Assembly: GCA_019119365.1 (NCBI GenBank) | Contig: DWXD01000019.1 | Location: 1-39,732, forward strand | Length of the DNA stretch: 39,732 nucleotides | Source of the DNA: Candidatus Gemmiger stercoripullorum | GTDB taxonomy: Bacteria > Bacillota > Clostridia > Oscillospirales > Ruminococcaceae | Direction: 5' to 3' | Made by a program: the position numbers and the translations under genes | Notes under the pieces: model-generated | Told to the model about the DNA's origin: nothing | Database searches by the model: none | The model's input: only the letters and a program-made list of their open reading frames with translations | In this document: piece by piece, positions 1 through 39,732 of the stretch | Layout: each line of letters opens with the position of its first letter | Numbering within the stretch: the first letter of the stretch is position 1

Positions 1-216
1 CCCGAGATGGTTTGCGGGATACCCCGCGCCAACCTGGAGCAGTTTGCACGGTTCATTTGTCCATACATTGAGGAATACTTTGCAGATGAGAAAAATATGG
101 CCGAATATCAAAAGCTAAAAGCGAGCGGGAAACTTTCACAGAATTCTCACACTTTTAATGCCCAGAAAGCGGTTACCGATCAGATGCCTGACTTTGTTGT
201 CGTAAAGTTCCGCTAA
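1..216 (+). CDS. C-terminal part of an unrecognised protein (partial at window edge)
   Basis: An open frame runs in from the window edge (codons from base 1) and stops at TAA 214-216. The first ATG inside is at 7, but no ribosome-binding site can be judged because the upstream sequence is missing, so this may be the tail of a longer protein. The visible residues have a helical, charged stretch (IEEYFADEKNMAEYQKLK) and end in DFVVVKFR. I do not recognise a family. Base composition is clearly lower in G+C than everything after position 600, and codons such as AAA, TTT and AAT are common, unlike the neighbours. This fits recently acquired DNA beside the tRNA-Arg gene, but that is inference. Confidence 0.5.
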   Translation, partial: PEMVCGIPRANLEQFARFICPYIEEYFADEKNMAEYQKLKASGKLSQNSHTFNAQKAVTDQMPDFVVVKFR

Positions 217-235
217 GTTTCACAGAATTTTCACA
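134..235. repeat. Pair of 18-bp direct repeats near the left edge
   Basis: TTTCACAGAATTCTCACA at 134-151 and TTTCACAGAATTTTCACA at 218-235 match at 17 of 18 positions, 84 bp apart. The first lies inside the partial gene and the second just after its stop codon. Spaced direct repeats like this can be binding sites for integrase, excisionase or replication proteins at the end of a mobile element, but nothing here proves that role. Confidence 0.45.
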
Positions 236-321
236 GATTTTTGCCTCAAAAGGCTCGCATTTTCACCGCATTACCATCGCACATAGCCTGCACGGTCGCC
301 GCACAGGCGATGCGGGTACAC

Positions 322-373
322 AAAAAGCCGGGACGGACGCTTCCAAACGAGAAGTCGTCCGTCCCGGCTTTTT
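322..373. terminator. Strong bidirectional hairpin terminator
   Basis: An 18-bp perfect inverted repeat (322-339 with 356-373) with a 16-nt loop. The stem ends in A5 on the left and T5 on the right, so it can act as an intrinsic terminator on both strands. It could end transcription of the partial gene stopping at 216, and it shields the tRNA-Arg unit from the left. Confidence 0.75.
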
Positions 374-409
374 GCCGTATCATCAAAGAAAATGCAGTAT
401 AAAAAGCAA

Positions 410-441
410 TTATCCGAACCCAGAAAACTGAGTTCGGATAA
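410..441 (-). terminator. Terminator of tRNA-Arg
   Basis: Ten-bp inverted repeat TTATCCGAAC (410-419) / GTTCGGATAA (432-441) with a 12-nt loop. It lies just 3' of the tRNA-Arg gene and is followed on the minus strand by a T-rich run (GCTTTTTAT). This is the expected intrinsic terminator for the tRNA transcript. Confidence 0.7.
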
Positions 442-449
442 GGCTGTTG

Positions 450-526
450 TGGTGCGCCGGAAGAGACTCGAACTCCCGACCTTCTGATTCGTAGTCAGAC
501 ACTCTATCCAGCTGAGCTACCGGCGC
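450..526 (-). tRNA. tRNA-Arg (anticodon ACG)
   Basis: A complete 77-nt cloverleaf on the minus strand. The acceptor stem is GCGCCGG/CCGGCGC, the D arm reads AGCTCAGCTGGATAGAG, the anticodon loop is CTACGAA (anticodon ACG), the T arm contains GTTCGAGTC, and CCA is encoded (complement of 450-452). It has its own promoter (546-574) and terminator (410-441). Its 3' end faces the lower-GC DNA on the left, the usual orientation for a tRNA used as an integration site. Confidence 0.97.
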
Positions 527-545
527 AGGTCGCGGTGTATGTATT

Positions 546-574
546 ATAATAGCACCGGGGCGGGCGCGTGTCAA
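546..574 (-). promoter_or_regulatory. Promoter of tRNA-Arg
   Basis: On the minus strand TTGACA (complement of 569-574), a 17-bp spacer and TATTAT (complement of 546-551) precede the tRNA by about 20 bp. This is a near-consensus sigma-A promoter. Confidence 0.85.
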
Positions 575-628
575 GGGTTTTGTAAAAAATATTTTGTTTT
601 TTGCGCAGGCGCAGGCAGCGGGCGGCGG

Positions 629-652
629 CTTTGCGCGCTGCAGCGCGCAAAG
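629..652. repeat. 24-bp perfect palindrome downstream of the BTAD regulator
   Basis: The half-site CTTTGCGCGCTG (629-640) is followed directly by its exact complement (641-652). It lies 118 bp beyond the stop codon of the regulator gene. It could fold into a hairpin that ends that transcript, although the T-rich run comes only some 35 bp later on the minus strand. The rest of 527-769 is GC-rich, low-complexity spacer apart from the tRNA promoter. Confidence 0.5.
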
Positions 653-769
653 TGCAAGGCACGGGGGCCGTGGAGGGCAACGCGGGGCTAGCGGGCGGGG
701 GCGTCCGGCGCAGGCGCGGCGGTTTCGGTCAGCGGCTGCGCTTCCTCTTCCGCCGGGGCGGATACTGCG

Positions 770-1993
770 TTACCCCCTCCCATTTTTCATATCATCGCGC
801 TTTTTGTGCGGGCGTTCCGGGCCGGGGTGCGGCGCGCGCAGGCTGTAGGCCAGCAGGTAGCCGTCGTGGGCCGGGCGGCGGTAAAATTCGGCGCGCACGC
901 GTTCCATCGGGCTGGCGCCCTCGCAGGCGGGCGCTTCCAGCAGCAGCACAAAGCGGTTTTCGCTGTAGCGCGCGGCCACGTCGCTGCTGCGCAGCGTGCA
1001 CAGCAGAACGTCCTCCATGACCTGCATGACCGCCGCGGTGCGCCCGGCGGCCGGGCGCGGCACCGGCGGCAGCAGGCTGGCCGTGACCAGCAGCAGCGGG
1101 GTGTCGCTGCGGGCGGCGGCGCGCATGCGCACGCGGCTGATGGCGCAGAAGGTATCGTAGCTGCACAGGTACGCCCCGACGCCGTCATCCTCCAGAATGC
1201 GCTGTTCGATGCGGTCCAGGTCGTTCTGCATGCCGGTCTGCGCCGCGCACAGGCGGCTGTATGCGGCGGCCAGCGCGCCGGGGGTGTGCGCCCCGACGTG
1301 CAGGCAGCCGGCCTGTTCGCCTGTGCGTGCGAGTTCTTCGGCCTCCTGCATGCGGCCCTGCGCCTGCAGCGCCAGGGCCCCTTCCAGGTACAGGCGTTCG
1401 TCGGCGGCGTCCTGCTGCAGGCCGCGGCGGCACAGCGCAGCCAGGGCGGCCGGGTCGCCCCGGTGCTTGCAGCGCTCGATCTGGTGGTACAGCGCCGCCT
1501 TATACTGCGCATACAGTTCGATCTGACGGCGCTCGACCCAGGTCTCCCCGGCTGAATCCGGCAGCAGGCGGCCGCGGTACAGCATCACGATGGCCTGCTC
1601 CATGCCGTCGCGCGCCACGCCCTCCGGCGCGGCGGCGGCCTGCGCGGCCAGGCGTTCGAGTTCATACACATCGACAAAGCAGGCCAGCGCCGGGTTCCAG
1701 CGGTAGCAGCCGCGGGTGGTCTCGAGCCAGCTGTCCAGCGCGCCGCCTTCCAGCGCCGCCAGGCGGCGCAGCCGGTGCATCACGGCGCGCAGCGAGGCTT
1801 CGGCGTTGGAGGCGTTTCCCCAGAACTGCGCGGCCAGTTCGGCGTGGGGCACCGCGCGGGCGCGGTTGAGCAGCAGATACTGCAATACCTGCTGCAGTTT
1901 GCGGGACTGTGCCATGCCCTGCAAGGCAGGGCGGCCGTCGGTGCAGACGGAAAAGCCGCCCAGCATGCGGATCTCGATTTTTGGCTGCGGCAT
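770..1993 (-). CDS. SARP/BTAD-type transcriptional regulator with degenerate GGDEF domain
   Basis: A 407-aa cytoplasmic regulator. Residues 1-95 form a winged-helix OmpR/SARP-like DNA-binding domain (IEIRMLGGFSV start, then AELAAQFWGNASNAEASLRA). Residues 100-245 are a helical bacterial transcriptional activation (BTAD, TPR-like) domain (ACFVDVYELERLA...DERLYLEGALALQAQGRM). Residues about 270-385 resemble a GGDEF domain (SSDVAARYSENRFVLLLEAP), but the signature is SENRF near 343-347, so diguanylate cyclase activity is very unlikely; a sensory or binding role is inferred. The start ATG at 1993 has an AGGAGG site 6 nt upstream. It lies at the 3' end of the pilus operon with its own AT-rich upstream region, so it may govern pilus genes. 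The stop falls in a G-rich run (see findings). Confidence 0.85.
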   Translation of the reverse strand: MPQPKIEIRMLGGFSVCTDGRPALQGMAQSRKLQQVLQYLLLNRARAVPHAELAAQFWGNASNAEASLRAVMHRLRRLAALEGGALDSWLETTRGCYRWNPALACFVDVYELERLAAQAAAAPEGVARDGMEQAIVMLYRGRLLPDSAGETWVERRQIELYAQYKAALYHQIERCKHRGDPAALAALCRRGLQQDAADERLYLEGALALQAQGRMQEAEELARTGEQAGCLHVGAHTPGALAAAYSRLCAAQTGMQNDLDRIEQRILEDDGVGAYLCSYDTFCAISRVRMRAAARSDTPLLLVTASLLPPVPRPAAGRTAAVMQVMEDVLLCTLRSSDVAARYSENRFVLLLEAPACEGASPMERVRAEFYRRPAHDGYLLAYSLRAPHPGPERPHKKRDDMKNGRG

Positions 1994-2023
1994 AAGCGCC
2001 TCCTGTCTCTCATTTCGGATTTA

Positions 2024-2032
2024 TTTATATCA
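2024..2032 (-). promoter_or_regulatory. Possible extended -10 promoter of the BTAD regulator
   Basis: The 68-bp gap between the regulator and the last prepilin gene is a sharp AT-rich island. On the minus strand it holds TGATATAAA (TG-N-TATAAA, complement of 2024-2032), an extended -10 element, about 30 bp before the start codon. No good -35 is visible at 16-18 bp. This suggests the regulator can be transcribed apart from the pilus operon. Confidence 0.4.
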
Positions 2033-2061
2033 TTTATACAGTTTGTATAACATTTCTGCCG

Positions 2062-2814
2062 TTATTCGGCGGTATCGCGCCCCGGCGCGGCGTCCTGTGC
2101 GGTGAGCAGCCGCGGGCGGTTGGGGGTATCCAGCACGGTGCGGCGGGTGTACAGCGGCTGTTCGCTGCCCGCCCGGCTGACAGAGACTTCCACCGCCAGC
2201 GCGGTCACGCAGGTTTCGCCCGCCGCGCCGGGGGCCGTGCTCTGCACCGCAAAGCGCAGCGCCACCGCATCGCCCATATAAAACCCACCGGCAAAAGCGT
2301 CGGCGTAGCCATCGGCCACATAGCCACCGGGGCCGTGGTAAACATAGCTGTCCCCCTGCCCCGGTTCGGAGACCGCCGCATAATAGCGCCGGTGCAGCGT
2401 ACCGGCCGCCTGTTCGGGCACGCTGCCGCCCTGCGGCAGCGCTGTCTGCGGCACAGCGCCCGCGTCCAACAGCAGGAAATAGCCGCCCGGGATGCCGAAC
2501 TCCAGCGCGGCGCCGCTGCGCCCTTCCGGGTCAGCCGCCGGGGCGAACACCTGCCCGGCTTCCCCGGCTGTCTGCGCGGCGTCGGCCAGGCGCAGCGTAC
2601 CCCGGGCCTGCAAAAGATCGCCGCGCAGCTCTTCCACAATGGTATCGGCGATCATCTGCGCGCCGGAAACGGCCTGGATGCGCGCATACTGCACGGCAAA
2701 CGGGTGCACGAGCGCCGCCGCCAGCGCGCACAGCGCCCCGAGCAGCGCCAGGCAGACGAGCAGCTCGACCAGCGTTGCGCCGCCGCGGCGCTGCAAAACG
2801 GGCGGGCGGTTCAC
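2062..2814 (-). CDS. Minor prepilin, PilW/GspJ-like
   Basis: About 250 aa, with the N-terminal type IV prepilin signal QRRGG|ATLVELLVCLALLGALCALA: basic leader, Gly before the cut, Glu at +5, then a hydrophobic helix. A long soluble region of beta-rich appearance follows (GGYFLLLDAG...GDSYVYHGPGGYVADGY), as in PilW/GspJ minor pilins. I place the start at GTG 2814, whose GTGA overlaps the TGA of the upstream PilV-like gene. The frame stays open further upstream, but that part is a shadow of the neighbour. It is expected to be processed by the PilD at 14132-14932 and to join a pilus tip complex. It is the last gene of the pilus operon. Confidence 0.8.
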   Translation of the reverse strand: MNRPPVLQRRGGATLVELLVCLALLGALCALAAALVHPFAVQYARIQAVSGAQMIADTIVEELRGDLLQARGTLRLADAAQTAGEAGQVFAPAADPEGRSGAALEFGIPGGYFLLLDAGAVPQTALPQGGSVPEQAAGTLHRRYYAAVSEPGQGDSYVYHGPGGYVADGYADAFAGGFYMGDAVALRFAVQSTAPGAAGETCVTALAVEVSVSRAGSEQPLYTRRTVLDTPNRPRLLTAQDAAPGRDTAE

Positions 2815-3179
2815 TGTGCGGGGACGGCGAAGCGGTGGAAGGTATAGCGCCTGTCCCCCTCCGCTTCTTCCGGGGCAGTGACCGTCTCGCGCCGGACATC
2901 CTCGACCGTGAAAGCCGCCGCCCCGTCCGGGCCCCGGAACACATACGCGGCGCTGCCGTCCGGCACAGCGGGCGGCGCGCCGGACGGCGGGCGCAGCGCC
3001 GTGATGCAGGCGTCGGCCGCGGCGCGGGTATCCGCCGCGCGCTGCTGCAGCGCTGCGGCCGTATGCAGCGACGCGGCAAACCCAGAAATGAACAACAGCA
3101 GCAGCGCGAACGCCGTCAGAACTTCGACAAGCGTCTCCCCGCGGCGGCTGCGCAGGGCGGCGCGGCAGCGGTGCACCAT
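2811..3179 (-). CDS. Minor prepilin, PilV/GspI-like
   Basis: A 122-aa protein starting MVHRCRAALRSRRG|ETLVEVLTAFALLLLF: basic leader, cleavage Gly, Glu at +5 and a hydrophobic alpha-1 helix, followed by a short globular domain. Size and motif fit PilV/GspI minor pilins. The start ATG 3179 lies 2 nt after the stop of the PilX-like gene, and the stop overlaps the GTG of the PilW-like gene, so the three are probably translationally coupled. GspI- and GspJ-like proteins next to a GspK-like one match the composition of pseudopilus tip complexes. Family assignment comes from motif, size and order only. Confidence 0.8.
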   Translation of the reverse strand: MVHRCRAALRSRRGETLVEVLTAFALLLLFISGFAASLHTAAALQQRAADTRAAADACITALRPPSGAPPAVPDGSAAYVFRGPDGAAAFTVEDVRRETVTAPEEAEGDRRYTFHRFAVPAQ

Positions 3180-3181
3180 GG

Positions 3182-3940
3182 TCAGCTTCCCCCTTTTTCA
3201 AGATTCACATACCGGCTGTCCGCCGCGGCGGCGGACGGTTCGCCATTGGCTTCGACCTGCCCGCGGTCCGGCAGGGTCTGCGCGGTCAGGGCAGGCGGGC
3301 CCAGCATCTGCGGGTCCGAAAGCGGATAGAATTCCAGCGTGCCCGCACGGCGGCCATACGCCTGCCCGGCGACCGTATACGCCACCCGGCACACCACGCG
3401 GCGCTCATACCGCTGCGTGTAGGAAAACGCCGCGCCGCTGACGGCGGCGTTCACCGTGACGGTGATCTCATAATCGGCCAGCTCGGCCGCCGTATGCTCG
3501 AAAGCGTCCATCTGCGCGGCCAGCTCCCCGGCGGAGAGCCCCGCGCCCAGGTCCCAGGCGGCCTGCGCCCCCCGCGCCAGGCGGCGGCGCTGCAGCGTCA
3601 CGCTGAGCTGGCCGTAAGGGTCGGCGGCGTCGCCGGGTTCTGCGGTGAAGGTATAGGCGGTATCGTCCGCATAAGGGCTTTGCAGGAAGCGGGTCGTGAG
3701 GAATTCGGCGATGCCGGTGGGCGTACCGGCGCAGAGGTCGGCGTCCAGCCGCTCCGAAAATGTGCGCGCGAGCTGGTACGCCTGTTCCTGCGGCAGCAGG
3801 CGGGCCGCCGAAGCCCCCAGCTGCCCGGCCGCCGCCAGCAGCACAGCCGCCAGCGCCAGCAGCGCCGCCCCCAGGCACAGCACCAGGGGCAGGGCCGCCC
3901 CGCGGCGGCTGCAAAGGCAGGCCCGCAGACGGCGCGTCAT
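3182..3940 (-). CDS. PilX/GspK-like minor pilin
   Basis: A 252-aa protein with the N-terminus [26 protein letters not shown]. It has the basic leader and Gly of a prepilin site and a long hydrophobic helix, but no Glu at position +5, as is usual in GspK and PilX. The rest is soluble, with a GspK-like helical start ([18 protein letters not shown]) and later beta-rich segments. ATG 3940 overlaps the TGA of the giant prepilin gene, implying coupling. In type II and type IV systems this protein caps the tip with GspI/GspJ partners, here the next two genes. The exact subfamily is uncertain. Confidence 0.7.
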
Positions 3941-6900
3941 GCGGCGGCCTCCCCGCCCTGGTCCGGCGGCGCGGGCGTGGGCGACGGCGCGGGCGTGGGC
4001 GACGGCGCAGGCGGCGCAGCGATATCCGCCGGGGTGGGCGCGGGCGTGGCCGTGGGCAGCGGGGAGGGTGCAGCTGTGGGCGTGGCGGCCGGGGACGGGG
4101 AAGGTTCCGCCGCCGGGGTCTGTGCCGGTCCGGGTGTGGGTGCGGGTGTCGGGGTTGGCTCGGCTGTGGGCGTTGGGGACGCCGCAGCCGTCGGCTGCGG
4201 CGTGGCCGCCCCGCGCGTGGGTTCCGGCGTGGCTGTGGGCAGCGGAGAAGGTTCAGGCGCGGGCGTCGGGGATGGTTCGGGCGTCGGCTGCGGCGTCACC
4301 GGTTCGGGCGGTGTTTCGGGCTGCTGCGCATAAAAGCGGCGCAGATCCCGGTCCCGGATATCGCCCGGCTGCACGCCGGGCTGGCCGTTGGTCTCACCGA
4401 AGCGGAACAGGATCACGCCCGCCGTGCGGCCCGCCGCATCCACGATGCGCCCGTCCGGGGCGACCGCGTGCGTTGTGGGGCCGATGGCCCCGGCATCCGT
4501 ACCTTCGGTGAGCAGCGCTGCAAAGTACGGTTCCGCCGCGGCGGCAGTATCCAGCGTTCCCAGAAACAGCGGCCGGCCGCCCTCCCCTGCCGCCGGGGCC
4601 GCGGCCCGGCTGACGGCGCTTTCCGCCGTCGCGGCCGCGCCGGGGGCTTCGCCCAGCGGCGGCAGCACTGCGCCCGGGGTCAGGTAGAAATTCTCCTGCG
4701 TGTGCACGGCGTCTTCCGCCCACGGCCCGCAGGCGATGGGACTGCCGCCGGGCGCATCATACACGGCAAAGCAGCCGCTGATCCATAATTCGCCCCCGGC
4801 CGCGCACGGGCCGCAAACCCCGGCGGCGGCCGGGGCGTCCAGCACCGGGCTGTAGCTGCGGCAGCGCTCGATATACAGCGCAGGCGCGCCCGGCGCATCC
4901 AGGCGGCCGCAGATACCGCAGGCCAGCGCCCCGGCGCGCAGCGCGGGCGCGGCGTTGACACAGCCGCGGAGCGTGACCGTGGCACGGCTGGCCGCCGCGG
5001 CCTGCACGCGGCCAACGATGCCCGCGGCGTCGCCGTTTTCATGCGCGGCGGTGACAGCGCCGTAGTTCCGGCAGGAAAGAAGCCGGAGCGTCCCTTGCGC
5101 CGGGGCTTGCGCCGCGCCTGCCACGCCGCCCGCGGCCCCGGCCGCGCCGGTCACGGCGCCATAGTTGAAGCAGCGGGTCACGCCGCCGCCCTGCCAGACG
5201 CCGATGACGCCGCCCAGGCTGCCGCCCTGCGGGGCGGCGGCGGGGGCAAGGTTGACGCAGTTTTCACACTGCGCGCCGTCCGCCTGGCTGCCCGCGATGC
5301 CGCCCGCCGTGCCCGCCGCACCGGCGCGCACAGCCGCGCAGTTGAGCAGGCCGCGCAGCGTGCCGCCCGCGTTCTCCCCCACGCAGCCGCCCGCCGGGGC
5401 GCTGCCGTCCGCGCTGCAAACAAGCCACGCCCCGCTGGCGCAGCCGGTCACCGTGCCGGTGGCGGCGTTGCGGCCGGTCAGCCCGCCCACGCAGCCGCTG
5501 CCGTACAGCGCCGCCGTCAGTTCGTTGGCCGCGGCCGCCGTGGCGGGGGTCGCCACCGACGCCAGCGGGTCGCTGCCGCAGGCAAGGGCAAGTTCCTGCC
5601 GCGCCAGGGCTTCGGTCATCGCGTCTGCGCCCGCCTCGCCGTCCTGCAGCCAGGCGGCGAACTGCGGCAGTTTTGCAAGGGGCGCCGCGCTGCCGCAGCC
5701 CTCGATGCGCCCTGCGTTGAAACCGCACAGGCCGCCGACGGCCCCGGCGTTCGCCTGCACCGTGCAGGGCTGTTCGCCGCCGATCACGCATTCCCGCACA
5801 AGGCCCTCCGCCGTGTTGCAGCCGACCAGACCGCCCACGCCCCCGGCAGCCTGGCCGCTTTCGGCGCAGCCCGCCAGCTGCAGGGTCAGGTTGGATACCC
5901 GGCAGCCCTGCACGGTCCCCGCATTGCGCCCCACCACACCGCCGGCGGCATCGCCGGGGCCGGACGCGCCCGCGGCGTCCTGCGCCGCAAAAGCTTCCAC
6001 CGTGCCGCAGACCGTGCCGGTATTGACACCGGCCAACCCGCCCAGGCTGCGGATGCGGCCAAGCGCCCCGCCGCCCGAAACGGACAGCGAGACGGCTGCT
6101 TCCTCCAGCGTTCCGGTATTCTCCCCCACCGCGCCGCCGACAGCGGTCAGGCTGGCGGCGGTCAGGCCGGTCAGGTCCCACGGGTCTTGCGCCGTGACCG
6201 TGACGCCGCGCACCGCGCCCGCATTGCAGCCCGCAACGCCGCCCGCCACACCGGCCGTACCGGTCAAGCGGAGGGTGTCCAGCGAAAGGGCCGCGTTTTC
6301 GACCGTGCCGGTGTTGCAGGCCGCAAAACCGCCCGCGCAGCCGCTTTGCGCGCACACCGTAAGCGGCGCGCCGCTGCCGGGCGTGCCGCCGCGGATCGTT
6401 CCTTCATTGCGGCCCGCCAGGCCGCCCGCAGACCCGGCCAGTGCGGTCACGCTGCCGGTGGCGGCGCAGTTTTCAAGCACGGCGTCGGCTGCGGTGCAGC
6501 CCACCGCGCCGCCGGTCAGGTCCTGCCCGCAGACGGCGCCCGCGCTGCGGCTGTCTGCGACTGTACCGCCGCACACCGCCCCGGCCAGCCCGCCGACAAA
6601 CCGGCCGCCGTATACCGCGGCCTGCGCGCCGTTCTCGCAGTTTGCCATGCCGCCGCACAAAAAGCCGACCAGGCCGCCGGTGAAATCGCCCTGCGGCGGG
6701 TTTCCCTGCGCCGGGGCGGCCGTATTGCGGCAGCCCTGCAGCGCGACCCCGGCCGAATACCCGGCCACGCCGCCGAAAAACTGCCCCGCCAGCGGCGAGA
6801 CCGCGGCGTCGTAGCCCGCCAGCGCCTGCACCGGGCCGCTGTTGTGCGCCCCGGCCAGCACCGCGCCTTCGCCTTCCAGGCTGCCAACCACGCCGCCCGC

Positions 6901-8877
6901 ACAGGCGTTGCCATAAACGGCGGCCGCATTGGACAGCCGGAGCCCGACCGCCTGCGCGCCGCCCGGCAGGCGGACGAACCCGGCCACGCCGCCGACCCCG
7001 GCAGGCTGCCAAACCTGCTGCGCCGCCCGGCAGCGGGCCGCCGGGTCCGCCTGCCCGCCCGAAGACGCGGCCGAGGCCCCCAGCAGCAGGCCGGTGACTT
7101 CGCCTTCGCATTCCAGCGCATACAGCCCGGCGTCTTGCCCCGCCAGGCTGACGCCGACCAAACCGCCGATCCCCGCCGCGGGCGTGTCCGCCCCGGCCCG
7201 CTGCGGCAGCGCCAGGGCGGCCCGCACCTGCACGCTGCCCGCGGCATTGCGCACGCGGCCGGTGTTTTCGCCGCACAGCGCGCCCACCGCGCGCAAACCG
7301 GGCAGCGCCAGCGAGGCCGCGCCCTGCCGCCAGTTTACCTGCACGTCGGCGCGGCGCAGCGTCAAGTTCTGGATGGCGCCCGCGTTGCAGCCGAACAGCC
7401 CGATACATTCCGCCTGCCCGCCCGAAGCAAAGACCGAAGCGCCGCGCAGCTGCAAACCGGACAGCACATGGCCCCCGCCGTTGAGCGACCAGCCGCGGGG
7501 CAGTTCCGGCACCGTGGGGAACGCCACGGCGTGCGCGGGCGCCGGGCTGTCGGCCCAGGGGCGGGTTTCGCCCGCCTGCGGTGCCTGGTAGACAAGCGCC
7601 GCGCCGCCGGTCCAGTCCAGCTCTGCGGCGGTCAGCAGCAGGTCGGCCTGCGCGTAGCGCCCGGTCAGCCAGCGCAGGTTGTACAGGTGGCGGAAGCTGG
7701 CGATGCGCCCGTACAGCACACCGCCGCGGATTTCAGTGTCTTCGGCCAGCAGCGTGTTGGCCCGGCCCGTGAGCACGGGGCGGCTGGCCGTGTAGCAGGC
7801 GGCCGCCTGCTGCGCGGGGCGGGCGGTCAGGCGCACAAAGATATCCTGCGGCGTTTCCAGCCCGGGCAGGCGGGTCACGCTGTACAGGCTCGTGCGCTGC
7901 AGCGCGTCGCTCGCCGCACACCGCCCCAGCAGCTCGGCGCTGGCCATGGCGTCCAGCGTGAGCGTAAAGACGCCGCCCGCACAGCGCAGCGGGAACCACA
8001 TCTCGGTTCCGGTCTGTTCCCGCACGCCGTTTGCATCATAGGCGAAGACCGTCAGGCGCGCGAGCGCAGCGCCGGATGAGTATTGCACTTCGGCGTCCGT
8101 TTCCAGCGCGGCCAGCGGCACAAGGATATCGCACAGCGGCGCGCCGTCCGCGCGCAGCAGCGTGGCCGTATATTCCACATCGCGCGGGGCGGCGCTACCG
8201 CGCCAGCTCAGCGCCAGCGTCTCGCCGTTGACAAGCGCCGCGCCCTGGATGCGCAGTTCTTCCCGCTGCGGCGGCACTCTGCTCTGCACAAGACCCGGCG
8301 CATAATACCCGACCAGGCTGTGGGCGCGGCGGTGGGCCGCGCTGCGGTCGGTGATGTCGGTGGCGTCTTGCTGCGCGCCGAAGCGCAGCCGCGCGGCTTC
8401 GCTGTCATAAAAGACCGAAAAGACTTTGCCGGTCTGCATGTCGATCTCCAGCGCCAGCGAGGCGTTCAGCAAAGCGGCGTCATAGATATAAGGCTCCAGC
8501 AGCTGCGCGGCCAACCGGCCCGCCGCGGTCCCGGGGTCTGCCTTGTCATAAAAAAGCACCCGCACACGGTCCGGGTAGGCGGCCGCCTCCGCAGCCGCCC
8601 CCGCGCCGTCCGGGGTGCTGTAAACGCCGGTCACGGCCACATCGGCCGCCCCGGCCAGCCAGGCGTCCAGCCCGTCGGCCGCCGCCAGGCGGGCCAGCGC
8701 CAGCTGCGCAGCCTGGCAGACCGTGCGCGCGTTGGCTTCGTTGCGGGCAAAACGGCTGCGCCGCGCATACGCCGCCAGCCCGGCCCCCGCCAGGGTGGCC
8801 AGGATCAGCATGATCGCCAGCGCGACCATCAGCTCGATCAGCGTAAAGCCCCTGCAGGCCTGCAACTTTCCGCGCAA
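3937..8877 (-). CDS. Giant type IV prepilin-like surface protein with GLUG repeats
   Basis: About 1646 aa, some ten times an ordinary pilin. The N-terminus [33 protein letters not shown] is a textbook class III prepilin signal (cleavage Gly, Phe +1, Glu +5). Residues ~30-480 are a mixed globular region. Residues ~480-1360 carry roughly 25 GLUG-type repeats (GGLVG-N-GTV-x-C pattern), rich in Gly, Ala and Cys. The C-terminus (~1523-1640) is a Pro/Thr/Ser/Ala/Glu low-complexity stalk ([14 protein letters not shown]) with no LPxTG motif. I prefer the TTG start at 8877: AAGAAGAAGGGG lies 6 nt upstream and the leader has normal length. A GTG at 8940 is the alternative. An internal promoter (8946-8974) lies just upstream. 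A pilus-displayed adhesin is inferred. Confidence 0.85.
3960..4320. repeat. Pro-rich stalk coding repeat
   Basis: Degenerate short repeats encode Pro-Thr/Ser/Ala-Pro units of the giant prepilin C-terminus. Near the 3' end an 18-bp unit (GGCGCGGGCGTGGGCGAC as read on the plus strand) occurs twice in exact tandem at 968-985 and 986-1003 past base 3000 (3968-4003). Such tracts change length easily, so this region may vary between strains. Confidence 0.7.
4750..7430. repeat. GLUG-motif repeat region
   Basis: This part of the giant prepilin gene encodes about 25 imperfect units of 25-50 residues. They are built around GG-(L/V/A)-(V/A)-G-x-N-x-G-x-(V/I) followed by a short variable insert, often with Cys. 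Examples are [25 protein letters not shown] and [14 protein letters not shown]. The units are similar at the protein level but diverged at the DNA level. GLUG repeats are known from large surface proteins, where they probably form a beta-solenoid-like rod. Confidence 0.8.
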
Positions 8878-8945
8878 CGGCAGCCCCTTCTTCTTTGTTT
8901 TTGTCCCTGCGCCCCCGGCTTTTCCGGTTTTGGGGCACACCCCAA

Positions 8946-8974
8946 ATTATACGTTCTCCCGCGCGGTTTTTCAA
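8946..8974 (-). promoter_or_regulatory. Internal promoter for the giant prepilin gene
   Basis: On the minus strand TTGAAA (complement of 8969-8974), a 17-bp spacer and TATAAT (complement of 8946-8951) lie in the 90-bp gap after pilB. Transcription would begin near 8939, which favours the TTG start at 8877 over GTG 8940. It would let the prepilin genes be expressed independently of the assembly genes. Confidence 0.65.
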
Positions 8975-9030
8975 TATCAGCGCGGGAAAGCCCCGGCGTT
9001 TTTCCAAAAACTCATACAGCCGGGCGCGCT

Positions 9031-10716
9031 TTATTCTTCAAACAGTATTTTCAGCGCTTCCTCCGGCGTGGTCACACCTTCGCGCACGAGGTCAAGCGCT
9101 TCTTCGCGCAGCGTGCGCATGCCCTGCGCCTGGCGCGCATGGGCGGCCATCTGCTCGGCCGGGGCGCGCTCGGATATCAGGCGGCGCAGCGTTTTGTCCA
9201 CCGCGACAAGCTCATGGATGGCCACGCGGCCGCGGTAGCCGGTCCCGTGGCAGTGCGGGCAGCCGCGGCCGCGGCGCACCGCGCGCACCTGCGGGCCGAG
9301 CAAAGCGGCTTCCTCCGGCGTGAGGGGTTCTTCCTGCCCGCAGTGGGGGCAGACTTTGCGCAGCAGGCGCTGGGCCACAAGCCCGGCCAGCGCGTTGGCC
9401 GCCATATACGGTTCGACGCCCATATCGGCCAGGCGCGCGACCGAGCCGAGCGCGTCGTTTGTGTGCAGCGTGGAAAACACCATATGCCCGGTGATGGCCG
9501 CCCGCACCGAGATGGCGGCGGTCTCGGCGTCCCGCGTTTCGCCGACCATGATGATGTCGGGGTCCTGGCGCAGCAGCGCGCGCAGGCCGCTTTCAAACGT
9601 CAGCCCGGCCACGGGGTTGATCTGGGTCTGGCTGATGCGGTCGATGTTGCGCTCGACCGGGTCTTCGATCGTGACGATGTTGACGCTGCGGCGGCGCAGC
9701 GCTTCCAGGATCAGGTACAGCGTCGTCGTTTTGCCGGACCCCGTCGGCCCGGTCAGATAGATGATGCCGTTCGGCCGCTGCAGCAGCGGGGCAAACCGCG
9801 CATAGACCGCGTCGCGCATGCCGAAATGGCCGGCGTGGTCGATGGCCGCGCTGTCTGCCAGCAGGCGGAGCACGGCCTTTTCCCCGAACACGGTCGGCAT
9901 GACAGAGACGCGCAGGTTCACACCGCCGCCCTCCTCGCTGTGCGCGCGGAAATGCCCGTCCTGCGGCAGGCGGTGCTCGGCAATGTCCAGCCCCGCCAGG
10001 ATCTTGATGCGGGCGATCAGCGGCTGATGCAGCGTGCGCGGCAGCTGCATATACTCGATGAGTGCGCCGTCGATGCGCATGCGCACGGCGGTGCGGTCCT
10101 CAAACGGTTCGAGGTGGATGTCCGAAGCCCCGGCCGTGATCGCGCGCTGCAGCAGATTGTTCAGCAGCCGGACGGCCGGCGCGCCGTCCTCCGCGGCGCG
10201 CACATCGACCGCGGCGGGGCCGGGCGGCGGGACAGCCCCGCCACCAGGCTGCGCATCGGCTGTGCGCGCAGCGCGCCGGGCCCCCAGATCGGCATAGTAG
10301 TATTGTACGGCTTTCAAAAGCGGCTCCGGTTCGGCCAGCTGGATATCCAGCTCGAGCCCGGTCAGCTGGCGCAGGTCCTCGAACGCGTAATAGTTGAGCG
10401 GGTCGTCGGCCGCAAGGCTCAGCACGCCGCCGCGGCAGCGCAGGGGCAGCACATGGTAACGGACGGCCAGGGCCTGCGGCACCAGTTCCAACGCTTCGCG
10501 CTCGGCTGTCTGCTGGGAAAGGTCGGCAAGCGGCAGGTCCAGCCGCCGGGCCAGCGCCTGCAAAACCTGGCGCTGGGTCGCGAACCCCAGCGCGGTCAGC
10601 GCCTGGCCGATGCGCAGGCCGCCGTGTTCTTTCTGGTACGCCAGCGCCTGCTCCAGCTGGCGGCGGGTGATGGTCCCGGCTTCTGCCAGGATCTCGCCCA
10701 GGCGGATGTCGTTCAT
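9031..10716 (-). CDS. pilB: Type IV pilus assembly ATPase PilB (GspE family)
   Basis: A 561-aa hexameric ATPase that powers pilin polymerisation from the cytoplasmic face. Residues 1-150 form the N-terminal GspE/MshEN-type domain (RLGEILAEAGTITRRQLEQAL). Walker A GPTGSGKTTT lies at ~323-332, the Asp box is TIEDPVE, Walker B is DPDIIMVGETRD at ~384-395, and the His box is STLHTND. A zinc-type tetracysteine (CPHC...CPHC at ~452-490) is followed by GTGYRGRVAIHELV, diagnostic of GspE/PilB rather than PilT. ATG 10716 overlaps the TGA of the upstream PilO-like gene. No PilT retraction ATPase is seen in the window. Length and motifs are complete, so the gene should be functional. Confidence 0.96.
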   Translation of the reverse strand: MNDIRLGEILAEAGTITRRQLEQALAYQKEHGGLRIGQALTALGFATQRQVLQALARRLDLPLADLSQQTAEREALELVPQALAVRYHVLPLRCRGGVLSLAADDPLNYYAFEDLRQLTGLELDIQLAEPEPLLKAVQYYYADLGARRAARTADAQPGGGAVPPPGPAAVDVRAAEDGAPAVRLLNNLLQRAITAGASDIHLEPFEDRTAVRMRIDGALIEYMQLPRTLHQPLIARIKILAGLDIAEHRLPQDGHFRAHSEEGGGVNLRVSVMPTVFGEKAVLRLLADSAAIDHAGHFGMRDAVYARFAPLLQRPNGIIYLTGPTGSGKTTTLYLILEALRRRSVNIVTIEDPVERNIDRISQTQINPVAGLTFESGLRALLRQDPDIIMVGETRDAETAAISVRAAITGHMVFSTLHTNDALGSVARLADMGVEPYMAANALAGLVAQRLLRKVCPHCGQEEPLTPEEAALLGPQVRAVRRGRGCPHCHGTGYRGRVAIHELVAVDKTLRRLISERAPAEQMAAHARQAQGMRTLREEALDLVREGVTTPEEALKILFEE

Positions 10717-11354
10717 TTCGCAAGGCCCTCCGTGTCATACATGTAGGCGGTCAGCTCGTAGCGGAACTCCACCTGGGTTTCGGCGCCGCCCGCGGCGGTG
10801 AGCCAGGCCGATTCGCTGACCGTAAAGCTGCGCAGCTGCAGCGCCGGGTAGTTGGCGGCAAGGTCGTCGAGCAGCGCGGCAAACGCCGCATATGTCCCCT
10901 GCGCCGTGCCCTGCAGCGCCACGGCCTGCAGGCCGCCGGTCCCGGCAGGCGGCAGGGTCTCGTCCCCGCAGGCGGACAGCGCGTAGCCCTGCAGGTCCGG
11001 GGCAGTCGCCGCGCCGATGGTCAAGGCGAGCGGCTGCAGGCCGCTGTCCAGCGCCAGGCCGGTCACAAGGGTGTCCAGTTCCTCGCTGGAAAGCAGGGGG
11101 TATGCGTCCCGCGCCGCCTCCCGCACGGCCGCGGCGGCCGCTTTTCGCTCGCTTTCGTGGGCGGCGGCTTCACCGGCCGCGGCCTGCATCTGCCCGCGGC
11201 GGTCCGCCGCCTGCCGCCGTTCGCGCGCCGCCGCGGCGTGGGCCTGCAGCGCGGGCGACAGCGCAAAGACGCCGTACAGCAGCACAGCGGCCGCGAGCCC
11301 CGCGCCGTACAGCAGCTTTTTATCCCGTTCGGTCACAGCGGTTTCCAGTCTCAT
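10713..11354 (-). CDS. PilO/GspM-like pilus alignment protein
   Basis: A 213-aa bitopic inner-membrane protein. A short cytoplasmic tail (MRLETAVTERDKKLLYG) precedes one membrane helix (AGLAAAVLLYGVFALSPAL). Then comes an Ala/Glu/Arg-rich coiled coil (~35-90), and finally a ferredoxin-fold-like domain ending LRSFTVSESAW...VEFRYELTAYMYD. This is the PilO/GspM plan. Position after pilM and a PilN-like gene, and before pilB, supports it. I start at ATG 11354, which overlaps the TGA of the PilN-like gene; the frame extends upstream without relevance. It should pair with the PilN-like protein and dock onto PilM. Confidence 0.78.
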   Translation of the reverse strand: MRLETAVTERDKKLLYGAGLAAAVLLYGVFALSPALQAHAAAARERRQAADRRGQMQAAAGEAAAHESERKAAAAAVREAARDAYPLLSSEELDTLVTGLALDSGLQPLALTIGAATAPDLQGYALSACGDETLPPAGTGGLQAVALQGTAQGTYAAFAALLDDLAANYPALQLRSFTVSESAWLTAAGGAETQVEFRYELTAYMYDTEGLAK

Positions 11355-11947
11355 GGCGCGGCCTCCTTCGCCCCGTTTTCCGGGGCGGCGAGCACACAGT
11401 CCAGCTGCAGCGTGTAGCCGTCCGCCCCGGTCTCGTAGCCGGCGTAGGCGACCTGTGCAAACAGGCCGCTGCCTTCCAGGCGGCGCACATAGGCCGGGAT
11501 GTCGACGACCTGCGGCAGCACGGCGCTGAAGGTCAGCGTGCCGCTGGCGGCGTCGTAGCCATGCAGCTGCACATGCACACCGGCTTGCGCATCTTCCAGC
11601 GCGGCCAACACCGTGCCGGTCGGGTCCGGGTAGCTGTCCAGCAGGGTCCAGAGCTGTTCGAGCTGCGCCTGATCCGCCTGCAGCGCGGCGGCGCGGGCGC
11701 GGTCGGCCTCGCTCTGCGCATACGCGGCGGCGTTTTCCGGCGTTTCGCACCAGGCGGTCAGGGCCGCCGTCTCCCGCCGCAGGCAGGCGGTGTGAAAGCC
11801 CAGACCACCCCAGAGCAGCAGCGCAGCCGCCGCGGTGACGGCGGCCGGGCCCGCGCGCCGCGCCAACCGCCGCCAGGCCGTGCGGCGGCCGGCGTTTTCA
11901 GCCTCACGCCAGCGGCGGTAAAAATTGTTGCGCTTGGTTCGCATCAT
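11351..11947 (-). CDS. PilN/GspL-C-like pilus alignment protein
   Basis: A 198-aa bitopic protein. A basic cytoplasmic N-terminus (MMRTKRNNFYRRWREAENAGRR) precedes one membrane helix (AAVTAAAALLLWGGLGFHTA), a coiled-coil segment rich in Ala, Glu and Gln (~70-110), and a compact C-terminal domain (GVHVQLHGYDAASGTLTFSAVLPQVVDIPAYVRRLE) of PilN-like ferredoxin fold. The start is one of two adjacent ATGs at 11945-11947 and 11942-11944, 5-8 nt after AAAGGGGGG. In PilMNO systems the N-terminal peptide of PilN binds PilM, and pilM is the gene immediately upstream. Sequence similarity alone is weak, so the assignment leans on topology and order. Confidence 0.75.
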   Translation of the reverse strand: MMRTKRNNFYRRWREAENAGRRTAWRRLARRAGPAAVTAAAALLLWGGLGFHTACLRRETAALTAWCETPENAAAYAQSEADRARAAALQADQAQLEQLWTLLDSYPDPTGTVLAALEDAQAGVHVQLHGYDAASGTLTFSAVLPQVVDIPAYVRRLEGSGLFAQVAYAGYETGADGYTLQLDCVLAAPENGAKEAAP

Positions 11948-12000
11948 CCGCGCCCCCCTTTGGGGTAACTTTCGTTGGGTCCGGGTGCATCCGATACGCC

Positions 12001-12885
12001 TCAGGGCATCAGGCTCCCGGCCGTATACAGGCAGTCCGCCAGCGCCCAGCCAGCAGGCAGGCGCACATGCGGGCTGGGCGGGAACAGCGCGCACCGCAGC
12101 TGCAGCGCCGCCGCCCCGGCCGCGCAAACGGCGAGGTCCCCGGCGGCCGCCCCGCCGAAATAGAGGTCGGTCAGCGCGGGCGCGTTTGCCCCGGTCTTTT
12201 GGAACTGCGCCATGCCGGATACCTTCTGCAATATCTCGGCGGCGCTTTCCGCCGTGCCGCGCGGGTGGAGCAAACGGCCGCGCGTGGCGTATTTGTATTG
12301 TCCCTTTTCAAACAGCGAAGCGCTGAATGTTTCGCCTTCAAACACAAGCAAAATGAAGGTACGCCGGCTGTGCTCGGGCAGCGCCTGCACCAGCCGGATC
12401 AGCCCGGCCTGCGCCAGGTCGATCGTGCACAGGCGCAGCCCCAGCGTATGGGCCAGCGCGATGTAGGGGTCCAGGACGCTCTTTTCCACGCGCGTTGCCA
12501 GCACCGTGTCGGTGCGCCGCGCGGCGTCGCGGTCCAGCAGCATATAATCGTCCAGCGGGTCGGCCGCCGCGCTGCCGGCGCTCAGTTCATGGCTGACGAC
12601 GGCGCGCAGCTGGGCCGGGGGCAGGTGTGGCAGCCTTAAAAGGCGGCTGACAAACTGCCCGCCGCCCAAAACCAGCACCGCCTGCCGCCGCGGCAGGCGC
12701 TCGCGCCGCAAAAACGCCGCCAGCGCTTCGCCCAGGCGGGCTTCGTCGGCAATCAGCCCGTTGATCAGGCAGCCCTCGGGCAATTCGGCCCCACACAGCC
12801 GCCGCACACGGACCCGGCCGCCGCGGCAGACGCCCACGGCGGCCTGCACGGTGCGGCTGCCCAGGTATAGGATCATCCTTGCCAT
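12001..12885 (-). CDS. pilM: PilM-like actin-fold pilus protein
   Basis: A 294-aa cytoplasmic protein with the actin/FtsA-like fold of PilM. The phosphate-1 region ILYLGSRTVQAAVG is at the N-terminus, followed by a typical PilM segment ARLGEALAAFLRRERLPRRQAVLVLGGGQFVSRLLRLPHLPPAQLRAVVSHEL. The family links the PilN tail to the assembly ATPase. The N-terminal loop reads LGSRTV where actin-like ATPases usually have D-x-G-S/T, so nucleotide binding may be altered. The gene starts 17 nt after the pilC stop with GGGGAGG upstream of ATG 12885. It is shorter than Gram-negative PilM (~350 aa), as seen in Gram-positive versions. Confidence 0.8.
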   Translation of the reverse strand: MARMILYLGSRTVQAAVGVCRGGRVRVRRLCGAELPEGCLINGLIADEARLGEALAAFLRRERLPRRQAVLVLGGGQFVSRLLRLPHLPPAQLRAVVSHELSAGSAAADPLDDYMLLDRDAARRTDTVLATRVEKSVLDPYIALAHTLGLRLCTIDLAQAGLIRLVQALPEHSRRTFILLVFEGETFSASLFEKGQYKYATRGRLLHPRGTAESAAEILQKVSGMAQFQKTGANAPALTDLYFGGAAAGDLAVCAAGAAALQLRCALFPPSPHVRLPAGWALADCLYTAGSLMP

Positions 12886-12902
12886 GCGCCCGCCTCCCCT
12901 GT

Positions 12903-14093
12903 TTACACGGTGATCGTGCCGTATGCGCTGTACAGCGGCAGAATCACGGCGGTCACGACCAGCGCCACCACCGCGCCCATGACCACGATCATCAGCGGTT
13001 CCAGCAAACCCAGCAGCTGTTTGGCGGCCTGGTCGGCCTCATAGTCCAGCGTGTCCGAGATGCCGTTCATCATCGCGTCCAGGCGGCCGGTTTCTTCCCC
13101 GACCTGCAGCGCGGCGGCGAGCTTGCTCTCAAACCCGTCCACGCCCTGCAGGGCCGCCGAAAGCGTCCCGCCGCTGCGCACGGCCGCCAAAACCTGCGGG
13201 AACTGGCCCGCGATCCAGGCGTTGCGGACCGTATCGCACGCCGCCTGCAGCGAATAGAGCACCGGCACGCCGCAGGCGTACAGCCCGGCCAGCGTGCGGG
13301 CAAAGCGGGCGGTGCAGATCTTGCGGTACAGTCCCCCGGCAAAGGGGACCCGCAGGCGCAGGCGGTCCCAGCGGCGGCGGAGCCCCGGCGCGCGCAGGGC
13401 CAGGCGCGCCGCCAGCGCCAGCAGCGCCGCCGCCAAAACCAGCCAGTACCAACCGGCGCGCGCGGCGGCGCACAGAGCGAACAGCAGGCGCGTCGGCCAG
13501 GGCAGCGATTCCAGCCCGGCGAACAGTTCGGCAAACTGCGGCAGGACAAAACCGACCAGCACGCCGGTCACGGCCACGACCAAAACGGCCAGGACCGCCG
13601 GGTAGAGCAGGCTGCCCTGCACCTGCCGGGCGGTCCGGTGTTCTTTTTCGTAATAGGCGGCCATCCGCAGGCAGACTTCATGCAGGCGGCCGTTGCCCTC
13701 GGCGCTGCGCACCGCGGCGGCCAGCAGCGGCGGGAAGGCGGGCGAATTGTTTTCCATGGCTGCCGAAAGCGGCGTACCCTCCCGCAAATCTTCGCTTAAA
13801 CGGCGGTAAAGCGCGCGCTGCGCGGCAGGCAGGCCGCTTTCCTGCGCCAGGATGTCCAGCGCCCGCAGCAGCGGCATGCCGGAAGCGATCAGCATGCCCA
13901 GCCCGCGGCAGAAGCCGGACAGGGCATCCGGCCCGAGTGCGCGGCCAGCCCCGGCGCGCCCGGCACGCTGGCCGGTCAAAAACAGACCGGCGGCGCGCAG
14001 CTGGGTATAAAGGGCCTGCGGGTCCGCCGCACGGGCCACGCCGCGCACCTTGCGCCCGGCTGCGTCCCGCGCGGTATAGCGGTAAGTGACCAT
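12903..14093 (-). CDS. pilC: Type IV pilus platform protein PilC (GspF family)
   Basis: A 396-aa polytopic membrane protein, the platform on which PilB acts. It starts MVTYRYTARDAAGRKVRGVA, the conserved GspF/PilC opening, and has the two homologous helical GspF domains (FCRGLGMLIASGMPLLRALDIL at ~70-90 and ICTARFARTLAGLYACGVPVLYSLQ at ~270-290). The C-terminus has the hallmark VGEETGRLDAMMNGISDTLDYE and the final membrane helix MIVVMGAVVALVVTAVILPLYSAY. Three hydrophobic segments are visible. ATG 14093 has GGAGG 12 nt upstream. The gene follows pilD in the same transcript. Family and length are normal. Confidence 0.95.
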   Translation of the reverse strand: MVTYRYTARDAAGRKVRGVARAADPQALYTQLRAAGLFLTGQRAGRAGAGRALGPDALSGFCRGLGMLIASGMPLLRALDILAQESGLPAAQRALYRRLSEDLREGTPLSAAMENNSPAFPPLLAAAVRSAEGNGRLHEVCLRMAAYYEKEHRTARQVQGSLLYPAVLAVLVVAVTGVLVGFVLPQFAELFAGLESLPWPTRLLFALCAAARAGWYWLVLAAALLALAARLALRAPGLRRRWDRLRLRVPFAGGLYRKICTARFARTLAGLYACGVPVLYSLQAACDTVRNAWIAGQFPQVLAAVRSGGTLSAALQGVDGFESKLAAALQVGEETGRLDAMMNGISDTLDYEADQAAKQLLGLLEPLMIVVMGAVVALVVTAVILPLYSAYGTITV

Positions 14094-14131
14094 GGCAGCG
14101 CCCCTTCCTCCCAAAAGCAAAAAACGGCCGC

Positions 14132-14932
14132 TTACAGCAGCGCGAAGTACCAGGCCGCGGCGGCGTCCCCGGCAAACAGCGCCGCCGCGATGCCCGCGCA
14201 CAAAAACGGGCCGAAGGCGATGTGGTCGCGCCGCCCGGCCCGGCCGCGGGCCAACAGATACGCGGCGTACGCGCCGCCGCTGAGCACCGCCAGGAAAGCG
14301 GCGACAAAGGCCTGGGACCAGCCCAGCAGCAGCCCGGCCGCGGCCATCAGCTTGATGTCCCCGCCGCCAAAGCCGCCCGGCACCGCCAGGCAGAGCAAAA
14401 GCATCGGCACGCTGACGCACAGCGCACCGGCGATGTGCCGCGCCGCCAGCGCCGCCCAGCCGCCGTGCAGCACCCCCTGCGCCAGCACAAAGACAAGGGC
14501 AAACGCCCCCAGCGCGGCGTTGAGTTCGTCCGGGATCTCCTGCGTGGCGGCGTCATGGCAGGCGATGGCGTACAGAACGGCGCAGGCAAAAAGCGCCGTC
14601 AGCGCCGGAAACGAGAGCCCCAGCAGCGGACCGGTGCCAAAGCGCGCGCCGCACAAAAGCGCCGCCGCCCCGCCCAGGAGCTCTTCCAGCAGGTGGCGCA
14701 GCGGTATCCGTGCGCCGCAGTAGCGGCACCGCCCGCGCAGAAACAGCCAGCTGAACACCGGGACCAGATCACCGGCCCCCAGCGTGTGCCCGCAGGCCGC
14801 GCAGGCGCTGCGGCCGCGCACAACCGGCGCGCCGCGCGGCAGCCGCCAGGCCAGCACGCCGCCGAAAGAGAACACCGCCGCCCCGGCCAAAAACGGGAAA
14901 AGGCACAGGACGGCCCGCACGGCCCACAGCAT
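14132..14932 (-). CDS. pilD: Prepilin peptidase PilD (A24 aspartic protease)
   Basis: A 266-aa polytopic membrane enzyme that cuts the prepilin leader after Gly and usually N-methylates residue +1. The N-terminal cytoplasmic domain has both CxxC pairs of bifunctional enzymes (C44, C47, C69, C72) in the usual ACGHTL...RCRYCGARIPLRHLLEELLGG context. Catalytic Asp residues are in CHDAATQEIPDELN and GGGDIKLMAAAG. I start at ATG 14932, five nt after GGGGGTG; a TTG at 14953 is possible but adds an odd peptide. It is first in the pilus operon, about 40 nt from the predicted transcription start. Its substrates are very probably the four prepilin-like proteins at 2062-8877. Confidence 0.95.
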   Translation of the reverse strand: MLWAVRAVLCLFPFLAGAAVFSFGGVLAWRLPRGAPVVRGRSACAACGHTLGAGDLVPVFSWLFLRGRCRYCGARIPLRHLLEELLGGAAALLCGARFGTGPLLGLSFPALTALFACAVLYAIACHDAATQEIPDELNAALGAFALVFVLAQGVLHGGWAALAARHIAGALCVSVPMLLLCLAVPGGFGGGDIKLMAAAGLLLGWSQAFVAAFLAVLSGGAYAAYLLARGRAGRRDHIAFGPFLCAGIAAALFAGDAAAAWYFALL

Positions 14933-14979
14933 CCGACACCCCCCGGCGCACAAACATATCTTCCGTATCTTTGTAAGAA

Positions 14980-15008
14980 ATTATAGAAGAGATGCCCGCC
15001 GTTTGCAA
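14980..15008 (-). promoter_or_regulatory. Main promoter of the pilus operon
   Basis: On the minus strand TTGCAA (complement of 15003-15008), exactly 17 bp, and TATAAT (complement of 14980-14985) sit in the AT-rich gap upstream of pilD. The untranslated leader would be about 40 nt. The run of genes from pilD to the PilW-like gene has no strong terminator between members. Confidence 0.8.
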
Positions 15009-15113
15009 CCGTCCCGCGCCATAAAAATGGAATTTTTTTGAAAAAATTGTCGAAATTGGCAAAAAACTGCCCCGCAGGCGCTTCAAAACCAGCCGGGAAA
15101 CTTTCCTCTGCGC

Positions 15114-17141
15114 TCAAAAACCAATTTCGGCCGCACTGTCCCCCGTATACAGGTCGCGGGCAGGCAGCGCGCGGATCAACTCGGCTTCTTCCACCTGCAG
15201 CCAGGTAAAGTTCTCATCGGCGCTCCAGATCGTAGCGACGCCCCGCCCGTCCTCTACGCGCACGGGCAGATACGCTTGCCCGCTGGCTGGCAGATAGCAG
15301 CCGACGCCCGGCATGTCGCCGAACAGCGGCGCCGCATACCCAACCAGGCTGCGCCCCAGCGAGAGCAGCGCGCCGCCAGCCCCGGTAAAACCGCTTTCGT
15401 AGGAGATCAGCAGGTCCGCCGTAAAATCTTCTGTGCCGGGGGCTTCGACCGTGATCTCCCAACGTTGCCGCCCCAAAGGCCGGGCGCTTACTTCCGCTTC
15501 AATGTCCAAGCTCCGGTCGCCGCCGGCCTGCCAGAGCCAGCTGTACTCGGTGGCATAGCAGCGTTCGTACCCCGCCCACAGATGGCGGTAAACATCCCAG
15601 TTCTGGATGGTCAGCCAGTTCTCCACATCCAAACGCGGCGTCTGCGCCCAGCGCCACGCCCCCTGCACAAAACAGTCCAGATACTTCTGCCGCCGGTCCG
15701 CCCCCAAGGCGTGAATGATATAGTCACAGCCGCCTGGCTGGAAAGTCCCTTCCACCGCTTCCAGACCGGTCGCATACAACGAAAACACCGGTTCTCCCCC
15801 TGTCAGCGCAGGTGTTTCCACCAGAGCCTTATGGTAGGTGGTGGCGCCGCCTAAGGTAGGCAGGTATTCGCCCGTTTGGGGCGGCGGAGCCAGCAGGTCC
15901 CGCCCGGCAAGGACAGCGAGCCCCACAGCCAGAACCGCCAGGGTTCCCCCCTGCACACGCTCCTGCCAGCAGGCAAAAGACACCGTCAGATGCAGCAGCG
16001 CTTTGAGTATCAGCGCACCCGCCCCCAGCCAGAGAAAGCCCTCCAACGCCTCTTTGAAATTATAGCCGCTGCCGCTGAGCACATAAGCGCCGGAAGCCGT
16101 CAGGATGCAAAAGCCCAAAAATGCCAGCAGGAACAGCCGGTCGGACAGCCGCTTTTGAACCAGCCGCACGGCAGAAAAGACAAACAGCCCCGCATAGGGC
16201 AGCGCAAACGCCATAAGCCGGACATTTGTCAGGACATATAATACCAGCGCCTGGCCGCTCGTACCGTTAAAATAGAAATACTGCCACACGCCGGTATCGC
16301 CCAGGCTGGAAAGCCAGGCCCCGGGGTGGAAACCAGTAACCAGGCAGGCGGCCAGAAGGCAGCCCGCGCCCAACCCCGCCGCATACAAAGCCAGCCGCCC
16401 CGCAAAGGCACGCGCGCCCCGCCAATGCGCCGTTTGTACCAGCAGGAAAAACACTGTGACCGAAAAAGCGGTCGCAAGGCCAAAATCGCTGCTCCACAAA
16501 AGCCCCGTCCCGGCCAGGCCGCCCACCAGCAGGCAAGGCTTGGGGTCCGCCAGGCGCCGCTGCAGCGCCTGGCCTTCCGCTTGAGCGCCGCGCGCCGCCA
16601 GCCACAGCAAAGCCGCTCCCGCCAGCAAAAAGGGCAGAAACAGGCGTGCGATCCGCATCGAATTGCCCGGGCTGTACAATCCCTGGAACAGCTGGGTCAG
16701 GTAGACGCCGGCCGGACCGCCCACTGTGGCCAGCAGCCCGGAGGACACAAATTTGGTCAGTGCCGCCGATACCACCATGGCCGCGGACAAACGCCGGACA
16801 ACGAGATAGACCCATATCAGCACCGTCGCACTGAACAGCAGGTTGGAGGTAAAATTGGTGGCAAACAGACTGCCTGCAAACGTGTTGTTGAGCGCCACAA
16901 GCGGCAGGTTGATCCAAACCGGCGCCATGCCGATGTAGTTGACGAAATCGAGATGGGGCGTCTGCCCGGCCAGTATGCGGCGGAAGACGTTGTAGCTTTG
17001 AAAGTCGCCGTTTATGGAAACGTAATCACACACGGAAACGCGCCCCAGCGCCATCGACAGGCTGACCGCCGCCACGGCCAGCCCCCAGGCCAGCCACAGC
17101 AACACCTGTTTGCAGCAGATTTGCTTTGACGCAACGCACAT
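15114..17141 (-). CDS. Polytopic membrane protein, GT-C glycosyltransferase-like, unassigned
   Basis: A 675-aa protein with about ten or eleven hydrophobic helices in residues 1-410, then a soluble domain of about 260 residues without membrane segments. The first loop reads SINGDFQSYNVFRRILAGQTPHLDFVNYIGMAPVWINLP, which resembles the first extracytoplasmic loop of GT-C fold glycosyltransferases (acidic residue, then G-x-x-P-x-x-DF and a small-residue/Pro motif). A role in lipid-linked sugar transfer or envelope polymer modification is inference only. The C-terminal domain (ENWLTIQNWDVYRHLWAGYERC) is unknown to me. ATG 17141 has GGAGGGGG about 10 nt upstream. It has its own promoter and reads toward the pilus operon, ending 106 bp from the pil -35. 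Confidence 0.7.
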   Translation of the reverse strand: MCVASKQICCKQVLLWLAWGLAVAAVSLSMALGRVSVCDYVSINGDFQSYNVFRRILAGQTPHLDFVNYIGMAPVWINLPLVALNNTFAGSLFATNFTSNLLFSATVLIWVYLVVRRLSAAMVVSAALTKFVSSGLLATVGGPAGVYLTQLFQGLYSPGNSMRIARLFLPFLLAGAALLWLAARGAQAEGQALQRRLADPKPCLLVGGLAGTGLLWSSDFGLATAFSVTVFFLLVQTAHWRGARAFAGRLALYAAGLGAGCLLAACLVTGFHPGAWLSSLGDTGVWQYFYFNGTSGQALVLYVLTNVRLMAFALPYAGLFVFSAVRLVQKRLSDRLFLLAFLGFCILTASGAYVLSGSGYNFKEALEGFLWLGAGALILKALLHLTVSFACWQERVQGGTLAVLAVGLAVLAGRDLLAPPPQTGEYLPTLGGATTYHKALVETPALTGGEPVFSLYATGLEAVEGTFQPGGCDYIIHALGADRRQKYLDCFVQGAWRWAQTPRLDVENWLTIQNWDVYRHLWAGYERCYATEYSWLWQAGGDRSLDIEAEVSARPLGRQRWEITVEAPGTEDFTADLLISYESGFTGAGGALLSLGRSLVGYAAPLFGDMPGVGCYLPASGQAYLPVRVEDGRGVATIWSADENFTWLQVEEAELIRALPARDLYTGDSAAEIGF

Positions 17142-17173
17142 CTGTTTTGCCCCCTCCGTATTGATTTGGTTTT

Positions 17174-17202
17174 ATTATACAAAAAGCACCTCCGGGTTTC
17201 CA
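17174..17202 (-). promoter_or_regulatory. Promoter of the GT-C-like gene
   Basis: TATAAT (complement of 17174-17179) with a weak -35 TGGAAA (complement of 17197-17202) 17 bp upstream, on the minus strand. The -35 lies within the terminator of the ABC exporter operon, so the two signals overlap. Confidence 0.5.
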
Positions 17203-17209
17203 GAGGTGC
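17181..17209 (-). terminator. Terminator of the marR-ABC exporter operon
   Basis: On the minus strand GCACCTC, a 10-nt loop, GAGGTGC and TTTTT form an intrinsic terminator 35 nt after the stop codon of the second ABC exporter gene. Confidence 0.85.
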
Positions 17210-17243
17210 GCAGATATGTATAAAACTTTTACAAAGTCAAACC

Positions 17244-19085
17244 TTACGACAGCTCGAACATGCCGTTATAGAGCTGGTAGTATTCGCCTTTGTGGGCCAG
17301 CAGTTCTTCGTGGTCGCCGCGTTCGACAATGGCGCCGTGTTCGAGCACGATGATGGCGTTTGCGTTGCGCACGGTGGACAGGCGGTGCGCGATGACGAAC
17401 ACCGTGCGGCCTTCCATCAGGCTGTCCATGCCCTTTTCGATCAGCGCTTCGGTGCGCGTGTCGATGGAGCTGGTCGCTTCGTCCAGGATCAGCACCGGCG
17501 GGTCGGCCACAGCGGCGCGGGCGATGGCCAGCAGCTGGCGCTGCCCCTGCGAAAGGTTCGCGCCGTCGCCCGTGACCATCGTATCATACCCCTGCGGCAG
17601 GCGGCGGATGAAGGAGTCGGCGTTGGCAATGCGCGCGGCCCGCTCGATCTCGTCCTGCGTGGCGTCCAGCTTGCCGAAGCGGATGTTGTCGGCCACGGTA
17701 CCGGTAAACAGGTGGGTGTCCTGCAAAACGACGCCCAGCGAACGGCGCAGGTCGTCCTTGCGGATGTCCTGCACGTCGATGCCGTCAAATGTGATCTGGC
17801 CGGCCGTGACGTCGTAAAAGCGGTTGATGAGGTTGATGATCGTCGTTTTGCCTGCGCCGGTCGAGCCGACAAAGGCGATCTTCTGCCCGGGCTTGGCGTA
17901 GAGGCTGATGCCGTGCAGAATCGGGCGGCCCTGGTCGTAGCCGAAGCTGACGTCGCGGAAGCGCACGTCGCCGCGCAGCGGCTCCAGCGCGCCGTCCGGC
18001 TTCTGCCAGGCCCAGCGGCCGGTCTTTTCGCCGCAGGCGGTCAGCACGCCGTTTTCTTCGCGCACATTGACCAGGCGGATCTTGCCTTCGTCCGTTTCCG
18101 GGTCCAGGCGCACGGTCTCGAAGATGCGCTCGGCGCCCGCCATGGCCGCCAGCAGGAAGTTGCTCTGCTGGGTGAACTGGTTGATCGGCATGGCGGCCTG
18201 GCGCACAAAGACGAGATAGCTGGAAAGGCTGCCGATGTCGGTCAAACCGTGCAGCGCCATCAGGCCGCCCGCCACCGCAACGATGGCGTAGTTGATGTAC
18301 GAGATGCTGACGACCGCCGGGACCATGGTGGCGACGTAGCTCTGCGCGCCGGTACCGGCCTTGCGCAGCGCTTCGTTCCGGGCGGAAAAACCGCGCTTGT
18401 TTTCCGCTTCGTGGTTAAAAACCTTGATGATCTTCTGCCCGGCGACCATTTCCTCAATATAGCCGTTGACGTCGCCGATTGCGGCCTGCTGGGCGGTGTA
18501 ATACGAAGTGCTGCGCCGCGCGCTGAAGCGGATGTACAAAAACATGGCCGCATACCCCAGCACGACGATGAGCGAGAGCTGCCAGTTGAGCACGAACAGC
18601 AGCACCAGCGTGCCGGTCATCTGGATAAAGCTCTGGATGGCCATGGCGAAGCTGTTGTTGAGCGCGTCGGCCACCGTGTCGACATCGTTTGTAAAGTAGC
18701 TCATGATATCGCCGTGGCGGCGGGTGTCAAAAAAGCGCAGCGGCAATTTCTGGATATGGGCGAACAGGTCGCGGCGGATATCGTACAGGACTTTCTGCGC
18801 CGCATAGACCATTGTCTGGGTATAGCCGAAAGCCGCCAGCACGCCGACGCCGTAGATGGCGACGGTGAGCGCAACGCCGCGCACAAGGGCCTGAACGTCC
18901 CCCGCGCCGACGCTGTTGACGACCGGGCGGATCATGTAGGTGCCCAGCAGGTTGCCCAGCGCGCTGATGGTGACAAGCACCGCCACCGCCAGGAACAGGA
19001 ACCGGTGCCGCCCCATGTAGGAGAGCAGCGTTTTGAGGGTGAAGCCGAAGTTTTTGGGCTTTTTACCCGAGATCTGCCGTGCCAT
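17244..19085 (-). CDS. Heterodimeric ABC exporter, subunit with canonical catalytic site
   Basis: A 613-aa half-transporter: six membrane helices (residues ~20-330), then a nucleotide-binding domain. Walker A is GSTGAGKTT at ~406, the signature is the variant LSQGQRQLLAIARA, and Walker B with the catalytic Glu is VLILDEATSS. A switch His is in VIAHRLSTVRNAN. LSQGQ in place of LSGGQ together with a normal DE pair is typical of the second member of LmrCD/BmrCD/TM287-288 type heterodimers. The partner is the upstream gene at 19063-20814, which it overlaps by 23 nt. Control by the MarR gene at the head of the operon suggests a drug or toxic-compound exporter. A 75-residue insert-like linker (RLVNVREENGVLTACGEKTG) precedes the NBD core. 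Confidence 0.92.
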   Translation of the reverse strand: MARQISGKKPKNFGFTLKTLLSYMGRHRFLFLAVAVLVTISALGNLLGTYMIRPVVNSVGAGDVQALVRGVALTVAIYGVGVLAAFGYTQTMVYAAQKVLYDIRRDLFAHIQKLPLRFFDTRRHGDIMSYFTNDVDTVADALNNSFAMAIQSFIQMTGTLVLLFVLNWQLSLIVVLGYAAMFLYIRFSARRSTSYYTAQQAAIGDVNGYIEEMVAGQKIIKVFNHEAENKRGFSARNEALRKAGTGAQSYVATMVPAVVSISYINYAIVAVAGGLMALHGLTDIGSLSSYLVFVRQAAMPINQFTQQSNFLLAAMAGAERIFETVRLDPETDEGKIRLVNVREENGVLTACGEKTGRWAWQKPDGALEPLRGDVRFRDVSFGYDQGRPILHGISLYAKPGQKIAFVGSTGAGKTTIINLINRFYDVTAGQITFDGIDVQDIRKDDLRRSLGVVLQDTHLFTGTVADNIRFGKLDATQDEIERAARIANADSFIRRLPQGYDTMVTGDGANLSQGQRQLLAIARAAVADPPVLILDEATSSIDTRTEALIEKGMDSLMEGRTVFVIAHRLSTVRNANAIIVLEHGAIVERGDHEELLAHKGEYYQLYNGMFELS

Positions 19086-20814
19086 CGCCGCTGCCTCCCT
19101 TCATCTGCGAGTGGTAGATTTCCTGATAGATCGCGTCGCTTTCCAGCAGCTCGCGGTGGGTGCCGACGGCGTGGATGCGGCCGTCGTCCAGCACGATGAT
19201 CTGGTCGGTGCCCATGACCGAGGTGATGCGCTGGGCAATGATGATCTTGGTCACATTGGGCAGCGCGCGCAGCGCCGCGCGGATCTTTGCTTCGGTCGCG
19301 GTATCAACGGCGCTGGTGGAATCGTCAAAAATGAGGATCTTGGGCTTTTTGAGCAGCGTGCGCGCGATGCACAGGCGCTGCTTCTGCCCGCCCGAGACGT
19401 TGACGCCGCCCTGGCCGAGGTCGGCGTCCAGGCCGCCGGGCATGGCGGACAAAAACTCGTCGGCACAGGCGGCGCGGCAGGCCGCCCACAGCGTCTCGTC
19501 GTCGGCCGTGGGGTCGCCCCACTGCAGGTTCTCGCGCACAGTGCCGGAGAATAGCACGTTTTTCTGCAGCACGATGCCGACGGCGTCGCGCAGGGCGGCG
19601 AGGTCGTATTCGCGCACATCCCGCCCGCCGACAAGCACGCGGCCCTCGGTGGCGTCGTACAGGCGCGGGATCAGCTGCACCAGCGTCGACTTGGCCGAGC
19701 CGGTGCCGCCCAGGATGCCGACGGTCTGGCCCGGGCGGATGGTCAGGTCGATGTTGGCCAGCGCATACTCGGCCGCGTCGGGGTGATATTTGAAGGAGAC
19801 GTTTTCAAAGCGGATGCCGCCGTCCGGGATCTCGGTGACGGCGTTTTCGGGCGAGGTGAGCGCCACGCGCTCGTCCAGCACCTGGGCGACGCGGTGGGCC
19901 GAAGCAAGCGAGCGGGTCATGAGCAGAAAGACGTTGGAAATCATCATCAGCGAGTTCATGACCTGCATGACATAGCTCAAAAAGCTGGTCAGACGGCCGA
20001 CGGTCAGCGCGCCGTTCAAAATCATCGTGCCGCCCAGCCACAGGATCAGCACGCAGGCCGCGTACATCGTCAGCTGGAAGGCGGGCAGGTTGAGCACCGC
20101 CGTGCGGAAGGTGCTGCGGCTGACCTGCATCAGTTCGGTGTTGACCGCCTCAAACTTTTCTTCCTCATATTCGCCGCGCACGAACGCCTTGACGGCGCGG
20201 ATGGCGGTCAGACATTCCTGCACGACGTTGTTCAGGTGGTCCATGGCCTGCTGCAGGCGGATGTACATGGGGGCGATATGCCGCACGACCAGAAACAGCA
20301 CCGCGCCCAGCACCGGCGTGCAGATGAAGAACACGACCGAGAGTTCGGGGCTCATGAAAAAGGCGAGCGCAATGCCCAGCACCAGCATGGACGGGCCGCG
20401 CACCAGCGGGCGGAAACCGCCGTTGATGGCGTTCTGCAGCACCGTGACGTCGGTCGTCATGCGGGTGATGAGCGAGGAGGTCTCGAAATGGTCAAGGTTG
20501 GCAAAGGCGTATTCCTGTACTTTGGCGTACTCGGCTTCGCGGATGCGCGCGCCGAAACCGTAGGAGGCGCGCGCCGCGTATCGGGCGTACAGCAGGCCGG
20601 TGATCAGCGCCAGCACGGCGCAGGCGGCCATCTGCAGGCCGGTGGTCATGATGGCGGGCACGTCGCCCTGCGCCACGCCGGTGTCGATGATATCGCTCAT
20701 GAGCACCGGAATGACCATCTCGAAGCTGCTCTCGATGATGACCAGCAGCATGCCGAGGATCATATCTTTGCGGTAGGGGCCCATATAGCCCAGCAGGCGT
20801 TTGAGATCGTTCAT
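19063..20814 (-). CDS. Heterodimeric ABC exporter, subunit with degenerate catalytic site
   Basis: A 583-aa half-transporter (six membrane helices then an NBD). Walker A is GGTGSAKST with Ala in place of the third Gly, the signature is the normal VSGGQKQRLCIARTLL, and Walker B is ILIFDDSTSAVD with Asp replacing the catalytic Glu. The switch residue is Gln (IIIAQRITSV) instead of His. All three changes mark the degenerate ATP site of heterodimeric exporters. The downstream partner supplies the canonical Walker B and the variant LSQGQ, so the two proteins complement each other. The start ATG 20814 overlaps the marR TGA and is preceded by GGGGGGAGAAGG. The frame is open upstream, but that part shadows marR. 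Confidence 0.92.
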   Translation of the reverse strand: MNDLKRLLGYMGPYRKDMILGMLLVIIESSFEMVIPVLMSDIIDTGVAQGDVPAIMTTGLQMAACAVLALITGLLYARYAARASYGFGARIREAEYAKVQEYAFANLDHFETSSLITRMTTDVTVLQNAINGGFRPLVRGPSMLVLGIALAFFMSPELSVVFFICTPVLGAVLFLVVRHIAPMYIRLQQAMDHLNNVVQECLTAIRAVKAFVRGEYEEEKFEAVNTELMQVSRSTFRTAVLNLPAFQLTMYAACVLILWLGGTMILNGALTVGRLTSFLSYVMQVMNSLMMISNVFLLMTRSLASAHRVAQVLDERVALTSPENAVTEIPDGGIRFENVSFKYHPDAAEYALANIDLTIRPGQTVGILGGTGSAKSTLVQLIPRLYDATEGRVLVGGRDVREYDLAALRDAVGIVLQKNVLFSGTVRENLQWGDPTADDETLWAACRAACADEFLSAMPGGLDADLGQGGVNVSGGQKQRLCIARTLLKKPKILIFDDSTSAVDTATEAKIRAALRALPNVTKIIIAQRITSVMGTDQIIVLDDGRIHAVGTHRELLESDAIYQEIYHSQMKGGSGDGTADLG

Positions 20815-21275
20815 CCTTCTCCCCCTTCGGCCGTCGCCCGGGCGTCCGGCCCGTCCTGCGCGGCGGCCAGATTGCCGCGCACGCGCTCCAGGAACCCAGC
20901 GAACTGCCGGATCTCTTCCTCGCTGAAGCCGCGCAGGATCTGCCGGTCGACATCCCGGCCGATGCGCTGCCATTCTTCGACGGCGCGGCGGCCTTTCTCG
21001 GTGATGCCGACGGCGTCGGCCCGGCGGTCGGTGCGGTCGGCGCGGCGCGTGACAAAGCCGCCCTTTTCCAGCGTGTCCAGCATGCGGCACACCGCCGAAG
21101 GGTCGACCTCGAGCCATTCGGCCAGCTGCTTCTGGCTGACTGCGCCGTGCCCGGCCAGGTTGGCCAGCAGGCGCGGCTGCCCGGGGCCGAGCCCCAGTTC
21201 CCTGAGATGCGGCCGCAGCGCGTTGCGCTGGCGGTGCGCTGCGCGGTACAAAAGCGTATGGATCGGAATTTCCAT
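20811..21275 (-). CDS. MarR-family transcriptional repressor
   Basis: A 154-aa winged-helix protein with MarR architecture: N-terminal dimerisation helix (IHTLLYRAAHRQRNALRPHL), recognition region QKQLAEWLEVDPSAVCRMLDTLEKGGFVTRR, and the wing DRTDRRADAVGITEKGRRAVEEW with the family's conserved D-x-R-D-R-R motif. It is first in an operon with the two ABC exporter subunits and overlaps the next gene by ATGA. Its own promoter is followed directly by two palindromes (21326-21351), so it probably represses itself and the exporter and is released by the exported compound. The inducer cannot be predicted. Confidence 0.93.
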   Translation of the reverse strand: MEIPIHTLLYRAAHRQRNALRPHLRELGLGPGQPRLLANLAGHGAVSQKQLAEWLEVDPSAVCRMLDTLEKGGFVTRRADRTDRRADAVGITEKGRRAVEEWQRIGRDVDRQILRGFSEEEIRQFAGFLERVRGNLAAAQDGPDARATAEGGEG

Positions 21276-21325
21276 CCGGCTGCCCCCTTGCCCTGTATTC
21301 CCGGCCCGGCTGCGGGCCCGTGAAA

Positions 21326-21351
21326 TGACACGTCAACGATTGACATATCAA
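21326..21351. promoter_or_regulatory. Tandem palindromic operator, probable MarR binding sites
   Basis: TGACACGTCA (21326-21335) and TTGACATATCAA (21340-21351) are two related dyads whose starts are 14 bp apart, close to one and a half helical turns. They lie 17-42 bp downstream of the marR -10 element on the minus strand. That is where a repressor would block the start of transcription. Confidence 0.65.
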
Positions 21352-21367
21352 CCAATATAACGCCTTT

Positions 21368-21395
21368 ATTATACCGCCCTGCGCCCTGCTGTCAA
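21368..21395 (-). promoter_or_regulatory. Promoter of marR-ABC exporter operon
   Basis: Consensus TTGACA (complement of 21390-21395), 16-bp spacer and TATAAT (complement of 21368-21373) on the minus strand. A promoter this strong would normally need repression, which fits the adjacent operator. Confidence 0.88.
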
Positions 21396-21403
21396 GGGTC
21401 CGC

Positions 21404-21432
21404 TTGCCCTGCGCGGCGCAGGCGGGTATAAT
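21404..21432 (+). promoter_or_regulatory. Promoter of the MIF-like gene
   Basis: TTGCCC (21404-21409), a 17-bp spacer and TATAAT (21427-21432) on the plus strand, about 65 bp before the start codon. Its -35 lies only 9 bp from the -35 of the divergent marR promoter, so the two may compete or be co-regulated. Confidence 0.7.
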
Positions 21433-21496
21433 AGGGGGTAAGGCGGCCGCCTTTTGCGGCGCGCCCGGAAAACACAAGCATAAGGAGGAACCCGCG

Positions 21497-21838
21497 ATGC
21501 CGTTTATCGACCTGAAGATTGCCGGGGCTGTGCCCGCCGAAAAGAAAGAGAGCGTAAAGGCGGCGCTGGGCCGCGCCATCCCCGCGCTGCACAAGACCGA
21601 AACCTACCTGATGGTGGGCATTGCCGACAACTATGACCTGTGGATGGGCGGCCGCAGGCTGGAGCGGGGCGCCTATGCGGCGGTGAGTTTGTTCGGCAGC
21701 GCCGCGCCCGCCGACTGCGAGGAGATGACCGCGCGGGTCTGCCGCATTTTGGACGAGGAGCTGGGCATACCGGGCGAAGCCGTGTATGTGACCTACCACC
21801 CGGTGCGCGACTGGGGCTGGAACGGGAGCAACTTCTGA
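21497..21838 (+). CDS. MIF/phenylpyruvate tautomerase-like protein
   Basis: A 113-aa protein, the size of macrophage migration inhibitory factor (114 aa) and larger than the ~60-aa 4-oxalocrotonate tautomerases. It starts MPFIDLKIAG, so Met removal exposes the catalytic Pro-1 of the superfamily. It continues with TETYLMVGIADNYDLWMGG, then AAVSLFGSA, and ends VYVTYHPVRDWGWNGSNF, closely matching the WNGSTF end of MIF. Keto-enol tautomerisation of phenylpyruvate-like substrates is the expected activity; the natural substrate is unknown. There is no signal peptide. ATG 21497 follows TAAGGAGG with 8 nt spacing. It is divergent from the marR exporter operon, so a link to detoxification is possible. 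Confidence 0.9.
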   Translation: MPFIDLKIAGAVPAEKKESVKAALGRAIPALHKTETYLMVGIADNYDLWMGGRRLERGAYAAVSLFGSAAPADCEEMTARVCRILDEELGIPGEAVYVTYHPVRDWGWNGSNF

Positions 21839-21881
21839 GCGCGGCGCAAAAGCGGCCGCACCGTGTTTTTTGGCAAATGAC

Positions 21882-21910
21882 TTGATTTTCACGCCGGGGT
21901 GTAGTATACT
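21882..21910 (+). promoter_or_regulatory. Promoter of tRNA-Leu
   Basis: TTGATT (21882-21887), 17-bp spacer and TATACT (21905-21910), ending 11 bp before the tRNA gene. Confidence 0.8.
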
Positions 21911-21921
21911 GTAAAAGCTGC

Positions 21922-22005
21922 GCCGGTGTGTTGGAACTGGCAGACGAGACGGACTCAAAATCCGTTGGTGGCGACACCGTGTGGGTTCGACCCCCACCAC
22001 CGGCA
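21922..22005 (+). tRNA. tRNA-Leu (anticodon CAA)
   Basis: An 84-nt class II tRNA with acceptor stem GCCGGTG/CACCGGC and anticodon loop CTCAAAA (anticodon CAA). A long variable arm (TGGTGGCGACACC region) and T arm GGGTTCGACCCCC follow. The CCA end is not encoded. It has its own promoter and terminator. Confidence 0.96.
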
Positions 22006-22015
22006 CTTGCCAAAA

Positions 22016-22052
22016 GGGAGCGCGGAAACGTTGGTTTCCGCGCTCCCTTTTT
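22016..22052 (+). terminator. Terminator of tRNA-Leu
   Basis: A 14-bp stem (GGGAGCGCGGAAAC / GTTTCCGCGCTCCC) with a GTTG loop, followed by TTTTT, beginning 10 nt after the tRNA. Confidence 0.9.
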
Positions 22053-22087
22053 ATCTTTTCGCCGCTGCCGGTTTAAAATTAAAGCGG

Positions 22088-22122
22088 CAGGGCCGCCGCA
22101 GGCAAAACCTGCGGCGGCCCTG
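22088..22122. terminator. Hairpin terminator after the purine permease
   Basis: A 15-bp perfect stem (22088-22102 with 22108-22122) and a CAAAA loop, 22 bp beyond the stop codon of the permease. On the minus strand the hairpin is followed by a loose T-rich stretch (CTTTAATTTT), so it probably ends the permease transcript. Confidence 0.7.
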
Positions 22123-22144
22123 TTTGTATGCGGGATGCGAAGGG

Positions 22145-23473
22145 TTATTCTTCCGGCGTGTCGTCCTTGGGGATGAGGATGTTGAGGAGGAACACGACCA
22201 GGAAGGAGACGACGAGCGAGCTGCCGAAAAGGTTGCGGAACAGCTGCGGCACGAACTGCAGGATATCGGGCGCGGCGTCGATGCCGAGGCCCAGCGCCAG
22301 CGCGATGCCGACGATCATGCGGTTGCGGTAGTTGAGCGGCTGCTCGTTGAGCAGCTGGATGCCGGACATCGTGATGGCGGCAAACACCGTGACCGTCGCG
22401 CCGCCGAGGACCGGCTGCGGGATGGTGGCCATCAGGCCGCTGAACTTGGGGAAGATGCCCGCGGCCAGCATGATGACGCCGACCATCGTGAAGACGCGGC
22501 GCGCCACGACCTTGGTGGTGCAGATGAGCCCGACGTTCTGGCTGTAGGGGTCGGTGGGCAGGCCGCCGATGCAGGCGCCGATCATGCCGCAGATGCCCTG
22601 GCCCTTGATGGCGCCGCCGAGCTCGGTGTCGGTGCTCTCACGCCCGAAGCCGCCCATGGCGGTGGAGGAGACGTCGCCGATGGTCTGCACGGCCTGCACC
22701 ATGTACATGAGGATCATCATGACGATGGCGTCGGGGTGGAATTCCAGACCGAAGTAGAACGGGCGCGGCAGCGCAAACCAGGAAGCCGCCTGCAGGTCCG
22801 CAAAGCTGACGACGTTGCCCATGATGAGCGCGGCCGCATAGCCGACGACAATGCCGATGAGCATGCCGGAGGCTTTGAGCAGACCCTTGCCGAAGAAGTT
22901 GCAGGCCAGCGTGATGATGAGGGTGAGAATGGCCAGGAACCAGAACTGCGGCGCGCCGAAGGTACCGTTGTTCTGCGCCGCCGTGCCGCCGCCGATGTAG
23001 CTGATGGCGGTCTTGTACAGCGAAAGGCCGATGCTCATGACCACCGTGCCGCTGACGATGGGCGGGAAGAAGGGGCGGAGTTTGCCGATGAACATGCCGA
23101 CGAAGATCGAGACAAAGCCCGCCACAAGCTGCGAGCCGAAGATGGCCGCAATGCCGTACTGCTCGCCGATGATGGTGAGGATGGGCATGTAGGCGAAGGC
23201 CACGCCCATGACGTTGGGCAGCTTCATGCCGAAGCCGAACACCGGGAACAGCTGCAGCAGCGTGGTCAGGCCGCCGATGATCATGGCCGCCTGGGTCAGC
23301 ATGATCTTTTCCTCCGGCGTCAGGCCGCAGGTGTTGGCGATCAGCATGGGCGGGGTGATGTTGCCGATCAGCATGGCCAGCACATGCTGCATGGCCTGCG
23401 GGAAAGCAGCGCCCCAGGAGGGTTTGCCTTCAAACTTGAACAGTTCGGCGCTGGTTTGCGTTGGATTGCTCAT
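22145..23473 (-). CDS. NCS2-family purine/xanthine permease
   Basis: A 442-aa polytopic protein of the nucleobase:cation symporter-2 family with about 12-14 hydrophobic segments. Family motifs include AMQHVLAMLIGNITPPMLIA (TM1), FGFGMKLPNVMGVAFAYM, and the substrate-site stretch QTIGDVSSTAMGGFGRES. The segment GLPTDPYSQNVGLI matches the QN-x-G motif of bacterial uric acid/xanthine transporters, which favours a purine over uracil. I start at ATG 23473 (MSNPTQTS); the ribosome-binding site is weak (GTGAGG). Its own promoter lies in the gap after the molybdenum operon. With a molybdenum hydroxylase encoded nearby, uptake of xanthine, hypoxanthine or urate is likely. Confidence 0.9.
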   Translation of the reverse strand: MSNPTQTSAELFKFEGKPSWGAAFPQAMQHVLAMLIGNITPPMLIANTCGLTPEEKIMLTQAAMIIGGLTTLLQLFPVFGFGMKLPNVMGVAFAYMPILTIIGEQYGIAAIFGSQLVAGFVSIFVGMFIGKLRPFFPPIVSGTVVMSIGLSLYKTAISYIGGGTAAQNNGTFGAPQFWFLAILTLIITLACNFFGKGLLKASGMLIGIVVGYAAALIMGNVVSFADLQAASWFALPRPFYFGLEFHPDAIVMMILMYMVQAVQTIGDVSSTAMGGFGRESTDTELGGAIKGQGICGMIGACIGGLPTDPYSQNVGLICTTKVVARRVFTMVGVIMLAAGIFPKFSGLMATIPQPVLGGATVTVFAAITMSGIQLLNEQPLNYRNRMIVGIALALGLGIDAAPDILQFVPQLFRNLFGSSLVVSFLVVFLLNILIPKDDTPEE

Positions 23474-23520
23474 AATAAAAAATGCCTCACTTTCCGATAA
23501 GATACTCCCAAACAGGGACA

Positions 23521-23549
23521 AGTATATCGGAAAAAGCGGGCATTTGCAA
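23521..23549 (-). promoter_or_regulatory. Promoter of the NCS2 permease
   Basis: TTGCAA (complement of 23544-23549), 17-bp spacer and TATACT (complement of 23521-23526) on the minus strand. The leader is only about 40 nt, too short for a purine riboswitch. Confidence 0.75.
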
Positions 23550-23576
23550 GCGTTTTTCGCCGGTTTTCGCGTTTTT

Positions 23577-24692
23577 TCAGCCCCCGACCCGCCGCTGCAG
23601 CGCGGCGAGGTCGCCGGGGGTGTCTACGTCGGCCAGTTCGGCGGCGTCGGCGACTTCAAGGCAGCGCACCCGGTTCGGGTGGGCCCCAACGACCGCCGTG
23701 CCGCCGCGGCCGGGCGGCAGCGCGGCGAGCTCCGGCAAAACCTGCGCGGGGAACCACACCGGCGCGCCGGGGCGGCCGCGGTGCGCCGGGCGCCAGATGC
23801 TGTGCGGGTCCGCCGCCGCGCACAGCAGCAGCGCGGCGACCGTTTCCCGCCGCAGCAGCGGCTGGTCGCCGGGGCAGAACAGCACGCCGTCCAGCCCCGC
23901 CGCGCCCCCAAGCGCCTGCAGGCCGAGGCGCACGGTATCGCTGCGCTGCGGCAGGCTGTGCAGCACCGCCTGCACGCCCTGTTCGCGGGCCAGCTGCGCG
24001 ACGGCGGGCGCACGCGTGACAAGCACGCGCCGGGCAAACAGCCCCGCCGTGGCCGCCAGCGCGCGCAGGATGAGCGGCTGCCCGCCAAACGGGGCCAGCA
24101 GCTTGTTGCCGCCGAACCGCACGCCAAGGCCCGAAGCCATAATGACGCAGCCGGAACGGCCGAACGGCGCGTCCAGGTCGACGGCAAAGACATCGGCGCG
24201 GCGCAAAAGCGCCTGCAGAAACGGCAGGTCCTGTTTGCGCACGGCGGCCAGCAGGCGCTTTTGGTCCATCAGCGCCGTGAGGGCGGCGGTGTAGGGCGGA
24301 CAGGCGGTCTCGAGGTAGCCGACCTCGTCGATCATGACCCACTCCCCCGCCGCCTGCGCGCAGCGCCCCAGCGCCGGGACGCCGAGTGCGAGAAAGCCCT
24401 GCGGCAGCGGGCGCATGCGGTTTTCGGGGCTGGGCAGGGCCGGGTCAAAGCGGCCGACCGGCGTTTCGGCCCCGGTAGCGGTTTCCCGCAGCAGGACCGC
24501 CCGGCCCGGTTCGGCGCGGGTCACAAGGGCAGGGGGCGCGGCGGGCAGCGCGGCGGCCAGCGCCGCCAGCAGCGTGCTTTTGCCCGCGCCGCGCCCGCCG
24601 GTCAGCAGCAGGTGGCGCTTACCGCTGTGGCGGAAAGAATTCCAGATACAGGCGGCGGTTGGCCGCCACGCAGGCGTCGCGGTAGCGTTCAT
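23577..24692 (-). CDS. Fusion of THEP1-type NTPase and MobA/MocA-like nucleotidyltransferase
   Basis: About 371 aa in two parts. Residues ~27-165 look like a THEP1 nucleoside-triphosphatase (Walker A GGRGAGKSTLL, Walker B-like VMIDEVGYLE). Residues ~180-371 match the MobA/MocA NTP-transferase fold (VIMASGLGVRFGGNKLLAPFGGQPL, then FCPGDQPLL). The second half is expected to attach a nucleotide, CMP or GMP, to molybdopterin, as MocA does for xanthine dehydrogenase family enzymes. Why an NTPase is fused is unknown to me. The best ATG (24692) overlaps the ModE-like gene by 74 nt, with GGAAGGAG about 13 nt upstream; a shorter start near 24620 is possible but lacks a standard codon. It ends the molybdenum operon. 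Confidence 0.8.
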   Translation of the reverse strand: MNATATPAWRPTAACIWNSFRHSGKRHLLLTGGRGAGKSTLLAALAAALPAAPPALVTRAEPGRAVLLRETATGAETPVGRFDPALPSPENRMRPLPQGFLALGVPALGRCAQAAGEWVMIDEVGYLETACPPYTAALTALMDQKRLLAAVRKQDLPFLQALLRRADVFAVDLDAPFGRSGCVIMASGLGVRFGGNKLLAPFGGQPLILRALAATAGLFARRVLVTRAPAVAQLAREQGVQAVLHSLPQRSDTVRLGLQALGGAAGLDGVLFCPGDQPLLRRETVAALLLCAAADPHSIWRPAHRGRPGAPVWFPAQVLPELAALPPGRGGTAVVGAHPNRVRCLEVADAAELADVDTPGDLAALQRRVGG

Positions 24693-24960
24693 ATGTGTCC
24701 AGCCACTCCTTCCCTTGCGGTGTCAGGCGGCTGCCGCCGCCGTCGCGGCCGCCCGCGGCGCGCTCGGTGAGCGCAAAGCCGAGCGCCTGTTCGGCCTGGC
24801 GCAGCAGCTTGAGCGCCTTGGTGTAGGCCATGCCCATCGCGCCGGCCGCCGCGCGCAGCGAACCGGTCTGTTCCACGGCGTGCAGCAGACGGCAGGGGCC
24901 TTCGCCAAAAAATTTCTGCCCTTCCTCATCGAGAAAGAGGATGCGGGTCACGGCTTTCAT
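24619..24960 (-). CDS. ModE-like regulator, DNA-binding domain only
   Basis: A 113-aa winged-helix protein of the ModE N-terminal/LysR-HTH type: KFFGEGPCRLLHAVEQTGSLRAAAGAMGMAYTKALKLLRQAEQALGFALTER. Then comes the G-G-R-D-G-G-G-S-x-L-T segment typical of ModE (AAGGRDGGGSRLTPQG). The C-terminal TOBE molybdate-binding domains of classical ModE (~260 aa) are absent, so it cannot sense molybdate the same way. It overlaps the transporter ATPase gene by ATGA and lies next to the MobA fusion. A candidate dyad for it is at 27927-27950. Control of the importer, the hydroxylase, or both is inferred. Confidence 0.88.
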   Translation of the reverse strand: MKAVTRILFLDEEGQKFFGEGPCRLLHAVEQTGSLRAAAGAMGMAYTKALKLLRQAEQALGFALTERAAGGRDGGGSRLTPQGKEWLDTYERYRDACVAANRRLYLEFFPPQR

Positions 24961-25754
24961 GCGGGGTCCTCCTCCTTGAGCATCACAAGCTGTTCGCGGC
25001 CGTCCGCGCCGCGCAGGCGGTGCAGGCTGATGCGGCCGTAGAGCGCGGCAAGCTGCGCCTGCAGCACCGGCAGAGCATTGCGCGCCGGGTCGAGCACAGC
25101 CCGCACGCCGCCGTCTGCCAGCACAAGCAGCCGGTCGCAGCCGTTCAGGGCCAGCGCCGGGTCATGCAGCGCGGCCAGCGCCGCGCGTTCGCCGCCGCGC
25201 ACCCAGCCGCGCAGCAGCGCCAGCATGCGGTAGCGGTGGTGGAAATCCAGCGCGCTTTCGGGTTCGTCCAGCAGCAGCAGGCGGCGGGGCGCGGCCAGCG
25301 TGCGGGCCAGGATGCACAGCTGTTTTTGCCCTTCGCTGAGATGCAGATAGTTTTCCTGCTCCCGGCCGCCGAGGCCGACTTCGGCCAGCGCGGCGGCCGC
25401 GCGCGCACGCATGGCGGCGGAGGGCCGTTCGAGCAGGCCGAGCGCGGGGTTAAAACCCATGAGCACGACGTCGAGCGCGGAGATGTCGATGCCGATGCCG
25501 CTGCGCTGCGGGATGTAGCCGCACACGGCGGCAAGGCGGCGCGGGGAGAGCCCTTCGAGCGCCGCGCCCTGCAGCGTGCAGCGGCCCGCATGCGGCAGGA
25601 TGCCGCCGACCGCCTTGAGCAGCGTGGTCTTGCCGGAGCCGTTCGCCCCCAGCACCCCTGTCAGGCAGCCGGGCTCGAGCGTGAAGGAGACATCCTGCAG
25701 AACCCTGCGGCCCGCATACCCGGCGCACAGGCCCTGTACCGAAAAAAAGCTCAT
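24957..25754 (-). CDS. FecCD-type ABC importer ATPase (probable molybdate/tungstate or iron uptake)
   Basis: A 265-aa cytoplasmic ATPase of the FepC/BtuD/MolC class: Walker A GANGSGKTTLL (~38-48), Q-loop YIPQRSGIGIDISALDVVLMG, signature LSEGQKQLCILARTLA, Walker B LLLLDEPESALD and switch His LAALHDPALAL. ATG 25754 overlaps the permease TGA. Family members carry iron-siderophore, haem, cobalamin or, in MolBCA systems, molybdate/tungstate. The adjoining ModE-like and MobA-like genes favour an oxyanion, but sequence alone cannot decide. The C-terminal 30 residues (ISLHRLRGADGREQLVMLKEEDPA) look like a small added strand. Confidence 0.9.
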   Translation of the reverse strand: MSFFSVQGLCAGYAGRRVLQDVSFTLEPGCLTGVLGANGSGKTTLLKAVGGILPHAGRCTLQGAALEGLSPRRLAAVCGYIPQRSGIGIDISALDVVLMGFNPALGLLERPSAAMRARAAAALAEVGLGGREQENYLHLSEGQKQLCILARTLAAPRRLLLLDEPESALDFHHRYRMLALLRGWVRGGERAALAALHDPALALNGCDRLLVLADGGVRAVLDPARNALPVLQAQLAALYGRISLHRLRGADGREQLVMLKEEDPA

Positions 25755-26731
25755 ACGTCCCGCCGCCCCCTTGCAATGAGATAGATCAGAAACGGCGCGC
25801 CGAGCAGGCTGGTAAAGATGCTGACCGGCAGCTCGGTGGCGGCCGCGGTGCGGGCCAGGATATCCGCCCCCACCAGCAGCGCGCCGCCCAGCAGCCCGCC
25901 CAGCAGCATGGTCCCGGGGCCGTTGCGCCGCGTGAGCAGCCGCGCGCCGTGCGGGGCCAGCAGCCCGATAAAGCTGATCAACCCCGAAAGGCTGACGACG
26001 CAGGCGACGGCGAGCGTGGCCGCCCCCAGCACGGCCAGGCGCAGCCGCCCGACGCTGACGCCAAGCAGCTTTGCTTCGCCTTCCTCGGCCGAGAGCAGCA
26101 GGATCTGCCGGTGCAGCGCAAACAGCGCCGCCGCGCACACGGCGCACAGCGCAAGGTTGCCGCCGACGGCATAGCCGCTGATGCCGTTGAGGCTGCCCAT
26201 GATCCAATATTCGATCGAAGCGAGCTCGCGCTCGGGGTCGGCCGTGAGCTTGAGGGCCATGAGCGCCGTTTGCGCCAGCGAGTGGACCGCAATGCCCGCC
26301 AGCACGATGGTGCTGCGGCGGCCGCTGCGGTCGAGCGACGACAGGGCCAGCGCCAGGCAAACCGCGGCCAGCGCACCGGCGAACGCAGCCGCCGTGACCG
26401 CCGCCGCGCCCGACAAAAACAGGATGCCCGCCGCCGCCCCGGCGCTGGCCCCGGACGACACGCCGATGACATCCGGCGAGGCCAGCGGGTTGCGGAACAC
26501 GGTCTGGTAGACAAAGCCCGCAACGCCGAGCGCAAAGCCGCCGATGACGCCGACGGCGGTGCGGCTGAACCGCAGCGTCCAGAACACGCGCCACTGCATG
26601 GCGTCCCCGCCCAGCAGGCCGGACAAAGTCAGCGGATATTTGCCGCAGAACAGGCTGAAAAAGGCCAGGGCGGCCAGCAGCGCCGTCCCGGCCAGGCAGA
26701 GGGCCTTAGAATTCCTGGTAGGTGAAGCCAT
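25751..26731 (-). CDS. FecCD/BtuC-family ABC importer permease
   Basis: A 326-aa membrane protein with about ten helices and the family motifs RTAVGVIGGFALGVAGFVYQTVFRNPLASPDVIGVSSGA and LSGLISFIGLLAPHGARLL. Length is normal (~330 aa). I place the start at ATG 26731, which overlaps the 3' end of the binding-protein gene by 26 nt; the frame stays open upstream as a shadow of that gene. It forms the membrane pore with the ATPase at 24957-25754 and takes substrate from the lipoprotein at 26706-27866. Substrate assignment is discussed with those partners. Confidence 0.92.
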   Translation of the reverse strand: MASPTRNSKALCLAGTALLAALAFFSLFCGKYPLTLSGLLGGDAMQWRVFWTLRFSRTAVGVIGGFALGVAGFVYQTVFRNPLASPDVIGVSSGASAGAAAGILFLSGAAAVTAAAFAGALAAVCLALALSSLDRSGRRSTIVLAGIAVHSLAQTALMALKLTADPERELASIEYWIMGSLNGISGYAVGGNLALCAVCAAALFALHRQILLLSAEEGEAKLLGVSVGRLRLAVLGAATLAVACVVSLSGLISFIGLLAPHGARLLTRRNGPGTMLLGGLLGGALLVGADILARTAAATELPVSIFTSLLGAPFLIYLIARGRRDV

Positions 26732-27866
26732 AAAACGTCTCATAGAAGTCATTGATGATCTCCATGTTCTCGCCGTCGATGGCAAGCTCCGGGTGCAGCG
26801 CGCCGGACAGCCACACCGAGCCGAGGATGCCGCCGGGCACCGGGCTGTCCCACGCTTCGGCGTCGCCGGGGATCTGCAGGACATGGCCGTTTTCAACGGC
26901 TGTGCAGCCCGCCAGGTTCGGGTCGGCAAGGACGTCGCCGACGGTATAGCCCGCATCGGAGGCCAGGACGATATATTCGGGGTCCCAGGCGAGGATCTGC
27001 TCATAGCTGACGGTGGCCCAGTAATCTTCCGTGATATCGGCCGCGACGTTTTCGCCGCCCGCCAGCTCGATCATGCCGGACTGGTACATGCCGCCGCCCG
27101 CGGTGGAGAGGAAGTCTGAATTGCCCGCAAGATAGACGGTCGGGCGTTCGGCGCCGGCCAGCAGGCCCGTAAGACGGCCCTGCTGCATTTCGGTAAAGGC
27201 CAGCAGCTCATTGGCGCGGTCCTGGGCGTTGGTGGCCGTGCCGAGCAGCGCCGCCGCCGCGTTGAGGCGTTCCTGGTCCTCCGGGTCGACAAGCAGCACG
27301 TCGATGCCGAGCGCCTCGAGCGGCTCGACCGCGCTTTCGAGCTTGAGCGGCAGAACGACCAGGTCGGGGTCCAGCGCGGCGCAGCCCTCGAGGTCAAACT
27401 CCTTGGCGGTGCCGACGCTGGGCAGTTCGAGCAGTTCGGGCGCGCTGCGGGCGTAGATCGGGCGGGTATCGGCCTTGGCTTCAATGCCGACGAGCTTGTC
27501 CTGCTGGCCGAGCGCGACGAGCAGGCTGGTCGAGATGTAATACCCGGAGACGAGGGTCTGCGGCTCGGCCTCAAGGGTGACTTCGCGCCCGGCCTGGTCG
27601 GTCAGCGTGACGGGGTAGACCGTCTCGGCGGCCGCGGGGACTTCGGCATAGAACTGGCCGTCCGGGTCCAGGACGACGGCCCCCTCCCCCGCTTCTTCGG
27701 CCGGTTCGGCCGCTTTTTCGGTTTCAGTGGTTTCGGGGGTTGCGGGCGCTTCGGTCGCGGCCGGGGCGGCGGCGGGGGCGCTTTCGGCGGGCTGCGCGCC
27801 GCAGGCGGCCAGCGAGAGGGCCATGCCCAGCGCCAGCAGGGCGGCGGTGCATTTTTTCAGGCGCAT
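26706..27866 (-). CDS. ABC importer substrate-binding lipoprotein (PF01497-type)
   Basis: A 386-aa exported lipoprotein. The signal peptide MRLKKCTAALLALGMALSLAAC gives lipobox LAAC with Cys22 as the lipid anchor. Residues ~24-70 are an Ala/Pro/Glu-rich linker. The rest is a class III (cluster A-II) periplasmic-binding-protein fold with the usual phrases YPVTLTDQAGREVTL, EPQTLVSG, FDLEGCAALDPDLVVLP and YEQILAWDPEYIVLASDAG. Such proteins bind iron-siderophores, haem, cobalamin or, in MolA, molybdate/tungstate. It heads the operon of permease, ATPase, ModE-like and MobA-like genes, which makes an oxyanion the leading guess. The start has AGAAGGAG upstream. The promoter and a ModE-like dyad precede it. 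Confidence 0.92.
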   Translation of the reverse strand: MRLKKCTAALLALGMALSLAACGAQPAESAPAAAPAATEAPATPETTETEKAAEPAEEAGEGAVVLDPDGQFYAEVPAAAETVYPVTLTDQAGREVTLEAEPQTLVSGYYISTSLLVALGQQDKLVGIEAKADTRPIYARSAPELLELPSVGTAKEFDLEGCAALDPDLVVLPLKLESAVEPLEALGIDVLLVDPEDQERLNAAAALLGTATNAQDRANELLAFTEMQQGRLTGLLAGAERPTVYLAGNSDFLSTAGGGMYQSGMIELAGGENVAADITEDYWATVSYEQILAWDPEYIVLASDAGYTVGDVLADPNLAGCTAVENGHVLQIPGDAEAWDSPVPGGILGSVWLSGALHPELAIDGENMEIINDFYETFYGFTYQEF

Positions 27867-27926
27867 GTTCTTTTCTCCTTCTGCTTTTTCTCTTTTTGCG
27901 TTTTTACGCCGGGCACAGGCGCGCGG

Positions 27927-27950
27927 CGTTGTTGTTTTGAAACTACAACG
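27927..27950. promoter_or_regulatory. Candidate ModE-type operator in the divergent molybdenum promoter region
   Basis: CGTTGT (27927-27932), 12 bp, ACAACG (27945-27950): a perfect 6-bp dyad with 12-bp spacing. It starts 2 bp downstream of the -10 of the binding-protein promoter and so covers the predicted transcription start. From memory, the ModE operator of E. coli modA has the same 6-12-6 layout with CGTTAT/ATAACG ends. The resemblance was noticed by eye. Confidence 0.5.
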
Positions 27951-27952
27951 AG

Positions 27953-27981
27953 ATTATAACAATTTCCCTTCCCAAAATCAA
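27953..27981 (-). promoter_or_regulatory. Promoter of the importer/ModE/MobA operon
   Basis: TTGATT (complement of 27976-27981), 17-bp spacer and TATAAT (complement of 27953-27958) on the minus strand, with a leader of about 80 nt before the lipoprotein start codon. Confidence 0.78.
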
Positions 27982-27997
27982 GCGGGGCTGGTATAAT
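27969..27997 (+). promoter_or_regulatory. Promoter of the xdh operon
   Basis: TATAAT (27992-27997), with a second TATAAT at 27999-28004, and a weak -35 TTCCCA (27969-27974) 17 bp upstream on the plus strand. It overlaps the divergent importer promoter, so a regulator bound between them could affect both operons. Confidence 0.5.
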
Positions 27998-28060
27998 GTA
28001 TAATAAGGATAAAATTGCCGGTTTGCGTCAAAAAGCGGCAGAAACAAAGGAAAAGAGTTT

Positions 28061-28849
28061 ATGATCACGATCCAGAACTATGTCCGGGCCGAAAGCCTGG
28101 AGCAGGCCTACGAGCTCAACCAGAAAAAGAGCGCCCGCATTTTGGGCGGCATGCTGTGGCTGAAGATGGCCAAAAACACCGTCGGCACGGCCGTTGATCT
28201 CAGCGGGCTGGGGCTTGACACCATTGAAGAAACCGGCGAAGGGTTCTCCATCGGCGCAATGGTCACGCTGCGCCAGCTGGAGCAGCACCCGGGGCTGAAC
28301 GCCTGCACGGGCGGCGCGTTCGCCAAGGCGCTTGCGCCGGTCGTCGGCGTACAGTTCCGCAACATGGCGACGGTGGGCGGCAGCGTGTGGAGCCGGTTCG
28401 GCTTTTCCGACGTGCTGACGCTGCTGCTGGCGCTGGACACGACGGTGGAGCTGTACAAAGGCGGGCTTGTCCCGCTCGAGACGTTTGCGGCGATGCCGTA
28501 CGACCGCGACCTGCTGGTGCGCGTGCACATCCGCAAAACGCCGGGCCGTGTTGCCTATGAGGCGATGCGCATCCAGCGCACCGACCTGCCGGTGCTGACC
28601 TGCGCAGTGTCGGATATGGGCGGCGTGCGCGCCGTGATCGGCGCGCGGCCGGGCAAGCCGGTGGTGCTGCGGGACGAAAAGGGCCTGCTGGCCGGCGGCA
28701 TCAGCAAAGAGAGCGCCGCCGCGTTTGCGGCCGATGTGGCCGCGCGCGTGCCGATGGGCGCGAACAGCCGCGGCAGCGCGGCCTACCGCACGCACCTGGC
28801 CGAAGTGCTGACGCGGCGCTGCGTGCTGGGGCTTGGAGGTGAACTGTGA
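28061..28849 (+). CDS. xdhB: Xanthine dehydrogenase family, FAD-binding subunit
   Basis: A 262-aa subunit of a three-subunit molybdenum hydroxylase. It carries FAD and passes electrons from the iron-sulfur subunit to the acceptor. The N-terminal FAD domain has RILGGMLWLKM (27-36) where the usual motif is AGGTxLL. The second motif FRNMATVGGSVWSRFGFSD corresponds to R-N-x-A-T-x-GG-x...SD. The C-terminal CO dehydrogenase flavoprotein domain (RTHLAEVLTRRC) is present. Length is a little below the common 270-290 aa. ATG 28061 lies 9 nt after AAAGGAAAAG. Its TGA overlaps the ATG of the next gene. Confidence 0.88.
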   Translation: MITIQNYVRAESLEQAYELNQKKSARILGGMLWLKMAKNTVGTAVDLSGLGLDTIEETGEGFSIGAMVTLRQLEQHPGLNACTGGAFAKALAPVVGVQFRNMATVGGSVWSRFGFSDVLTLLLALDTTVELYKGGLVPLETFAAMPYDRDLLVRVHIRKTPGRVAYEAMRIQRTDLPVLTCAVSDMGGVRAVIGARPGKPVVLRDEKGLLAGGISKESAAAFAADVAARVPMGANSRGSAAYRTHLAEVLTRRCVLGLGGEL

Positions 28850-29322
28850 TGGAGATCAAACTGACGCTCAACGGGCGGCCGGTGACCGATACGGTCGAAC
28901 CGGACACGCTGCTGATCGACTTTGTGCGCGCGCACGGCTGCGCCAGCGTCAAGCGCGGGTGCGAGACGTCCAACTGCGGGCTGTGCACGGTGTTTCTTGA
29001 CGGCAAGCCGGTGCTTTCCTGCTCGATGCTGGCGGCGCGCGCCGACGGCCATGCGGTGCAGACGCTGGAGGGCCTGCAGGAGGAAGCGGCCGATTTCGTC
29101 GGCTTTATTGCCGACCAGGGGGCCGACCAGTGCGGTTTCTGCAACCCCGGCTTTGTGATGAACACGATCGCCCTGCTGCGCGAAAACCCCGACCCGACCG
29201 ACGATGAGATCCGCGCGTTCCTGGCCGGGAACCTGTGCCGCTGCACGGGGTACGAAGGCCAGCTGCGCGGCATCCGCAGCTATCTGGACAGCCGGAAAGG
29301 GGGCGAAGGGCATGGAGCATAA
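28849..29322 (+). CDS. xdhC: Xanthine dehydrogenase family, 2Fe-2S subunit
   Basis: A 157-aa iron-sulfur protein with two [2Fe-2S] domains. The plant-ferredoxin-like N-terminal one has C38, C43, C46 and C58 (GCETSNCGLCTVFLDGKPVLSC). The helical C-terminal one has QCGFCNPGFVMNT and NLCRCTGYEGQ. It relays electrons from the molybdenum centre to FAD. The start is ATG 28849 after GGAGGT with 8 nt spacing; the GTG three bases earlier is less likely. All eight cluster cysteines appear present. The gene overlaps the start of the large subunit by 11 nt. Confidence 0.94.
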   Translation: MEIKLTLNGRPVTDTVEPDTLLIDFVRAHGCASVKRGCETSNCGLCTVFLDGKPVLSCSMLAARADGHAVQTLEGLQEEAADFVGFIADQGADQCGFCNPGFVMNTIALLRENPDPTDDEIRAFLAGNLCRCTGYEGQLRGIRSYLDSRKGGEGHGA

Positions 29323-31612
29323 GGACTACCGCGCCATCAACAAACCGGTGCGCAAGAAGGACTCGATGCAGCTGCTCCTGGGCAAGCCGGTGTACACGGA
29401 CGACATCACCCCGCGCGACGCGCTTGTGGTCAAGCTGCTGCGCTCGCCGCACGCGAACGCCATCGTGCAGGAGATCGACACCTCCCTCGCAGGAAAAGTC
29501 CCCGGCGTCGCCGCCATCTATACCTGGCAGGACGTGCCGCAGCGCCGCTTTACAATCGCCGGGCAGACCTACCCGGAGCCTTCGCCCTATGACCGGCTGA
29601 TTTTGGACCGCCATGTGCGGTTTGCGGGCGACGCGGTGGCCATCATCGCCGCCGAGACCGAGAAAGCCGCGCTCAAGGCGATGCGCCTTATCAAGGTCAA
29701 ATACGAAGTGCTCGAGGCGGTGCTCGATTTCCGCACCGCCAAGGACAACCCCGTTCTGGTCCACCCCGAGGAGGACTGGTATCCGCCCTGCCCGGTGGGC
29801 GGCGACAACCGCCGCAACCTTGTCGCCAGCGAAGTCAACGGCGACGGCGATGTGGAAGCCGTGCTGGCCGGCTGCGATATCGTGCTGGACCGCACCTACC
29901 ACACCAGGGCCTTCAACCAGGCGATGATGGAGACCTTCCGCACCTATACCGAGCTGGACCGCTACGGGCGGCTGCATGTTATTTCCTCGACCCAGATCGT
30001 GTTCCATGTGCGGCGCATCCTGTCGCAGGCGCTGGGCCTGCCCAAGAGCCGCATCCGCGTGGAAAAGCCGCGCATCGGCGGCGGTTTCGGCGCCAAGCAG
30101 ACCGCCGTGTGCGAGGTGTACCCGGCGTTTGTGACCATGCAGACCGGGCGGCCCGCCAAGCTGATCTACACGCGCGAGGAGGCGCAGATCGCCGGTTCGC
30201 CGCGCCACGAGATGGAAGTGCGCATCCGCCTGGGCGCGGACAACGACGGGCGCATCCGCTGCATCGACCTGTACACGCTTTCCAACACCGGCGCTTACGG
30301 CGAGCACGGGCCGACGACGGTCGGGCTTTCGGGCCACAAGGCCATCCCGCTGTACACGGGCGGGCTGGAAGCGTACCGGTTCAGCTATGACGTTGTGTAC
30401 ACAAACCACCAGGCGGCCGGGGCTTACCGCGGCTACGGCGCGACCCAGGGCATCTATGCGCTGGAGACCATTGTCAACGAGCTGGCCGAGCAGCTGCACA
30501 TGGACCCGACTGTGCTGCGCGACAAAAACATGGTGCGCGAGGGCATGGCGATGCCCGCCTATTACGGCGAGATGGCCAACGCCTGCGCGCTGGACCGCTG
30601 CATGGAGCACTGCCGCCGCATTTTCCACTGGGATGAAAAATACCCGGTGCGCGACATGGGCAACGGCAAGGTGCGCGCCGCGGGCGTGGCCATGGCGATG
30701 CAGGGGTCCTGCATTTCGCGCGTCGACGTCGGCTCGGCGACGGTCAAGCCGAGCGAGGACGGCACCTATAACCTGATCATCGGCGCGGCGGACATGGGCA
30801 CCGGCTGCGACACGATCCTGGCCCAGATGGCCGCTGAGTGCCTGGACTGCAGCGTGGACGACATCGCCGTGTTCGGCGCGGACACCGACGCTTCGCCGTA
30901 TGATTCGGGCTCTTATGCGTCCTCGACGACCTATGTGACCGGCAAAGCGGTGGAGAAAGCCTGCGCCGAGCTCAAAGAGCGCATCTGCTCGATCGCGGCC
31001 GGGATGCTCGGCTGCCAGCCGGAGGACGTCGTGTTCGAGGGCAAGCGCGTGCGCCGCATTGACAACGGCGAATCGGTCACGCTCGAACAGATCGGCTACA
31101 AGACGCAGGTGTTCAGCTGCGAGGCGGCCGAAGCCACGGCCAGCCATTCCAGCCCGGTCTCGCCGCCGCCGTACATGGTAGGCATGGCGGAGATCGAGCT
31201 GGACAAGGAAACCGGGCTTGTGACCGTGCTCGACTACATGGCCGTGGTCGACTGCGGCATCCCGATCAACCCGGCGCTCGCCCGCGTGCAGACCGAGGGC
31301 GGCATCGTGCAGGGCATCGGCCACACGCTGATGGAGGATGTGCGCTACGACCGCAACGGGCGGCCGGTGGGGTCGAGCTTTTTGCAGTACAAGCTGCCCA
31401 CGCGGCTGGACATGGGGCATCTGCGCGTCGAGTTTGAAAACAGCTACGAGCCGACCGGCCCGTTCGGGGCCAAATCCATCGGCGAGATCGTCATCAACAC
31501 GCCCGCCCCGGCGCTGACCCATGCGATCTACCGCGCCACCGGCGTGTGGCACCGCGAGCTGCCGATCCTGCCGGAGCAGATCGCGATGAGCAAGCCGGAA
31601 ACAGCCGAATAA
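29312..31612 (+). CDS. xdhA: Xanthine dehydrogenase family, molybdopterin-binding subunit
   Basis: A 766-aa catalytic subunit. The N-terminal aldehyde oxidase/xanthine dehydrogenase a/b hammerhead domain (GKPVYTDDITPRDALVVKLLRSPHANA) is followed by the molybdopterin-binding domains. Landmarks are GGGFGAKQ (~256-263), AYRGYGATQ with the conserved substrate-site Arg, and GPFGAKSIGEI with Glu725 at the place of the catalytic base. Hydroxylation of a purine or another N-heterocycle is expected; purine is favoured by the NCS2 permease gene in the same island. The mix of conserved features does not tell xanthine dehydrogenase from nicotinate- or purine-hydroxylase relatives. No in-frame TGA is present, so nothing suggests selenocysteine. 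ATG 29312 has GGAAAGGGGG 8-18 nt upstream. Confidence 0.92.
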   Translation: MEHKDYRAINKPVRKKDSMQLLLGKPVYTDDITPRDALVVKLLRSPHANAIVQEIDTSLAGKVPGVAAIYTWQDVPQRRFTIAGQTYPEPSPYDRLILDRHVRFAGDAVAIIAAETEKAALKAMRLIKVKYEVLEAVLDFRTAKDNPVLVHPEEDWYPPCPVGGDNRRNLVASEVNGDGDVEAVLAGCDIVLDRTYHTRAFNQAMMETFRTYTELDRYGRLHVISSTQIVFHVRRILSQALGLPKSRIRVEKPRIGGGFGAKQTAVCEVYPAFVTMQTGRPAKLIYTREEAQIAGSPRHEMEVRIRLGADNDGRIRCIDLYTLSNTGAYGEHGPTTVGLSGHKAIPLYTGGLEAYRFSYDVVYTNHQAAGAYRGYGATQGIYALETIVNELAEQLHMDPTVLRDKNMVREGMAMPAYYGEMANACALDRCMEHCRRIFHWDEKYPVRDMGNGKVRAAGVAMAMQGSCISRVDVGSATVKPSEDGTYNLIIGAADMGTGCDTILAQMAAECLDCSVDDIAVFGADTDASPYDSGSYASSTTYVTGKAVEKACAELKERICSIAAGMLGCQPEDVVFEGKRVRRIDNGESVTLEQIGYKTQVFSCEAAEATASHSSPVSPPPYMVGMAEIELDKETGLVTVLDYMAVVDCGIPINPALARVQTEGGIVQGIGHTLMEDVRYDRNGRPVGSSFLQYKLPTRLDMGHLRVEFENSYEPTGPFGAKSIGEIVINTPAPALTHAIYRATGVWHRELPILPEQIAMSKPETAE

Positions 31613-31638
31613 ACGCAGAAAATCAACACACAAAATCA

Positions 31639-31676
31639 CAGCGCCCCGGGCCGAAATCCTTCGGCCCGGGGCGCTG
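31639..31676. terminator. Bidirectional terminator between xdhA and the M24 peptidase gene
   Basis: A 17-bp perfect stem (31639-31655 with 31660-31676) with loop ATCC, lying between the convergent genes xdhA (stop 31612) and the M24 peptidase (stop 31692). A short T-run follows on the plus side and AAAA/TTTT-rich DNA lies on the other. Confidence 0.85.
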
Positions 31677-31691
31677 CTTTATGAAGTCTGC

Positions 31692-32765
31692 TTATCCGAT
31701 GATCTGCCAGTGTTTGTCGACCTGGTTGAGCACCTCGCAGCCGGTGGCGGTGACAAGGACCAGATCTTCCACGCGCACGCCGAACTCGCCGGGCAGGTAG
31801 ACGCCCGGCTCGATCGAGAAGATCATGCCCTCCTCGGCCGGGGCGGTGTTGGCGCTGCTCACATCGCCCTGCTCATGCTCGGTGCGGCCGATAAAATGCC
31901 CGAGGCGGTGGGTGAAGTATTCGCCGTAACCCGCCGCCGCGATCACATCCCGCGCGGCCCTGTCCAGCTCGCACAGCGGCACGCCGGGGCGCACAAGCGC
32001 TTCGGCGGCTTCGTTGGCGCGGCGCACAAGGTCATGGATGGCCGTATAGCGCGCATCGGCCGTGCGGCAGAAATAGGTGCGGGTCATGTCGGAGCAGTAG
32101 CCGCCCTTTTTGCCGCCGATATCCAGCACGATGCAGTCCCCCGCTTTCAGGCGGGTGGCGTCCGGCATGTGGTGCGGGTCGGCGGCGTTCGCGCCGAACG
32201 AGACGATGGGGTCGAACGAAGGGCCTTCGCACCCGAGGGCGCGGTATTGCTCCAGCAGATAGGCGGCGACCTCCTGCTCGGTCATACCCTCTCGGATAAA
32301 CGCGGCGGCGCGGCGCATAGCTTCGTCGTTCAGGCGGGAATTTTCCCGCATGAGTTCCTGCTCGGCGGCGTCCTTGCACGCGCGCACACGGTCCACGCAG
32401 TCCGACGCAAGGCGGCAGGGCATGGCGGGCAGGCGCTGCATGAGCGGCAGCAAAAAGCGCGCGGGCCAGTTTTTGTCAATGCCGAGCGGTTCGTCCCCGC
32501 GCACGTTTTGGGCGATCAGGCCGACGGCATCGTCGGTATCGGTGAACCAGATCTCCTCGGCGGTCGTTTTGGGCACCGTGTACAATTTATTGAGGAAAAA
32601 TTTGTGATGCCCGTCCACGCTCAGGTAGAGCGCGAACAGCCGCTCGAACGGCTCCACATAAACGCCGGTCAGGTAGTCGATGCTCTGCGGGTCGCTGATG
32701 ATCATCTGGCCAAGGCCCGCCTGTTCCATGGCGCGCAGCACGCGCGCGATGCGTTCGGTATGCAT
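31692..32765 (-). CDS. M24-family Xaa-Pro peptidase
   Basis: A 357-aa cytoplasmic metallopeptidase of the aminopeptidase P/prolidase type. The N-terminal creatinase-like domain (~1-130, MHTERIARVLRAMEQAGLGQMIISDPQSIDYLTG) precedes the pita-bread catalytic domain. Metal ligands are seen in order: Asp in VLDIGGKKGGYCSDMTRTYF (two Asp), His in HRLGHFIGRTEHEQ, Glu in FSIEPGVYLPGEFG and Glu in VRVEDLVLV. The His motif lacks the usual second Gly-x-Gly pattern of HGTGHGIG, but the ligand is kept. It probably trims peptides with Pro at position 2. ATG 32765 has AGGAGGGGG upstream and a promoter at 32796-32824. It is transcribed alone. Confidence 0.92.
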   Translation of the reverse strand: MHTERIARVLRAMEQAGLGQMIISDPQSIDYLTGVYVEPFERLFALYLSVDGHHKFFLNKLYTVPKTTAEEIWFTDTDDAVGLIAQNVRGDEPLGIDKNWPARFLLPLMQRLPAMPCRLASDCVDRVRACKDAAEQELMRENSRLNDEAMRRAAAFIREGMTEQEVAAYLLEQYRALGCEGPSFDPIVSFGANAADPHHMPDATRLKAGDCIVLDIGGKKGGYCSDMTRTYFCRTADARYTAIHDLVRRANEAAEALVRPGVPLCELDRAARDVIAAAGYGEYFTHRLGHFIGRTEHEQGDVSSANTAPAEEGMIFSIEPGVYLPGEFGVRVEDLVLVTATGCEVLNQVDKHWQIIG

Positions 32766-32795
32766 GCGGATATCCCCCTCCTGCTGTTTTTTCTC

Positions 32796-32824
32796 ATCTT
32801 AGCACGCGGGGGCGGGGCATGCAA
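32796..32824 (-). promoter_or_regulatory. Promoter of the M24 peptidase gene
   Basis: TTGCAT (complement of 32819-32824), 17-bp spacer and TAAGAT (complement of 32796-32801) on the minus strand, just after the YetF-like gene. Confidence 0.65.
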
Positions 32825-32830
32825 GGGGGC

Positions 32831-33520
32831 TTACTCCCCGCGGCAGGCGAAAAAGTTGCCCGCCGCGTCGCAGGCGGCGTAGAAGACTTCGCCGGTCTGG
32901 CCGATGCCCGCGCTGTGCAGCCGGGCGCGCAGCCAGCTTTCGTCGCGGCCGCTCTCGCGCAGGTTCTGCGGCATCACTTTGCCGTCCAGCACCAGGTCGT
33001 ACCACAGGCTCGCGGGCGGCGGGGCAAGCCCCAGGTCGCCCGCAGTGGCCGGGCGCTGCGCGCTTTTGGGTAAAAAGCTGATCTGGCCGTTTGTTTCAAG
33101 CATCGCGGCCTGCACCGTGTTGAGGTCGTGGTAGCCCGCGACGCGCGCCTGCGCCAGAAACTCGTTGAGGTCGATGGCCGCGCGCGCGAGCTCCTTTTTG
33201 CGGATGACGCCGTCTTTCATCAAAACGATCGTGCGGCCGTCCACGATCAGGCGCAGCCGCAGGCTTTTGCAGGCCCCGTAATGCACAAGCCACGCCGCCG
33301 CGCCGTACACAAGCAGCGCCGTGAACGGGCGGTACCAGCTTTCGAGGTTGGTCGCCATTTCGGCGGCGATGGAGCCGACCGTGATGCTGTTGGCGTAGTC
33401 GAAAATGCTCATCTGCGAAATCTGCCGCTTGCCCCCCAGGCGCGTGGTGGCGAACATCGTGACGAGCGAGACGATGCTGAAGAGCGCGACTTTGCCGATC
33501 TCTGCGGCGTAATGCAGCAT
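32831..33520 (-). CDS. YetF/DUF421-family membrane protein
   Basis: A 229-aa protein with three N-terminal membrane helices (LFSIVSLVTMFATTRLGG, then FDYANSITVGSIAAEMA, then ALLVYGAAAWLVHYG). Next come the YetF core RLIVDGRTIVLMKDGVIRKKELARAAIDLNEFLAQARVAGYHDLNTVQAAMLETNGQISFLPK and a small C-terminal domain. Length and order fit the family. Bacillus YetF-like proteins are linked to spore or membrane physiology, but the molecular role is poorly known. I start at ATG 33520 with GGGAGGTGG upstream; an upstream in-frame start at 33628 adds an unlikely soluble peptide. A stable hairpin lies in the leader (33535-33554). It is divergent from the lipid kinase gene. Confidence 0.88.
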   Translation of the reverse strand: MLHYAAEIGKVALFSIVSLVTMFATTRLGGKRQISQMSIFDYANSITVGSIAAEMATNLESWYRPFTALLVYGAAAWLVHYGACKSLRLRLIVDGRTIVLMKDGVIRKKELARAAIDLNEFLAQARVAGYHDLNTVQAAMLETNGQISFLPKSAQRPATAGDLGLAPPPASLWYDLVLDGKVMPQNLRESGRDESWLRARLHSAGIGQTGEVFYAACDAAGNFFACRGE

Positions 33521-33534
33521 GGGTTCCACCTCCC

Positions 33535-33554
33535 GGCCGGGGGCGTCCCCGGCC
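33535..33554. other. GC-rich hairpin in the YetF leader
   Basis: An 8-bp perfect stem GGCCGGGG / CCCCGGCC with a 4-nt loop, 14 bp upstream of the yetF-like start codon and touching the GGGAGG ribosome-binding site on the minus strand. It could slow translation initiation. On the plus strand it is followed by TTTTTC, but no plus-strand gene lies before it. Confidence 0.4.
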
Positions 33555-33621
33555 TTTTTCCCTGTTGTTGCTTTCAGAGCAAGATTATTTTGTACGTTTT
33601 GTAACATATTATCCCAGCCAC

Positions 33622-33650
33622 TTGCCAAGGCGGGCCAAACCGACTAAAAT
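33622..33650 (+). promoter_or_regulatory. Promoter of the lipid kinase gene
   Basis: TTGCCA (33622-33627), 17-bp spacer and TAAAAT (33645-33650), 41 bp before the preferred TTG start. Confidence 0.65.
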
Positions 33651-33691
33651 AGGGTTGTATTTTGGAGTATTGTGTCATGGGAGGTGGGGTC

Positions 33692-34654
33692 TTGCCGCAC
33701 GTTTTTATCATCAACCCCGCCGCCGGGCACAAAAACGCCGCCGTCTGGCTGGAGCCGCAGATCCGCGCCGCCGCGGCCGGGCTGGGGCTGGCGGCCGACA
33801 CGGCCGTTGTCCAGACCTGCCGCCCCGGCCACGCGCGGGAGCTGACCCGCCGCCTGGCGGCCGGGAACCGGCCCGCGCGGGTGTACGCCTGCGGCGGCGA
33901 CGGCACGCTGAACGAAGTACTGCAGGCGGCCGCGGGCTGCCCGCGGCTGGCGGTTGGCTGCGTGCCCTGCGGCAGCGGCAACGACTATGTGCGCAATTTC
34001 GGCACGGCGGAAGATTTTCTCGACCTGCGCGCCCAGCTGCAGGCCGAACCCGCGCCCATGGACGCGCTGGACACCACGTTCGGCTACGGCGTGGGCATCT
34101 GCGCCGCCGGGCTGGACGCGCTGGTGGCCTACCAGATCCCCCGCTTCCGGCGGCTGCCGGGCTGCGGCGGTACGATGGCCTACACGCTGTCCATTTTGCA
34201 GGTCATGACCACCCGCTTTGGCCACCGCGTGCGCATCACGCTGGACGGCCGCGCCCACACCGGGGACTACATGATGGCGGCCGTGTGCAACGGCCGGATG
34301 TACGGCGGCGGCTACTGCGCCGCCCCGCTGGCCCGCCTGGATGACGGCCTGCTGGACGTGGTCCTGGTGCGGCCGCTGTCCCGCCTGCAGGTGCCCGGGC
34401 TGCTGGCCCGCTACCGCAAAGGCGCGCACCTGACGCCGCAGGGCGAGGTCCCGCCCGATCTGCGCCGGTGGATCACGTTCGCCCGCGCGCGGGAAGTCCG
34501 CATCGAAGTGCTGGACGGGCGGCCCATCGCCGCCACCGTGGACGGCGAATGCGGGCTGGTGCAGCGCATCGAGGCCAAAGCGGCCCCGCGGGCGCTGTCC
34601 ATGCTGCTGCCCGCCGCCGTGCGCGCGCGGCAGACAGCCGTTTCGATTCCATGA
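33692..34654 (+). CDS. Diacylglycerol/lipid kinase family protein (DagK-like)
   Basis: A 320-aa soluble kinase of the DagK/YegS family. It starts MPHVFIINPAAGHKNAA with the NP-x-AG motif. The nucleotide loop is ACGGDGTLNEVLQAA, followed by PCGSGNDYVRNF. The C-terminal beta-rich domain is present (YMMAAVCNGRMYGGGYCAAPLARLDDGLLDVVLV). It should phosphorylate diacylglycerol or a related lipid at the membrane. I choose TTG 33692, six nt after GGAGGT; the ATG at 33677 lies too close to that same site and the TTG at 33662 lacks one. It precedes lon, separated by about 100 bp holding a dyad. Confidence 0.88.
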   Translation: MPHVFIINPAAGHKNAAVWLEPQIRAAAAGLGLAADTAVVQTCRPGHARELTRRLAAGNRPARVYACGGDGTLNEVLQAAAGCPRLAVGCVPCGSGNDYVRNFGTAEDFLDLRAQLQAEPAPMDALDTTFGYGVGICAAGLDALVAYQIPRFRRLPGCGGTMAYTLSILQVMTTRFGHRVRITLDGRAHTGDYMMAAVCNGRMYGGGYCAAPLARLDDGLLDVVLVRPLSRLQVPGLLARYRKGAHLTPQGEVPPDLRRWITFARAREVRIEVLDGRPIAATVDGECGLVQRIEAKAAPRALSMLLPAAVRARQTAVSIP

Positions 34655-34658
34655 CCCC

Positions 34659-34708
34659 GGGGTGTATCTGAAAAAGCCCCAGCGCTTTTGATGTATCCGA
34701 TACACCCC
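34659..34708 (+). promoter_or_regulatory. Nested inverted repeats between the lipid kinase gene and lon
   Basis: GGGGTGTATC (34659-34668) pairs with GATACACCCC (34699-34708). Inside it AAAAGC and GCTTTT flank CCCAGC, and TGTATC-c-GATACA (34692-34704) forms a separate short palindrome, so two folds compete. It begins 4 bp after the kinase stop and ends 48 bp before the lon start. It may be a terminator, a leader control element or an operator for stress control of lon. Confidence 0.4.
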
Positions 34709-34756
34709 ATAAGGTTTCACATGCATGCGGGGCGCCGCGCCCCGACGGAGGGAAAA

Positions 34757-37207
34757 ATGTCAGAGAGCAAGGTCAAGATCAAGGTAACGCACAATGTGGT
34801 CCACCTGCCGGCCATCGCGCTGCGCGGGCTGGTGGTGTTCCCCAACAACATCATCCATTTCGAGGTCGGCCGCGCCAAGTCCATCGCCGCCATCGAGGCC
34901 GCCATGCGCGGCAACAGCAGCGTGTTTCTGGTGGCCCAGAAAGAGACCGACGTGGAGGAACCGGCGGCCGGGGACCTGTATGCCTACGGCGTGATTGCCG
35001 AGATCAAGCAGGTGCTGCGCGTGTCGGAGGACCTGGTCAAGGTGCTGGTGGAGGGCAAGACCCGCGCCAAGCTGCTGAGCCTGGACGGTTCCGGCAAGTT
35101 CCTGATGGCCGAAGTGCGCACCGCTCCGGTGCGCGGCATCGCGCCCAGCAAGCGCAACCAGACCGAAGCGCTGGTGCGCAGCCTCAAGGACTGCTTTGAG
35201 GAGTATCTCTCCTACAGCCCGCAGATCTCCAAGGACATCGTCTACAACATCGTCTCTTCGGACAGCCCGCTGTATCTGAGCGAGTACATGCCCGCCAACC
35301 TGCTGTTCAAGTTTGAGGACAAGCAGGCCGTGCTCAACGAATCGACGCTGCTCGGGCGGCTGGAAAAGCTGCTGATCCTGCTGCACCAGGAGTGCGATAT
35401 CCTTTCCATCGAGAAGGACATTGACGACAAGGTCAACATCCAGATGGACAAGAGCCAGCGCGACTATTACCTGCGCGAGCAGATGCACATCATCAGCGAG
35501 GAACTGGGCGACAGCGAGGACACCCGCGCCGAAGCCGAAACCTACCGCGAAAAGATCAAAGCGCTCAAGCTGGAAGCCGAGAGCGAAGAAAAGCTGCTGA
35601 AGGAATGCGACCGCCTGGCCCGCATGCAGGGCAACGCGGCCGAGATTAGCGTGATCCGCGGGTATCTGGACACCTGCCTGGCCCTGCCCTGGCACACGGC
35701 CACGAAGGACGACCTGGACCAGGCCCACGCCCGCCGCGTGCTGGACAAGGACCACTACGGCCTGCGCAAGGTCAAGGACCGTATCCTGGAGCTGCTGGCC
35801 GTGCGCAAGCTGAACACCGACGTCAAAGGGCAGATCATCTGCCTGGTCGGCCCGCCGGGCGTCGGCAAGACTTCGATCGCGCGGAGCATCGCCGAGTGCA
35901 TGGACCGCCAGTTCGCCCGCATGAGCCTGGGCGGCGTGCACGACGAGGCCGAGATCCGCGGCCACCGCCGTACATACATCGGCGCGATGCCCGGGCGCAT
36001 CATCAACGCAATGCTGACGGCCAAGACCTCTAACCCGGTGCTGCTGCTGGACGAGATCGACAAACTGGCCGGGGATTACCGCGGCGACCCGGCCAGCGCG
36101 CTGCTGGAGGTGCTGGACCCCGAACAGAACCGCACGTTCAAGGACAATTTCCTGGACATCCCGTTCGATCTGAGCGAGGTGCTGTTCATTACGACCGCAA
36201 ACGACGCTTCGACCATCCCCGCGCCGCTGCTGGACCGTATGGATATGATCGAACTGCCGAGCTATACCCGCGTCGAAAAGTTCAACATCGCCAAGCGCCA
36301 CCTGGTGCCCAAGCAGCTTAAAAACAACGGCCTGACCGGCAAAGTCACGCTGACGGCCGGGGCGCTGTATGAGATCATCGACGGCTACACGCGCGAAGCG
36401 GGCGTGCGCAGCCTGGAGCGCACCATCACGGCCGTGCTGCGCAAATGCGCACAGAAGATCGCCGCCGGGGACGCCGAGAGCATCAGCGTGACCGCGCCGA
36501 TGGTCAAGAGCCTGCTGGGGCCGGAGAAGGTCAAGCCGACCTTTATCTCCCGCTCGGACGCCGTGGGCATCGCCAACGGCCTGGCCTGGACCAGCGTGGG
36601 CGGCGAGATGCTGCCTGTGGAGGTCAGCGTCGTGCCGGGCGGTTCGGGCAAGATCGAGCTGACCGGCTCGCTGGGCGACGTGATGAAGGAGAGCGCCCAG
36701 CTGGCCGTGACCTATGCGCGCGTGCATGCGCAGCAGTACGGCATCGCGGCCGATGTGTTCAAGAATTCCGACGTCCACATCCATGCGCCCGAGGGCGCCG
36801 TGCCCAAGGACGGGCCTTCGGCCGGCGTGACGCTGACGACGGCGCTGATCTCGGCGCTGTCCGGTTTTCCGGTGCGCCACGACCTGGCCATGACCGGCGA
36901 GATCACGCTGCACGGCAATGTGCTGCCGATCGGCGGGCTGAAGGAAAAGAGCATGGCCGCCTACCGCGAGGGCATCTCGACCGTGCTGATCCCCAAAGAC
37001 AACACGCCCGACCTGTATGAGGTGGACGACGAAGTGAAGAAGGCCGTGCAGTTCATCCCGGTCAGCGACCTTTCGCAGGTGCTCAAGCAGGCGCTGATCC
37101 GCCCGGCGCACAGCGCCCCGCGCGCGGTGCCCGCCGTGCCTGCCGCCACCCAGCTCATCGCCAGCGACACGAGCGCCGCGGCCAAGGAACCGGCCGCCGT
37201 GATGTGA
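34757..37207 (+). CDS. lon: ATP-dependent Lon protease
   Basis: An 816-aa cytoplasmic AAA+ serine protease that degrades damaged and regulatory proteins. The N-terminal substrate-binding LonN domain ([23 protein letters not shown]) and a central coiled coil (~190-300) precede the AAA+ domain (Walker [10 protein letters not shown] at ~365, Walker [11 protein letters not shown]). The Lon protease domain has Ser688 in DGPSAGV and Lys731 in GGLKEKS, the catalytic dyad. The last ~30 residues (Ala/Pro-rich) extend beyond the core. I start at ATG 34757 with GGAGGGAAAA upstream; an in-frame start at 34688 lies within the dyad region. It is followed 14 nt later by engB, a common bacterial pair. All motifs are intact. 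Confidence 0.98.
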
Positions 37208-37221
37208 GCAAAGGAGCCCCC

Positions 37222-37833
37222 ATGAACTACCAACGCAGTGAATTCCAGGCTTCCTACGGCATTTCCAGCCAGCTGCCCGCGCCCGACCGGCCGGAGTTCG
37301 CCTTTTCCGGGCGGTCCAATGTCGGCAAGTCGAGCCTGATCAACAAGCTGTGCAGCCGCAAAAGCCTGGCCCGGGTCAGCTCGACGCCGGGCAAGACCGC
37401 GACGATCAATTTTTACCGCGTGGACGGCGTCTACTTTGTCGACCTGCCCGGCTACGGCTTTGCGCGCGTATCGGACGCCGAGCGCGCGCGCTGGGACGAG
37501 CTGATCAACGGCTATTTCGAGGCCGGGCGGCCGCTGGCGCTGCTGGTGCAGCTGCTGGACTGCCGCCACGACCCCAGCGCCGACGACCGCCAGATGCTGG
37601 CGTATCTGCAATACCACAGCCTGCCGTTCGTCGTGGCGCTGACCAAGGCGGACAAGCTGAAAAAGGCGGAGCGGGAGCCCTGCCTGGAAAAATTCCGCGC
37701 GCTGTGCGCGCCTTACGGCTGCCGCGCCGTGTTTTTGACAAGCGCCGAAAAAGGCGACGGCATCGCCGAGCTGCGCGCCTGCCTGGACGAAGCCGCCGAC
37801 GCCATGACCGGGGTGCCCGCCGATGGCGTATAA
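37222..37833 (+). CDS. engB: Ribosome biogenesis GTPase EngB/YsxC
   Basis: A 203-aa TRAFAC-class GTPase needed for large-subunit ribosome assembly. It has G1 GRSNVGKSS (~31-39), the G2 Thr in STPGKTATINFY, G3 DLPGYGFARVS, G4 TKADK and G5-like TSAEKGDG. Length is normal. ATG 37222 follows AAAGGAG with 7 nt spacing. The last 11 bp overlap the start of the methyltransferase gene, so the two are probably coupled. The lon-engB order is widely conserved. Nothing odd is seen. Confidence 0.97.
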   Translation: MNYQRSEFQASYGISSQLPAPDRPEFAFSGRSNVGKSSLINKLCSRKSLARVSSTPGKTATINFYRVDGVYFVDLPGYGFARVSDAERARWDELINGYFEAGRPLALLVQLLDCRHDPSADDRQMLAYLQYHSLPFVVALTKADKLKKAEREPCLEKFRALCAPYGCRAVFLTSAEKGDGIAELRACLDEAADAMTGVPADGV

Positions 37834-38593
37834 CGAGTTTGCTTATTATTACGACGAGTTCAACACCGCCGCCGACTATGACGCGCTGTACCGCTATGTG
37901 ACCGGCGAGCTGGCCGCCTGCGGCGTGACCGGCGGGCTGCTGGCCGATTTGGGCTGCGGCACCGGCGAGCTGACGCTGATGCTGGCCCAGGCCGGGTATG
38001 ATGTGATCGGCATCGACCAGTCGGAGGAGATGCTGAGCGTGCTGCGCGAAAAGGCGGACGAGCTCGGCCTGACCGGGCGCATCCTGCTTTTGCGGCAGGA
38101 CATATTGCAGCTTGACCTGTACGGGACGATCCGCGCGGCGGTGTCCACGTTTGACACGTTCAGCCACATCGGCCCGCTCGACCGCTTCGAGCAGGCCATC
38201 GCCAAAGCCGCTTTTTTCATGGAAAAGGGCGGCGTCTTTGTGTTTGACCTCAACACCCCCTACAAGCATGCGCAGGTGCTGGCCGGGCAGAGCTTTGACC
38301 TTGACGCCGGGGACGCGCTGTGCCGCTGGACCAACCGCTACGATGCGGTCAGCGGCCGCGTGGACCTGTACATCGACGTGACCGACCGCGAGACCGGCGA
38401 GCGCTGGCAGGAAAGTTTTTCCGAATACAGTTACCCGCTGGACACCGTGACCGCGCTGCTGGACCGCTATGGGTTTACGACCGTGCGCACGGCGGACGGC
38501 GAGGACTTCGGCCCCGTGCGGCCGGACAGCCAGCGCTGGATCATCACGGCGCGCAAGCGCTATACCCAGCAAGCAAAGGAGAATGAAGCATGA
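37823..38593 (+). CDS. Class I SAM-dependent methyltransferase
   Basis: A 256-aa Rossmann-fold methyltransferase. It starts MAYNEFAYYYDEFNTAADYDALYRYV, a common opening of the YcgJ-like small-molecule group in Firmicutes. Motif I is LADLGCGTGELTLMLA (~41-56), the acidic motif II is GIDQSEEMLSVL, and the post-motif region is LRQDILQLDL...FDTFSHIG. The substrate is unknown. The start overlaps the engB 3' end by 11 bp and its last 4 bp overlap hslO (ATGA), which places it in the lon-engB-hslO transcript. Confidence 0.9.
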   Translation: MAYNEFAYYYDEFNTAADYDALYRYVTGELAACGVTGGLLADLGCGTGELTLMLAQAGYDVIGIDQSEEMLSVLREKADELGLTGRILLLRQDILQLDLYGTIRAAVSTFDTFSHIGPLDRFEQAIAKAAFFMEKGGVFVFDLNTPYKHAQVLAGQSFDLDAGDALCRWTNRYDAVSGRVDLYIDVTDRETGERWQESFSEYSYPLDTVTALLDRYGFTTVRTADGEDFGPVRPDSQRWIITARKRYTQQAKENEA

Positions 38594-39495
38594 ACGAACA
38601 GAACCTGCTGCGCGGCATTTCCGAAAACGGCGGCGTGGTGTTTTACGGGGTGGATTCCACCGATATCGTGCGCGAGATGGAGCGCCTGCACAAAACGAGC
38701 GCCGTGACCACCGCCGCGCTGGGCCGCCTGCTGACCGCCGCCGCCATGATGGGCGCGATGCTCAAAGGCGGCCGCGACACCGTAACGCTGCAGGTGAACG
38801 GCGGCGGCCCGGCCGGCCGCCTGCTGGCCGTGGCGGACGGCAGCGGCCATGTCAAGGGCTATGTGCAGCACCCGGTTGTGGAGCTGCCGCCGCGCGCCGA
38901 CGGCCACCTGGACGTGGGCGGGGCCGTAGGCAAAGACGGCACGCTGGACGTGATCCGCGACCTGGGCCTGCGCGAGCCGTATATTGGCCAGGTGCCGCTT
39001 GTTTCGGGTGAGATCGCCGAGGATGTGACGCGGTACTTTGCAATCAGCGAACAGACGCCGACCGTGTGCGCGCTGGGCGTGCTGGTCAACGCGGACCTGA
39101 GCGTGCAGTGCGCGGGCGGGTTCATTGTGCAGCTGCTGCCCGGCGCGACCGAGGAGGAGATCACGCAGCTCGAAAAGAACATCGCCGCCATGCCGGCCGT
39201 CACCGCCCTGCTGGCGCAGGGCAAGAGCGTGCGCGACATGCTGGATATGGCGCTGGGCGGCTTTGCGCCCGACGTGCTGGACACCTCCGCCGCCGTCTAC
39301 CGCTGCGACTGCAGCGAGGAGCGCGTGCAGCGCATGCTGCGCAGCCTTGGGCGCAAGGAGGTCGAGCGCCTGCGCGACGAAGACCCCCGCGCCGAAGTGG
39401 ACTGCCAGTTCTGTGACAAAGTTTACCATGTAGACCTCAACGAACTGTTGGCCGGCTGGCCCGAGAACGCCCCCGGCAGCGCCGCGCAGGTTTGA
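38590..39495 (+). CDS. hslO: Redox-regulated chaperone Hsp33
   Basis: A 301-aa redox-switched holdase chaperone. The N-terminal core has the typical MERLHKTSAVTTAALGRLLTAAAMMGAMLKGG and GGPAGRLLAVADGSGHVKGYV. The C-terminal zinc switch has C239 and C241 (CDC) and C272 and C275 (CQFC), all four ligands present. In the cell it holds unfolding proteins under oxidative heat stress, a role that suits an anaerobe exposed to oxygen. ATG 38590 overlaps the methyltransferase stop and follows AAAGGAG. The tRNA unit follows 107 bp later. Confidence 0.98.
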   Translation: MNEQNLLRGISENGGVVFYGVDSTDIVREMERLHKTSAVTTAALGRLLTAAAMMGAMLKGGRDTVTLQVNGGGPAGRLLAVADGSGHVKGYVQHPVVELPPRADGHLDVGGAVGKDGTLDVIRDLGLREPYIGQVPLVSGEIAEDVTRYFAISEQTPTVCALGVLVNADLSVQCAGGFIVQLLPGATEEEITQLEKNIAAMPAVTALLAQGKSVRDMLDMALGGFAPDVLDTSAAVYRCDCSEERVQRMLRSLGRKEVERLRDEDPRAEVDCQFCDKVYHVDLNELLAGWPENAPGSAAQV

Positions 39496-39527
39496 GAAAA
39501 GTTTTTTGAAAAAGTTGAGAAAACAGC

Positions 39528-39556
39528 TTGACAAAAAGCGGCGGATGCGGTAAAAT
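39528..39556 (+). promoter_or_regulatory. Promoter of the tRNA-Gly/tRNA-Val unit
   Basis: TTGACA (39528-39533), 17-bp spacer and TAAAAT (39551-39556), 46 bp before the first tRNA. Confidence 0.85.
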
Positions 39557-39602
39557 AACATTCGTCGCCCGGAGAGAGCCGACACGCTAAACTCTCCAAT
39601 TT

Positions 39603-39678
39603 GCGGCCGTAGCTCATCTGGTAGAGCGCCACCTTGCCAAGGTGGAGGTAGCGAGTTCGAGCCTCGTCGGCCGCTCCA
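39603..39678 (+). tRNA. tRNA-Gly (anticodon GCC)
   Basis: A complete tRNA with acceptor stem GCGGCCG/CGGCCGC, D arm AGCTCATCTGGTAGAGC, anticodon loop TTGCCAA (GCC), T arm GTTCGAGCC and encoded CCA (39676-39678). It is the first of at least two tRNAs in one unit. Confidence 0.97.
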
Positions 39679-39682
39679 TTTC

Positions 39683-39732
39683 GGGAGTTTAGCTCAGCTG
39701 GGAGAGCATCTGCCTTACAAGCAGAGGGTCAG
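39683..39732 (+). tRNA. tRNA-Val (anticodon TAC), truncated by window end
   Basis: The 5' two-thirds of a tRNA: acceptor strand GGGAGTT, D arm AGCTCAGCTGGGAGAGC, and anticodon stem-loop TCTGC-CTTACAA-GCAGA (anticodon TAC). The T arm and 3' acceptor strand lie beyond the window. It begins 4 bp after tRNA-Gly. Confidence 0.9.

Follow-up and report, generated by a model that had tools for sequence, protein, structure and literature searches.

A pilus locus with a giant prepilin gene

We analyzed a window of 39,732 nucleotides, the whole of the stretch taken from contig DWXD01000019.1 of Candidatus Gemmiger stercoripullorum (assembly GCA_019119365.1). It carries a type IV pilus locus located entirely on the minus strand (the strand of all window features given below), with genes in the order PilD-like, PilC, PilM-, PilN- and PilO-like, PilB, a giant prepilin, K-, I- and J-like minor pilins and a regulator. 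The giant prepilin gene (3937..8877) encodes 1646 residues and runs from a TTG start at 8877 to a TGA stop at 3937 without any internal stop codon on the minus-strand translation; its homologues are in frame. The sequence AAGGGG lies 6 nt upstream of the TTG, and the TGA stop shares bases with the ATG of the next gene in an ATGA overlap. The initial annotation had reported these same coordinates, which are correct for a gene of the minus strand; when read in the given frame, the plus strand of 3937..8877 is interrupted by two stops.

Upstream of the giant gene, the machine genes encode a PilD-like prepilin peptidase (14132..14953; assigned by sequence reading and synteny), a PilC/T2SSF platform protein (12903..14093), a PilM-like protein (12001..12885; TIGR01175 at 29.7 bits, below the cut-off of 133), a PilN-like protein (11351..11947; identified from position and homologues only), a PilO/GspM-like protein (10713..11351; sub-threshold matches) and a PilB-like extension ATPase (9031..10716). 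The presence of PilD-, PilB- and PilC-like genes in the locus of the giant bears out the link to the PilD/PilB machinery that had been proposed. PilB contains an MshEN domain and a c-di-GMP motif (NF053729; 52.2 bits against a cut-off of 38), which suggests that the pilus is probably under c-di-GMP control. The regulator (770..1993) has an N-terminus that resembles a winged helix (25.6 bits, just below the cut-off of 26.2) and a C-terminus with a weak GGDEF-like match (17.3 bits, below the cut-off of 23.8), and is syntenic in six relatives (G005, G006, G016, G037, G039 and G045). A large, apparently multi-pass membrane protein is encoded upstream of pilD (15114-17141); it had no tblastn match in the stretches fetched from relatives.

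Three sigma-70-like promoter sites were found in 14.8 kb, relative to a mean of 1.0 in shuffled sequences. Two of them precede pilD (TTGCAA-17-TATAAT; 14980..15008) and the giant gene (TTGAAA-17-TATAAT; 8946..8974; 11/12), so the pilus locus likely comprises two transcription units. PilT was found on another contig of the same genome (C15:101355-102368; 404 bits against a cut-off of 319.1), which makes retraction possible. In five relatives (G005, G016, G037, G039 and G045) a PilT follows PilB, a place taken in the window by the minor-pilin cluster; G040 shares the gene order of the window after PilB, with a short pilin.

The cluster following the giant gene encodes a K-like minor pilin without Glu5 (3182..3940; G/AALPLVL), an I-like minor prepilin of 122 residues (2811..3179; G/ETLVEV) and a J-like minor prepilin (2062..2814; G/ATLVEL). 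Glu5 is missing from the K-like protein in 8/8 genomes and present in the I- and J-like proteins of all eight. No Pfam minor-pilin family scored for any of the three, and their names derive from size, order and Glu5 rather than family scores. The K-like protein also shows a sub-threshold PKD match at residues 122-174 (20.4 against 23.5 bits). Tip complexes topped by a subunit without Glu5 have been described (PMC10191384). Like an H subunit, the giant is encoded together with I- and J-like proteins and a K-like one without Glu5; by gene order only, it would thus take the H position. Within its own assembly (90% complete), a search at an E-value of 1 returned three N_methyl matches, all in the cluster headed by the giant gene and none outside it. 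Either a major pilin is encoded in sequence that the assembly lacks or was missed by the profile, or the system works without one.

Domain organization of the giant prepilin

The class III leader peptide (8848..8877) was identified from the sequence and from two profiles, Pfam N_methyl (E-value of 6.6e-8; 32.2 bits against a cut-off of 21.2) and TIGR02532 (31.5 against 16.3 bits), and the signal is complete, with G-1, Glu5 and a hydrophobic alpha1N. The leader is followed by a pilin module of 191 mature residues (8275..8847), an alpha1 helix with a small head, which is kept in the short homologues. The long alpha1 helix and small head of type IV pilins are both present in the AF2 model, which predicts the helix at residues 3-56 and head elements up to residue 182. 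The GspH profile matched the N-terminal helix only, and structure searches for a GspH/FimU-type head gave no such fold among the matches listed, which were to the linker domain. This linker region (7528..8265) contains an Ig/Fn3-like sandwich at mature residues 195-367.

The repeat rod (4771..7503) is predicted to form a beta-helix. Within residues 481-1390 of the P0001 numbering, which starts at the GTG at 8940, the pattern GG[hydrophobic]xG occurs 20 times (shuffle mean 1.84, maximum 8; 0/2000 shuffles reach 20) and GGxxGxN nine times (shuffle mean 0.07). The loosest pattern gives 32 starts. The initial annotation counted about 25 GLUG repeats, which is fair as a number of motifs; the repeats of the window protein nevertheless escape the Pfam profile PF07581 that it had named, as no match was obtained in Pfam scans. 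Against a cut-off of 20.5, the homologues of G045 and G208 reached a weak 16.8 bits and 13.9 bits over seven stretches, respectively; in a profile search of genomes, PF07581 exceeded the cut-off in the giant frames of G208, G071 and G106. The rod is described as GLUG-like, based on its repeat motif and predicted beta-helix, and not as a member of PF07581. Foldseek alone gave weak results on both models, and the better rod matches were to the repeat region of IgA1 proteases.

Downstream of the rod, a region whose final segment begins ILFRFGETN (4351..4770) aligns partly with G016 and is modelled mostly at low confidence. It is followed by a Pro/Thr/Ser-rich tail (3940..4350), and the final 137 residues contain 47 Pro. 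Scans of the window protein detected neither a sortase-like motif nor a transmembrane-like stretch after the pilin helix; the C-terminal LPxTG-like motif and hydrophobic stretch of sortase-anchored wall proteins are thus both absent from it. G005, G322 and G474 do have internal matches of LPxTG- or NPxTN-like type, but no hydrophobic stretch accompanies any of these. The initial annotation is confirmed in its prepilin signal, a length about ten times that of a normal pilin, a repeat rod rich in Cys (42/50 of those in the frame) and the Pro-rich tail.

Evolution of the giant gene within the genus

An N_methyl match at an E-value of 0.01 was present in 13/35 genomes of the genus, and eight of the 13 had at least one such match within an open frame of at least 1000 residues (1525-4016; 1669 for the window's own frame). 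A ninth genome, G039, has the C-terminal 704 residues of a giant, located at the edge of a contig and immediately ahead of the K-like gene; this end (L071:1-2112) shows only weak Fn3-like and cadherin-like matches. At the position of the giant gene, we observed a series of lengths: 173 mature residues in G040, 211 in G006 (54% identity over 202 residues), 1636 in the window and about 3340-3590 in G005, G016, G037 and G045. The homologue of G036 has about 1500 residues and lies on a different contig from its machine genes. The loci of G006 and G040 thus retain a pilin without a rod, in which the rod was lost or never present, so the locus can be maintained without a rod.

The rod of the window aligns piecewise with the larger rods, which are several hundred residues longer there, and the repeats make the exact register ambiguous. 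A C-terminal stretch of about 500-800 residues common to G005, G016, G037, G045 and G039 has no match in the window protein, where its place is taken by the 137-residue Pro-rich tail. Among G005, G016 and G037, sequence identity is 94-95% for PilB, 72-75% for the pilin module, 54-56% for the rod and 37-42% for the C-terminal part. Rough estimates of dN/dS, with several dS values near or above 1, range from 0.19 to 0.24 for the pilin module and from 0.38 to 0.44 for the rod. These results suggest that the rod module evolves fast; its length varies between relatives down to absence, while the pilin module stays. Finally, G010 and G046 encode giants of about 3970 and 3310 residues (L023:3698-15745 and L065:1897-11952, both on the minus strand), whose pilin modules are only distantly related to that of the window. 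The machine genes of G010 are also only distantly related to those of the window, pointing to a second type of pilus with giants in this genus.

Distribution across the family and order

In a sample of the family, matches to the N-terminal profile were found in at least 74/197 genomes, many of them through the helix only. Among the matches listed, all seven that reach profile column 199 (the window aside) lie in frames of 1695-3164 residues; the loci of these seven and of G142 were read. In a sample of the order, 17/295 genomes from seven families presented a match at an E-value of 1e-9 in a frame of at least 1000 residues, the longest frame having 5261. Besides the window, loci were read for G090, G193, G023, G373, G405, G474, G322 and G263, the rest being open frames only. 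Three of these genomes, G405, G474 and G322, belong to three other families. Their giants are 3118-3190 residues long, contain 26-32 GGxxG motifs and are adjoined by K-, I-, J-, PilD-, PilC- and PilM-like matches. The longest prepilin seen, in G373 (L189:1498-17265), has 5255 residues and 31 GGxxG motifs. Overall, the shortest homologues have about 170 residues and the longest over 5,000. The initial annotation took absence of this architecture from related genomes as evidence against its reading; we found that it recurs in the genus, the family and the order.

Proposed role of the giant pilin

The sequence shows a PilD-type leader and a pilin module joined by a linker to a long GLUG-like rod. 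We consider it probable that the protein is a giant modular minor pilin that belongs to the priming complex of the pilus tip and serves as a binding arm. It is modular in the sense of PMC8179133: the same slot occurs both with and without the module. Sec would insert the giant in N-in/C-out orientation and PilD would cleave the leader, after which the protein would enter the priming complex as its H-type member, alongside the subunits K, I and J. PilB and PilC would extend the pilus below this complex. Near the pilus tip, the rod would leave the wall as a stiff arm of roughly 14 nm, an estimate based on the rise of a beta-helix (0.48 nm per coil) with about 30 residues per coil. This arm would end in the flexible Pro/Thr/Ser tail and bind a surface, the likeliest targets being glycans or proteins on a host or a neighbour, and PilT could pull it back. 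Adhesion, surface exposure and tip location are all inferred from sequence. The position of the giant gene at the head of the K-I-J-like cluster lends indirect support to the tip placement. In the literature, such modules are assigned the role of binding or of customising the pilus tip (PMC8179133, PMC9934059, PMC6916266, PMC12075869).

Alternative interpretations

A conceivable but unlikely alternative is that the pilin helix serves only as the membrane anchor of a beta-helix adhesin or of a rod that spans the wall, processed by PilD without entering a pilus, the machine perhaps pushing it as a piston. The promoter-like site of the giant gene itself and the lack of a sortase-like motif or second membrane-like stretch fit this possibility, as does the confinement of the three N_methyl matches to the cluster, although the latter comes from an assembly that is 90% complete. 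However, the pilin module is kept independently of the rod, even in the short homologues of the same slot. Moreover, the giants of G005, G016, G037 and G045 (genomes 99% complete) are accompanied by further small prepilins, and the loci of G208, G090, G193 and G142, from other genera, contain small pilins near pilus-machine genes. Distinctly unlikely, in our view, is that the machine mainly extrudes and retracts one giant pilin-anchored beta-helix fibre. The working appendage would then be H-K-I-J plus the rod, with a short or absent shaft, and across the order the rod would be an interchangeable tip fibre with a role like that of a tail spike.

It is improbable that the beta-helix is a polysaccharide-degrading or peptidase module carried on the pilus instead of a binding arm. 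The better matches are to the repeat region of IgA1 proteases, no catalytic Pfam family scored in the window protein, and HExxH is missing from 16/17 scanned proteins, the window protein included (two of the 17 are short homologues); the sole motif of this type is HEQEH in G373. M26 IgA1 protease was rejected as an identity because its HExxH zinc motif is not in the window protein. More improbable still is a minor pilin that captures DNA, the role suggested for ComZ of Thermus. Both proteins share the idea of a pilin that bears a beta-solenoid (PMC8179133), but the rod lacks a basic character (51 Asp+Glu and 42 Arg+Lys, with a single Lys) and follows the head and linker, while the ComZ solenoid sits inside the head. 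Finally, an out-of-frame or joined ORF is very improbable, and already refuted as regards the reading frame: long chance ORFs do arise in GC-rich DNA, and the opposite strand has one of 1012 residues, but same-genus homologues align in frame across pilin, linker and rod, three other families do so over 1001-1448 columns, third-position GC (0.855) resembles that of the neighbours pilB and pilC (0.856 and 0.855), and the repeat motifs exceed those of shuffled sequences. The fusion into one chain thus withstood the frameshift or assembly join against which the initial annotation had asked for it to be checked.

The size spread of the relatives suggests a fast-evolving binding arm near the pilus tip, consistent with the reading as a giant modular minor pilin. 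If this reading is true, one bacterial order, probably a clostridial one, equips its pilus tips with rods that can reach several thousand residues, differ strongly between close relatives and could plausibly underlie binding specificity in bacteria that have received little study. The natural series of slot lengths makes both the size limit of tip modules through a monoderm wall and the role of the module testable. Such proteins escape pilin finders built on the assumption that pilins are small; PilFind, for instance, searched proteins under 350 residues (PMC3244431).

Comparison with known systems

Modular pilins are already known: PMC8179133 lists more than 1,200 in 264 architectures, and the multi-domain protein that it singles out as the most extreme is 860 residues long. 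Our literature search of openly licensed papers found none on GLUG-bearing or kilo-residue pilins. The nearest parallels are PilB (vWA) and PilC (lectin) of Streptococcus sanguinis (PMC8179133, PMC9934059), in which a pilin module carries a grafted module in a monoderm host, with a minor-pilin set modelled at the tip. S. sanguinis PilB, however, is of about 50 kDa with one globular module, whereas the giant has 1646 residues (up to about 5255 in relatives), a repeat rod, a linker domain, a Pro-rich tail and an H-K-I-J-like cluster.

ComZ of Thermus thermophilus also bears a beta-solenoid on a pilin, but inserted into the head (PMC8179133). CofB and TcpB of T4b pili are likewise large minor pilins of the tip, with additional domains following the head, but they form trimers. 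CofB combines a beta-repeat domain with a beta-sandwich domain and acts as the adapter of a secreted partner; the description of both proteins in PMC8179133 includes no GLUG-like rod. The beta-helix region of IgA1 proteases (7uvk, 7uvl, 6xja, 6xjb, 7jgj, 3n6z) resembles the rod, but the giant has no HExxH and its rod is attached to a pilin. PilC/PilY1 of diderm T4a pili is a large adhesive tip protein too, although it is beta-propeller based and not a pilin (PMC8179133, PMC9934059), and it is reported as absent from monoderms (PMC9934059). The Kil pili of Myxococcus are Tad-type, with a trimeric KilLMN and no GLUG-like rod in the description given by PMC12075869, but they resemble the system proposed here in that variable modules on minor pilins customise the tips.
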